64,000 nucleotides of DNA, from assembly GCA_021030905.1 (NCBI GenBank), contig JAGFMI010000005.1:682001-746000 (forward strand), written 5' to 3'. The notes under the pieces were generated by a model, which was not told the origin of the DNA, made no database searches, and worked only from the letters and a program-made list of their open reading frames with translations. Origin of the DNA: Pyrenula massariospora. Lineage: Eukaryota; Ascomycota; Eurotiomycetes; Pyrenulales; Pyrenulaceae. The position numbers and the translations under genes were made by a program. Below, piece after piece: positions 1-64,000 of the stretch; the stretch's first letter is position 1; every line of letters starts with the position of its first letter.

Positions 1-708
1 CTCGTTCTTTACCTGTTCAATTTTCTCCCTACTCCACATCTCCTCACCTGGACGCTCCACATAGAATGCCTTGAACCCGCACGTCTTTGCGGCCTCTAGA
101 TCAGAGAGGTGAGCAGCGACCATAGCACACTCCGCTGGTTCGAGCTCTAATTTCTCTGCACCACCCCGATAGACCAACGGAGAAGGTTTGTAGGCCCTGA
201 ATTCCTCCGCGCTGGTGATCCGCTGGAATGGCAAGGGTCCTGTCTTTGCGAGATCGGACAATAGGGACAGATTTCCATTCGACAGCGAAGAAGTGAGATA
301 CTGAAGATTTAGCTTCCCAATCCCCGCCGCGGCATCCGGCCACGCCCTCAAGAAGTGCCAGACCAGTGAGATTTCGCGGATCTGAAAATCGTCCCAAAGC
401 CCCTCAAGCTCGAGCTCCCGCATTAATTCGAGAAAGGACCGGTAGTGGTGGTAATCGATAGACACAAATTCCGAATTCGGGTCATGATTGAGACAGAATT
501 CATAGTACTTGAGGCGCCACTTTTGTGCCACGCTGCCCCAGTCATGGGCGGTCATTTCAGAGGCCCGCAGACGTACCGTTGATGGAATGGAGGAGGTGCT
601 GGCGTTGAGGACTTCCTTACACTGCGTGTAGAGCGTGTCTGTCACGGTGGTACGCCAGTCGGTGCATGTTCCAAAGACGTCGAAGAAAAGGGCTTTGATA
701 GTTGACAT
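1..708 (-). CDS. Haloacid dehalogenase, type II (HAD superfamily), 3' end outside window
   Basis: Open from ATG at 708 to the left edge (236 codons, C-terminus missing). It carries the type II 2-haloacid dehalogenase signature in order: nucleophile motif FFDVFGTCTDWR with Asp10, motif II SSLSNGN near residue 150, the Lys of RAYKPSPL near 180, and the acidic motif MVAAHLSDLEAA near 200 followed by GFKAFYVERP. Known members are cytosolic and remove halogen hydrolytically from 2-haloacids; fungal paralogues often have unknown or phosphatase-like substrates, so the substrate cannot be told here. No intron is needed. It diverges from apsA across a 2.4 kb intergenic region. The family call is firm; the substrate is open. 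Confidence 0.88.
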   Translation of the reverse strand, partial: MSTIKALFFDVFGTCTDWRTTVTDTLYTQCKEVLNASTSSIPSTVRLRASEMTAHDWGSVAQKWRLKYYEFCLNHDPNSEFVSIDYHHYRSFLELMRELELEGLWDDFQIREISLVWHFLRAWPDAAAGIGKLNLQYLTSSLSNGNLSLLSDLAKTGPLPFQRITSAEEFRAYKPSPLVYRGGAEKLELEPAECAMVAAHLSDLEAAKTCGFKAFYVERPGEEMWSREKIEQVKNE

Positions 709-3074
709 GATTGGCGGTGACTGCGCTCTCCTGACGGTCAAGATGCTACTTGACGGACAGAAAAGTGACGCACAAGTGATAAAGTGAGAAGAATCAAGAT
801 TGAGACGACTCTGCCCAAGGAATAATCGGAACAGACACAGACTTACTATTGTGAGGAGCATGTGCAGCAGGTAAGCTCAGCTTTGCGGGTTCCGAGGTTT
901 GAGCGTCGACCATGACTGTGGAGTGACGCGTCTGTATTCCTTTTCCTCTGGATGACCCCGCCAGCTCTCTTCCCAAGCAACATTGTCGCCAACCCATTCA
1001 CATTTGGAGGACCAGGGTGATCGTGAACTCAAACCATTGCAACTCTGCTGTGTATCTCAACCTCGTTCAGCCTAATCGAGGTAGTTCCTCGCCACGCCGC
1101 TGTGGCTATCATGGCTCTTGGCCCTCTCCAACCCCTCGTTTCGGCCGTGCTCACGGCACGTCCTGTCTGCCAACCTTGAGGAGAAAAATCAGCCTCAAAT
1201 GAATTGCCGGCATCCGTGGCCGAAAGCACTCATTTTATAAAGACGAGCTGTCGACCCACTAGCCACTGAGCCGTTCGACAATGGCGGGTGGCTGCATGCG
1301 TCACCTGCAGTCCACATCACGGAACGCAGGCCTTCCCTCCAGCTGAAATCAAATCTCCGCCTCGCCGCCCCTGGTTGATCTCATTTTATTTCTAAATACC
1401 TGGCAAGCCTGTATATGAATCTATAGACGTATAGTACAGTTTTCAAGACATGAAACCCTTTGAGGAAATATTGGCAAAAGGCTATCCATTCCGTACGTAT
1501 TAAAAGACTTATGATTGCCTGCACATCGCCTTGATTTACAGTTTGGGAGGGCATTGGGTATTCACAAAACCCTTTTCCTACGGTGACAGACAAAGGTCAA
1601 GCACGCTCGTGTTTGCCATCGGTCTCGATCCTTACCTGGTCCATCGTGATCGCACACGATCCCTCTTACAAGATTCCCGATGAGCTTTTAAGCTTTGCAT
1701 GTTGGCCCCAATCAAGCACGCTCTTGGGCCTTTGCAATATGAGCATCTGCGGTGATAGCACCTGCGGCTCACACGCATCACCGCAGACGATGTCTCCTGG
1801 TCAAAACTTTGCCATGGAGACATGTCTGAGATAGAGAATCACATCGAGATTTGCATCTCCGTAGTCCAGAGAGTTTGGAAGGTCAATTAAGGTGAATGAG
1901 GCCGCGTCAGACCAATCGCTGTTTTCGCTGTACGATCGCTGCAGGCTTTAGTTTCCGGGGGCACAGAGCAGAACGCGGCTCACCAAGCGGACGCGACGGG
2001 CGCCTCGGGGCGGCCTCGCGTGTTTTGGCCTGTTAATTTCCAAGGCCCCCCGAACGCCGCACCGAACAGCTCCAGCGCCCCTCCTGCGTCTAGGGTAGCT
2101 TCTTGTCTGCACCCTAATATCTCCGCTGCACCAACACCATCACATCCTGACCCGACTCTCCCCTAGCTTTCCCCTGCCACGTAGCAGCAGAGACTGCATG
2201 CACCCCGGAGCCTAAAGAAGCTTGGGCTCACTAGTCGCGCTTGAACGCAACGGTCATGCTGCTGCCCTGGCAGATTCAGAATTCGTGCTCTTTGTCCTCA
2301 ATCCGCGGCGTCTGACGCTCGCCAACGTGGCTCCTAACGCCGCTTGATCTTACGATGAGTAAAGGATTGCCGGCGTTCCAAGTCAACGGTTTGGAAACTC
2401 TATTACCATCGGATACCCCTGAGCTCGCTCCCCGGAGCGGACTATACCTTCTGCGGCCTGGGGAGGTACCCTGTGATAGGGGACTTGGGCCGGCATCTGG
2501 CTCTTCCTCTCCACCATTCACAGCGCGCTTCTCCTAAAGCGTCTCTATCCCGCACATCCCCCAATCGATTCGCATCCAAAGTCCCCAATTCTGTTGACCA
2601 CACGGCCGTCATGGATTTTCCAAGGCCCTGCTAGACCGTAGATTTCACCAACGCTTTACCACTTGGCCCTTGACCCGTTTGGGCTGGGAAACGTGTAAGC
2701 AATGTGATCAACTCGTCCCTCTTCCTCCTAAAATTTTGGTGTCCGCGTAGCGTGGCTGTTGGTGGAGCTTCACAACCTGCTCCCCTCGATCCTGTTCCTA
2801 TGTCGTGTCTCGCGTTCTGAATATCTTTCTCTACAACTTTTCATTGCATGCTTGCATTTGGACTGACTTGACTCACTTCCTTTTTGCGACCTGCTGTCGC
2901 TGGTTCTTGCCCTGGTTGCGTTGACTGTTGCACAGACGCTGTAATACCAGATCTAAGGTTTCAAGGCCCTACCAGTTCGCGGATAGGGTGGTTGCGAACA
3001 GTGGATCCATCCCTAAAGGATTGCTCGGATTTGGAGAGCTTTTTGCTCTGCCTGATCCCAGATATGATGCATCG
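709..3074. other. Intergenic region between HAD and apsA genes
   Basis: About 2.4 kb with no convincing gene. Open frames are short, overlap on both strands and resemble no family I know. It must hold the promoter of the HAD gene at its left and that of apsA at its right. Pyrimidine-rich stretches around 2150-2180 and 2720-2790 look like core promoter or leader sequence. No tRNA or repeat was seen. Confidence 0.6.
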
Positions 3075-3126
3075 GTAACAACTACGCTTAATGGTTAATA
3101 AGAGCGGTGGCTTTATGGTCTTGCAG
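3075..3126 (+). other. Probable 5'-UTR intron of apsA
   Basis: A 52 bp segment starts with GTAACA and ends with TCTTGCAG, with a TTAAT-like branch site inside. It lies 19 nt upstream of the apsA start. Removing it deletes an upstream ATG at 3091 whose frame overlaps the main start. An in-frame TGA just before ATG 3146 supports that ATG as the first of the main frame. Confidence 0.5.
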
Positions 3127-3145
3127 CGGTTGAGGAGGAGAAAGG

Positions 3146-6100
3146 ATGGCTCTGGTACAAGACCCCAGCAAGCAGCATTTCGCAGTCTCAGATCCAATGT
3201 CACCCTCATTTCAGAGCTCATCAAGACCTGTATCGCGGAAGTCGCAGCGTGGCGGCGACCATATACATTTAGCGAGATCACCATCGCCGCCATCGCCTCC
3301 CTCCTCGCCCCCTGAACAGAACCATGAGCATTTATTTCGGAATAATGATTACAGCAATGGCATTGCAAACGTGACTGAGAAGGTTTCCCCGATCGACCCA
3401 AGGAGGTTCACCCCTACGTTGCATGCCTCTCTAGTCGGGGAAATTCTCTCTCTAAGGCGTGATCTGGAAACAAGGGCATCGGATATCGGAAATCTTGAAG
3501 AAGCTCTCTACAATGTCAGAAACGAGAAGGATGGCCTGGAAGAGGATTTGGCCGCGAGAACGAAGGAGATACGGAGTCTCAAACATCAGATCCAGCTTCT
3601 TGAAGGAGGAACGCTTTCCGCCTTAGATGACATTGCAAACGAAAGAAATAAAGCGCTGTCGGGGCAGGCTGATCTACGCGGTCGACTGGAGGTATCCCAG
3701 AAAAAGGCTAAGGAAAGAGAAGAAGAGATCGAGAAACAGAGAAAAGACTGGGAGCAGGAAAAGCTGGCCTGGGGAAATGAGCGTCGCATGCTCCAAAGAC
3801 AAGTTCATGTCACGGAAGGTCGACTTAAGACCGTCTTAGGCGAAATTACCAATGGACAGTTGACTGAGGACCAGTCACGTCCAGAGACTGCATCAAAAGA
3901 AGCAGGCGAAGAGGCAGATGAAGTGCGAAGTATCTCAGATCTTCCGCCACGACGTGGCCATCACCGGCGCCAGGCAAGTACGACATCTACCTCAACTTTG
4001 GATAGCGAAGGACGCACCCGCCGGGTGTCCTTCGCATCTTCTGCAGCTGCTCGCCCGAACCTATCTAAACGAGGTGACGCAAATCTGGCCGATGAGCTCG
4101 CTTTTGATGAAGATGAAGACGTGGACGATGCACACGAAAACGGCGCTGTTCCCTACTCTCCACCTGCTCTACCGGAGGAGAGATCACCTTCGGTTGCGTC
4201 AAGAACACATGGCTTGAAAGCCCGAAAATTACTTGGACTCTCGACAGACACCGTCGATTTCTCATTTCTTTCAGGACCAGAGACTGAACCTGACGAGGAA
4301 GTGGATGAACGTGAAAACCAGACATCAAGTCCTTTGCAGAAGAGAGAAATCCCGGAACCTCTTCAAAAACCTTCCTACCAAGATATAGGCGTTCAGTACA
4401 CTCCTCCGCCATCACCTGCTCCAGAACCTCTAAAGTTTGAAGAACAGCCAGGGAAGGCCCTGGAGGGTGCGGCTGCGCGTGGCGATCATTCCGCAAATCA
4501 AGGGCGAAAGCGCGTTTCACGGGTCTCAAGCCTCACGGAGGTTCGAGCGCAAGCCAAAACATCATCGATCTCCACACTTGACGCAACTTCTATTGCATGT
4601 CAGACCACAGAAGAGCTTCTTGATTCGCTATGGAAAAGCGGGCAAGAACAAAATAAAGCCTCGTTTGAGGATCAAGGCCCTAGATTGGAGGTTGAAGTGC
4701 ATTCTAGGGAAACGCAGACAGACGAGACCTCTTTGACCTCGGGTAATGATTCCGTCATTGACACGGCCGTTCCAACTATAGCAATTCATCCACCGCCGTC
4801 CAATCCGTCGTCGCCAAGAACGAGCGTGGTGCTCCCTCCACGAACTAAAAGCGTCTCATGCCAAGCGGTTCTCATCGATGTCACTCGCTACCGCTCCGCG
4901 GCTGTCCAGACAGAGGCAATTCGGGTCGACAAAAGGATGCCTTTACTTTCCTCAGCGCCATTACTCCCAGCTCCGATGATCGAGCGCCAATCTAAAGAAA
5001 AATCTGGGAAAAATGAAGGTAAGACGAAACCAAAGGCGCTTCGCGAGCCTCCACCTATTCCGCCAGCAATAGCTGAGAGCAAGCTGGTTGCCGAGGAATC
5101 CCAGGAGATAGATTCGTACCCTGGAAATAATGATAATGGCCCTCTTGCAAAGGGATCAAAAGCTGATGTGAAGAGACCTTTCCGGACGAGTAGCCTCTTT
5201 GCTGGTTTTGACTCTTCAAGCGAGCAGAATGCTCCAAAGCCGGACCCTCCAGCTTTTGATGAAGAAGACATTTTCCTCAATAGACCTCTGGCATCGTACA
5301 CTTTGAAGGCAGGCAAGATGGTGGCGAAGACGCCAAACCCTCCCATCGACGAGTCTGCAGAGGGTCGTAAAGCTGCGTTTACCGATGAAACGCCATTACC
5401 GTCTGAAATGGAAGGACAAGAATCGATCGCACCTCTGCCAGAAATCGGTGAGGCGTCAACTTCGGTAAGCGGAAAGAGAGCGGCTCATGATCGACCGAGA
5501 CCGTTGAAGCTTGCCTCTGGCTCAAAACAGCCAGACTTTAGACGAACCGCGATGGTATCCAATAGCTCGTCATTCCATCAAAACCGGGTCAGGAGCCCCA
5601 GCCTTCCAAGTAGTGTTGGATCTATGCCACCCTTCCCGGTACCAACCCGGGGCAGCTCAAGAAATGTCCGAATGTCTGGGAGTGAGGGCTCACAAAGTCC
5701 TACACGAATGGGGCGTGGCCAGGTCAGGAAAGGTGACAGCAGTGCAGATCTTCATTATCTGCCGCTGCGCAAGTCTCGATCGGCTATCAACGTGCCTCGC
5801 GTGGAGATTCCTGAATACCTTCCGAGCCGGTCTCCTCCGCCGTGGTCTCCTATGAGTGACGGCACTGAAGCGACCGACAGTCCTTCCCTGCCACCAATAC
5901 CGTCAAATGATGTCACGTGGCCGAGAGAGCAGCAATATTTGCGTAGCGCCTCGCACTATATGTACAGTCCATCGGCGGCAGAGTCATCGGACACTTCGTT
6001 CCAGCAAACTACCGTGGTTGATGCAATTGCTCAGACAATGGTTGGGGAATGGATGTGGAAATATGTTCGGAGACGGAAATCGTTCGGTATGACTGATTCT

Positions 6101-7387
6101 AGACAAGACTGGGAACCAGGGAAGAATTCAGAGGAGCTTTCAGCACATATCACCAGCACTGGTGTCCGGCACAAGCGGTGGGTATGGATTGAGCCCTACG
6201 AACGGTCCGTCATGTGGAGCACTAAACAGCCGACTACCGGGCCTGCGCTGTTGGGCAAGAGTGGCCGAAAATGTACGTCTTTGTTCCTTTATCTCTTCCT
6301 TTCCCATATGTTCTCTTCGCAAGCTAATTGGAAATTTTCACTAGTGGCTATTCAATCCGTACTCGACGTGCGTGACGATAATCCCCTTCCCAAGAATTCC
6401 TCCTCGTTTACCTCTAACACTCCGTCCCCATCCTCTATTCCTTTCAATCGCTCAATTCTTATCCTCACCCCCCAACGCGCTCTTAAGTTCACCGCAACAT
6501 CAGTCGAACGGCACTATGTGTGGCTGAACGCTCTCTCCTTCCTCTCCCACTCCCCCCTCTCCGTCTCCGACCTCTCTGCCATCCCCCCCGTACCCCAAGA
6601 AGAATTTGCCCCGGCACCCATGCTCAACGCCACCCTCCGCCGCCAACCTATCCGAGACTCTGTCCGCCTAGCCAAAGGCCGCGGCCGTGGCCGAGGACGG
6701 GGCGCCTACGGCGGCACCCGATCCTTCACCGCAGACCCCGTCCCAACCTCATCTTCTTACGGCCGCCAGTACCCCCCGCCACCCTTGCACATGAACACCA
6801 TCACCGACGTCGAATACCCCTCCCAGTCCCCCCTCGACCTCTCCTCCCCCGGGGACGCCCCCGCCGAGGCCCCCACCGTCCCCCGCTCCCGCCGCCACCG
6901 CGACCGCAGCAACACCGCGACGACCTCCTCCTCGTCCCGCCCCGGCCAATTCCGCAGCTTCTCGAGCAATGCTGCTCCGCCTATCCCGCCGATGTCCAGC
7001 GCGCGGCCCGCATTGAGTAATTACTCGTACTTCAACAATAACAGCGTGGCCAGCGGTGAGGACAGCAAGGCGTATTCGCGCAGCGGGAGCGGCGGCGGCG
7101 GTGGGGGGAGGGAGAGCCTGAGCCGGAAGGGGAGCGAGATCAGCAATGTCACCGCGGGGACGGGGGGCACGACGGGGGGTGGTAGTAGTGTGGTGGCGGC
7201 GAGTCGGTACTTTGATAGCGTGGGGACGGTGAGGATGGAGGCTTTTGTGGGGAGTCAGGGGAATAATGGGGGTGCGCTGAAGAGGGGGAAGAGGAAGGAT
7301 CGGAGTTTTTGGGGGATTGGGCCCGAGGAGGAAGGGGGCTCGGTTGGGGGTGGGGGTGGGGGTGGGGATCCGTTTAAGGGGTTCTAA
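3146..7387 (+). CDS. apsA: ApsA/Num1-like cell cortex protein with C-terminal PH domain
   Basis: Exons 3146-6272 and 6345-7387, about 1,389 aa. Order: a short Pro/Ser-rich head; a coiled coil at about 95-240 beginning SLVGEILSLRRDLETR; a long Ser/Pro-rich disordered middle with repeated xxQT motifs (about 414-590); a Mcp5/Num1-type PH domain from about 963 (MVGEWMWKYVRRR, RHKRWVWIEPYERSVMWS) to about 1,110 (RHYVWLNALSFLS); an RG-rich stretch; and a poly-Gly tail. ApsA/Num1 sits at the plasma membrane through its PH domain, captures dynein and mitochondria, and is needed for nuclear positioning. The 72 bp intron is a multiple of three without a stop, so unspliced RNA would stay in frame. It diverges from the HAD gene and converges with prp2. 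Confidence 0.9.
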   Translation: MALVQDPSKQHFAVSDPMSPSFQSSSRPVSRKSQRGGDHIHLARSPSPPSPPSSPPEQNHEHLFRNNDYSNGIANVTEKVSPIDPRRFTPTLHASLVGEILSLRRDLETRASDIGNLEEALYNVRNEKDGLEEDLAARTKEIRSLKHQIQLLEGGTLSALDDIANERNKALSGQADLRGRLEVSQKKAKEREEEIEKQRKDWEQEKLAWGNERRMLQRQVHVTEGRLKTVLGEITNGQLTEDQSRPETASKEAGEEADEVRSISDLPPRRGHHRRQASTTSTSTLDSEGRTRRVSFASSAAARPNLSKRGDANLADELAFDEDEDVDDAHENGAVPYSPPALPEERSPSVASRTHGLKARKLLGLSTDTVDFSFLSGPETEPDEEVDERENQTSSPLQKREIPEPLQKPSYQDIGVQYTPPPSPAPEPLKFEEQPGKALEGAAARGDHSANQGRKRVSRVSSLTEVRAQAKTSSISTLDATSIACQTTEELLDSLWKSGQEQNKASFEDQGPRLEVEVHSRETQTDETSLTSGNDSVIDTAVPTIAIHPPPSNPSSPRTSVVLPPRTKSVSCQAVLIDVTRYRSAAVQTEAIRVDKRMPLLSSAPLLPAPMIERQSKEKSGKNEGKTKPKALREPPPIPPAIAESKLVAEESQEIDSYPGNNDNGPLAKGSKADVKRPFRTSSLFAGFDSSSEQNAPKPDPPAFDEEDIFLNRPLASYTLKAGKMVAKTPNPPIDESAEGRKAAFTDETPLPSEMEGQESIAPLPEIGEASTSVSGKRAAHDRPRPLKLASGSKQPDFRRTAMVSNSSSFHQNRVRSPSLPSSVGSMPPFPVPTRGSSRNVRMSGSEGSQSPTRMGRGQVRKGDSSADLHYLPLRKSRSAINVPRVEIPEYLPSRSPPPWSPMSDGTEATDSPSLPPIPSNDVTWPREQQYLRSASHYMYSPSAAESSDTSFQQTTVVDAIAQTMVGEWMWKYVRRRKSFGMTDSRQDWEPGKNSEELSAHITSTGVRHKRWVWIEPYERSVMWSTKQPTTGPALLGKSGRKCTSLFLYLFLSHMFSSQANWKFSLVAIQSVLDVRDDNPLPKNSSSFTSNTPSPSSIPFNRSILILTPQRALKFTATSVERHYVWLNALSFLSHSPLSVSDLSAIPPVPQEEFAPAPMLNATLRRQPIRDSVRLAKGRGRGRGRGAYGGTRSFTADPVPTSSSYGRQYPPPPLHMNTITDVEYPSQSPLDLSSPGDAPAEAPTVPRSRRHRDRSNTATTSSSSRPGQFRSFSSNAAPPIPPMSSARPALSNYSYFNNNSVASGEDSKAYSRSGSGGGGGGRESLSRKGSEISNVTAGTGGTTGGGSSVVAASRYFDSVGTVRMEAFVGSQGNNGGALKRGKRKDRSFWGIGPEEEGGSVGGGGGGGDPFKGF
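7346..7367 (+). repeat. G-quadruplex-type G-tract repeat at the 3' end of apsA
   Basis: Four runs of 5, 5, 5 and 4 guanines are separated by single T residues on the coding strand. They encode part of the poly-Gly tail a few codons before the stop. By the usual rule (four G-runs of at least three, short loops) this is a strong quadruplex motif in DNA and mRNA. Confidence 0.85.
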
Positions 7388-7944
7388 AGAACACATACAT
7401 GGGGTGTTGTACAGAATTTGTCGCCTGGGAGTGTGCAAAGTTCATCGTTCGGGACTGTTTTGTTTTCTGAAGGTTTTCATTCATCAGTGGTGTGAACTGA
7501 TGAATGCCTTGTACGACGCCTTTATGAGAAGGCAACGGCTTCTTTTCTTCCAAACGCTCTGGTATCAGCATGTCACTTACCGACCTACGGCAAGGTTTCT
7601 GGCGTGGGGCACATAATACAGGATTTTCGACTCCACGGTCTGGCTTTTGGGGGATAACATTTGTACATGATTCTGGGAGCTTGGACAGGGGCAAAAGGGA
7701 GCTGGGTTAATGTAAATACCTGGCGTGCATACCAATGTCTATGAGTAAGTCTAGTGAAATCGAAGGAAAAGTTCTTAGAAAAGCTTCAAAAGTCGTTCAT
7801 TTTACGTTTCTTTCGTGATCCGGGTATCATGCCATAACGTTGCTTGCCAGCCCCATATGCAATGGTACAAATACGTAGCTTACACATGCTCCCACAATTC
7901 TTTCAGTGTAAGCCTAGTTCTCTGATATCATAAGTCGTCTTTAA
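7388..7944. other. Convergent 3' intergenic region, apsA/prp2
   Basis: 557 bp between two stop codons on opposite strands. It is AT-richer than the flanking genes and should hold both 3' UTRs and polyadenylation sites. No gene or RNA recognised. Confidence 0.6.
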
Positions 7945-10566
7945 TCACATCTTCGGCCTCCCGACTTGCCCCTGCCCTTGACCCTGACCCTTGGGCATCT
8001 TCCGATCCACCCCCAAACTCTCCAGATCCTTCTTCTTGTAGAAATGCGGCGCCACCTCCATCAGCCACTCCGGCTGCAGCGGCATATTGCTCCGCATGTA
8101 CTCCTTGCTCGTCAGCACCAGCTCATAGTATATGACCCACTTCGGATTCGTCTCCATCAGCACGCTGCTCGGATGCAGGTAGACCGTCTGCCCGGTCTTC
8201 ACCGTGCGGTACGAATCCCCGCCGCGCTGCAATCGCGCGGCATTGGGGAAGAAGCCCGCGGTGATGGCCTTCTGGATGGGCAGGAGATTGGTCGAGCCGC
8301 AGGAGGTGATTTCGACCTCGACGCGCTCGCAGAGGCGGGCGAGCTGGTCGCGGACGTCGCGGGCGCGGTTCAGGGAGCGGGGTTGGAGGAAGTTTTCGCG
8401 CGCCCAGACGTAGGAGTAATCGGAATCGAGCCATTGATTCCAGATGTTGAGGAGGGTGAGGAAGTCGCCGCCATCTTTGACGGTGAAGCGTGCGCGGGCG
8501 CTGTCGGCGTGGATTTTCTTATCCTTAGGTCTGTAGAAGAGGGCTGAGGCTTCGCCGAGCATGGCAAGAATGGAGAGGACTTCGTCAACGCAGCCGTACT
8601 TTGTAGCTGCGAGAATGGAGCGCGCAAATTTGGGGTCAGTGGGGAATTCAGCCATCTGACGGCCAGTTTTGGTCAAGTCACCGTTGTTGTTGAGGGCGTT
8701 AAGAGCATAGAGCTGTTCGAGAGCACGGATGATATGATCAGCGGGTGGAGAATCAATGAAGTCAAAGTCGAGAAGATCGTTAATGCCGAGCGATTTCAGA
8801 AGGAGAAGGGGACTGTTGAGGTTGATGCGCTGAATTTCGGGGGTTGTGTTCTCCTCGAGCTCGTTTTGATACGCCCATTTGGTGTAGAGACGGAAGCATT
8901 TGCCTGGTCCTACCCGACCTGCACGACCCGCTCGCTGGCCTGCCGAGGCACGAGAGCAAGGGGTAACGATCAAGCTTTCCATGTCGGTTTGAGATTTGTA
9001 GTCGTTCTCCTTTGCAAACCCAGGGTCGATAACATAAACGATGCCGTCAATTGTTAAACTTGTTTCTGCAATGTTCGTAGCTAGAACCACTTTTCTTGCT
9101 CCTGGTGGGGTGGGTTCAAAGATTTTGCTTTGGAGATCTGATGGCAAATTTGCGTATATGGGACAGATGATCATTTCAGGAACTTTACTGCCCAACTTTC
9201 TGGCCGTTTCCTGTAGATTTTGTTCTGCTGCTTCAATCTCCTCCTGGCCGGTGAGGAAGACTAAAATATCTCCGGGACCTTGCGTAATGTGAATTTGAAA
9301 GACAGTCGTGATGGCAGCGGCCATGTAGTTGGCCTCCGGCTGTTGTGTATAATGTATGTCAACCGGATAACGGCGACCGGGTATGTTGAAAATAGGAGCA
9401 TCATCAAAATACTTCTGGAACTTGACAGCATCCATGGTTGCCGACGATATCAGAAGTTTGAGGTCAGGACGAGCACGGGCTATGTCCTTCAGCAATCCAC
9501 ATGCAATGTCGGTCGCAACGGTACGCTCATGGGCTTCGTCTATCATCATTGCCGAATATTGACTGAGCTCAGGATCCGTGAGCATTTCTCGTAACAGCAT
9601 ACCGTCTGTCATGTACTTCAAGACCGTTTTATCGCTCGTGTTGTCTTCAAATCGAATTGCGTATCCGACTTCATTACCAACTTTGACACCGACTTCCTCT
9701 GCAACACGAGCCGCAACACTCATGGCAGCTACTCGCCGGGGTTGAGTGCATCCAATCTTCAATCCCCCCTTTGTAAAGCCAGCTTCGTGCAGATACTGGG
9801 GTATCTGAGTCGTTTTGCCGCTACCAGTCTCTCCGACAATGATCAGAACTTGGTGATCTTTTACAGCCTGTATGATATCATCCCTAAATCCATAGATTGG
9901 AAGGCTCTTCCGGGTATCTTCGATAGATTTTGCTTTTTTCTCGGCTGCAGATAGTCTCTGCATCATAAGGCGCTGTTCTTGGGTTAAAGGCTGACCTCCA
10001 TCATCCAACCTGGAGTCCACCATAAAGTTTATTTTCTGGGCATCGTCAAAGACGTAGTCGTAGTTACTCTTGTCTAGGTATTCTCGGCTCGTGATCTGTG
10101 CCTGGGCTTTTAAAGTCTGTTCGCGCTCCCATTCTTCGTGTTCAGTTACGAACCGCTCTCGACCTTTGTCATCTCGATCAATATGCCGCTTGTACAGGGC
10201 TTCTTCCTTCCGCTTTCTATCAATCTTCCCCTTTTCAGTGATATAGTCCTCTGGAAGGGCGTAGCCATCCCGGAAATCGTCTATCTGCCTCGCTGCCTCG
10301 GCGATCTCAAGCGTCTGGCGGTTTCGAGCGAAGTCCGCCTTCTCTCTCTCCGTCAAGTCGGGATTTTCGGCGAGCTCAAGAGATTCTTCGTCTACCTGCT
10401 TTCTCAAAAGGGCAAGCTTCTCGGTCTCACGTTTTTTGAGGTACTCTTGCCGCGACCTTAGCCGTAAGTCATTCATAGCAGCGGCATCGTTCTTAGGAAT
10501 CTTGTTCTTGTCAGGCGGCCGTGGAGGGAGGATCTCTGGAGATCCTTTGCGCTTGAGGGAAGACAT
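7945..10566 (-). CDS. prp2: Pre-mRNA-splicing DEAH-box ATPase Prp2 (DHX16 family)
   Basis: Single coding exon, 873 aa, close to yeast Prp2 (876). A charged N-terminal region (1-230) with the conserved block DNYDYVFDDAQKINFM-like precedes the helicase core: Walker A GETGSGKT near 245, TQPRRVAA, DEAH in MMIDEAHERT near 340, SAT near 373, and QRAGRAGR near 545, then the winged-helix/ratchet and OB-fold region. Prp2 uses ATP to remodel the activated spliceosome before the first transesterification and works with a G-patch partner in the nucleus. I chose ATG 10566 (MSSLKRKG). An upstream in-frame ATG at 10617 lies in a probable 5'-UTR intron. It diverges from wee1. Confidence 0.93.
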   Translation of the reverse strand: MSSLKRKGSPEILPPRPPDKNKIPKNDAAAMNDLRLRSRQEYLKKRETEKLALLRKQVDEESLELAENPDLTEREKADFARNRQTLEIAEAARQIDDFRDGYALPEDYITEKGKIDRKRKEEALYKRHIDRDDKGRERFVTEHEEWEREQTLKAQAQITSREYLDKSNYDYVFDDAQKINFMVDSRLDDGGQPLTQEQRLMMQRLSAAEKKAKSIEDTRKSLPIYGFRDDIIQAVKDHQVLIIVGETGSGKTTQIPQYLHEAGFTKGGLKIGCTQPRRVAAMSVAARVAEEVGVKVGNEVGYAIRFEDNTSDKTVLKYMTDGMLLREMLTDPELSQYSAMMIDEAHERTVATDIACGLLKDIARARPDLKLLISSATMDAVKFQKYFDDAPIFNIPGRRYPVDIHYTQQPEANYMAAAITTVFQIHITQGPGDILVFLTGQEEIEAAEQNLQETARKLGSKVPEMIICPIYANLPSDLQSKIFEPTPPGARKVVLATNIAETSLTIDGIVYVIDPGFAKENDYKSQTDMESLIVTPCSRASAGQRAGRAGRVGPGKCFRLYTKWAYQNELEENTTPEIQRINLNSPLLLLKSLGINDLLDFDFIDSPPADHIIRALEQLYALNALNNNGDLTKTGRQMAEFPTDPKFARSILAATKYGCVDEVLSILAMLGEASALFYRPKDKKIHADSARARFTVKDGGDFLTLLNIWNQWLDSDYSYVWARENFLQPRSLNRARDVRDQLARLCERVEVEITSCGSTNLLPIQKAITAGFFPNAARLQRGGDSYRTVKTGQTVYLHPSSVLMETNPKWVIYYELVLTSKEYMRSNMPLQPEWLMEVAPHFYKKKDLESLGVDRKMPKGQGQGQGQVGRPKM

Positions 10567-10579
10567 ATGGCGGTGGATG

Positions 10580-10637
10580 CTATCCAATATTAGCGATATC
10601 TTCTTAAGCACTGCCATCGGGTGTAAGGAGAGCTTAC
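10580..10637 (-). other. Probable 5'-UTR intron of prp2
   Basis: On the minus strand, a GTAAGC donor follows CCCGTG and an acceptor GGATAG precedes CATCC, with a CTAAT branch site 7-12 nt before it; 58 bp. If retained, an in-frame ATG at 10617 would add 17 residues (MAVLKKIS...) to Prp2. Confidence 0.6.
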
Positions 10638-12218
10638 CACGGGCATCAAACCCTATTTAATCAGGCGAAGCACTCGCAGCTTCAAAGGCGACATGATGGG
10701 GCCTTGGAGGAGACTAGCGCAGAAATCGTGGTCTGTGCGTCAAAAGCTTGGGAGGATACGCTAGCATTTGATGCCGTGGTAGACTCTCCAAAAAGTTCTA
10801 TTTATGACACTATATTCCACGGAAAGGGTCACGTTGCAGAACGTCGCAAGTCTTCTCGTAGCCATAGGATTTACACATCACTCCGTCAACAGCTCCACCT
10901 CGGATATCAACTTTAGGGGTTCCTCAATCATGCAGGATTTGGGTGAACGTTCTATCAAATTCATTGCCGATCTTTACATTCGGCGTGTAACCATTCCAAG
11001 AAGTCCCTTCTCTCATTCACCGTGGTTACGATTTCTCGAACATAATTTCCATGCCCACAGCGCGTCTGCACATCGTGTGAGTTTGTTTCGAGAGACTTCT
11101 GACCAAATCCAATACCACGATGACCTCCTTGTTTTGAAGAGATATTGTAAAAAGCTACGTGCGGTAATCTCTGGAGGTTCCGTCGTATGTTTTTGGAAAG
11201 AGCTGATGAAGCAACAAATTCTCTATCTTGTATTTACGCGAAAGAGTGTATGAGGCCCGGTAGAGGTATAGCATCACAGGGATCTGGGGAGTAGCTAATA
11301 CTGCTGTTTGCTGCCAAAGAATATTAATCAATGTCTGAAGGTAGGCATGGGATGTGGCTTGGTGCTTTGGGTAGACGTCTGATTGGCCCAATAAACATTT
11401 TAAAACTGAAGAGCCTTTTGACAGGGTTGAGACGCCTCTTCATCCTGCGTGGGAAGGAGTGTAATTTCCAATCTCTCTTGCATGCTGGTCGGGATTTAGC
11501 GGAAGGGAGCCACGGGAGCTTGGTTGAGGACCCGCGCGGGGAGCCTGCGATTGCCAAGCCGATTTCTCCGAGGTTTCCCCGTGTGTTTTTATTTTCCCTT
11601 GTCTGGTCTGATGTTGTGGACGGCAAGACGCGTATGGGGCTCGAACGCTAAAAAAAAGTAGGGTGAAGCGGCCACTGCTTCTCTTCTCCTGTGGACACTT
11701 TGACACTCGATCTCGATCGTCCCTACTCGTCATCTTTCCACATCCCACTTCGTCTTGTTTTCTCTCTGCCCTGTTCGCCTGCCTCTCTCTGGAAAGCGCG
11801 ACTTTTGAGATCGACGCGTCTTGCCTCAGCAACAGATTTGGCCACCGTAGTCACGAGCCAATCCCACCTCTTGTGACGGCAGCCAACTCTTTGGAGCGCA
11901 TGCTCTCAGGCTTCCATCATCGACTCCATCAACCTCGAATCTTTTTCGATCCTCATCGACTATCAAACACTCCTTTACACAAACTTGCCTTCACTTACAG
12001 CGACTTCTGATTGTGCTTGTCAGTCTTTCCAAAGAGAAGAAGACCTGCCAAATTGCCGCGCAATCAGCGCCAGAGTCGTCTACTAGAAGCTCCACGTCAA
12101 ACACATGAATCACAGCACTTGAACTTTGTTCGTCTTACTTGCGACTCGTCTTGAGATTCAATTGCTCGCTCCAATCGATTAAACTCGGGCATTTTGGTCC
12201 AAGTGGACCAACTTCATC
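10638..12218. other. Divergent intergenic region prp2/wee1
   Basis: About 1.6 kb. The right part (about 11,660-12,200) is pyrimidine-rich (many TCTC/CTCT runs), as usual for leaders and core promoters of fungal regulatory genes, and probably is the long 5' UTR of wee1. The left part holds one unrecognised open frame, listed separately. Confidence 0.55.
10804..11253 (+). CDS. Unrecognised open frame, 149 codons, doubtful
   Basis: Starts at an ATG and runs 149 codons in otherwise stop-rich AT-leaning DNA. I do not recognise it. The stretch from THHSVNS to LGERSIKFIADLY faintly recalls the start of an RNase III fold (THxS ... LGD-like ... YL), but the catalytic acidic residues are not evident. 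A second open frame from 10704 overlaps its first third. It could be a small gene with unseen introns, a decayed gene or chance. It sits in the promoter between prp2 and wee1. Confidence 0.2.
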   Translation: MTLYSTERVTLQNVASLLVAIGFTHHSVNSSTSDINFRGSSIMQDLGERSIKFIADLYIRRVTIPRSPFSHSPWLRFLEHNFHAHSASAHRVSLFRETSDQIQYHDDLLVLKRYCKKLRAVISGGSVVCFWKELMKQQILYLVFTRKSV

Positions 12219-15200
12219 GTGGCGGCCCTCTCACCACATCGTGATGGGGGAAGCTCCTTCTACCTGCATTCACCAACGAGCATCCATCACGTGGATGCAA
12301 GCGCTGCTATCAGGCAATTAAGGCGCTCTCTATCCAGATCTCCCTCGAAAACTTCGGATCGTCGCCTCCAGGTAAACCGAAGCAACTCTCCATTGACCAC
12401 ATCAATGCCGCATTCACCCTCACCATTATCACCTCAGAGGTCTACATCAGAGCAATCTCTGGTCTCACACAATTTCTCTCCATCCCCACTTGCTGTTCCA
12501 TACCCTCCAAGCGCCAGATTCAATCGACCTTCTATGCGACGGAGCACACCTTCCCAACCCAGCACGCGCACCAAAACTTCACCGAAAAGTCCATCGAAGC
12601 GCATCTTCGGTGAAGTTAGCAATCGCGGAACAGAAAGCTTTCAGTCCCCAAGACTTCAAGAAAAGAAGGAATCACGTACCGTTTTAGCGACGTCGGACGT
12701 TGAAAGCGACAAGGAAAATATACTATCCGAATATCAGGAACTAACCCCGAGGCTGGTCCTGCCTAAGTCGGAGAAAAGACATAGTGGCAATTTCTCGTCT
12801 CGCATCGCTGCTTCAAGCCCGTTGAAACGCAGCGATGGCATTATGAACCTTGATCAAGCCAGCCGGGGAAGTCCATCTGCAAAGCGACGCAGTTTGCATG
12901 GCCCGACCTTTTCCCAAGCCGACTTTAACATCTTCATGGCTGAAATGGATGCTGAAGAAGCTAAACATTCTTTAGAAGACGCCGACCCAGGGCACGGAGG
13001 CGGAGGATCGATGTCAACGAACCATCTCTCTATCATACCTAAGCGCTCATCATCACTGCGAAGATCCACCCTACAGCAGCGCCAGCAGGACAGGCCGTCA
13101 CAGTCAAGTTCAAAGAACAGGCAACGCATGTCACTTGACAATTTCATGCCTCCACCTAACCGCGAGTCTCCGTTTAACTTCCAAGGTGTTCTACCAAACG
13201 CTTCAATCCATCAAGTCGGATCACAGAACAATACCCAGACACAGCACTTTCCGCACCCTCTGTCGCGCACAATGACCCAGTCTTCGTCGAATTCTAGTAT
13301 GGCCGAAGACCCTCCCACGCCGGAGCCCTTTCAAAAACCACAAAGGCCACAAAGGCCAAAGTCTATGTTCGACTTTTCCAAGCCTGACTTCTCAAAGTCT
13401 TTGCCAATAGGCACATCACGACCCGTTCAGGACGGATCATCTTCGATTGATGAATACGGAATTTCGTCTCAGGGTTCCTTTGCCACACCTGGAGCCTTCA
13501 AGTCCATGAAACCTGCCGCTGCTGCATTCATGTCCACAGGACTAATTTCAAAAAAGAACCGTAACATCGATGAACCCGACGGTGGATTATCTAAAGCTCA
13601 TATGCCGGATACTCCCTGCAAACGGCCCGCAGCAGTCTTCCCCTACTCTCCTATAGGTCAAGGTAATGCATCAGTAGCACCTAGACCTCCAGGCTACTCT
13701 TTCGGATCACCCGCATCGCCTTTCAACGCTCGACAAACGTTGCCCAAAGCTGTTCCGCTGAATTTCGGGAAAGGGAGTGCTATCTTTGGCAGCACAGCGG
13801 ATAGAAATTCCTTGCGAAGAAGGGTCAGCTTTGCCAGCATTGACGGTGAAGAGGCGCCTTGCTCCCAATCATCACAATCTCCAACAGCAAGAACCAACAG
13901 TCAGTCAACGGACTCTGACTTCCCGCCTACACCGACAAAGACCGCGCCTAATGTTTTCGGCACTACGCCTATCGCAAGCTCCGGAATTCGAAACAATAGC
14001 TTCAGCCCTCCTGATCGGGACCAAGCAAAGACCATTCGTTCTAGTCTCAGCTTTGCAAATAGTAAGTTATCTCCTTCTGGACAGTCGCCAGACAGCAACG
14101 AGGAAGACCGGGATAGCAATATGGAAGATTCACCTTCCGCTAGCTACCCTTCAGAGTCGTCGCAGACTGTTGCCTCTGGACCTTCTTCTTTGACCCGCAC
14201 AAGGTTGCTTAGGAACCTGAGGTCTCCCACCCCACTCTCTCGAAAGGATATCGCTTCGGCGCCTTTCGCTCACACCCCTGTCGCGATCCGTACTAAGTTG
14301 CTTTCTCTTTCTCCAGCGAGCCCACTTCAGGATAGACACAACCGCACATCGCCTCATACTCCCCAGGAGAATCTACTCCCGCCCGATCCAAGTGGATTAT
14401 CGATATCCGGCCATCACGAGCGAACCGTCCTTAGACATGGCAGTAGCAGTGTTTCTATGCCTCCAGCCACTCCGACCGGACCAAGAGAGTACTTTCCAGC
14501 CTTTGGAAAGCGCTCGAGTTTAGCCCTAACCGGTCCCGGGGCGCCTGATGTCGATCGGTGTCTCACATCTCGCTTCGAAAAGGTCGAAATAGTTGGAAGC
14601 GGGGAGTTTTCGCAGGTTTATAGGGTCACACAACCGCCAGAAGTATCACCACCACGATCGGTGTTTTCCGTTCCGGTCTCCAGATCATCGTCACGAAACT
14701 CGCTTCCAGAACGGGTATGGGCTGTCAAGAAAACAAAAAACCCGTACAATGGTTATAAAGATCGAAGGATCAAGCTTCGAGAGGTGGATGTGCTTAAAGC
14801 TCTTGGTCAGTCTGAACACATTATTCTCTTCGTCGACAGCTGGGAAGACAACCATCACCTGTACATTCAAACCGAGTTCTGCGAGGAAGGTAGCCTAGAT
14901 ATGTTCCTTTCTCAGGTCGGACTTAAGGCGCGTTTGGATGACTTCCGCATTTGGAAGATTATGCTTGAAATGACGCTGGTAAGTCCCTAAGGTTACTCTA
15001 ACGTGAATGTTCTAATGTGTAACTAGGGCATCAAGCATATCCACGATTGCGGTTTCATTCATCTTGACCTTAAGCCTGCCAATGTATTGATCACCTTTGA
15101 GGGAACTCTGAAAATAGCCGACTTCGGGATGGCGACAAGGTGGCCGGCTCAGGAAGCAATCGAAGGCGAGGGAGATCGGGAGTATATTGGACCAGAAATT

Positions 15201-15764
15201 CTCCAAGGACGATACGACAAGCCGGCGGATATTTTTGCACTCGGCCTGATCATGCTAGAGACCGCCTGCAATGTCATGCTCCCGGAAAATGGCGACTCTT
15301 GGCAACGATTACGGAATGGAGATATGAGTGATGTGCCGAGTCTAACATGGAGCTCTGATGGAAGCAATCTCCTCCGTGACGCGTCTGGTAATCCGCTTTT
15401 TGGAGATGGTGAAGATCATAATGCGACAGACTCTCACTTTCAATTCGGCTCTTTCACGTCTTTCACGGAGGATCCTGACCCAAAAACATCAAGCCCACAG
15501 CCCGCACCTGCAGGACGAAGTGGAGAGCTTCTCTGTCCGCCAGACTTTATGAGCAACGTCGACAATAATGAAAGTTTGGATGCCATTGTCCGGTGGATGA
15601 TCTCTCCGAACCCTGGGAACCGCCCTGTCGCCGACCAGATCCTGCAATTCGAAGGTATTCGATGGGTCGAAAGCCGCCGCCGAGCTGGTGCGACTGTCTT
15701 TGAAGGCAATTGGGGACCTGCAGACGAGATTCTTGCGGAAGACGCGGAGATGATGGATGTGTGA
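12219..15764 (+). CDS. wee1: Wee1-family mitosis-inhibitory protein kinase (AnkA-like)
   Basis: Exons 12219-14978 and 15027-15764, 1,165 aa if read from 12219. A long Ser/Pro-rich regulatory region carries the fungal Wee1 motif AIRQLRRSLSRSPSK near 30-45. The kinase domain starts near 780 (SRFEKVEIVGSGEFSQVY), has the Wee1-type catalytic loop HLDLKPAN near 932, DFGMA, and GEGDREYIGPEIL in place of a usual activation segment. The 48 bp intron lies between MLEMTL and GIKHIHDCG. Wee1 phosphorylates the inhibitory Tyr of CDK1 and delays mitosis. Oddity: codon 12219 is GTG, not ATG. No in-frame ATG lies upstream before a stop, and the next (12405) would lose the conserved motif. Product certain, start unsure. 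Confidence 0.9.
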
Positions 15765-16413
15765 TTCAATCTATGAGGTGTCTGAGTGAAGAAGAGATGT
15801 CTGGATAAGAGGAATGTGTCTTGTCTTGGACACGACATTCCTTTCCACATATGGAAGGACATTACCAGCTGATATCACCACATCATATACAGCACGCCAA
15901 AGAGCTTGTATTTTTGTGGACATATTACTGACAATATCCGTCCTCCGGCATGAGTGTGAGCTTGACGTGGAGCTTTTTTGACGAAAGCTTGGTCGTGGCG
16001 GACAACGTGGTTCTTGCGCTTTTTGGATTCGCACTGTTGACATATGCTTTTGTCTGTTGTCAGCGTGCTAGCTATCTATCAGTGAACTTGACATTTTTAA
16101 GGGGCGCCGACACACTGATGACGAGGCTCCTGGAGAGATGACGTTTCACTGATATGATGGCCTTTTTGGATTTTCGTACTCACTGTGTTGTGATGATGAG
16201 AACCGATGAAGGCCTCGATGCTTAGCTCTGTATTTGAGATGAGATAGATAGCTTATGGCATGAATAAATGTTGATGTTAGATGGCAACACTTGTCTGATT
16301 ATTAGCCTTTTATTGGTTCTCGATCTAGCCGTCTGCGCCGGGGAAGTCATTTGGCATGGCAAGTTAATTTCTATCAACCGCCCCAAGAATCAAGCATAAC
16401 TTATCTGCCACGC
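15765..16413. other. Convergent intergenic region wee1/pyrG
   Basis: 649 bp between opposing stop codons. Short open frames only; nothing recognised beyond expected 3' UTRs. Confidence 0.6.
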
Positions 16414-17484
16414 TTATGACCCATCTCCCGTCCTCTCTACGTAAGCCTTCCACCCTTCTTCTCGATACTGCTTCACCGCGGCAATTGGATCAGGCGCCGC
16501 ATAGATTCCCCGCCCAGCAATGATAAAGTCTGCTCCCCGTGCGACCGCCGACGCTGGCGTCTGGTACTGCTGACCCAACGTATCACCTTTACTTGCGAGG
16601 TTGACTCCGGTGGTGAAGATCAGGAAGTCTTCATTTTCGACTGAGGCGGTGGCAGGCGCTTCAGAGGACAATTCTCTCGTTGCTACGAACCCGAGAACGG
16701 TCTGGGGAAACTTTCGGGCAATCTCGACGGACTGCTTGGTGTATTCGCCCACAGCAAGCGAGCCTTTGCTTGTCATCTCGGCGAGGATCAGCACGGCTCG
16801 ATCGCCAGCTAGATCGGCATTCCGGGCGATGACCTGGCTAAGCGCCTCGATGATCCCTTCTCCAGCGAGAATGCTGGCGTTGACTACGTGCGCCCATTTC
16901 GAGATAGCGAATGTGCCGCCGTGGTACTGCTTCTGGACGGTGCTACCGATGTCGATGAATTTGCGGTCTTCGAATATGAGGAAGTTGTGCTTCTGGGAGA
17001 GGGTGCGGAGGGCGTCGAGAGTGGTGGTGGGGTGGAAGTCGGAGATGATGTCGATGTGAGTTTTTAGGACTGAGATGTAAGGGCCGAGGGCTGGAGGTAA
17101 GGTCAGGGGGTATGTATCTGGGTTTAGGCAGTTGAGATAGAAGAGAGCATAGAGCTGGAGAAAATAGAGCCACGGGACTTAGAAATAGCATGGAAAGAAT
17201 CCGTCTCGGTAGGATTGCCGCAGGAGACTGAAAAGAAAACCAATGTATCGACTTGCACTGGGAAACGGAAACCGAAGCAGAGCTTGCAGATTGCGGCCGG
17301 GGGTGAGATTTCTTGTCTCGGACTTACAGTCTGCTAGCGAGAGAAGCTCTGCTGCGGATGTCACATCTGCAGAAAGGACTACATTGGTCTGTTTGGTAAT
17401 AGCGAGCTCAAACAGTCTCTTCGCCAGGGGGTTTGGATGCAGCTTGGCTCGCGCTGAGTAAGGGAGGGATGACTTGGATGTCAT
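16414..17484 (-). CDS. pyrG: Orotidine 5'-phosphate decarboxylase
   Basis: Exons 17484-17328 and 17090-16414, 277 aa. Catalyses OMP to UMP plus CO2, the last step of de novo pyrimidine synthesis, in the cytosol. Visible features: N-terminus [20 protein letters not shown], substrate-binding [13 protein letters not shown], the catalytic block [13 protein letters not shown] near 92-105, [14 protein letters not shown], and the phosphate-binding end [17 protein letters not shown]. The intron interrupts LAD/SLGPY, the place where I recall the intron in Aspergillus pyrG, but is long (237 bp). ATG 17484 is preferred to 17499 because MTSKS matches the family start. The length is that of the short ascomycete form. 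Shares a divergent 580 bp promoter with vac7. Confidence 0.96.
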
Positions 17485-18064
17485 GTTGTGGCAAGTCACG
17501 TCTGTGTCCAGTTTGCCTTGGTCTTATTCGGCGACTCGGTTCAGCATGACTGCAGCCTCTATTATTATTGTCAGAAGTGAGTGGAGAGGGACGGTCCTTC
17601 AGGAAGCAGGATTGATATTGGACGCTGGCAGCCAATCCAGGGGCGCCCATTCCGGCTTGGGCATGACGGTAATTTCGGCCACCAATAGGCGGGCGACCGG
17701 GGCGTGACACGTGTGTTGTCGTCATTTGAAGCCTCAGTGTGGCTCGCTTCCCGAGGCTCAGGTTCTCAGTTCCTTTGTTTCCATCCAACATCCTGTACCT
17801 TTCTCCCGGACCCTGGATCAACGGACACTTAACGACCACCGCATCTCCGCTTTTAATCCATCAATCGCTCGTCAGCTCGGATCGCAACACAAGCCGCTTT
17901 GTTTTCATAAATTTCACGACCTTCTAGAACTCAAGATGTCTGTCCTTCAGCCTTGACGGTCTTCCAATCATGCCGAATACCCCATTTCCAAGCAATCCGA
18001 GAGACCCTCTCCCTCCCACGAGGTCCCCCGTCATCATTACAGTACTCTCCAAATTAAGACAGTA
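17485..18064. promoter_or_regulatory. Divergent promoter pyrG/vac7 with E-box and CCAAT box
   Basis: 580 bp between two start codons. It contains the palindrome ACACGTGT (17707-17714, E-box core CACGTG) and a CCAAT pentamer at 17682-17686, followed by a pyrimidine-rich leader (about 17780-18060) for vac7. Sites seen by eye; binding is inference. Confidence 0.5.
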
Positions 18065-20717
18065 ATGGCATCTTCACAGCCAGGCGGTAGCCGCTCGCCT
18101 ACCGACAACCATGAGCACGGTGCTTTGGATCCTGTAGAGACAGAACAGCCACCGGCAGACCGGCATCTGCGGCCAACAGACCATACTCCTGCTCTATTAC
18201 CTTCCTCGTCCGATGTGAAGAACAATTCCAAAACAACCTCAAGGGAGCAGTCTCCCTCGAGGGTGCAGAATACGGCCTCCCAGCCAACCGCTCCACGTTC
18301 AAGGTCTCGGAAAAACAGCCACGACCTCTCACCGAGCCGATCGATCAGTACTCAGCTCGCTTCCACGCCATCAGTCCCCTCCGCAGCTGCCGTACAAAGA
18401 GCGCTCTCTGCCAACAACAACAAAGTGCATCAACCTTCCCCCAATATTGACGGGGCTTTTGATTCAAAAGGAGATCAAATGCATCCTGCCAAGTCATCAG
18501 AATCTAGCCCTCACTGGCCTCGGTCTCCTAGATTAATCTCTCCTCCGCCAAAACCTTCTTCTCGCATCCCGCAGTCGGTCAATAAGAAAACAGAGTCCGA
18601 GCCTGTTCCCCCTAACACATCGCTAAAAAGAATGGCCGTTGGCCCGCCGACTCTCCATGTCCGCGGAAGTAGTGAAGATGACCTCAAGGACTTACCAGCT
18701 CATCTCCAAGGGCCAAAAACATCTGCTGGAGAACTCACTACAAGCAGACCTGTCTTACCTACCGTAGACGAAGGCGATCATACTTCTGCTAGTTCGGCTC
18801 CGCCGACGCAATCGACATCACAAGAACAAAAAGCTGACCATGGCTCGTCAAGACCAGACGGGAGTGATAGCAACACTGAAAACGCAGATAAGAGGCCGGC
18901 TACTTTAAAGACCTCGACATCTGATCTAAGGGTTGACAATTTGGCACCCAACCGACCAGCGCCTGTATTGCCAAAGAGATCTCTGACGAGTCTAAACTTA
19001 GCAAAATCAAAGACGATAGCAGAACCGCCATTACGAAGTATGACGGTCGAGACTGAGACCGTAAGCTCTGTACCTCAGGTGTCTCTGGGCGTAGGCGGTG
19101 GTGAACGAGGCCCCTCTGGGCGAAGTGATGCCGGAGGTAGTCTACGTGCAAAGCCTAGTGTGGAGACCATTCGTCCAAAGAAGGAGAAGAAGAGAACGGC
19201 GCGAAAGCAGCCGTCGATCAACGCAGGGACCGGTAAGAATTTCAGTACTCTAAATCACGATGTGAAGCTAAGACCTTATAGTATCCTCAAAAGCGGATAT
19301 ATTTGAAGCAAAGGTTGCCAGCGCTGTCGATGAAGCCAATTCTTCTGACTCCGATGAGACATTTGTATACGAATCAAATCCGCACGAACCCCAAAATTCA
19401 AGGACGTATCGCCACCATTCAAGAACACCGAGTGCGACCTCAATGGCCAGCGCAAAGGATCTTTATCCCAACCGATACAATAAACCCTCCGGTAAGGAGG
19501 GCAATCATGGCGTTGCCGGAAAGAGGAGCATGAAATTCACGAACGCCAATTACAACGCTCTAGATGTTGACACCAGTGGCCAAGGCAGCATCCGAGCTGA
19601 TGTTCGGAACGGACAAGCAACTCCAAGACATCACCACTTTGGCCGACACGGACGAACAGGCCATGCCTCCCTTTTCGATAATGAGTCCCCATTCATCCAA
19701 AACAAAGTGCCATCACCCAAAACTCCTTATGGCAACGGAGTCACCCGTTCCAGGCCGAATAGCCCGCGTGTTGCAACCTACCGTGTCACGCCAGGTACCC
19801 GCAAGAGCGAAGGATTTGCTTATGAGAACGATGAAGAGGCTGCTGATGATGAGAGAGCACCGTTGATTGGCTCGGTGCGTATCACTCGACGGCATGGGCG
19901 ACGACCGAATAGTAGCAGTCTCCGACAGGCAGAGTATCTGGACAGACGCCGTGGATGCATGGCCCGATATGGAGCGTGCTTGCTGGTCAGCATCCTGCTC
20001 TTCGTTATCATTTCTATGATTATAATGTTCGTGGTTGGGTTGACGAAACCATTGATTAACGTCGAGATCCGGCATATTCAGAACGTTCTGGCTTCAGAGC
20101 AGGAGATAATGCTGGATTTGGACGTTCGTGCAACGAATCCGAATTTGTTCGCCATTACTGTCGCTGATATGGACGTTAATGTATTTGCTAAAAGCAGCCA
20201 CGTACGGCCTTCTTCTGATTGGAGGAAGGAACAAGAAGCACGCAAAAAGTTTGATAAAGCGAGGGGTGCAAAGAGGAATAGCAGTGGTGATTTCTGGAAG
20301 ATACCCTTCATCCACTGGAAGCCCGATGGCGTGGATGAAGGTAACGACCCTATCGAGGATCCAGAGGGAGATTCTCAGACCATGCTACTTGGGCGAATCT
20401 ATGAATTCGACTCTCCGCTGAACTTTGACGCTTCCCCGTTGCGACGGCAACCTACTCACTCAGTTGGAGAGGTTCGGCTGCAGAAGCCTGGCAACAAGAC
20501 TGAGGAAGGCGGAAGTGCCCGTTGGGAGCGCGTCATCCAGCATCCTTTTGAACTAATTGTTCGAGGCGTTTTCAAATATCAGCTGCCTCTCAGTTCGAAG
20601 TTCAAATCAGCCTCGGTTATTAGCCGAGCCAAAGTTCTACCGGAAGACGATGAGGATAAGAGCACGCCTGGCGATGGAAACGGATCCACGATCTTTCGAA
20701 ACACGTCTCGAAGATGA
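18065..20717 (+). CDS. vac7: Vacuolar segregation protein Vac7 (Fab1 lipid kinase activator)
   Basis: Exons 18065-19232 and 19282-20717, 867 aa. A Ser/Pro-rich cytosolic region with TPSVPSAAAVQRALS is followed by the conserved block SKADIFEAKVASAVDEA and SSDSDETFVYESNP, restored only when the 49 bp intron is removed. A single membrane span (about 618-645, ACLLVSILLFVIISMIIMFV) leads into a C-terminal domain (INVEIRHIQNVL, DLDVRATNPNLFAITV) that resembles LEA2-type folds. Vac7 activates the PI3P 5-kinase Fab1 on the vacuole membrane and so controls PI(3,5)P2, vacuole size and stress response. Shares its promoter region with pyrG. Confidence 0.9.
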
Positions 20718-21948
20718 GACATGGCGCGGAGATCGAATGACTTATGCTAGTCTGAGGCTCCGCTTAATGCATTGTCTTTCATTCCCTATCTCACGAATCT
20801 CATTTGTCTAGCAAACGAGCTTATGATGGCCAAATACCCCACGGCCGGGCATAGAAAGTACAGTCTCAGCGCGGGATCGGCGATTGGTGCTTGAATATCT
20901 CGGTCAAGATCGGCATCTATTGGTAGGTGCATATTGGGCGGCAAAAATCTCAGCTCGAGGGCTACCGCGAGGCTGGCGCATCGTACGCAAGGTGCTTCAA
21001 GGCGTCACTGGGAAGGTGACCGCATGGATTACCGAGCAGCGAAGAAATCTCTCTTGGGATCAGGCACGAGGCAAAACCTTGTTACACATTAAATGGAGAG
21101 ACCGAGTGTAGCATTAGATATCTGCCTCCCATATTGGAAGCAATTTGCAAGTATTGGACTGACCCACCGGCAGCCCTTCCCATATCCCATTTCAAATCCC
21201 AAATCTCAAAGGACTCTTCTGCTTCCTGCTAGTACGTCATTTCAGCTCTTATGTGCCGTTGAAAAGCCACGCGCCTTCACGGTTGCCTGTCTCTGACCGC
21301 TCGTCCTCGGCGTAAATTGTAAGGCTGCGAAAACACGCTGTAGGTGAAGGACTGGTAATACGGCTCTATTAGGCTGTGGCGTCTGAGTCCGGGCGTCGTC
21401 GTGGCAGTGCAAAATGACCGACCAAGGTCCTGCGAGGCCCTCTCTATGCAGACTACCCAACGGAATGACTTGCTTGAGGGAATACCCAACACAGATCCCG
21501 AGCCTGAGGCAATCATCAATCATATTTGAGTGAATGTCGTGCGTGTTCGCCCCCAATTTGACGGTTGGGCTGCTGCACGGTTTGCTGTTCCCACTTTTTC
21601 GTCGAGAACCCCTCCCTCCCCCCAGCCTTCGTCTTCTTTCCGTCCGGCGGCTCTTCCTCCAGCTGACACCCACACACCTCATCCCACAACTCTCCTCTGC
21701 CAACCCGTGTCTTCTTCCACACCAGCCCCCATCACCTCTGTCTCGTCCTCTTGCTAGAGCCATCTTTTGCGTCGACGCCCGAAATCTCACTTTGGATTCA
21801 CTTCTCGATTAACCTTTGTCCAAGTTCTATCACAACCCCGCCTTCCGACCACCTCCGGCCAGCTGATACCGATTGACAATAGACTATCAACTCACCTTTC
21901 TGGTTACCAACGTGAAGTTTTAGCCCATCTGAGGCATCCTTAGCCGGC
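20718..21948. other. Intergenic region with long CT-rich leader
   Basis: 1.2 kb. The right part (about 21,590-21,940) is strongly pyrimidine-rich on the plus strand and reads as promoter plus 5' UTR of the next gene. No other gene is convincing; a 182-codon frame on the minus strand is a by-product of this skewed composition. Confidence 0.6.
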
Positions 21949-24900
21949 ATGTCCGTCATTTACCGAGAGCGGGAGCGTGAGCGCGACCGTGGATGGGACG
22001 ATTCCAGAACCACGGTTTCGAGAAAAGAAGCTGGTGGCTATACTACGGTCAAACGCTATCGTATCCCAGGTGATGATGATGCTCGCTCCTCGATGCACAG
22101 CAGTCGAGAACATCGAGATTCGAACACTCGTGTTGAGGAGACAAGGATTGTGCGCCGTGAGCGAGAAAGATCGCCAGAGCCGCCTCGTGTCGAGTCTCGA
22201 GACTTGGTGATCCGTCGTGAAAGAGAGATCGAAGAGCCTCGCAAAGAGTATGTGGTCGAACGACGACGCGAGGAGCCTGCAGTAGAGAGAGATTTGGTGA
22301 TCAGGCGAACGACAGAGCGCGAAGAACCTCGGTATGAGCGCTATGAGCGCTACGACCGGGAGATAGAGCCTCGTCGTGACTACAGATTTGACAGGGACTA
22401 CCTCAATGACGCCCTCTCACCTGTTCGCCGCGAGCCTTACGACCTTCAGAAGTATTCACGCTCAACCGAATATTTCCAGCCTCCCCCGCAGACCATCGTT
22501 ATCCGCCAAGAGCCGCAGCAGATCATTATCCAAGAGCGCGCACGAGATGACAATGACTTCCAGCTTGTTCAACGCTCCGAAGCCGAGGACCGTCAGGTGG
22601 CTCGCCGCGATTCTCCGAAGGAGGAAGAATATTTCTACGAGAAAAAAGTCAAAGAAGTTGATCGCGGCCCCCCACGAAATCAAGACGATGACTACTACGA
22701 AGAGCGACGAGTTAGTAGACGAGAACGCGAAGTCAGTCCTCATGACTCAGTGTCTCAAGTGGGCGGCCGTCGTGATAAAGACTACAGCAGCGATGATGAT
22801 ATGGTCTATGTTCGTAAGGAGAAGAGAACAGAAGGTGCAGCCTACGAACGAGAAGAAAGTCCACATCATCGTCGACATCTTGCCGAAGGTGCTCTTGCTG
22901 GCATTGGCGCCGCAGAGCTGATGAGACACCACCACAAGAAAGAGGGCAAAGAGCCTTCAGGGACTCTTGGAAGAGTCGGCAAAGATGTTGGTGCTGGAGC
23001 TCTTGGTGCAGCTGCAGCAACGGTTGTCTCCAGAGCACGAAGCCGCTACCGAAGCAAGAGCCGTCGTCGTGGGCACTCCGATTCTCGATCTCGATCTCGA
23101 TCTCGATCTCGTTCCCGCGACCGCTCTCGCGCTCGATCGCGCCGTCGATCCAAGGACAGACGCCGCAGCCGCAGCCGCTCCAATTCTCATTCTAGGCTGA
23201 AGACATTGGGCGGCCTTGGTCTTGGAGCGGCTGCTCTTGCTACCGCTGTCGCCGTTGCCAGAAGCAGAGCTAAATCTCCGCCTGCTGATGAAAGGAGAAG
23301 CCGTTCAAGACGTCGCCGCGGTTCTGATTCTTCTTCCGACATTTCTGTGAAGGTGCCTGAAGATGCGAGAAGCCCATCGCATCGCAACAAGCGCATGGCT
23401 GAGGCTGGTGTTGCTGGTGCAGCGCTTGCAGGCCTGGTCGAGCGGGCCAGGAGCAAGTCCCGCGCTCGCAAAGGTGAGAAGGAACGATCTCGCAGCCGGA
23501 TCAGACAAGGTCTCCCAATCGTAGCGACGGGTCTGGGAAGCGCCGCAATAGCTGGTCTTTACGAGAAGAACAAGGCGAAAAATCAGGAGAAGGAAGCCGA
23601 GGCTGCAGCTGCAAAGGAACGACGTGCTCGTTCTAGACGTCGTAGCAGGTCTAAGTCGACGATGTACTCTGATGCTCCTCGCAGCGCCACAAGTGATCCT
23701 GGTGGTCTCATTGAATACGGTGATGATCCAGTGTACGGCAACATTCCTGCTACCGACTACTACGGCAGACCTCAAGGCCAGCAACAGTATTATTCCGATG
23801 CTGTTGTGCCGGCAGGGGCTCCAGGGGCTGCTTATGGCGCTCACCGAAGTCGGAGCAGAGACCGCAGGAGATCGAGCAGCTCAGAAGACTCTGCCCAGGG
23901 CCGAAGGCGCCGCCGTCACCGCAAGAACCGCAGCCAATCCAGAGACCTTGCCACTGCTGGCGCTGCGGCTGGTGCTGCTGCCATAGCTGCAACCGAGTAT
24001 GGTAAGAAAAAGGAGAGAAAGCGAGCAGAGAAGGAACGGCGTCGTAAGTAAAATAAAATTTTCTGTATCCGCCGTCGAACTAAATATTCTTGAAGGTCGT
24101 GAAGCCGAGCATGGCCACGTTGACCAATACGAGGAACAATACGATCCGGCACCATACTCGCCATCTCCGCCTCCGCCTCACGCTGGTTATGGTCAAGAAA
24201 ATCAGTTCTATCCCCAAACCAACCAGTTCCCTCCTCCTCCCGGTGGTGCTCCACAAGCCTACGCCCAGCAACCCGCTTACAATCCTGCTGAATACCCGCC
24301 GCCTCCCGGTGCGGTGCCTCAAGCGCAACCGGGTTTCAACCCAACATACCCAGCTAACACTCAACCTCCAGCGGACCCTTATGCGGGCGGGAATCGGAGA
24401 GCTGATGAAAATGTGAGTGCCACGGCAAATCCTTTTCCTGACCAGCACCACCAGCCCCAGGATGGTACGTCGGTGCAGGAACCTTCCCTTCCATATCCCA
24501 AGACCTAGCCGCTGACATTCTTTCCATATGTTAGGTGTAAACCCGGCTCCTCCGCCATACATGAGCGGTGCCGTCCCCGCGGCTCCAAGATCTACCTCTC
24601 AGCCCCGGGTTCAATTTGATCTTGGTTCCGAGATAGGCTCTCCAACTTCCACATCGAGCCCTGATCAGAGACGACACCGCCGGCGCGAACGCCGTCAAGC
24701 CGGCTACGAAACAGACGATTCAGATTCCACCCTTGACGGCAACATCCGTAGCGGTAGCGGCCAGTCTACCCCTACCTCTCCCAGTCACCCTCGTCGACGT
24801 CACAAATACCGTCACCAACCCTCTCGCGATGATCCTGAACCTCCCTCTGCTACTTCAACTGCATCGAATTCCTCTGCCCCTGCAGACGAACAGCCCAGAA

Positions 24901-25208
24901 AGTTACACCGACACCGCCGGCACCATTCCGAATCCACGCCCGGTATCCAAGAGCAACCGCCTCCACCTCAGCTTCGTCGCCATGAAGCTCCGCCCCCGGA
25001 ATCTCCAGCCTCCGACTCGACCATCAACCTTCCCGATCGATTCGACAAGCACGGTCGCAAGAAACCCGAGCCAGGGGACGACCCGTTGGCCGACAAGATC
25101 GATGAGCTTCTCAGCGGGAAGGGACCGGGCGGGAAATTCTTTGGGAGGTTGACGGGGCTTTTTGGTGACAAGAATGGGGATGAGGGTAGTAGCAGGAGGA
25201 GAAAGTGA
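21949..25208 (+). CDS. Arg/Ser-rich repeat protein, DUF3824-like, function unknown
   Basis: Exons 21949-24043, 24096-24464 and 24535-25208; 1,045 aa. The N-terminal 300 residues are highly charged (RERERERD, repeated DLVIRR). The middle alternates RS-rich basic stretches with about six glycine/alanine-rich hydrophobic helices, such as [46 protein letters not shown] and [16 protein letters not shown]. Exon 2 is Pro/Tyr/Gln-rich ([14 protein letters not shown]) and exon 3 is Ser/Pro/His-rich with a basic end. The helix-plus-RSK unit is what I know as DUF3824, a fungal domain with no established function. Both introns (52 and 70 bp) restore the frame. Composition suggests a disordered scaffold with membrane- or self-associating helices; this is inference. 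Confidence 0.72.
23087..23110 (+). repeat. GATCTC hexanucleotide microsatellite (4 units)
   Basis: Four perfect tandem copies of GATCTC inside the RS region, encoding alternating Ser-Arg. Slippage here would change the number of SR dipeptides without shifting the frame. Confidence 0.9.
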
Positions 25209-26022
25209 TTGATCGCTCATACTTTCGTTTCCTCTCCATTTCATTTCTCTGGCGTTGGGGCATTGATGATTTTAACGTGCTATGATGGAACTCATGAATT
25301 GAATTATGAAACTTTTTCCTTGGCTCGGTTTGCGAAGCTTCCGGACTGGCTAGCTAGCTATTTGCCTACTTAGGTTGGTAGATAGATCTGGTTATCATAG
25401 ATATGATTTATGCCACGTTTTGGTTTCCCCTCTGAGGTAGCTAGCAAGCCAGCTACCGTAGATTTTAGAGTGAGGGTGTTTTTGCTTTACGCCTATGCCG
25501 GGCTTTTCGTAAGTCTAGATAGAAAAGGCCAGGGTATGAGGTAGGCAATTACCCTTGACTTCCTACTAGCGCTCGGGGACTGTGAGACCATACTACTTTG
25601 GCTTGCTGGCGTATCCTTAAGTGAGCTTGAGCGAGTTCCTCCTATTTGCTAGCCATTTGATCTAATTAGACAGCCGTGGTTTTGACGAGCGCTTTTCCTT
25701 ATTACGGAGCACGGACGAGGGGGCAGGGGACAGATGGTGCCAATGGCCACATACTCCAGCGATCTAGGCTAAGTTAGAAGCTCGAGAGGGACAGAAGTAG
25801 GTCTGATCGTGATGATGGAGTCTGGTTTGTTTGGGACTTGTTCATCATGCTAAATACGCCTGCTCGCCAGGCTACTGCGCTGCTTGGTCAAAGACGGGCC
25901 TTTCATAGCAAAAAAGCCGGCAAGCTTGCCAACTCTCCGCCACATTGCAAACGTCCCATCACCGTAACCGCCATCATCAACACAATTCCCCACCTCCCTC
26001 CCAACGTACACACACACCCCGT
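25209..26022. other. Convergent intergenic region, DUF3824 gene/eL42
   Basis: 814 bp with repeated GCTAGCTAGCTA-like words near 25,350-25,460, including a short inverted repeat (GGTAGCT at 25436-25442, AGCTACC at 25451-25457). No gene recognised; must contain both 3' UTRs. Confidence 0.55.
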
Positions 26023-26714
26023 CTAAAACACAAGCGCCGCCCCCTTAGTCTTCTTGTCCCCGCCCAGCTCAAAGTGTTTACACCGCTTCAGCGCCAGCTG
26101 GGCCTTTGTCTTGCACGTCGTGCACTCCAGCCTCAGCACCACCTTCTTGGTCGTCTTCGCTTTCTTGTGGAAGACGGGTTTTGTTTGGCCGCCGTAGCCT
26201 GCGATGTTTTTTTCCCTCACGTTAGACATGGAGATGCGTGGGTGTCCGGGGGGCGGGATTTGCATGCAAGCTTACCGGACTGTTTGCGGTCGTAACGCCT
26301 TTTGCCTTGGGCGAAGAGGGATGCCTAGGGGGTAGTTGGGTTAGTTGGAGAAGTTGCTGGTAGATGTCGAGTTTTGTTGGTAGAGGAGAGGTGAAGGGCG
26401 GGGGGCGGCTGTCGTACCTTTCCGGCCTTGTATTGGGTTACTTTGTGTTGGGTGTGTTTCTTGCAGTCTTTGCCCTTGCAGTAGGTGCGGCGGGTCTTTG
26501 GGACGTTGACCTGGAGATTACACCGATTAGTATTATTGCTATGTATAAGACTCAAAAGGCAAATAGAAAAGATTCGCAGTGTTGCTTAACCATTCCTGGT
26601 GGGCGATTGAGGATAGCAAATCTGTTGATAGTCCTCTCAACTTGATCGCTATCTTTATGAAGCAATTTGATATTTTGCGATGGAAATGATGAGGTCGAAA
26701 TTGTAGCTTACCAT
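26023..26714 (-). CDS. rpl42: 60S ribosomal protein eL42 (L44/L36a)
   Basis: Exons 26714-26712, 26510-26418, 26324-26276 and 26198-26023; 106 aa, the exact family length. Exon 1 encodes only the initiator Met. Sequence begins [20 protein letters not shown] and ends [13 protein letters not shown]. Zinc ligands are Cys12, Cys17, Cys74 and Cys77. It lies at the E-site of the large subunit. Residue 56 is Pro (QTKPVF); in yeasts, Gln at this position gives cycloheximide resistance, so this ribosome is predicted sensitive. Introns are 201, 93 and 77 bp; an early long first intron is usual for fungal ribosomal protein genes and may contain regulatory sequence. Confidence 0.97.
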
Positions 26715-27023
26715 TTTGACGGTGTCGATGATCGCAGTCGGTGGGTTGTGCTATAATCGTTTCTGAAGATGTTGTTGCTTTAACGATGGCGGCGAGTGTA
26801 TCCGAGTCATGAAGCCTAAAAAGGCTTAGCGCAGATACTTGCTCAGGGCTTAGGGTAAGGGCATGTCGGTCGTTATCAACAGTCATGCAATACTCGAACA
26901 CTTGAGACATCCGAAAACTACTAGTAAAGAGTGGTTCTGAGAGTTTTGAATTGCATTACTCGCGCTGGATTCTATGTGTCAAATCTTACTGTCTAGCGAA
27001 TGCTCTCACAAATGTTGCCAAGA
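26715..27023. promoter_or_regulatory. Promoter region of eL42
   Basis: 309 bp between the eL42 start and the stop of the phosphoesterase, both on the minus strand. It must hold the eL42 promoter and leader. No specific ribosomal-protein motif could be assigned by eye. Confidence 0.45.
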
Positions 27024-28092
27024 TCAAAACCCTTTCCCTAGCAGTATCCGCTCCCCACCACCGTACCATAGCCTACCTTTATGATAGTCCAGACCTTGCT
27101 CTTCGCCCACGATCCATTGCCCACCCGGCGGTATAGCCGACGTCTCTTTGGGCCAATATTTGTCTTCCAGCCAAGCATTAATCTCTTCAATCTTCTCCAG
27201 CCATGCTTTTCTCTTCTCCAGATCCAGTGTGGGACTAGGATCTTCCAAGTCTCCGCCTGCAAAGACATTCGGCGAGTTGAACCGTGCAATTGTCAAATGA
27301 GCCGATGGCACCACATATCGCGAGCCAACCTTGACTCCTGATTCTGTGCAGATGTTGAAAAGGTCACGTCGAAGATGGTGGTAAGTGTAGGAGTCATCGT
27401 CCATCTTTCTGCTGGGAGGTAGAGCTTCAGAAGTGGCCGGCACAAAGCTCAGAGCCACAGCAGCGGCATCGTAGCTCAGCATGGGCTTGATAAGTCTCGC
27501 TCGATGCGTATAAGTGAAATTGGCGATGCTCTCGATGTGCGGCCGCATGACATCTACAAGTGCATCGATTTCAGGGGCAGTAAGGGAATGGGTGATTTCC
27601 ATAGCCGTCATGTGCAGATTTGGTAGTGGCATTAGCCATAGATCTGAATGCTGTCAGAATTAGAGCGCCAGGATGTAGATCAATGAGGCGAACGTGGTGC
27701 GGCGCTGAGAAGCCGTTGTTGAACGTCTCCGATCAAATCTCTCACGGCCTTAGGCGGCCTTGCCCAGAATACGAGACAATTTCTTGGGTCTACGAAAGAC
27801 GGATCTCGTTTTCGTCCATCGAGATTTCTCAGGAAGGGATCTAGTATCCAGCCAGAGAAGTCCTTGTCCAGTATCTTTGCCTTTTGCTGGCCGTTTCTTG
27901 TCTGGCGGTGAGCGGCATATCGAGTCTGTATCTGAGACTGGTAGACGATCAGACAATGGCCGCCAAATGACTGCTATTGAAGATCGCGAGCCTTACTGGA
28001 CTGTCTTTTACGGCTTCGATCAAGGAGTCGTACGGATTCCCTGAGGAGGATGCTGAGGTGCCTGATAAATCTTCGATAGCAATGGCTGCCAT
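27024..28092 (-). CDS. 2H phosphoesterase (RNA ligase/cyclic nucleotide phosphodiesterase family)
   Basis: Exons 28092-27997, 27937-27694 and 27643-27024; 319 aa. Two HxT motifs define the 2H fold: NLHMTAMEITH in the middle and SAHLTIARF near 240. Conserved surroundings are FVDPRNCLVFWARPP, NPYDSLIEAVKDSP at the N-terminus, and PPGGQWIVGEEQGLDY near the end. 2H enzymes open 2',3'-cyclic phosphates or cleave 2'-5' bonds in RNA; this fungal subfamily has no known substrate. No signal peptide, so probably cytosolic or nuclear. Intron 1 (59 bp) is standard. Intron 2 (50 bp) needs a GTTCGC donor, less usual, but joins SAAPH to LWLMPLPN as the family requires. Diverges from the NEDD8 gene. Confidence 0.82.
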
Positions 28093-28636
28093 TGGGATGG
28101 GATTTTCGGTGGATCAAGTTAAGAGCGGTCGTCTAAGTCAAGGATGAATGTGAAGAGAGAGTTTTCCGACAATGAAAAAATATCGATCAAGTCACTTCTC
28201 AACCTTTGGTCTCGTACTTCATTTTAATACCATTGATTTATCAGCACCTTCAATTCTCAATTAGTCCACCTTTCATAGAAAGACAAGGGTTGCATCGCAG
28301 TGATTGAGTCACGACAGACATCCTATATCGACTAAGGTGCAAAGTCTAATTGATGCTGAGCCCTGACTCAGGGTGAAAGCCAACATGCAAGCGATCCTCT
28401 AGGCCATCGACCGTCGGTGAACGCCAAGAGATCCGCCAGCCTAGCAGGCGGAAGGCCAAACGGCCTGCCGCCTTGCATCATCCTTTCTTTAAATAAAAGC
28501 CTTGGGTCGCATCAAGCTCCAGGCACTGACAAACCTTCCTCGCGATACCGAGCCAGACCTACTCTCTTTTTGCAAGTACCCGACCTAAGATATCCTACGT
28601 GAACAACACCGTTAAGACCTCTACACCTCAGTCAAA
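28093..28636. promoter_or_regulatory. Divergent promoter, 2H phosphoesterase/NEDD8
   Basis: 544 bp between two start codons. No specific motif is assigned; a TTAAATAAA-like AT patch lies near 28,490 upstream of the NEDD8 leader. Confidence 0.45.
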
Positions 28637-29080
28637 ATGCTTATTAAGTATGTTCCACCAGCTCAGCTTAGCTGCAAAGCATGCTCCACGTAGTTCCTGG
28701 CTTACCACCAATGCAGAGTACGCACACTCACGGGAAAAGAGATCGAGCTAGACATTGAGCCTGATTACAAGGTCCGCTATTTTAATTCCAGAAAAACCGA
28801 TGCAAAATGTCCCCTCTAACGCCTTCTACTCTCAACAGGTCTCAAGAATCAAGGAACGAGTCGAAGAGAAGGAGGGTATCCCTCCAGTACAACAGAGGTT
28901 GATCTTCGGAGGAAAGCAAATGTATGCGCATTTATAGCAGAGCCCATGTCGGGGTTCAAGCCGAGTTCCAGGCTGATAGACTCGAATAGGGCGGACGATA
29001 AGACGGCGGCTGAATACAATCTAGAAGGCGGGGCGACGCTACATCTGGTACTTGCGCTGAGAGGAGGGACAGAGTGCTGA
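28637..29080 (+). CDS. rub1: Ubiquitin-like modifier NEDD8 (Rub1)
   Basis: Exons 28637-28647, 28717-28771, 28839-28921 and 28990-29080; 79 aa. Begins [20 protein letters not shown] and ends HLVLALRGG plus a three-residue tail TEC. Residue 72 is Ala (LALRGG), which distinguishes NEDD8 from ubiquitin (Arg72), and Gly76 is the conjugating end after the tail is clipped. NEDD8 is attached to cullins and activates cullin-RING ubiquitin ligases. Introns (69, 67 and 68 bp) all restore the frame; exon 1 has only 11 coding bases. Converges with elongin A. Confidence 0.96.
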
Positions 29081-29670
29081 GATGCTGAGCAAAGACTGAT
29101 ATGATATGACATGCACGAGAAAATGAGCATAGAGAAGGTAGAGGGGCATTTGGCGTCACATCCTAGAACTGTCTAGGGTTGTCTTCTGGAGCCTTCTTGC
29201 TCAGTGGAATCGGACTGGAGAGGTACTGTCGCACTATAGAGCCTCGGCGCGGAATTTTGAATCTAGCCTGAACGTAGAGTCTAGGATCAGGTGAAGACAT
29301 GTAGACGAGGTAAACACAGTCATGGGATTCAAGCTGACTCTATGCCCTCCAACCCACACCGAGATATTCGGGGTATCGCTCATTTCAAAGATTCCAAACT
29401 AAGTAAACCCAAGTGTCATAAACCAAACGTCATCCAGTGCGTTTCACAGCTTTATCCCAATCAAACCTTGCGCGATATGCAATATGCCAATAAAACTCTT
29501 TGATGTAGCCCATCTCCTAACCTATTCAAACACACCTATCCGCAGCACTCATTCTGAGACTGGTCATATACTCCTTTCTTTGCATCAGATTTCCAAGAAG
29601 ACGTACCCACCCAACACCCTGCTGAAATGTTCAACCTAAAGTCGTACAAAGCACAGTACAAAATAATAGT
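29081..29670. other. Convergent intergenic region NEDD8/elongin A
   Basis: 590 bp between opposing stops. Nothing recognised. Confidence 0.6.
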
Positions 29671-31134
29671 TCATGCGGCAATGGGGCGTTTCTTTCGGGG
29701 ACTGCTATTAACTAAAGGCGAAGCAGTCCGACGAACACGGGGCAAAGTGGGCTTCAGTGTCTGGGATACGCCATTTGCCGAAGCTCGATTCGCTGTCAGA
29801 GTTGTCGAACTTAGAGGCTGTTGGTAAGGCTCTAGCCGCTGTCTTTGCTGGTTCCCATCATCGCTGTGGTAATCATCAGGTGCTGGACTTGTCGAATTCG
29901 TCAGCTGTCGAGCATTGTTGTCCGTGCAGCTTTGTTTTGCGATGGTTGTACTTTGAGCCGACTGCTCAGGAGAATTCTTCCGCTTGCTTGGTCTGTCGGC
30001 TGCATCCTTTGGGCGTGAATGTTGTATCACATGTTCGCTGGCCATCTTGGAAGAAAGACTCAAGGTGCTTTCTCCGCTTTTCTCCTCCCCACACCGTCGC
30101 TTACTTCGTTCGCTGCTCTTCTCTTCTGCATCCTCAATCCTTGGTCTTTTCATGGAAGAAGCTGTCGAATTTTGTCGATTTAGTTGTGATTTCCCAATTG
30201 CAGATTGTGCCGTGATCTTCGACGACAGGCTGACGGACGAAGGCGGTTTAGTAGGAGGTCTAACAATTGGACGAGCTGGCGCTCGAGTAGCTTCTACGGG
30301 TGAAAGTCGTGTTGTGATCGTCCCTTGACCTGTCATAGCTGCGCGCAGCCTATTTTCTCTCTCTGCAAGGTCTGCTGCATTATTACTTGGTGGGCCGGTT
30401 CTCAGGCTCCGATCTATCTGTGTTACCGTGTTTGCTGGTTTTGGTGGAAGAGGTCGAGCTTGAGCTTGCTGCTGCCGCTTGATTTGATCGACAAAACCGG
30501 GTGGTGCTTGAACAACAGTGGATGCTTTTCCAGTAAGCTTGTGACTTGGTGTCTTCATCTTCTTCGGATTGAAAACCGGGCCCTTTCTCCAAGTTGACAC
30601 GGCAGGCTTGGACTGGCGTTTTCCAGCATTAGGATCAGGGCGACCTCGACGTATTTCTGCAATGTTCTCTGCTCTTTCGGCTGACAGCTCGCTTAGCTCC
30701 GCTTTGAGGCTCTCGGCACTTCGAGCTGCGTCTTCTGCTGCCTTTTGTTTAATGTCATTGTATGTATACCACCAGCTCTCGCCAGGCGGTGGTTTCTGGA
30801 AATGTCGTTCCCAATCCTGAACATCTCTCTTAATAAGATCCATCCATTTCTCCTTAGTCTCTTCGATGAGGTCTGGGTCAGTTTCTTCGATTATTTTCTA
30901 CAAACGGTTAGCTAGGTGTTGGAAGCTCACGTTCAATGCTGTAACTTACCAGTTGTATTGGGTTCTCGATCTTCGCAATGATCGGCTTGATGAGCTTCGG
31001 TCGTAGCGCTCCAAAGTCGAATATATCTATCCTTGATTAGTAGATTCTTCAAGAAATACAGGTCGCATCCCCATACCTTTGCAATATCGTTGGGCTGCCC
31101 TTTGGGCCATGTCTAGCAGAGTTGGAGGAGCCAT
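29671..31134 (-). CDS. ela1: Elongin-A-like protein (RNA polymerase II SIII subunit A)
   Basis: Exons 31134-31077, 31026-30950 and 30897-29671; 453 aa. The first 150 residues match the elongin A domain: APPTLLDMAQRAAQRYC, then DIFDFGALRPKLIKPIIAKI, IIEETDPDLIEETKEKW and RDVQDWERHFQKPPPGESWW. The rest is Lys/Pro/Ser-rich and disordered. Elongin A pairs with elongin C through an N-terminal BC/F-box-like helix. In yeast Ela1-Elc1 acts with Cul3 as a ubiquitin ligase that removes stalled RNA polymerase II; in animals it also stimulates elongation. Introns of 50 and 52 bp have standard sites. Diverges from the THOC7 gene. Cullin ligases need NEDD8, the adjacent gene, but that closeness is probably chance. 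Confidence 0.87.
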
Positions 31135-31610
31135 ATTTGAAAAAGTTCAGAGCTATGCTATTATCGATGACAATTTCGAGGGATAAGAATTGTTCAACAT
31201 ATGTGAAGGTCTTATTGTTGGGCGAGTCAAATAGTCTCGGGTAGAACAAAGACAAGTCGATGTCCGTAGAACAAGCAATAGAAGAAAGGTTCAGACACAA
31301 CAGTCGCACAGAACAGAAACCATTGTATGAAACATTGAAGATTGTCTTAGGATCCAATCTAAAGTCCGCAATTCACTCGTGTAGGCCATTGTTCGTAATG
31401 TCTGGTTCAACACGACTCACCGTCATATGCAACCAATAGCTGCCAGGGTACGCCGGGCTGCGGAAACTCCCGCAAGATCTTCTAACTGTTGCTGGACTAG
31501 CCTCATTCTCTTGCGTCTTCACACCATTCTCAAGGTATTATGTACCACGTTATAAGCATTTTAATGAGATCATACACCGTACAAAAGATTTCCAGGCTTG
31601 GCTCGACAGA
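31135..31610. promoter_or_regulatory. Divergent promoter elongin A/THOC7
   Basis: 476 bp between two start codons; no specific sites assigned. Confidence 0.45.
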
Positions 31611-32694
31611 ATGACTAAACTTGAGCTTCTTGACCAAGCTGACGAAGGTAAGACGTCTAAAATAGGTCAATTCAAAATGTTAATTGACAAGCACCCCAGA
31701 TCTTCTGCATAAATCTCGACTCCTCAACGTTGAAGAAAAGCCTTTTAAGCGAATAACGAAGAGACTACTCGGTGAACAATCTTGGATCTCAAAAGTCAAC
31801 GCCAGAACAAACCGTACCGAGAATTCCGACCCTGAGGAAAGTGCGGCATCCCTAAGCAAAGACCGCGACGCATTTCGCGACGACGTGATCCTCGACTTTG
31901 CGGCTTTTGAGAGCAGCATAGCCCGGATCCAGTTCTTACGAACTAGTAACGAGAAGGAACGGGAGCGCTACGCGGCGGAGAAGCTGCGGATACAAGCGAC
32001 TGCGCAGGATGTGAGGGACAATACCTCGAGATTACGGGTGCAGCTTGAGGAAGCGCAGCAGACGCTCGCAATCCGGAAAGGCTACGATGAGCTAGCGGAA
32101 AAGATCACGAGTAACTCCGCACTTAAGCCGAGGGATGAACAGGAAGTCAATTTGGAGAAGCTGCGGGGTGAGATCGAGGAGCTCGAGCGAGAGTCCAGAG
32201 ATTATGCGCAGACGTGGTCGGAACGAAGGGCACAGTTTGGGCGAATCATGGAGGAGGGCTTGCAATTGAGAAGGCTGATACGAGACGAGAAAGAAGAAGC
32301 CGAGAGACGCGAGGGCATGGAAGAAGGTGACGACGGCGAGGAATCGAGAGGAAGAGGCTCAAATGCTGGCACGCCTAAGCCAGATGGTGGATTAACCCCT
32401 TTACATCCTTCACAACAGGGTAGTGGAGCTTTAACGCCAAGACTCTCTGGTCAAGACCAAACGGTAAATGGAAGAGGCATCTCGCCGCTTCGCCAGGAGG
32501 TGTTGAGGACGGAAGCGCCAACACCTGTGCCAGAGGCTGTAGACGCGGATATGGCCGATGAAGGGGAAGTTGACGAATCAATGCCGGACCCATCGGACCA
32601 GCGAAATAGAGAGCCGGACGATCCTCAAGACGCTGCCACAAATCATGATAGAGCGAAAGAACAATCGCAGAACGAACAGATGGATACTACTTGA
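31611..32694 (+). CDS. THO complex subunit 7
   Basis: Exons 31611-31647 and 31700-32694; 343 aa. Removing the 52 bp intron gives the family start MTKLELLDQADED followed by LLHKSRLLNVEEKPFKRITK. Residues 80-240 form a long coiled coil (FAAFESSIARIQFL, ERERYAAEKLRIQ, LEKLRGEIEELERES). The last 100 residues are acidic and disordered. THO couples transcription to mRNA export and limits R-loops; THOC7 pairs with THOC5 through the coiled coil. Acts in the nucleus. Convergent with tubulin cofactor A. Confidence 0.9.
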
Positions 32695-32916
32695 TACTGA
32701 CAGTTGCCATGAAGGATAAATTAACATTTTCGAGCTTCTTCTTTCCGGATCTTTCCGTCAAGCTTGTATTTTTACCATGCTAGGCGTAGATGTTTGATTT
32801 TCCACGCGTCAAAGCCTTCTAGAATTGACTCGGCTCATCGAAATTGACCATGGCGCAACTCCCGGATCAGTGAGGGTCCAGCCCTACACGCACTACGAAG
32901 CGCTTGCTTGCAATCC

Positions 32917-33458
32917 TCAAGGATTCTCAACCTCCGCGAGCGCCTCCTTAGCCTTAGATACCTCACCTTCGTTTCCACCAGCATCCTAAATGACCTTGCT
33001 TTAGCATTATATCAAAATCACCGAAATAAGACGTACCAAAAGGCCCTGCAGGTTCTCCTTCGCCGTTTGTATTCTGCTTTTCAAGCCAGGGAAGACTGCC
33101 TTGGTCTCCTCTACTACCCGTTTCTTTGACGCAGCGTAAGCCATCAGGCCGCCACACCAAGGATGCCAACGACGATAATTTTGAAAAGAATGAGACTGAC
33201 AGACGTAGCCAGGCAGGCGGTGAAGCCCAACGAGGAAAACGGCAAAGCAAATCAAAGAATTATGATAGGTCTCACCTCTTGCTTCAACTGGAACTCTCGA
33301 TTCTCACCGTCATCCTCTCCCGAGGGGACGCCGTCAGCGGCTTCCAGCTTCTTCACCCGTTCCTCTTGCTGCTTCAACTCTTTGTGGTAAGAAGCCTCTT
33401 CCTTTACGAGGCGCTTCAGCGAGGATGTCGCAATGGAAAGCTGGGACGGGGCAGGCAT
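32917..33458 (-). CDS. Tubulin-binding cofactor A (Rbl2)
   Basis: Exons 33458-33276, 33123-33037 and 32985-32917; 112 aa, the usual size. Sequence starts MPAPSQLSIATSSLKRLVKE with EEASYHKELKQQEERVKKLE and continues ETKAVFPGLKSRIQTAKENL. The product is a three-helix bundle that holds beta-tubulin after folding and buffers free beta-tubulin. Intron 1 is 152 bp and intron 2 51 bp. The exon 2 start (KRVVEETKAVF) is the best fit to the family, with acceptor TCAAAG. Cytosolic. Upstream gene on the same strand is malic enzyme. Confidence 0.88.
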
Positions 33459-34251
33459 TTTGGTGTAAATTTGGAAGTGGAATTTTGCCTATTCGGGAAT
33501 TTTACTCAGTATTACCGGAAGCGAGATTTATGCTTTTGTTTAACCCAAGGAGCTTTTGGTGACAAAAGTCCTTTCTTTCACCAACAGGCAGATGTCAAAT
33601 GTTTTGGATGTCCGTATCGAGTTAGCTCCCTACTTGACACGGAAACGCATAACGCCTTGCGAGGTCCAATGAGAAAAATCCCATCAAATGACCTAGCTTT
33701 TCCGAAATTGTAGTAGATCGAGGATGGACACACAAGAACCTAAGCGGGTCTTTTATGCAGCTTGTTCTTCTCTCGTGATTGTTTTTCGGCGAGATTATTT
33801 TCGCCCCCTTTTTTAGAACCTCCTCCGAGACAATGAGAAGAGATGCTAGGAAAACGAAAGGTAAGCTAGCTAAAGAGTGTGAATCTTAGGGAAGGGGTAG
33901 CCAAACTGAGGAAGTGAAGGCGTAAATCGAGAGCAAAGCTACTGTCGAGGCCGATCACGGGAAAGTGACTCTGGACCGAAATAACAATAATGTTATTTAT
34001 GTGGTTGAGCACAAGCTTCTCTATATCGCGAGTCCTACCCAAAACTCTCGAGAGGTATCAATCTAATCACAAGGTCAAATATAAATCCCATCTCCAGTCA
34101 ACTTCCACACCGAGTCAGAACAGCGAACATATAGACCGCTGAAGGAGAAACTTGTGTCCAACGCGTGTCGCCAGCATCTTTTATGGTTTCCAGTACCCAA
34201 AGCGAAGACAGAGACATGGGAAATGAGGTCAGGCAAATTTTCACCCAATCC
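33459..34251. other. Intergenic region between malic enzyme and cofactor A (both minus)
   Basis: 793 bp holding the cofactor A promoter and the 3' end of the malic enzyme gene. No further gene recognised. Confidence 0.55.
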
Positions 34252-36292
34252 TTACAGCTTCAGTCCGTTCTTCTCTTCCAACTTTGCCTCTGTCGTCGTC
34301 CTCGATGTTTTGGAACTATCTCTCATAGCAGCCGCAAGCTCTGCGACCTCTGCCTCAAGCTTGTTCACCTCTTTGTAAGGATCGTACATCTTTCCCCTAA
34401 TCCAGCTTTCTAGTGTGGCATCGTCCATGTTCCTTAGCTGCGGCAGCCGATCGACATTATCCTGTTGTGCAGCTCGGATCACACAACGCGAGACAATGAC
34501 ACTTACGTCACGGATGCGGTTAATGTCAGGGTAAAGGAGGCCACGCTCTATTTCATCAGCAGTGAGAGCCTTGGAGAGAGCGTCGCCTGACGCATAGATC
34601 ATGCCTTGGGTAACTTTGATGGATTTAGACAGGATGGTGCCAAGGCCGATGCTTGGGAAGACGTAGACGTTGTTACCCTGACCAGGGTAGTAGGTGCGAG
34701 TTTCGTTGGAGGAGTTGGTGTAGGTGTAGGGCTGGAAGGGAGAGCCTGAGGCGAACAAAGCCCGTCCATCGGTGCAGCGAATGGCGTCTTCAAATGTGCA
34801 TTCAGAGTTTGCGATGGGGTTGGAGAGGGGGAAAATGATGGGGAGCGTATTCCATTTGCCCATTTTGGTCATCATGGAGTGCGTGAAGGCACCTCCAATG
34901 GTGGAGAGACCCATAAGAATAGTGGGCTTGACGTGATCGACAACTTCTTCGAGTGCTTTGAACTGTTTGCCCGCATTATCGGTGCGGGAGAAGTAGATTT
35001 TATGCTCGGCCAGCTTGTCACCGCGATCCGATGTAACGAGTCCCTTAGTATCAACAAGGTAGAAGCAGGAACGAGCCTCGTCTTCCGTGAGGCCTTGGTT
35101 CATAAAGTATTGAACGATTTGGCGGGCAACCCCGACGCCGGCAGAACCTGCGCCGAGGAAAACGGCACGGTGGTCCCTTGGATGGATGCCAGAGCGTTCT
35201 ACGGCGTTCTTGACGCCGCCAAGTACGACAGCGCCTGTCCCTTGGATATCGTCGTTGAACATAGTGTAAGTGTCTTGGTATCGCTCAAGCGAAGGGAAAG
35301 GGTTCTTGAAGTCTTCAAATTGAACGACGATGCTTTCTCATGTTAGCCTTGTTAGCAGGAACACGGCAGTCACTTACGCCGGCCACCGCTCTTTAAGGGC
35401 TGCCATAAGCTCGTCGAGGAACTCCTGTTCTTGTTGTGGAGTGACCTTCTCTGTCCGGCTACCCATATACAAGGGATCTTCTCGGAAAGCTTTGTTGCTG
35501 GTTCCAAGGTCCAAAGTGAGTGGTAGCGTAGCTTCAGGCCTTATGCCGGCGCATCCTGTATAGAGTGCCAATTTTCCTATGGGAATCCCCATGCCGTTGA
35601 TGCCCAGATCACCCAACCCGAGGATACGAGACCCGTCCGTTACCACAGAAATCTCAACCTCATTCTGAGGCCAGTGGCGGATAATGGCAGATAAGTGACC
35701 TCTGTCTTCGTAGCTGAGGTACATGCCTTCGGGTTGGTGATAGATCTCCGACCACCTTTGGCAAGCTTCGCCAACCACAGGTGTGTATACCAGAGGAGTC
35801 AACTCCCGGAAGTTTTCAATGAGCAACCTATAGAAAAGGTGTACATTGTTTCTCCGCAGTGTGCTCAGATACAGAAACTTCTCAATGTTCGTTGACTTGG
35901 AAGCCAATTGAGCCAGACACCTTTTCTTCTGCACCTCATAGGACTCGACTCGAGGGGGAGTTAGGCCGTAGGTGCGTAGATACTTTCGGACGGCTGTGCC
36001 ATGAGCGGTATCGTAATGCGCATTTCTATCAAGTTAGCACAGGAACTGCCATCTGATACGCCCTGGGAGATGCAAGGAGGGCTCACAACGGTAGCGAGGG
36101 TTCTGGGACTGTGGGCGCTGCATTGGAGCTCCGGCGCCTGGACTCTTTGGAGATGATGCTACCCATGTTGGAGCTCTGAGGTGTCGACGAGAGATGAGAC
36201 GACGAGATAGCAGAGGAAGACATAGCTACAGCCCGGGAACAGCTATTTAAAGCGGCCCCTGGGGCAGCGGAAACAGTCAATCGCGAGAGCAT
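34252..36292 (-). CDS. NAD-dependent malic enzyme, probably mitochondrial
   Basis: Exons 36292-36087, 36025-35378 and 35332-34252; 644 aa. Oxidatively decarboxylates malate to pyruvate, reducing NAD(P). Motifs: YTPVVGEAC near 145 with catalytic Tyr, the metal and substrate block VVTDGSRILGLGDLGINGMG, FNDDIQGTGAVVLGGV near 310, and the nucleotide fold FLGAGSAGVGVA near 347; later STIGGAFTHSMM. The first 45 residues are Ser/Arg/Ala-rich with few acidic residues (MLSRLTVSAAPGAALNSCSR), fitting a mitochondrial presequence. Introns of 61 and 45 bp. Diverges from the HAM1-like gene across 1.1 kb. Confidence 0.94.
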
Positions 36293-37369
36293 GCGAGGCG
36301 AGCGTCGTTTGATCTCCGACGCTGCGTCTCACGGATTGAAATGAAGGCTCCGCAGAAAAACTTTTCGGGCGATTTCGGAGACATAGGAACGGGATGGCTT
36401 GAAAGGGACTGACGCATGGCTCAACGACAAAGCTTCAAATATCAGGACCTACCTCCTCCCGCACCCTCGACATCCGCCACTGACCTGGAGTCGAGATAAT
36501 CTTGCAGCTCTCCTCCGACAATCAGTGCCCGGGGAATGCCCCACGTCAGCAAGAGGATGCCCGCCATCCGGACAATTCAGGAGCTGAAATACTCCCCGTC
36601 AGATCTCGTGCTCCGAGAACAGCCCACGCTCGAGAATTTTAGACGCGTGTCAGGAACCCCAGAAACGGAGACCGGGCTCTAAGCTCCGAACGCATGCAAG
36701 CGTTGCTTGACTCCGGCGACTTCAGCGGTGGGCCTCTGGTCCCTGTCGGTGTCGTTAACGACTCGTCAACGGCTCCATCCTAGAGAAGCTCACCCCTGCT
36801 GCGGCTGCACTCCGGCGACTGTTTGGGCTTAGGCTTTAGGTGGAAGCATCCGAAACGCCGCGTGATTTGCTCTGGAATTCTGGATGGAGGTTGATGTTCA
36901 TATGTAAGCTACGAAAAGGCTCTTGATAAGATTGCCATTGATAGGTAATGGTGCATCATCAGAAAAGTCCTATCTTCCTCCTCGCGCGTCTCGTCCAAGA
37001 ATGACCCTGCGTAGCGTAGGCAGAGCTCCCGTCGTTGCGTCTCCAGCGAGCTTCCCCCGCTCTGTGATGCCTCGCAGGAGCCAATTCGTGCGAAGCTTCT
37101 GTCGAAAAATCCTAGATGTACCGCATCCAAAGACGTAATTACAGGGATGAAGCTCTGATGATGGTAACAACACGTGTCTAACGACGCTTCACATGCGTCC
37201 CAGCGAATGTTGTGTCACGTGACGTGCAGCATTCCCCGCTAGCTCGAAATTACATCAGAGGCCTTCCAATGCTCTGCCTGCGCCATGCACGGCATTCAGC
37301 CAATACCACAACCACGTCAACTACCTGCGAGACCTCGAATGTGTAGACGCTCTCTGTAGATCTCTCGCC
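36293..37369. promoter_or_regulatory. Divergent promoter malic enzyme/HAM1-like gene with two E-boxes
   Basis: 1.1 kb. Two palindromic E-boxes lie near the HAM1-like start: ACACGTGT (37170-37177) and GTCACGTGAC (37214-37223), 44 bp apart. The first is the same octamer as in the pyrG/vac7 promoter. bHLH factors recognise CACGTG; binding here is inference. Confidence 0.5.
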
Positions 37370-39637
37370 ATGTCGTCCTGTTGCGGGTACCGGAAGAAAG
37401 GCCGAGATACAGAGCCCCTTTTACCTCGATATGAAGACGAGACAGACTTGCAGCGAAAGCTGCACCAAAAGCTACACACTTACCAAATGCTGAGGGCTAT
37501 GTACAATGGATATATGCCCACAACAGAGCAGACCGTTATCAATCTTCGCACACTCCTCGCTGCCGACGCTCTCAATCCTAATAAGCCTGATCTTAGCGAC
37601 TCAGGGAAGCGCCTGCTACGCCATACCAGAGACTTCCTGCGACAGCTTATTGAATTGGTTCGCAAAAAGAATGATCAGAACCAGCTGCAAGAGCTCCTGT
37701 GGTGTCTGACAAAATCACGGCTGTCGGTTGATACAGCCGACCTTTCCCACCAGGCGTCGCAGATTACTGTCAAAGCCGATGCTTCTGCGGGTGAGGGTAT
37801 TCCCCATCTCTGAAGTACTAGCACTAATTGTAACGTAGCTTCGGAAAGCCTACGCACAATTGGGGGTCTTCTATTGACCAACTCTGACTTTAGGTTGTTC
37901 GTCGACGATCTGGGAACGGTTGGGCGGCAAGTGCTTGCAGATACGGCAGCTACACTCTCGGGAACTGCAGCATCAGCAGCAAAAGAGCTTGAACCTAGCG
38001 AAGACGAGACAAAAGCTCTGTCTGGACCCGGAGCTGATGATGGTGCTCCACCGACTGGCCAGGAGTTGGAACAAGAAGTGAAAGAAGTCTCCACAATTGT
38101 TGGTGCTGGTGCCGTGCAGACTGGACAAGATGCTCTTGCGTCTGCCCAGGAGAAACTTTCAGGAAGGCAGAAGCAGGCTCTGATCCATAGGCTCAAGAGA
38201 ATGGTTCTTGGGTTGAGGAACAGGACTGATTACGCAGACTCCGTATCTGTTTTGTCACGTCTGCTTCAAAGATATACGTTGGCCTATTCGCGTGCAATGG
38301 ATTCGACTATCACTGCAGCGAAGGAGGATGTGAACACCAACCCGGCGCTAGATGAGGCGGTGCGAAACTTTTGGCTACTTATCAGCTCCTTTGGAGACCG
38401 TGCTCAGTGGGAAAAGCTGGAGCAATACTTTGAAAAAGTTGTCCAGCACTCAAAATCTGACCCCCATTTTGAGACTCTCATGGTTGAACTCGGAAATGCT
38501 GTCCAACAACTTCTTACCGATCCAGACTTCTTTGACTCTATGGATGAACGGACGGAAGAGCTTAGGGACAGGGTAAAAGGATTTGGGGGCCAGTCTGGGC
38601 TGCGGGCAGACCTAGATAATCTTTTACGCCAGGGCCAAGTTACTTTGCGCAGCGTAATTGAGGATCAAGATATCGCTCGGCTGGTCAGAACGATCCGCAA
38701 AATTTTTGACATTCTGACCCCAAAAGGTACTACCATAAACCCTGAACTGATGACGGATAGCTTGCACATATTCCTTCCCCTCTTGATTCGAAGTATTCAG
38801 TATCTACCTATACCTCGATTAGAAGTATCAGTCCCAGAAATGGACCTTCTGATCGAGAATCTGGTTTTGGAGCCTGGACGGACTGTGAATGCGACATCTT
38901 TTCTGCCTTATCGCATGCTTGTGACCACACGGAACGATCTTGAAATCCGCAAGGCACACTCCAAGAAGACGACTTCCCATGTCAAATCACTCGTCACTAT
39001 ATCTGTGTCTGGATTATCGGTTTGCGCCAATGACTTGGGTTTCTGGATCCGAGCCCATTCAGGACTCTTCTTTCGGTTTGCTGATGAAGGCATTGCGAGC
39101 TTCGCCCTTGACGAGCGGGGCATAGACGTGTCTCTCGACCTCGAGATTGCTAAAGAAAAGTTAGAAGAAATGCTCACCCTACGTGCTGTCAGAGTACACA
39201 TTCACAAACTCGACTATACACTACACCGCAGCAAGCTATCGTGGCTAGGATGGCTCGTGAAACCGTTCCTCAAACATCTGATCCGAAGGTCATTGGAGAA
39301 AACAATAGCTGAGAGTATCGCTGATTTTCTCCACGCTGCGAATCGGGAACTCATTTTTGCACGGGAACGTCTTCGTGCCACTCGAATTGCAGATCCTCAA
39401 GATGTCACGACTTTTGTGAAAGCTGTCTTCTCCCGTCTAACGCCAGAGGATGATCCGGATATTTACACGAGGATTGGTGTTGATGCACCTAAAGCGGGCA
39501 TGTTCAAAGGAATATACACCCCAGGCAGCATCGTAAAGGTATGGCATCGTGAAGCTGAAAGAGCCGATGAAGCAGCCGACATTGGTGAAGCGGCTGGAGG
39601 AACCTGGCAAAATCCAATATTCGACATTCCGATTTGA
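37370..39637 (+). CDS. HAM1-like (N- and C-terminal domain) fungal protein
   Basis: Exons 37370-37790 and 37839-39637; 739 aa. N-terminal block MSSCCGYRKKGRDTEPLLPR, RKLHQKLHTYQMLRAMYNGY and PTTEQTVINLRTLLAAD is the HAM1-N signature. After a variable acidic linker, a long all-helical region leads into the HAM1-C part (MDLLIENLVLEPGRTVNATS, GLSVCANDLGFWIRAHSG). That part looks like a lipid-binding beta-rich fold related to BPI/SMP-like domains. The N-terminal Cys pair could be lipid-modified (inference). Related proteins are linked to hyphal fusion in some fungi, but the biochemical role is unknown. The 48 bp intron restores ASAASESLRTIGGLLL. Confidence 0.8.
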
Positions 39638-42122
39638 ATCTCATGACAGACTCGATTGGCGATCCCACAATGTATTTGCGGGGTGGGAATTTGATCTAAC
39701 AATATATTTATACAAGCACCGATCATTCTCCATCATCTTCTCACATTTCTTGCGACGACATACAGGCGAACTCAATCAAGCTAAATTCGCATCCAGCCGG
39801 TGATCGGGTGACCGAGGCACCTCTCTAATATGTGTCTTTTCAGAGTTAGCTCTGGTCAGCAAACACAACGTTATGTTGTTACTGCGTGACATAACATCGA
39901 TCATTATTTATACCTACAGGCTGCACGTACTCCGCTCTGGTTCAATAACGGCTTTCGCAGGACCCCGTGTCAAAAGGAACTCTTGGAAGCCTCTCTACGT
40001 GCTTCTTGGCCCGTTTCCTGCGGATGGTGAACAGGCTCAAAAATCTCATAGCTTGCCTTTACGTTCACCACTGTGAGTCACGGGGCTCTCCTGCCGGTTT
40101 TGTTAGATATCAAGCTCTCTCTCAACATTCTGGCGGAATTGGACTCATGCCTTCCGTACCACTCCCAAAGTAAGACTTCGGGTCGACTAGGGCTTGCTCA
40201 CTGGTCGATACCAGCCGCGTCCCTGTTATCGTCCGTCAATGGAGTGCTTGAAAACCATCTAGCATGTGACAAACATTCTCAAAAGGTCGGCGATTATGTC
40301 TGCGATTTCTATTTGGAGCTCATAGAGATCCAAACACCCAATCTTTTGCTCTGCTCAGCACTGTTATCAAGGCTCGTGATCGTGCCCAAACCTATCCCAA
40401 AGCACATGCACATGATTGCGAGATTCGTGTTACTAGCGTCTTCTTCCACCAAGCAACGCGGCTAAATAATATCCTGTGAAACCCTTTGAGCCGCTTTGCT
40501 GCAGCCAGCTAGGGCCGGTGGCGTTGTACTGTATCTCAAACACGCTATCTGTATGCAGCTGCACTTCAGGGTATTCACTTGAGTGATCTGTCAAAGAACG
40601 GCTATTCGCCTACATCATTGTCCCCAACGTCCGTGTCTCACTTCGATGGGTTCTTTCAAAATATCTCTGAAAAATTGTCCTATGAAATTCGTGGCTGCAG
40701 CCAGGTCTTGTGGTCAATTCACTGCTCATGGGCTAGCTCGATTACTCAGGAGCAAACGCACACTACCGTGCTAGTTCTTCGATCTGATAGAACGAAGCGG
40801 AAATATGACAGAGTCGAGACTCACTCAATGTGGGTCCAATTTTTGCATTCATTGAATCCAAGATCGCATCCGCTTTGTGTACACAAGGGTTGGTTGCGCT
40901 ACCGAAGTGCTGGTATCACAAATATTCATTTCCACCTTCGTAAATCCAAAGTCGACCTTCAGCTGGCTCAAGGCAATGCGTCGCTCAAAATCATACCGAA
41001 CAACAAGGTCTGGTGTTATAATAGATATCTGTTCCGTTCAATCTGAATCAGTGGGCTTGCGACCTTTAACATGCCAATATGCTCTTCGATGCTTGTTGCA
41101 AGTGCGTGCGGCTTCGCACAGCGGCCAGCATCAATGCACGGTGCATGTGATGTGTATGTTGCCGTACCTGCATTTCTATGCCCAGTGTTCCACAGGTGCT
41201 TCTGAGTAAATCATTTAAGAAGTGCCTGACCTAACCCTCCTTCTCTTAATGTCTTATCCTTGTGTAGTATCACTGCCTTTTGACGAGATGTCTTCGATTC
41301 AGCTACCTGCAATGACGCTTCCGCTTGGAGTTGATTGATGACAGATCCAAGTACCGACACCAGATGAGCCAATGTTCCGCGAGCTGCTTGTAGCCTTTGT
41401 CATGAATGCGGCCGTTGATTTTAAAATCTATCCTATGCGTCACACATATGTCCTCGATTCCGCTCTGGGCTGCTCTCTTTATTTCATTTGTCCTCCACAC
41501 CAAACATACCCAACGCCATGCTTTTGTGGGACATGAGATTGTGGAGATGAATAACGTTCAGGGACATCATTCATCAAACGCTTGTAAACTTTCTATCTCA
41601 AGCATTCTGCTCATCCCGGCGCCACCGTTGAACGCCGCTGTTGTAGCGCTCGGTTCAATGTCCACAATCAGCAGAAAACGGCCTGTAATTTACTCTCCGG
41701 GCCTGCCATGGTGTCTTTTCCTTGTTCCAAATATCTTTGGCAGTCTAGGTTGCCCCTTTCTTCTTGTTGTGTGCTTCCTTAGGCTGCCCACTGCCGACGG
41801 GTAGGCTACATTGACTTCCATTCCGTGATTTTGCTGACTGACAGCATCCCGGTTACGGTTTGGTCTCGAAGCATCTGAGCGAAAGATGGTAGTAGTCGGC
41901 ATCAGAAGGTCATGTGGGTCTGTGACCTTCCAGCTGAGACCTGCCGCTTCGCTTGAGCCCGTAAGCCACGCCTAAAGTGCCTTTGTCAGGCGTTGTACGG
42001 TCTTAAAGACCTTTAAGAAGGGTCTACTCTCTTTTGCTGATTATTTTTTTCTACGTCTGTGGCCGCGGTTGCTCTTGCTTTCCTTCACTTTGTTCTCTCA
42101 TTACTAACCCTAGGACGCCGGA
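39638..42122. other. 2.5 kb gene-poor stretch
   Basis: No recognisable gene on either strand. The longest frame (40,579-41,046) has no ATG and no family likeness. Near the right end are an inverted repeat GAAGGTCA/TGACCTTC (41905-41912, 41923-41930) and overlapping palindromes GGTCTTAAAGACC and CTTAAAGACCTTTAAG (about 41999-42016), 100-220 bp before the next gene, which may be regulatory. Confidence 0.5.
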
Positions 42123-44299
42123 ATGAGAATGGCATTTCGTTCTCTCGCCTGCTTTGCCCTAGTTGTAGTCCCTGCCATCACAGAATCAGTTCCTCGTGAG
42201 TGGTTGACCGATCCAACAGCGTTCACATATCTTGTGGAACTAATAAAACCCAGCACGTCATGGTCCCTTGGTTAAGAAATGTGACAACGAGACATCATCA
42301 ACACTGCCGTATCCCTATCAATCTTCAGGGTATCCAAGCACGAATGATTCAAGTGGAATTCCCAAGCCCTCAGGATCAAGTACCATCACCTCTCTGACAA
42401 TATCGATCAATAGCACGACATCCACTATAGAAATTTCTACATCAGTTTCCACGTCTATTTGTTTTGGTTATGGCTGTTCGACTCCGTCCGATACTTCGGG
42501 GTCAGCTTCTACCTCGACCATATCTACAACTGAAACAGCTTCATCGGCGGGTCCCAGCGGCTCTGTAACATCCGTCATTTCTTCTGGAAGTATTGCGACC
42601 TCTGCGACACAAAGCAGCTCCTCTTCGATCTCCTATCAACCGCCCTTCAGCTATGGGTCGTATACGCCGAGCTCCAGTGCTTCATCAGGCGGTAATTACT
42701 CCACCGGCTACACAAGCGGAGGATCATCAGGTATATTTCCCTCCAGCTATACTCCTAGCGGCTCTTCCGGATTTCCACCTCCATCCGGCACCGGGCTATC
42801 TTCTGTTGGCGTCTCGAGCGGAGTCCCCTTAGCCTCTGGCAGCCCCCTTCCTAATGGTACGGTCTCAACCTCAGAAGTGGAGACCACCATCTATCCTACA
42901 ACGACCGAAGTATTCACATTGACAACAAACAATGGAACCGCAGGTACAGGCTCTAAGTCAATCCCATCGAGCACAGGAGGAATCTACACAAACTCGTCAA
43001 CAATCACCTCCACTATCCCCTTGGTCAGCAGCGCAACTGCCGGAACTGGATCTGCCTCAGTCCCATCTAGTTCTGGAGGCATTTATACCAACACCTCAAT
43101 AATTATTTCCACCATCCCAATCGTTAGCAGTGGAACCGCAGGTACGGGATCGAGCTCAATTCCTCCAGGTACTGGAGGGTCTGCAGGCACAGGCTCTTCG
43201 TCATCTCTGTCAGCCACGGGCGGCATCTACACTAATACTACAACAATCGCCTCGCCTACTTCTTCTGGCAGTGCAAGCACAGGTACGGGCTTGACTTCAC
43301 TCACATCTGGTACAGGTGGCCCATATTCTAATACATCTTCCCCCATCTCCACCATTTCGTCCTTGACATCATCCCCGCCATACCCAATTTCAAGTTCCAA
43401 CTCCTCCAGCACCGGTACTGGAGGTTCCGGAACTGGGACAGGATACACCCTCAGCACAGTCACCGAGACAGGCAGTACCGTGGTCACCACAGTGACGTCT
43501 ACCTGTTCTGAAGAACCGACGGGCACTTCGGTCAATGGCAGTACCTACATTACAACGTACGCCTCAACATTGACATCTGGATCGAACGAGACATCAGTCA
43601 CGACTTACACCATCCCACTCTCGACCGTCAACGGAACAATAACCAGCACGCTGATTAACGGCAGCGTCGAGACCTCGACCGTATACTTCACTTCGATCGG
43701 AACATCATTCCCGGCACCCATCCCGCCAACGGCAAACGTATCCTCTTCTTCCACCTCCGCTTCGGAGACCACATCAAGCTCCGTGTCTGGAACGCCATCG
43801 TCATCAGCCAACGGCACGACATCGAGCACTGTCAGCTCTGAGACGACTACAGAATCAGCGTCGGGCTCCCCCACCCTATCCGCGAACGCAACCACGCTGT
43901 CTACATCTGCCTCTGAGACCACGTCTGACACGGCATCCGTCACGCCTCCCTTGTCAACGAACGCGACAACACTCTCGACCGTAACCTCTGAGACTACTTC
44001 TTCGAATTCTACCTCTTCGAGTGTCACGTCCTCCTCCTCCTCCTCCGTCTCGGAAAGTACCACCTCGGAGACGACCGTGTCCCAAACCACCACCTCGATC
44101 CCGGCGACGAATACGCCTCCCCCGCCGACCTACAGCCCCCCGCCCCCGCCGCCGAAGGACAACAGTCCCCAGAGCTGGGAGGCTTGGATACAGGCTATCG
44201 TAAGTTGCATTTTTTGCTTCTGCGTGAAATTGAAAAGAGATTGTCGGGCTAACGTGTTCTTCTTCGTAGTACAACTGGTTCAAGAACATCTTCGGTTGA
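42123..44299 (+). CDS. Secreted Ser/Thr-rich repeat glycoprotein (cell wall or adhesin-like)
   Basis: Exons 42123-42195, 42254-44199 and 44270-44299; 682 aa. Exon 1 encodes a signal peptide (MRMAFRSLACFALVVVPAIT). The body is overwhelmingly Ser, Thr, Gly and Pro with many N-glycosylation sites and 33-residue repeats (TAGTGS...GGIYTN...STIP.VSS). A Val/Thr block (TVTETGSTVVTTVTSTCSEE) lies near residue 415, and a Pro-rich stretch precedes the C-terminus WIQAIYNWFKNIFG. The 58 bp first intron and 70 bp last intron both use good sites; the last exon codes for nine residues. No GPI signal is visible, so it is probably secreted or wall-bound by other means. Function unknown; likely surface or wall protein. 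Confidence 0.75.
42937..43233 (+). repeat. Tandem 99 bp coding repeats
   Basis: Units start at 42937, 43036 and 43135. The first two are exactly 33 codons and align over most positions; the third starts alike then degenerates, with a further TGTG-type partial copy near 43,270. Confidence 0.8.
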
Positions 44300-44969
44300 A
44301 GCGGTTTGAGGATCGTCGAGGATCATCCTCGGGCCTCGGAAGGGGCAAATAGACCATCTCTCAGAGTACATGAACGGTTCAATCGGGGCATGGAGACATG
44401 ATGTGAGCTCTCTGGGTCTGGGATTGGAAATAGAAGGGGGTAGCATTTCTTGTTGGCGGGTGCAGGGGAGAAGAACAATGGGGAAGGGGAGTGGGGAGGA
44501 ATGGATGGCAGAGCAGTGGCCACTCTCGTATTTCGTTTTCCCTTCTTCACTTTCCTTTACTCGCATACCTTATCCGTATTGCCAAGTTTGCGTTCTCTAT
44601 CCTCGCTTGAACAGACATCCACTTCATTACCTTGCCTCTGCTTCTATCTTTGCCAACTGGAAACCCGAGGAAGCTTTCCCCCGTGCTCCCCCGTGCTTCC
44701 CCCCTCCCCCCCTTCCTAATTCACGTAACATGCGCCAATGACGGATCCTCTTCCAATGTCTCGGGAAAGCGTGCGACGTATGTAACCCCCCCGTCTCCGT
44801 CGCACCGCAGCGCTATTGAATCTCCTCCCGCTCCCGCTCTCCACCCCACCACCCATCCTTAAAACCCCACTCCCTGTGAGACGCGCCCCCGCCGCGCTGC
44901 CCTACCCCAAACACACCGTAAATCCCTCACAAAAAACCCAAGGTACGTACATCATACCCTCCCCCTTCC
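44300..44969. other. Convergent intergenic region, Ser/Thr-rich gene/P450
   Basis: 670 bp, with C-rich homopolymer-like runs around 44,690-44,720 and 44,780-44,970 on the plus strand. No gene recognised. Confidence 0.55.
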
Positions 44970-46738
44970 TTACCGCCTCACCTTGACCCTCACCGGCAAC
45001 CCCCCCTCCATCGGCAACGTCAGGCTCTGCCTCGACCTCCTCCTCTCCCCGCTCCCCACCCCCTCAATCTCAAACTCCGCAACCACTCGCCCCAGCACGT
45101 ACGCCATCATCAGCTCCGCCAGCCGCCGGCCCAGACACGCCCGCGGCCCCGCGTTGAAGACGGGGAACTCGTAGGCGGATTTCCAGGTTGAACGGAACTC
45201 GAGTCGTGGGCTTTCGGCGGAGGGTGAGGTTGAGGCTTGCAGCCAGCGCTCGGGGACAAAGGAATCTGGATCGTGAGAGCCCCAGGCGGTGGGGTCGCGG
45301 TTGAGGGCCCAGACACACCAGAGGACGATGGCGTTGGCGGGGAGGGCGGTGCCGTCGGGGAGGGTTGTGGGCGCGGCGCATTGTTTGATTTCGAAGGGGA
45401 TTGGGGGGTGGAGGCGGAGGGATTCGTGGAGGGTGGCTGTTGTGTAGGGGAGGGCGGTGGGGGAGAGGGAGTGGATGTTGTGGGGTGGTGGGGAGGAGTT
45501 GAATTCGGAGAGGATCGGTTGGATGGATTCGGGGTGGCGGATTAGAAGGTAGAAAGTCCAGGTCAGAGCCTGGGCGGTGGTGTCGCGGCCTAGGTGAGAG
45601 CTGTTAATGACATGTTGTTGAGACGAGGGTAAGAGAGGGAGGTTGTACCGGCGGAAAGAAAATTCAAAGCTGCGTCTTGCACGAGCTTTGGGTCATGAAG
45701 TGTGTCTAGGAACGCGTCGAGGAGACGACCGTAGGATGCTTGTTCTTTGTTTTCGGGTATGAGGGACTTAGGCCTGTTTCGACGTTCAATTGCCCTTGCG
45801 ACAATTGTTTCTCCAAAGCGTCTGACTTCAGCCAAAGCTGAACGAAATCTGGCGCCTGTGAATAGCTCCGTCAAGGGGTAAATTGGGTTTTGAAACCGCT
45901 CGCCCGTCTGTCCAGAGCAGTATTCGAAGGCTGCAGTGAAAGGAGAGGCGGATGGGAGATCCATCTAGTTCGACGGGTTAGATTGAGTTCTAGGCGGATG
46001 ATAGAGAAAACTAACGTCATATGCTACTGTCCCAAAGACTCTTGTGGTGAGATCGAGCATGATTGCCTCGAGATCACCTACAGCGCCTTTTTCTGATAAA
46101 GCAAGTAGTTGCTGTCTCATTACCGCATAAGACTTGGGAAGCACCTCCTCAACAATCACACAAATATTTGACCCGCTCAAGAATTGAACACCGGCTTTTC
46201 GCTGAGCTTTCCAAAGATCTCCGTCCACATTGATGATGCCATTCCCTTCTTCTCGTAAGAATCGCTATGCAACATAATACTGAAGGAGCCAAATCCTACC
46301 GAAAAGGTCCCAGGACCTTCGACGAAAAAATTCGCCTTTGGTGAAGAGCTTTTCATTCTTGAGGACGAACTCCAGATTTTTCGGGTCATGAATCAGAACC
46401 CCGGCTGGCAATGAAGGGACGGCTATCTCCACGGTCTCATGGCCAAATTGCCGCTGACAACGAACAAACCAAGCAAAAAGAGTATCTCTAGAACGAATGA
46501 ACTGCAGGGCATTCCCAAGAAATGGAAGAGTGCCTGGAGGTTTCCTAACAGCTTGAAAGTATTAAAAAAATGAAAGCGCTACATTGGTGATCATGATCAT
46601 GGCTTTACAAGGCCGTGTGGATTCAAAGATGGACACTGACCTTAATTGGCGTCCGTGTCGACTGATCGAGCTCTGCCTCGCAAAGGCAATAAAAGCTAGG
46701 AGCAGAATAATTGAGAGGCAGGTGGCAATAGTAATCAT
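44970..46738 (-). CDS. Cytochrome P450 monooxygenase
   Basis: Exons 46738-46641, 46544-46300, 46245-46016, 45964-45649 and 45589-44970; 502 aa. One N-terminal membrane anchor (TIATCLSIILLLAFIAFA), hinge KPPGTLPFLGN, I-helix AGRDTTAQALTW, ExxR in LHESLRLHPP, PERW, and heme loop FPVFNAGPRACLGRR with Cys448. The order FFRRRSWDLFGNGIINVDG is typical of the CYP52/CYP86-like fatty-acid hydroxylase clan, so long alkyl chains are plausible substrates (inference). All four introns (96, 54, 51, 59 bp) restore family motifs; the intron 2 acceptor choice (46246) is the least certain by one residue. It diverges from the type III PKS gene, suggesting a shared pathway. Confidence 0.9.
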
Positions 46739-47388
46739 GTTCTCATAGGCTGCTCGTGGCTAGTGAGCCTCGGCTTGGAAGCTACTTTTCCCTTTGAGCG
46801 AGCGGCTAGACTGCTGATGAACTTGACGCGTTATCTTCAGCTTCTCACGCCGCCATATCGGTACATCCGAGACTGTGGCGGCTGTCTGGGGTTCCGCTCA
46901 TCAGACCCCTTCTGTCTGAGCTGAAGCTACGTCTGGGAAGCTATGGCCACTTTGACAGTGGTGTGGCAGTGTCGGGATTCTCCCGCGCCGAGAACGAAGA
47001 GCCTGGAGCTGAGAAGCTGCTAGCACTGGAAGCTCCCTTCCCGGCGCGGTATGGGGGAGAAGCGGAAATAGTTGGAAATGCTAAAGGACTAATTGACAGG
47101 TTTCCTAATCTGAGGACATGGTTAAATGCGCGGCGGCTGACATCATGAAGGCGGGACGTTGAGACAGACTCCCTCAACAGCCAGGAGCGAAGCAAGCGGC
47201 CGCCTGAGCGCCACCGATCCCTGCACACTCGCGTGAGCATCCTTTCCAACGACTAATTGTCATGATGACCTTTGTTGGTGCGGCTGCATCTTAAAGACTC
47301 TGAATTTGCAACAAAGACTCCATGCGCTCCTTTTCATCGTTATAGCCTGCTGCGGCATCATCTCGTCATATCACAGCTATTTCACAGC
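46739..47388. promoter_or_regulatory. Bidirectional promoter P450/type III PKS
   Basis: 650 bp between two start codons. It holds a nested inverted repeat: GCCGCC (46849-46854), CGG (46859-46861), TACAT, CCG (46867-46869), GGCGGC (46877-46882). CGG-N5-CCG is a form recognised by Zn2Cys6 regulators of fungal metabolite clusters. No regulator gene is seen nearby. Confidence 0.55.
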
Positions 47389-48770
47389 ATGTCACCTTCG
47401 GTGGACCATGGCCGGGAAACCACCGCCAGGACTCCTACGAATCTCTACGTTCACGGCATCGGCGTGGAATATCCAAAGCACACAATTACCCCAGATGCTT
47501 TGGAGACGTTGGCTCGGCGTCACTACCCATCTTCCCCAGCGTATGGCCATCCTAATTTTGCTATAACAAGACATTGTTCGGTCTTCATTTGGAGATAACG
47601 AACAGCCGTAAGCATTTCGTGGCGAGACATTCACTGACAATGGCTTGTTTCAGGTTGGACAAGGTCCTCATGATCAACCAATTCACAGGAATAGAGACAC
47701 GGTCCTCGATAGGCAACATAGACCATGAGATTGCCAACAGAGAATCTCCGCCGTCGATAGCTGAATTGTGCGATGTCTTTTTGGATGAGGGCGTCAAGTT
47801 GTCCGTGGAAGCATGCACAAAGGCGATCGCCGACTGGGGAGGGGACCCAAAGAGCATCACGCATGTAGTCGCGACCACTTGTACCAATTCGGCCAACCCA
47901 GGATTTGATCATTTTGTGGTCAAGGCTCTTGGAATGGATACATCAATTGAAAAGGTGCTTCTCCACGGCGTTGGGTGTTCTGGCGGCCTCAATGCATTGC
48001 GCACAGCGGCAAACATTGCTCTAGGATCCAGTTTCATGAGGAAACCTGCTCGAATTCTCGTGTTAGCTTGCGAATTATCGACTCCTCTGGTCAGATCGGA
48101 ATTAGAGTCTATCCACAAGAACGAAGAAGTTCGAATAGGTGTCACCTTGTTCAGTGATTGCGCATCGGCCGTCGTACTAGGTAATGGAATTGGAATGAAA
48201 GGTTTCGAAGAGAGCCGACTAGAGCTCCTTTCCTGGGACCACAAAATCATAGATGACACGGAAAAAGAACTTGGCTTTGATGTTGATCCACATGGTCAGT
48301 ACACAACAGGAGCAGCATGAACGAGCCACTAATTCGCACAAGGTTGGAAAGTCGTTCTGACCATGCAAGTACCAAAGATGACAGCGGCAGCAGTAAAACC
48401 GATATTCGAAAATCTTGTAAAGGCAACTCCAGAGCTCATGGATTCCGAAAAGATATCACCGTCAGATTTTGATTGGGCCTTGCACCCCGGAGGTTCAACC
48501 ATCATTACTGGAGTCGAGCAAACAATGGGCATCACACAAGACCATCTTCGGGCCAGTTATCAAGTGTACATGTCACACGGCAATAGCTCGAGCGCTACTT
48601 TTTTTAGTGTGCTTGATCAATTGCTGAAAACGGGCCCTGGAAGAGAGCATATCGTTGGTTGTGCTTTTGGACCTGGAATCGCGGTTGAGACAATGATGTT
48701 CAAACGAATCGACAATCAGACCGATTCGTCCGGGAGCAGTAGCCCTGGCGCATTAGTGGAGACTTCATGA
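47389..48770 (+). CDS. Type III polyketide synthase (chalcone-synthase-like)
   Basis: Exons 47389-47540, 47654-48294 and 48343-48770; 406 aa. The Cys-His-Asn triad is intact: Cys162 in GVGCSGGLN, His312 in FDWALHPGG, Asn345 in SHGNSSSAT. Other landmarks: YVHGIGVEYP, INQFTGIETRSSIG, ATTCTNSANPGFD, SDCASAVVLGN and CAFGPGIAVETMMF. A homodimeric ketosynthase that extends an acyl-CoA starter with malonyl-CoA and cyclises it to pyrones or resorcinols; starter and product cannot be read from sequence. Intron 1 (113 bp) joins SSPA to LDKVLMIN; intron 2 (48 bp) gives DPHGWKVVLTMQ. Divergent from the P450. Confidence 0.94.
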
Positions 48771-48854
48771 CTCCATCTCGGCGTTGGTTGGAGCGGGTAT
48801 GATAAGAGTAGACTACTGATTAATGGGAAGGCTGTCATTCATTAGAATGCATGG

Positions 48855-49226
48855 TTAGAGTAGACTTAATCCGTGAGACAACAATGCTATGAAACAAGCA
48901 AGATGCGCAGCGAAATGAACAATCGGCTCAAGGCTTCCATCACTTGTGCTTTGTGGATCAGCCATTCGAAAGGCGGCCCTGACAAGCGGCCCTAAGTGAT
49001 ACTGTGCCAATGCAGCGGCTACTGCTCGGCCGGTCGTGTCTTGTGGTTGAAATGCAAACACTCCAGCCACGAAACAGGTAGAGATCAGAAGAGTGCCGTA
49101 TTGTCGTATGATGGCATGGGCGTGTGGTTGAGGCGCTACCAGCTGGTTATTTGGCCGTAGAAGAAAATTTAGTCCTGCCGGAGCCTCCACCAAAATGTGA
49201 AGCAGGAACCCAATCCGAATCTCCAT
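48855..49226 (-). CDS. Small membrane protein, unknown fungal family
   Basis: Single exon, 123 aa. Four hydrophobic segments are visible: GFLLHILVEAPAGLNFLL, YGTLLISTCFVAGVFAF, VAAALAQYHLGPLVRAA and VHFAAHLACFIALLSHG. It resembles small four-helix fungal membrane proteins of unknown role that I have seen described only as hypothetical. Its stop lies 84 bp from that of the type III PKS (convergent), and it diverges from the methyltransferase-like gene. Co-location suggests, but does not show, a role in the same pathway, for example handling a lipophilic product. Confidence 0.7.
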   Translation of the reverse strand: MEIRIGFLLHILVEAPAGLNFLLRPNNQLVAPQPHAHAIIRQYGTLLISTCFVAGVFAFQPQDTTGRAVAAALAQYHLGPLVRAAFRMADPQSTSDGSLEPIVHFAAHLACFIALLSHGLSLL

Positions 49227-49719
49227 GCTTTTTATTTAGGAGCGAAGTAATGCTCTGTACAAATATGTGTCGACATGAACAACTCTTTAGAGGCAGAATG
49301 CATAATCTAGTCAGTTGACCCTACATGTCTTGAACAAAATCCCATCGACCTCGGTTCACTGCACGGATGAAGGTGGAGGCCGCTGCTTTAAAGGGATTCA
49401 AGCTGAGTCGTTGTGAGGATTCTATAATTAAACACGTATCGATTGCTTCTGTTGGAACTTGACTAGGTATACAGTGATAGAAGACGGGGAGAGATCCGAG
49501 ATATTACAAGTAGACTTTTGAAGAGTCTAACCAGCTCTGACTCCGAAAAATCAGGCCATCTATTTGGGGCGGGGGTCTGATCGTCCCAAAAATTTTGGGT
49601 TTCCGAGTAAGCACCGCTTTCTGAACGAAAACATTTCCTGACAACTTCGTTCTAAGACATCTAACGTTGTAGAAAAGCCTAGGATTAGTCATTTAGGTAG
49701 ACCGCAACAGGTGTGCCCA
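49227..49719. promoter_or_regulatory. Divergent promoter, membrane protein/methyltransferase-like
   Basis: 493 bp between two start codons; AT-richer than the genes. No specific site assigned. Confidence 0.45.
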
Positions 49720-50704
49720 ATGGTTCCTCGCTTGTTCGAGATCAATGATCAGTCTTGGTACTGTACACAATTTATCTCTCACATTTGAATATCTAACAGT
49801 TCCTCTACGCTTCCTGGCTGAGACTAATGCTTTTCAAGGTTCCCGCAAATTTTAAGAGAGAAGGTTCAGGACGATCTCACCGCACTATGGACCTTTCGCG
49901 TGCCAATCCTCCAGAAAACATCGCCTGCACGCCTTGTATCTTCGACCATCGCGCGCGTCCTCGGTGACGACACCACATCCTACACCTTTGTCGATTTTGC
50001 AGCAGGAGCCGGCGGTCCCACTCCTTCCATTGAACAGGAATTAAATCGCCAGCTTCAGGCAGAAAAGCGCTCCCCAGTCAATTTTCTCATGACAGACCTT
50101 CATCCACATGTCGAGGCATGGAAGTCTGCCGCAAAGAAGAGTCATTTCCTCGACTACGTCTCTGAATCCGTGGACGCGTCGAATGCTCCGGAAGAACTTC
50201 AATCCGAAGTCCAAAAAGGCAAGAAGCTGTTCCGAATGTACAATCTTGCTTTTCATCACTTCCCTGATGAACTGGCTATACGCATCTTGAAGGACTCTGT
50301 TAAGACATCAGATGGCTTTGGGTATGTTTCTTTCCTGCTCATCGATATGCAGCTCCTTGAATTTAACGTGTGTCTCAACTAGAATTTTTGAGCTTCAGTC
50401 TCGTTCACTTGCTTCTTTTTTTATGGTGTTCTTGTTGGGCCCCTTGTTGATACTTATCACCCCTATCTTTTTCTGGCGATCTCCTGTTCACCTCATTTTC
50501 ACCTACGTCATCCCCATCATTCCTTTGGTGGTGGTGTTCGATGGCTATATATCAAGTCTACGAACGAGATCAGCAGAAGAGATCAAAGGCCTGCTGAATT
50601 CAGGGAGTGAGCTTCACGGATGGAAAATTCTTAGCGGCAAGGACGAACACACCTATGGTCTGGGATATCTGACATGGTTCATCTGCATCAAAGAAGGAGC
50701 ATAG
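49720..50704 (+). CDS. Methyltransferase-like membrane protein
   Basis: Exons 49720-49757, 49839-50321 and 50383-50704; 280 aa. Start MVPRLFEINDQSWFPQILRE is restored by splicing the 81 bp intron (CTAAT branch site). A Rossmann-type SAM site is suggested by FVDFAAGAGGPTP followed by the acidic end FLMTDLHPH and by LAFHHFPDELAIRILKD. Directly after IFELQSRS comes a hydrophobic hairpin (FFMVFLLGPLLILITPIFF and LIFTYVIPIIPLVVVF), then a soluble end. This is a fungal family lacking known function. A membrane-bound methyltransferase acting on a lipophilic polyketide would fit the neighbours, but is inference. Confidence 0.78.
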
Positions 50705-51079
50705 CTTGTGTCTGAATTCTCCACACTGTCTCTTCTTGCTCGGAATAAGACGAACTTGAACGTATAGCCTTGTGCTACTTCTGAACGCAAAGCCAAGCCG
50801 CATTAAGCCTAAGCCCAAGCTCTTTTCCGCTATCCCGACGACATGTCGTGAATAAGGAATCGGGATTGCAGAGGAAGGAATGTGCAACCACAATCCCGCC
50901 CCGCATTGAGTTTCCCGCAGGCCCCCAAAACTCCGCCTTGTTGCCTGCTCTCTGACCCCGTGGGGTAGGTATCTCTACCTTTCAATCCAGATAAGCCCCT
51001 CGACTTCACTCTAACATCTTCCAATCCATCAAATCTCGAATCGATCTCATCATCGGATAGCTTATTTTCAAATACCGCT
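50705..51079. promoter_or_regulatory. Promoter region of AAA ATPase gene
   Basis: 375 bp between tandem genes; the last 100 bp are pyrimidine-rich. No specific site assigned. Confidence 0.45.
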
Positions 51080-52794
51080 ATGGACTCGTCCCAATTGTCT
51101 CAGGATTTTGCCCGGCTCTCACTCCATACTGACAATGTCTTTGGAGATTTTGAAGAATTCACTTCAGCCAAGCAGAGCCTACCAGATACTGTGTTCACAG
51201 CTGCAGTCAGAGCTCACCATCCCAAGCTGAATCTCACCAAATGCATGGCCTACAATGCGGACCTTCTTGGATTTGCCAAGGCAGGCTACGCCAAGGCCGA
51301 ACTTGATTCCATCGATGACTCTCTCCTGAGGACTAGGTACTACTTCACCGGGCCAAAACGCCAGATTCCCGGTGATCTGGCAGATGCTGTCGTGTTCTCA
51401 AAGCATAAGTATACCTGGATGAACAAAGAGTTCATCGTGTACCTCATTGGCAACGTCTATTACGTTCTTGCCGAGCCGGGAGAGAATGAGACTACCGCAT
51501 CCCATTGTGAACTGACGGATAAGCTTATCCTCACCTGCGGAGAGACTCAGAGCGCTCTTGACCATGAAATACTGGTCTATGACGGTTACTGGTCAAAAAA
51601 CCGCGCCCTATATGAAGAGGTCCAGAAAGCGGACTGGCGAGATGTGATCCTGAACGAGGACATGAAGACCACACTGATGGAGACCATGGAACGATTCTTC
51701 GACAGCGAAGAACAATATCGCAATCTCGGCGTGCCATGGAAGCGTGGCATAATCTTCTGGTGAGTGGATGTACCGCCCAAAACAACTTGGAGCTTCCATG
51801 CCGATAATTTCTTCAGGGGTCCACCGGGGAACGGGAAGACGATTTCCCTCAAGGCATTGATGAAATCCCTGTCTCTTCGCGAAGATCCCATTCCGACACT
51901 GTACGTGAAAAATATGGGGTACGGCGTTCGGAATGTCTTCCTCAAAGCCAGACAGATGTCGCCATGCGTGGTGGTCCTGGAGGATATCGATACCCAGCTG
52001 TCGCCTGGGATGAGAAGCTACTTCTTCAACGAACTTGACGGTCTTGAAAATAACAATGGCTTGTTCCTCATTGCGACGACGAACCACCGTAAGTGAATAT
52101 GTCGACCCTTCCTTAACGTTAGACCATTAACACTAGCAAAGTTGAACGCCTGGACCCTGGACTTGTGAAGCGTCCGAGCCGGTTCGACAGGAAATACCTT
52201 TTCCCCCTGCCATCTTTCGATGAACGCGTCTTATACTGTGATTACTGGAGGTATGTGACTGGGTTTTCAATGATTCCTCTTCTGCCTTCTGGGTGTCAGT
52301 GTTCTCACATTCTTCCCAGACGCAAGCTTCGTTCCAATGCCGCTCTCAAATTCCCGCCTTCACTCGGGCCCGCCATCGCCGAAATCACTTCCGACTTCTC
52401 CTTCGCCTACCTGAAAGAAGCCTTCGTCGCCAGTCTCCTGGCCCTCGCCCACGAATCACTGGAATCTGACAGTGACAACGAGGGCGAAGATCCCGACATC
52501 AACGACCTCCCGCTCTGGATCGAGATTCAGAAGCAGGTCCGCACTCTCCGCGAGGATATGGACAACAGCAAGTCTGCCGCCGAGGCGGGCAACGCAGAAA
52601 ATTGGGCTGCGGATATTAAGATGCCGCCGGACGGACGCCCTCGATGGAACTATGGGATGGGGCCTCACGGATGCACCATTTCGGATACGCCGAACGCGTT
52701 CGCGAGTGTTTTGGTGCCAAGGATTGAAGGGTTTGGACGGAGGCTTGGAGATAGGAGTCAGGGTGATGACGACTCTATCGATGACATGTGTTAG
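51080..52794 (+). CDS. Bcs1-like AAA ATPase
   Basis: Exons 51080-51759, 51817-52088, 52142-52250 and 52320-52794; 511 aa. An N-terminal region without membrane span is followed by Walker A GPPGNGKT, Walker B VVVLEDID, sensor ATTNHLERLDPGL, and Arg fingers KRPSRFDRKY, then a helical lid and a variable acidic tail. It is nearest to fungal AAA proteins annotated as Bcs1-like, but lacks the mitochondrial targeting and transmembrane segment of true Bcs1, so a complex III assembly role is not supported. Such proteins are numerous in filamentous fungi and uncharacterised. Three introns (57, 53, 69 bp). Membership of the PKS locus is uncertain. Confidence 0.86.
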
Positions 52795-53016
52795 ACTAGG
52801 TGGTCAAGCTGGGATCGGTTATGATGGTTATCGTGTTTGAGAGCCGAAAGATGCTCTTGAAGAAATGCGAATATTGATGACAGTCTTGTCGGTCCTTTTC
52901 CATGATGAATTGGCCAGGTCCCCATTCTAACGCCCTTGCCCAACTTCTTGACTAGACAGAAACCAGGCCTTCAGACCTTACCTCTCTTTGGAGCGTGAGC
53001 TTTTTTAGACAACGCA

Positions 53017-53217
53017 ATGCACTTCTCTCTCGCTTTCATTCCGCTTCTCCTTGCAAGCCTAGCAACCATACAGTCCTTGAAACTCACCGCTTCTCCGTTT
53101 GACTCAATCCCCTCCAGCTTTCTGACCCGGTGGCCATTTCCAACCTTCCATGTCGTGACACCAATGTGCAGACTACGTAGCTTCCATGACCATGCTCCGA
53201 GAATTCAGCGCCGTTGA
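53017..53217 (+). CDS. Possible small secreted protein, doubtful
   Basis: 66 codons from an ATG with a good signal-peptide-like start (MHFSLAFIPLLLASLATIQS) but a short remainder with one Cys and no family likeness. Could be the first exon of a small secreted protein whose other exons I cannot place, or chance. Confidence 0.25.
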   Translation: MHFSLAFIPLLLASLATIQSLKLTASPFDSIPSSFLTRWPFPTFHVVTPMCRLRSFHDHAPRIQRR

Positions 53218-54722
53218 CTTTTCGCCTGCGAGCGTTGTACGTACACGTGGTTGACAGGTCCACTAAGCGGTGTGAAATTCCGGCGTAGATACCGCCGACA
53301 TCAGTAGCTCCTTCACACGAGTCGGCAGCAATGCATTGTACGTAATTCACGAATCGGTGTGATCAATTCAGAGAGAACATGCTCTGATTTTGGTAGCTAC
53401 AGTACAATAATAAGCAAGAACCATGCAGACAAAAAGACACCTAACTGGCACAATATCTTGAGTAGGTAGGTATGATGATTCTCACCAACTTTTCACATGC
53501 ACGTCCAGATATCCACACGATCGATCCCCACGGCACGGGGCGAGCCCCGGAAATCGATCGCTCGTCATCCCTCCCCTCCCCTCTTGGCTGACTGACTCAC
53601 CTAGCAGCAGTATTAATGATTAGTAGTGTCAACTGACTCCGATCATCGGCCGTCTTCACGGCGCGAGCTAAAACTTGGGGGCTTAAGCCTTCAGAGGACA
53701 TCCCGTCGCAATAATGGTCGGCTATCGAATTAGCACCTCGTCGAGCAGAAGCAGAAGCCGTGTTTTGACCGAGCTGAGATGCTTCAGTAGGATCATCAAG
53801 ATTGAATTTTCAGTAAAGGATTTGAGTCAATGGCGTTCATACCCCTTCTCTAAACAGCACAGCACAGCACAGCCCATCCCAAAAGCCCAAGGCCCGTTGT
53901 GCTGTACAGAACTGCGACCTCCAGACCACCGCCTGCCCAGCCCAACCAAGCCCAAGCCCAGAACCTTCCCTCATCCGCCAGCGGCCCCGCCAGCCCAGTT
54001 TCAACACCCACCCCAGAGCCACCCAAGCATTGGCGAACCGCCCACCGTCGGGCTATAACGGGTTCGCAAGTGGCTAAGCTAAACGCCATCTGCGCCCTAT
54101 CAATAGAGCCCAATAATTCGATAGTCGCGGTCATCCACACCAAACATGCCACACACGCACATGCGCACGCAGCAGTGAATGGGCTGTTTCTATAGTAAGT
54201 GGTAAGGCGTAGATAAATAGCAGCCACCCCATTGTTGCGTGGCGTCGGCTATCATGAATGGTATGGTACATACTACGTGAATGGGCCAGCATGGGCGTTG
54301 CGCATGATCGCATGATCGAGGCTAAAAGACCTTAAGTACCAATCTATCACACTGCTTTGTCTTGCATGTGAAAAGGGACCCAGAGAGAGAGACATCTCAG
54401 TTCAAAACGCACCGCAGACCCCCAGGTGCGGCATCAACGGACGTTTTGAAACTTGCATAAACGCTGCCCGCAGCATTTTAACCTGTTCCTGAATCTTATG
54501 CCAGAAGTTTGCCTTTTTTTTTCCCAACGCAACGTTTACGCTACGCAGCGGGCAGCTGCACCGTTTCGAAAGGTCCGCGCTCGCCCAGTAACCCAGTCTC
54601 CACCCCATAAAACGGCCGTGCAGAACTCAAACAAAAAGGTCTCGAGCCCACGGGGGCACACGTCACGCAAGAAAGCGTGAGTCAGTGTGTGTGTGGTGCG
54701 GTGACTTGCAACAGAGCAGAAC
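53218..54722. other. 1.5 kb gene-poor region
   Basis: No convincing gene. Contains a short CAGCA-type microsatellite (about 53858-53873) followed by CCCAAG/CCCAGC low-complexity DNA to about 54,010. The right end should hold the promoter of the next gene. Confidence 0.5.
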
Positions 54723-55844
54723 ATGGCTGTGGCGGCCATGATGCCCAGCACGCCTCTGATGAATTCCCATGAAAATGATTGTCAGGATTTCTCCTCGAGC
54801 AGGACCACGAAAGAGAAGACTGCGTTCTCCATGTCTGCAATTCTGGTTGAGCGGCCCGGAGAAACTCCACGGGTGAAAAGAGTGAAGAGGTCGCCCAAGG
54901 CAGGATCTTTGGCACAGTCGAAGGAGGAGAGAGAGACAGCGTCGCTTGCAGGCGGAGGGCCCAACTCTGACTCTGAAGAGCAGATCGCCAGAGGAAAATA
55001 TCCAGGAAGAAGAGGCAGACGAGATGATCTCGAAAGCCAGCGTTCAGGGGAAAAATTGCAACATTATGATAACGTGCTACCAGAGACCGAAGCCGTAGAA
55101 TCGGGCGAAGACATTTCGAAGCCTCCTCGACCGCTGTCGGTGGAAAGCTTAGGCTTCTCAGATCTTACTCTGAGATCCAGCACCGACACATCAACCTCTT
55201 CATTACGTGCTCAGCGGTCAAACAGCGGCAGCGGCGGTCGTCCAAGGCGTAGAACGCCGCAAGAAGTGGCTGATTTTCATCGAGAAAGCTGCCAATTTTT
55301 CCAATCTTTCAGCGCACCAGCCTCGAGAAGGAGTAGCCCGGTAGGGACTAGGTCGAGAGTCGCCGCATCCCCTTCCGAGGATGCAAGCTCGATACAATCA
55401 AGTCCCGTGAATATCATAATACCGAGAAGCGAAGTCGATCCTACGATATTCCAATCCCTAAATCTGACAACCAATGAAAAGGCCAGATGCAGCACACCTG
55501 AAGCAATCGCCAGCCCGGCCGCACAAGAGTCACAAGAAGAGGCGGGACCAATCTTGCGGCGCTTTTCACCAACCACCATCGATTGGACTTCTGATGAGAC
55601 TCGGAGGAAAGAGTATGAGAAGATCGATCGCAGTTGGAGCGGAATTCGAGGCATGTGGAAGAGGGCTACTCCAAGGTGGTGCCATCACCGGAACTCAAGA
55701 TCAGGCTTCTATACGGGCAGTGGTGACGATGGAGGAAGCGTCCGGAGGTTCAGAATAGATCTTCCTGAAGACGAAGGGAAAGATCGGGGCTCGGTGCTAA
55801 AGGCGATGCTAGCGAAGCTCGCGAGATGGTGGACGAGTTTATGA
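54723..55844 (+). CDS. Unrecognised protein, mostly disordered, 373 aa
   Basis: Intronless, 373 aa, start at the first ATG in frame. Ser/Arg/Glu-rich without domains in the first 280 residues. The C-terminal 90 are better ordered and look conserved: TRRKEYEKIDRSWSGIRGMW, a Trp-Cys basic patch WKRATPRWCHHR, then GGSVRRFRIDLPED and a final helix KAMLAKLARWW. I believe I have seen this ending in other Pezizomycotina hypothetical proteins but cannot name it. No signal peptide or membrane span. The arrangement suggests a scaffold-like or regulatory protein (inference only). Converges with IMP3. Confidence 0.7.
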   Translation: MAVAAMMPSTPLMNSHENDCQDFSSSRTTKEKTAFSMSAILVERPGETPRVKRVKRSPKAGSLAQSKEERETASLAGGGPNSDSEEQIARGKYPGRRGRRDDLESQRSGEKLQHYDNVLPETEAVESGEDISKPPRPLSVESLGFSDLTLRSSTDTSTSSLRAQRSNSGSGGRPRRRTPQEVADFHRESCQFFQSFSAPASRRSSPVGTRSRVAASPSEDASSIQSSPVNIIIPRSEVDPTIFQSLNLTTNEKARCSTPEAIASPAAQESQEEAGPILRRFSPTTIDWTSDETRRKEYEKIDRSWSGIRGMWKRATPRWCHHRNSRSGFYTGSGDDGGSVRRFRIDLPEDEGKDRGSVLKAMLAKLARWWTSL

Positions 55845-56128
55845 TCGGATCTGTGGGAGCCTTTGTCAGCTGTGCATTTTGAGCGGTATCAAGTGACGCA
55901 TTTAAGGTGGAGGACCAATGCTCGTACCTTGAATATGCGTGTGTTGTTCCAGATACAAGGCTGGATAGCAGATTCGTGGCCAATCCGATCAAGAGGCAGA
56001 TGCTCGTCGGCGCTGGGGATTGGATTGCCCACAACTTCTGCTACTCAGCCTCGATAGAACGACGTCTTTATTAGTAGAACGTTGCTCCGGATAGAATATA
56101 TCTCTGTTGAACGGCTCCTTCTTCAACT

Positions 56129-56800
56129 TCAGAGTAAGTCAAAGTCATCTAGTTTCTCCCGATACTTGAGGACGTTCCTCTTGATCTTGCTACTGTCCGT
56201 CCATGTCACATGATCCTCCATGGTCCTCGTCACCAGAAAAGCTGGATCATCGACGACATCTGTTCCCACCCTAGATGTAAAGGTAAGCACTAATTTATCA
56301 CACATTATGTTTTACGTCATGATACCTCACATGGCCCTGTTCCACAAACTTCGTTGCGGCTTGCACATTTTCCACCATGCCAATGCGTGCCATCACCACG
56401 TTTAGACGTCTTCGTGCAAAAGCGCTAACCGTAACGTCCTTCTCAACACTGCTCAGCCCCGCGCCCTGTGAGCGTGATTGCTTTAAGATGCCCATGTTCC
56501 ACAGCTTCTCGAGGAGAGCGGTCTCGGTCTGAATTCTGTATGGATCAGTGGGTTCAAGGTTGGCGAGCTTGTGGGCGAGTTGGCGAAGGGAGCCGCAGAG
56601 ACTATTGTACTTGGAATAATCCAGTGGATGTTGGAGATGGTAACGGCGCCGGACGGCATGCTCGCGGTGGGAAGCGCCGTCAGATTTATAGGTCACAAAG
56701 TCAACCTTTTTGAGAAGCCTATGTGTGTTAATGGTTGATGAGAAGCTTTGGGGAATTTTAGGCGGACGCACTTAGCTTCGTGATACTTTAAGTTACGCAT
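56129..56800 (-). CDS. imp3: U3 snoRNP protein IMP3 (S4-domain ribosome biogenesis factor)
   Basis: Exons 56800-56772, 56718-56326 and 56270-56129; 187 aa (yeast Imp3 183). Starts [20 protein letters not shown], then [31 protein letters not shown], and the S4 RNA-binding core [18 protein letters not shown] with [10 protein letters not shown]. It ends [20 protein letters not shown] and DDFDLL, matching IMP3 throughout. IMP3 helps U3 snoRNA pair with pre-rRNA in the nucleolar SSU processome. Introns of 53 and 55 bp restore every conserved junction. A housekeeping gene lying between the PKS locus and the NRPS. Confidence 0.95.
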
Positions 56801-57327
56801 CCTAGAGTAGAAAATTTCTTGGTAACTTGTTCTAGAGTAGGATGAGCGATCGAGTCTCGATGATAAATCACAAAGCCATGAACGGGGAATTGAAGAAACA
56901 CGCAAGTCGGCCCACCACGACTAGAAGCATTTTGCGGGCATCCGAGGTCAGGGTACAAAGTCGTGGCACCCTCAGGCCCGTCAACCCGAATATTAGCCGG
57001 TAGGGGTTGCTAGGCGAGGAGGACTTCTGTACTCCATCCTCGATCATGGCTTTTTGCACCTTAGGTAGGTTTATGAGGACATAACAGTGCGAGTACCTCG
57101 CTGATGTGTGGTGATTCTTGAATGCAGGTGGCTTTCCTGGTTGGCATTCTTTTTTCTCTAGCCACTACCTTACGCTCTGCGATGCTGAGAGGCCCCTGTG
57201 TAGAACTTAAAAGACCAAAAAGCGCTATCTTTGGTAGAGCATACATTCATTGTACGCATAACGAATATCAATATCAATCTAACAGCATCAAGCTTCTATG
57301 ATATATTAACCCTTGGCGAACCGCATG
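56801..57327. promoter_or_regulatory. IMP3 promoter and NRPS 3' region
   Basis: 527 bp between tandem minus-strand genes. Nothing specific recognised. Confidence 0.5.
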
Positions 57328-60300
57328 CTACCGGTGAAGAACGTGCAGCAACTCCACCTTGAGATTATACATCATCTTCTCAATGTCTTTCCGCTCCAAA
57401 ATACCCCGCGAGTCGAAAAGCCCAACATTCAAGCCATTAGCGTTGACACTCGCTTCTACGTCTAGAGTAGGCTATGTGAGGATTGTTAGTCTCATCCTTC
57501 GTTGTGATTTTGGCGTGATCATGACTTACCAGATATGCATCAGTCACAGTCGAATCCTGCACTAATGCATTCGTAGCGTCTCTCTCCGTAACCTCTCCTG
57601 CTTTGTTGCTCTGCCCGTGTTCTACTTTGAACAGCCTGATCTCGTTCTGCTGAGGTTTTCCGGTACCTTCCCCAGGCTCCGCCCCAGGCTCTGGCACCTT
57701 TAAGAAATTCAAACAACAATCAATTTTTACGCCTGTCCATGCCAAGATTTCGTGTAAAGCCACGCCACAGTATTCAGCTCGCCCAACCTCACCCAAATCT
57801 CTCTGCACGCGCTTTGCGATATCCAGAATAGCATGGGAATCATCACAAGAGCTTAAAGCCTTGACTTTGATCCTTAATGGAACGATACTGACCGTCGGAG
57901 CTGCCAGACGCTCGAGCCCTTCAATCTCATGCGAGCGATTTGCCAGGTAGACTCCAAGAATCAATTCATCGTCCTGTGTTGACGTCGACCGTTTTCTATG
58001 TGAATGGCGTTGTTTATGGAACGTCCGCGTAAAGGCCGCCATGAAGACAGCCTGAAGGCTGAGACCATTGTGTCGGGCTATTTCTTCAAGTTTAGTGGCG
58101 TTGCGGATAAGGTCTGGCTTAAATAGCTCGACGCGCTTGGCCCTCGATATAGAATGGACGGCTTCTGAAGAATGAGGTTTTGTGTTGGCAAGGTACGTGG
58201 TCCAAAATTCTCGCTGTCGCACCTTCTGAGATTGAGAGAATGTCGACGTCAATTCTAGATACCGTCCAAAGTCGGTATTCGTATTAGTAATAGCATCTGA
58301 GTTGTTACACAGGCTCTGGAGGTTGTGTACTATTTCAGTCAGAGACACTGCATCGTACAGAGCGTGATGTAACTTGATGGTGATGCTGTTTGGCTTGGAA
58401 CTGGCGAAGAGCTTGACCATCGACATCGGATTCTTTGATGGTTTTGTCCTGCTAGAGGTTCCGTCAGACCATTGAATCGAATTTTGAACATTTTTGAGAA
58501 CCACTTGGACAAATGGACAGTCGCGTCTCCTAGTTGGCAAGAATTTGGATCTCAAAATTGGAAGTCTGTCAATTAGGGCTATCCAAGCAGCCTCTAATTT
58601 CGTTCGAGAGACGTTGTGGTTAAGTTTGAAGGAAAAAGAAGGGTAGAAAAGCGTGCTTTTAGCCTTTTGGCACATTATCAAGGCATAGCTTTGGAAGGCG
58701 GTGGTTGGAAGCATGTATGCGACATCCTTTTGGTGCAGATTATTGCTAATCAATATCTCGTCCGTGTTTAATCCTTCAGGCATTTCCAGCGGCGTCTTTT
58801 TTGGTTGGCCTCGTGACGAATCTGGGTTTTCCTGGATCTTGGCTGCCATTCTCTCGACTGTCACTGCGCGGAGCATATCACTCACAGAAAGTCGTAGAGA
58901 CTGCTTTCTTAGTGCTGAAGACAGCTTTATCGCATTTATGCTATCAAGTCCAAGATAAAAAAGGCTGGTCTGCTTTGTGATATCATTCTCGGGTGTGTTA
59001 GTCACCTTTGAGAGCGACGAGCGTAGTGTGACCTCCATAGGGCTCCACTCTGGTGTAGAAACTGCATCTGTTGCATGAACATCTAATAATCGATCGGCAG
59101 TGTGCCTTTCAATAGCATCTCTGGACTTGAAAGTAGAAAATCCGCTCAAGGTAACCTGTCCACTTGATTCGATAAAGACCTCTCCTTCAGGATGATTGAG
59201 CATCGCCGCAAGTACTGCATCGATGTGCTGAAGTAACTCTTCCGTACCCTTCTGGTCGAAAGCACGCTCTTGGCACGCTATTCTCCATACCACTTTCTTG
59301 TCAGCAACTTCCATCTCAACGTTGACGGGGAATTCAGTGGCTGAGGAGCCACTGACAGAACGATATAATTCTGGTAATTGACCAGTGACTGGGGGCCGTT
59401 TCTGAGATATGAATAAAGTATTAAAGAGAGCATCAGAGCGTTGGCCTGCAAGCTTCATCGCTTCTCGCATAGGAAAATGTTGCGCTTCCGTAATTTTAGA
59501 GCTTGTGTCTTGTATGTATTTCAGCATTTGGCTCCTGTTGCCGTGCAAGATAGTACGGAAAGGTACGGTATTCATCATTGGGAAGATCGCGTCTTCCGAT
59601 CCCTCCATGGTACGTCCAGATAGCACCAAGCCAAAACAGACATCGAGTTGTCCTGTTTGCCAGGCCAGTATCATAGACCAGCATACAATTCCGAGGGTTT
59701 GCAGTGTCACGCTTTGTTCTCGGCAAAATTTGTGCACCTCGTCGCTAGAAAAAGCTGACTGCATCTCTGCGCGGTGTAGCAAATGGCCAGACCTTTCGGT
59801 GATTGGAACAAGCGTAGGCGTTGCTTTGGATAGCTGGCTCGCCCAGAAAGAGGAATTTTGAGGGTTGTTCGCATGTAATATTTGCCAAACAACTTCCTTA
59901 CAAGGAGGTCGCTGGACTGGCGAATGGCAGGCGTAATGCTTCCTAACATCTTCAAGAATAAGATTCATTGACCATCCGTCGAAGATCGCATGCGCCGCGG
60001 TCACGATAAGGAAAGACTTTGATCCACAATGAACGAGAGTCAGTCGCAGCATGGGCGCCTTTAAACCTGACTTCCTTGCTTCTTCGCGTATGCTATGTAT
60101 AACGTCACTTATTTCCGTTTCTTGACGGACCTGAAGTGATTCCCACTCTGGATCAGACGCGGGGAGGACGGCTTGAGCAAAGGAAAACGGACATTGTGCA
60201 TCTTCTATAGCGATAAAAGTCGTTCTCAAGATGGGATTGTCTTGAATCACTGCGTTCCAAGCAGTGAGGACCCTTTCCTCTCGAATACCTGGTGAAAGCT

Positions 60301-63300
60301 CCAGCACGTCATGGTTGTAGTATTCCGCATACCCTGAGGAGAGCATCTGAGCGATCATGCCCTCCTGTAAACTTGTTGCGGGTAGAACAAGCTCATATGA
60401 GTCTAGGTTGACACTTTGATTCCTCAGAGATTTCTCAAGCTGCTCATTTGGAGTGATGAACTTCGGACCCTCATTTGGCGAGTCTTCGTACTTCTGAGCA
60501 AATGAGATCTTGGTCATCATCCTATCAATATTTTGACATCGCATAATTTCGCTGACGGTAACGCTAATGCCCACCCCCTTGAGTCGTGCAGATAGCTTGA
60601 TCGCATCAATGCTATCTAGGCCCAACTCCAAGATGGATGTATGGGACTGAACGTCTTGGATCTCAACACCAGCAAGAGCAGCGATGACCTCGCGTACGTT
60701 TCTCGCTGGGACAGTCCATTCTAATCCGTTAGATTTCTCCACTCGAGGGCTCAGCTTGGTATGTTTAGATTCTTGGCTTGACCTTCTGGTCCTAGTTCCT
60801 TTTCCCCCAATATTATTGGTAGGGTCTGATGCCGCAAGTGCGACAAAGTTTTCCAAATCTGAAGCAAGCTGCTCTAATTTAGGAATATCGGAGATAATTC
60901 CCGTTGCCACTATAGTCATGGAGAGTGAATCATCTTGATCCTGCTGTATCTCAATGGCTAGCGGGTATTCTGTTGCAGAATCGCTCTCAGCGGCAGACCA
61001 GAGTTGGTTGCATATGTCCTCCTCTGCCCTTTGCTTTTGGAAGACGAACAAGGAATCAAATAGAGGTCGTTTCGAGGATCTCCGAGTCCACTTCAGGATG
61101 TCTCTAAGTGGTGTATGCTGATATGGCAACAAAGAAATGTTCAACTCATGACACTTTTTGATCAGCTCGGAAATCGAGCAATCGTTCGTGCATTTGATTT
61201 GGAAGGGTAGAGTATTAAACATTGGACCAACCACTTCATCAGCGCCTTCTGTCTCGAGAGTTCTCCCCGAAACAACGATGCCGATGGTCGGCATAATCCC
61301 AAAATGCTTTCGGAGGGTGAGAAGCCAGCATGCTTGGAAGATTGCAGGTTCAGTAACACCAAGACTGGAGCGTAGCAAGCGTATACATTCCCGGTCATTG
61401 ATTTGCTTTGACATAGAGAGGGAGTTGAGCAATCCGGTCTGTTCTTGCTGGAAACCAATTGGCTCAGGATGACTTAAAGAACTGGTCCAGAATCCTTTTT
61501 CTCCTGCTGCTTGACAGAGAGGGCCCCGGCTTAAACCCTGTTGGAATGACAGACGACGACCCGGGGACGGTTGTTTGAGGTATTTTCGGGCAACGTCTTC
61601 CAAGATCATGGAGAGACTGATGCCGTCATAGAGTGCATGGAATATGCTGAGACACATCACACGTTGACGAGCAGTCTCCACAATTCTGACGGTCCATAAA
61701 CGTCCTTGTAAGTTCCTTGTTTCCTCGCACCAGCTCTCGTGGCTATTTTGTATAAAGTAGCGAAAGTCATCATTGTTCTCTACCGAAATAACCGGGATGT
61801 GGATCGGTTCATCGTTTGCCACTACAGCCTGCGCATATCCATCATCTGACAGAACGAAATGGGTTCGAAGTATGCCATTTTGACTTCGGACTTCAGACCA
61901 AGCGGTCTGTAACCGTCCGACATCGACGGTATCTCTCAATCGAAAAGTAAACAACGATATATAGAGAGACCTCGCACTCTCCGATGTTTTATATATCATT
62001 CCTTCTTGCAAAGACGTGCATGGGGCTAACTGCTGGATATCTTCGACATTTCTCCCAAGTTTCTCAGCTACTAGAGAAAGCTGTCGATGGCGAAAGGCTA
62101 GAATATTCTGTTCAGCAGAGTGTTGGAACCCCCGAGCGCGGTCTGAAGGATTTGGATGATTTTCGAAACTTGCTGCCAGGCTTTGGGCGGTAGAACATCT
62201 CATGATCGTTGAAGGCTGGACCTGAAAGCCGTCACGTCTTAAAGCACGAGCGAAAGCTATTACTGATATTGAATCAAGGCCTAGCTCAAAGAAGCTGGTG
62301 GTTGAGGTGATCGTACCGGGTTGCGAGTCGTTGAAGATCTTGCTAAAGATCTGAATTATCTTTGACACCATTGGAGAGTCTTGCCCGGCAGAAGGATAGA
62401 CTTGAGACCCGTTTTGGACCTCTTCCATTGATAGATTGTCATACCATGCTTTAAGCCTCTTCTGATCAATTTTGTTATTTGCTGAAAGGGGAAGACGATC
62501 TATAAGTAAGATCGTTGTCGGAACCATGTACGCAGGCAAGTGTTCACGGCAAGCATTATGCAGGGTACGTCGGAGTTCAAGTTTCGACTCGTTAACAATA
62601 AGAGCCATCTCTTGAGCTTTACTTTGACCATTTTCTATTGCGACAAATGAGACGAGTTGGTGGCTGGTCTGTTTCGGATGCCTAAACACAGAAGTGAAGA
62701 CTTCCTGAGCTTCCTTGGTTGCTTCTTGGATAATATGATTGATCTCTCCGACTTCCAGCCTCTGACCCCGAAGCTTGACTTGGTCATCAAGCCTACCTAC
62801 AAACTCAAAGCTATCATCATGGAGAAGGCGAACAAGATCACCGGTGTGATAGACTCTTCCACCAAGCTTTTCGAGAAACTCGAATTTCCGCGTCGTCAAT
62901 TCCGGACGATTGTGGTAGCCACGTCCGACAAGAGGCCCAGACACGCACAGCTCTCCGATCGCGCCTCTGGGAACGATATTTTGTGTTCCTGCTTGAAGAA
63001 CTAGTGATCCAACATTGTCAAATTGTGGACCAATGTTTGAAGGTTTTGCAACCCCTGATAATCGTGGGAGCATAGTGCAGCCTATTGTGACCTCTGTCGG
63101 CCCGTAGCCATTGTATATCACTTTTTCGTTGCCCCAAGTATCGATTATCTCCTGGCGTAGCTGTTCACCTCCAGTAATAAAGACTCCTTTCCGTAAAGAC
63201 GGCACCTCTTCTGGAGTTAACAATCGGGCTAGGCTGGGCGTTAAATCAAGATGTGTAACATGTAAAGCCTGAATAGCAGCACAAATATCTTCAAGCAAGA

Positions 63301-64000
63301 GGTCTCTTGGTGCCGAGACCACACAAATTCCAACGGCCCAACTCCAGTATTGCTCTAGAACGCTGACATCAAAGTGGAACGATGCAAACTGTAACCATCG
63401 CGACGAGTGGTCCCAATGACCTGTGAATAGTCGCTGAAAAGCCATCATCGCCTGCACAGCGTTTGAATGCGTAATTTCACAGCCTTTGGGTGTACCTGTA
63501 GATCCTGACGTGAAAAGGCAGTAACATAGCTCGTCTTCCGAGATGGGTCGTTGGAGTGAGGGAGGATTTCGCGGGAGCCCATTCAAGATGTCGAAGACAT
63601 CCATTGCAATGGTGAAAGGAGCGTTCAATCCAGAAAGCTCCTTTACCTTGTCATTTGTGGTCAATAGCGCAGTGCAGGCAGTGTCTCGAAGCAAGAACTC
63701 TTTGCGAGCAGGCGGGGCAGCTGGGTCAATAGGCACGTAGGAACAGCCAGCTTTCAAAATTCCCAAGATGGTGAAAGATGCCTCAGGGCACTTGTCGAAG
63801 CAGATCCCAATCAAGCTACCTTGAACGACACCTCTCCTAAACAGGAGTTGAGCGATCGCGTTCCCCTCCTCGTCAAGTTCTCGATAAGTCCAGGATAGTT
63901 TTCTAACGCTGCTTTTGTCAATATCACTAGCAAATTCAAATGCAATCTTTTCTGGAAATTCTCGAGCTGATCTTTCTACGAACTGATGAAGTAGTTCGAC
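57328..64000 (-). CDS. sidC: Ferrichrome-type siderophore NRPS, C-terminal part (A-T-C-T-C-T-C), 5' end outside window
   Basis: Exon 57530-64000 (continues right) and last exon 57471-57328; 2,204 residues in view. Order: adenylation domain from the edge (WTYRELDEEGNAI, FTSGSTGTPKG, NGYGPTEVTIG, YHTGDLVRLL, GRLDDQVKLRGQR); carrier LGLDSIS; condensation with HALYDG; carrier LGLDSID; condensation with HAIFDG; carrier LGLDSIN; terminal condensation with HHALYDA. A lone A domain followed by three T-C pairs is the hallmark ending of SidC/NPS2/Sib1, which joins acyl-hydroxyornithines with small amino acids into cyclic intracellular siderophores. The A domain around FASFHFDVSVLEQYWSW closely recalls the third A domain of those enzymes. 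The 58 bp intron near the stop restores LDVEASVNANGLNVGLFDSR. The promoter, where GATA-type iron control would act, is not in view. Confidence 0.9.

What the first reader, a model, noticed from the sequence alone, without database searches (positions are those of the whole stretch)
44970..50704. Candidate undescribed type III polyketide locus: P450, PKS, small membrane protein, membrane methyltransferase
Seen: four genes in 5.7 kb, arranged as two divergent pairs, P450 (-)/type III PKS (+) and four-helix membrane protein (-)/methyltransferase-like (+). The PKS triad and P450 heme motif are intact. Known: fungal type III PKSs make alkyl pyrones or resorcinols and are sometimes paired with a P450. 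Inference: the P450, of CYP52/CYP86-like character, oxidises the alkyl chain and the membrane proteins modify or hold a lipophilic product. I know of no described pathway with this exact set.
Basis: partly seen in the sequence, partly recalled or inferred. Interest (0 to 1): 0.72.

Follow-up and report, generated by a model that had tools for sequence, protein, structure and literature searches.

The report
Fungal phenolic-lipid synthase beside a P450
The stretch holds a fungal enzyme that probably builds phenolic lipids next to an oxidising enzyme, a pairing already seen in many fungi; two further membrane-linked genes lie beside them, but nothing found here ties them to the same pathway.

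Summary
Four gene models fit 44970-50704: P450 (-), type III PKS (+), a 123-aa four-helix membrane protein (-) and a methyltransferase-like protein (+), as two divergent pairs. The PKS triad Cys159-His312-Asn345 and the P450 heme Cys450 are intact.

The PKS is ORAS-type, 54% identical to Neurospora ORAS, and the only type III PKS match in this 37.8 Mb genome. By homology it should make alkylresorcinols, resorcylic acids or pyrones from long-chain acyl-CoA. A P450 beside such a PKS is ordinary: a published survey calls it frequent in clade 1, where ORAS and BPKS lie.

The methyltransferase is more interesting: a class I SAM methyltransferase with a hydrophobic hairpin and no Pfam match of its own; 63 of 64 bacterial loci fetched by a motif encode a relative. 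In those stretches (2.5-8 kb) no type III PKS was found and no neighbour family recurs, so it looks free-standing. The small membrane protein is the least certain gene. Promoter words shared by the two pairs are not clearly above chance.

Verdict: an ordinary PKS-P450 pair; membership of the other two genes is unproven and needs fungal synteny or expression data not available here.

The parts
44970..46738 (-). Cytochrome P450, 504 aa; exons 46738-46641, 46544-46300, 46251-46016, 45964-45649, 45589-44970
   Evidence: Splice model; PF00067 E 1e-55; heme Cys450, ExxR, N-terminal hydrophobic anchor 1-19; best-scoring other stretch in G000 33% identical
46739..47388 (.). Shared promoter region of P450 and PKS (650 bp), divergent
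   Evidence: Between the two start codons; motif scan
47389..48770 (+). Type III PKS, ORAS-type, 406 aa; exons 47389-47540, 47654-48294, 48343-48770; triad C159, H312, N345
   Evidence: only PF00195 match in G000
48855..49226 (-). Small four-helix membrane protein, 123 aa, single exon; weakly DUF998-like; least certain gene; membership of the pathway unproven
   Evidence: single match in G000 at E up to 1
49227..49719 (.). Shared promoter region of the membrane protein and methyltransferase genes (493 bp)
49720..50704 (+). Class I SAM methyltransferase-like protein with membrane hairpin (hydrophobic 186-204 and 208-226), 280 aa; exons 49720-49757, 49839-50321, 50383-50704; membership of the pathway unproven
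   Evidence: no second copy in G000 at E up to 1

Best explanation
A two-gene phenolic-lipid module. The ORAS-type PKS takes a long-chain acyl-CoA, adds three or four malonyl units and closes the chain to an alkylresorcinol, alkylresorcylic acid or alkylpyrone (inferred by homology to ORAS). The divergently transcribed, membrane-anchored P450 then hydroxylates the chain or the ring (inferred from adjacency and from the recurrence of such pairs in print). The small membrane protein and the methyltransferase are neighbours whose part in this pathway is open. The methyltransferase is most likely a real class I SAM enzyme (shown by homology and by the model of a relative) that methylates a lipid-phase substrate, because a hydrophobic hairpin follows its Rossmann core (inferred); which substrate is unknown.
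For: PKS: 208 of 385 aligned residues identical to ORAS, 461 bits against 305 for CsyB and 260 for 9hrb; the triad and the second active-site Cys (C127, spacing as ORAS Cys120 to Cys152) are conserved (ORAS numbers from PMC6274091 passages). PMC6985275 (sections 15, 13 and 3, passages): ORAS orthologs and BPKS give resorcinols from long starters; P450 genes are frequent next to clade 1 PKSs; the BPKS and CtPKS loci hold a P450. PMC12559476 (sections 6, 10, 11): P450s frequently co-localise; [quoted passage not shown] No type I PKS ketosynthase match nearer than about 144 kb (111 of 111 candidates scored), so an ordinary acyl-CoA starter is likelier than an rPKS-made one.
Against: No expression, product or fungal synteny data. 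No Zn2Cys6 regulator, frequent in clade 1, among the 142 matches reported within 90 kb (150 of 212 candidates scored). The P450 could be an unrelated neighbour. PMC6985275 found no obvious cluster at the ORAS locus itself, and in a Verticillium survey (PMC9495618 passages) the type III PKS locus as listed has no P450. At 54% the PKS is further from ORAS than BPKS is (65% in PMC6274091), so its product may differ.
Confidence: 0.68

Rival explanations
1. A four-gene pathway: PKS makes an alkylresorcinol, P450 hydroxylates it, the membrane methyltransferase O- or C-methylates it and the small membrane protein holds, exports or further converts the lipophilic product.
For: Four neighbouring genes in 5.7 kb with two shared promoters; PKS, methyltransferase and membrane protein without a second copy found and the P450 without a close paralog. 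[quoted passage not shown] The hydrophobic hairpin suits a lipid substrate.
Against: In 64 bacterial loci carrying the methyltransferase motif there is no relative of the PKS or of the membrane protein and one marginal P450 hit (E 0.02) (stretches of 2.5-8 kb only); no Pfam family recurs in more than 3 of 82 neighbouring frames. Shared promoter words: 6 shared 9-mers against 2.2 expected, reached in 11 of 200 shuffles; 2 shared 10-mers, 29 of 200; none of 11 bases or more. Gene spacing like this is not unusual in a compact fungal genome (inference).
Confidence: 0.2
2. The P450 too is only a neighbour, and the PKS works alone, as may hold at the ORAS locus.
For: No obvious cluster at the orthologous locus of ORAS, SmPKS and SsArs in PMC6985275.
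Against: P450 beside type III PKS is recurrent in several clades and counted among ancestral core clusters in PMC6985275; here they share one 650 bp promoter.
Confidence: 0.1
3. A hybrid locus with the NRPS whose end lies at 57437-64000, the PKS making a building block for it.
For: PMC6985275 reports 26 fungal type III PKS genes next to NPS or NPS-like genes.
Against: The NRPS end holds one A, three T and three C domains (I infer the order A-T-C-T-C-T-C), the tail I recall for SidC-type ferrichrome synthetases; 6.7 kb with an AAA ATPase gene lie between.
Confidence: 0.02

Closest known systems
ORAS, Neurospora crassa 2'-oxoalkylresorcylic acid synthase (PDB 3e1h, 3euo)
   Same: 54% identity over 385 residues, same triad spacing, same second active-site Cys
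   Different: No obvious gene cluster at the ORAS locus in PMC6985275; here a divergent P450 lies beside the PKS
BPKS (Botrytis cinerea) and CtPKS (Chaetomium thermophilum) loci, clade 1 of Navarro-Munoz and Collemare 2020
   Same: Type III PKS next to a P450 (PMC6985275 section 15)
   Different: Those loci list an enoyl reductase and transcription factor (BPKS) or thiolase, sugar transporter and F-box genes (CtPKS); here a methyltransferase and a small membrane protein, and no Zn2Cys6 match reported within 90 kb
Soppiline cluster of Penicillium soppi (pspA, pspB, P450)
   Same: Type III PKS plus P450 acting on its product (as described in PMC6985275)
   Different: There a reducing type I PKS supplies the starter; here the nearest ketosynthase match is about 144 kb away
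Bacterial alkylresorcinol operons (hidABC; planctomycetal methyltransferase-oxidoreductase-PKS; srsABC recalled)
   Same: Logic: PKS, oxidising enzyme, methyltransferase (PMC10896814 passages)
   Different: Other gene order and kingdom; the oxidase is a P450 instead of an FAD enzyme; kinship of the methyltransferases was not tested
NCBIfam PRK06202 (NF004851, hypothetical protein)
   Same: 25 of 42 bacterial relatives of the methyltransferase match it at E up to 0.01
   Different: The window protein itself has no NCBIfam match at E up to 0.1

Membership tests
Fungal type III PKS, ORAS-type (clade 1) | Chalcone/stilbene synthase N and C domains | tested here: met
   PF00195 and PF02797 above cut-off
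Fungal type III PKS, ORAS-type (clade 1) | Cys-His-Asn triad | tested here: met
   C159, H312, N345 with the spacing of ORAS C152, H305, N338
Fungal type III PKS, ORAS-type (clade 1) | Nearest to ORAS among solved type III PKSs | tested here: met
   461 bits against 305 for CsyB; 54% identity
Fungal type III PKS, ORAS-type (clade 1) | Falls in clade 1 in a tree of fungal PKSs | not tested
   Fungal PKS sequences beyond the PDB were not available
Fungal type III PKS, ORAS-type (clade 1) | Makes resorcinols or resorcylic acids from long acyl-CoA | not testable with these tools
   Needs enzyme assay
Clade 1 type III PKS gene cluster | P450 next to the PKS (frequent) | tested here: met
Clade 1 type III PKS gene cluster | Fungal transcription factor nearby (frequent) | tested here: inconclusive
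   Nearest Zn2Cys6 match reported is 90 kb away, but 62 of 212 candidates were not scored
rPKS-linked type III PKS clusters (clades 7, 8) | Reducing type I PKS at the locus | tested here: not met
   Nearest ketosynthase match about 144 kb away, 111 of 111 candidates scored
CYP52/CYP86 fatty-acid hydroxylases | At least 40% identity to a named member | not testable with these tools
   No named member in reach; the best PDB hits are plant carotenoid hydroxylases; motif likeness is recalled
Class I SAM-dependent methyltransferases | Rossmann-type SAM fold and motif I | tested here: met
   Model of a bacterial relative, pLDDT 94.3, matches class I methyltransferases in the PDB; the window protein, which was not itself modelled, keeps VDFAAGAGG and TDLHPH and 8 of 8 family-invariant columns outside the search pattern
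Isoprenylcysteine-type membrane methyltransferases (as recalled for SrsB) | Match to that Pfam family | tested here: not met
   Only PF11241 at E 0.18 in Pfam at E up to 1
DUF998 | Score above Pfam gathering cut-off | tested here: not met
   24 bits against 30
Anthrone oxygenase DUF1772 (four-helix membrane, considered) | Match to the Pfam family | tested here: not met
   Not among the Pfam matches at E up to 1

The most novel reading that the evidence does not exclude
A fungal counterpart of the bacterial alkylresorcinol-to-methoxyquinone pathways, put together from different enzymes: an ORAS-type PKS, a P450 in place of the flavin hydroxylase, a bacterial-type membrane-hairpin class I methyltransferase, and a His-bearing four-helix membrane protein as carrier or last oxidase, together making a methylated, oxidised phenolic lipid or quinone.
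Probability: 0.12. Interest if true: 0.6.

Novelty: new member of a known kind. Interest (0 to 1): 0.3.

Why it matters
As it stands it adds one more ORAS-type PKS-P450 pair to a catalogue that is already large but has few known products. If the two other genes proved to belong, it would give fungi a methylating, membrane-bound branch of phenolic-lipid synthesis like that of bacteria. Apart from the locus, the membrane-hairpin class I methyltransferase family, shared by a fungus and many bacteria, with no Pfam entry of its own found in my scans and no substrate known to me, deserves an assay in its own right.

Tried and rejected
Tried without result: relatives of the methyltransferase by exact peptide patterns in genome contigs (105 stretches matched, none confirmed) and of its bacterial alignment in viral contigs (41 stretches, none confirmed); relatives of the PKS in viral contigs (1 stretch, not confirmed); relatives of the membrane protein in six bacterial genomes (none; no positive control). 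Rfam on the window: no match at gathering score. Shared promoter words: 12 8-mers against 9.0 expected (49 of 200 shuffles as high), 6 9-mers against 2.2 (11 of 200), 2 10-mers against 0.64 (29 of 200), none longer: not convincing. CGG/CCG-type pairs: 8 listed in the PKS-P450 promoter, 1 in the other, without a control. Codon-based coding score: PKS 0.11 and methyltransferase 0.12 lie above all 42 shadow frames (highest 0.076); P450 0.06 and membrane protein 0.017 do not, and one other frame of the membrane-protein stretch scores higher, 0.05, so the score does not settle that gene. The MFS search scored only 9 of 474 candidates and says nothing about a nearby transporter. The model of the membrane protein was too poor for a fold search.

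Rejected: a chalcone or flavonoid pathway (PMC12559476 section 10 found no phloroglucinol-type product from its fungal enzymes); an rPKS-fed hybrid cluster; a chance assembly of frames for PKS, P450 and methyltransferase (homology).

Biases: the bacterial relatives were fetched by a pattern that fixes most of [FW]DG-x-VS-x-LRVY, so invariance there is by construction. In one search, 13 of 16 invariant columns are kept in the window protein; the three changed ones lie in the pattern, and outside it 8 of 8 are kept; of 19 nearly invariant columns 15 are kept. The 42-row alignment is 42 of 63 relatives: 59 of at least 230 aa were thinned at 75% identity to 44, and I left out two more (L020, L066). 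The neighbour scan used 82 of 114 neighbouring frames called by a simple script, the shortest mostly left out, and only 25 of 99 families found are listed. My notebook says the relatives are mostly Myxococcota; by the titles it is 32 of 64.

Papers: PMC6985275 abstract, sections 3, 13, 15 and passages; PMC12559476 abstract, sections 6, 10, 11 and passages; passages only of PMC6274091, PMC10896814, PMC9495618, PMC6941272, PMC9920419, PMC6337363 and PMC10608907; the rest search listings.

Full report
Observation. The window belongs to a 37.8 Mb unnamed assembly in 33 contigs; introns and gene content show a filamentous fungus (inference). Reading the region and splicing by eye at GT-AG sites gave four models: P450 on the minus strand (44970-46738, 5 exons, 504 aa), type III PKS on the plus strand (47389-48770, 3 exons, 406 aa), a 123-aa protein on the minus strand (48855-49226) and a 280-aa protein on the plus strand (49720-50704, 3 exons).

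The PKS. Both chalcone-synthase domains score above cut-off. The best solved relative is N. crassa ORAS (3e1h, E 2e-137), 208 of 385 aligned residues identical. Cys159, His312 and Asn345 have the spacing of ORAS Cys152, His305 and Asn338, and Cys127 that of ORAS Cys120 (numbers from PMC6274091, passages). It is the only PF00195 match in the genome. That ORAS, SmPKS, CtPKS and BPKS give resorcinols from long starters is from PMC6985275; the product here is inferred.

The P450. PF00067 E 1e-55, heme Cys450, ExxR and an N-terminal hydrophobic anchor. It has no close paralog: the best-scoring other stretch in the genome is 33% identical. The CYP52/CYP86 character rests on recalled motifs. Published surveys make the pairing ordinary: P450s are among the three most frequent domains at fungal type III PKS loci and frequent in clade 1, with the BPKS and CtPKS loci as examples (PMC6985275 section 15); P450s are frequently co-localised (PMC12559476 section 11). 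In lichen genomes one cluster with a reducing PKS, P450 and chalcone-synthase-like genes is reported (PMC6337363 passages).

The methyltransferase. The window protein matches no Pfam family above cut-off and no NCBIfam family. A recalled motif used as a DNA pattern fetched 64 bacterial loci; 63 of 64 encode a relative (E 5e-8 to 3e-31), the best 34% identical among the 59 compared by BLASTP. By title 32 of 64 loci are myxobacterial; the rest include other Deltaproteobacteria, Chloroflexi, Acanthopleuribacter, an Acidobacterium-type MAG and a Streptomyces. A 42-row alignment gave a model of the Streptomyces albus relative with mean pLDDT 94.3, whose closest solved folds are mostly class I SAM methyltransferases, TM-score by query length 0.39-0.55 among the 50 listed. 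In that model helix 163-183 and the helices 189-197 and 200-215 follow the core; by the alignment they overlie, roughly, the hydrophobic stretches 186-204 and 208-226 of the window protein. Of 16 invariant columns 13 are kept in the window protein; the three changed ones lie within the search pattern. Among the 42 relatives 11 hit Methyltransf_25 weakly (best E 9.6e-5) and 25 hit the unnamed PRK06202 (best E 1.9e-11).

Context of that family. In the frames of at least 80 aa of the 64 loci (2.5-8 kb each) there is no relative of the PKS or of the membrane protein at E up to 1, and one marginal P450 hit, E 0.02. Of 82 neighbouring frames scanned (of 114 called) no Pfam family occurs in more than 3. 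So the family is not tied to type III PKSs in these bacteria. This weakens, but cannot exclude, its membership in a fungal pathway.

The small membrane protein. Four helices in a low-confidence model, a below-cut-off DUF998 match, one match in the genome, no codon support. It may be real but carries no evidence of function.

Linkage. The promoters of the two pairs share 6 9-mers against 2.2 expected (11 of 200 shuffles as high) and nothing of 11 bases or more. No ketosynthase match lies nearer than about 144 kb, and no reported Zn2Cys6 match nearer than 90 kb, with 150 of 212 Zn2Cys6 candidates scored. The NRPS ending at 57437 holds one A, three T and three C domains in the window, like the tail I recall for SidC-type synthetases, and is more likely a siderophore gene than a partner.

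Verdict. An ORAS-type type III PKS with a divergent P450: a new member of a known kind. The four-gene pathway is possible (about 0.2), with a functional precedent in bacterial methyltransferase-oxidoreductase-PKS operons (PMC10896814 passages), but untested. My eight literature searches covered only the open papers held here; in their listings I saw no title describing this four-gene set, and I opened nine papers, as told under Tried and rejected.

Noticed in passing
57437-64000 (-): End of a large NRPS with one A, three T and three C domains in the window, resembling the tail of SidC-type ferrichrome synthetases as recalled; it runs out of the window.
   Followed up: partly
L020-L083, for example L039:5910-6683: A bacterial family of class I SAM methyltransferases with a membrane hairpin, 32 of 64 loci titled as myxobacterial, with no own Pfam entry found and no recurrent immediate neighbours.
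   Followed up: partly
44970-45589: The last P450 exon is 65% G+C, while the other four are 46-51%; cause unknown.
   Followed up: no
G000, whole genome: 63 separate ketosynthase places after merging 115 matches within 3 kb (fatty acid synthases and the like not removed): a PKS-rich fungus, which would fit a lichen-forming or similar ascomycete, but the species was not determined.
   Followed up: partly
42247-44352 (+): Long Ser/Thr-rich frame with low-complexity repeats, likely a cell-surface protein; no Pfam match at E up to 1.
   Followed up: no
50969-52794 (+): AAA ATPase gene in several exons downstream of the methyltransferase (exon structure by eye).
   Followed up: no
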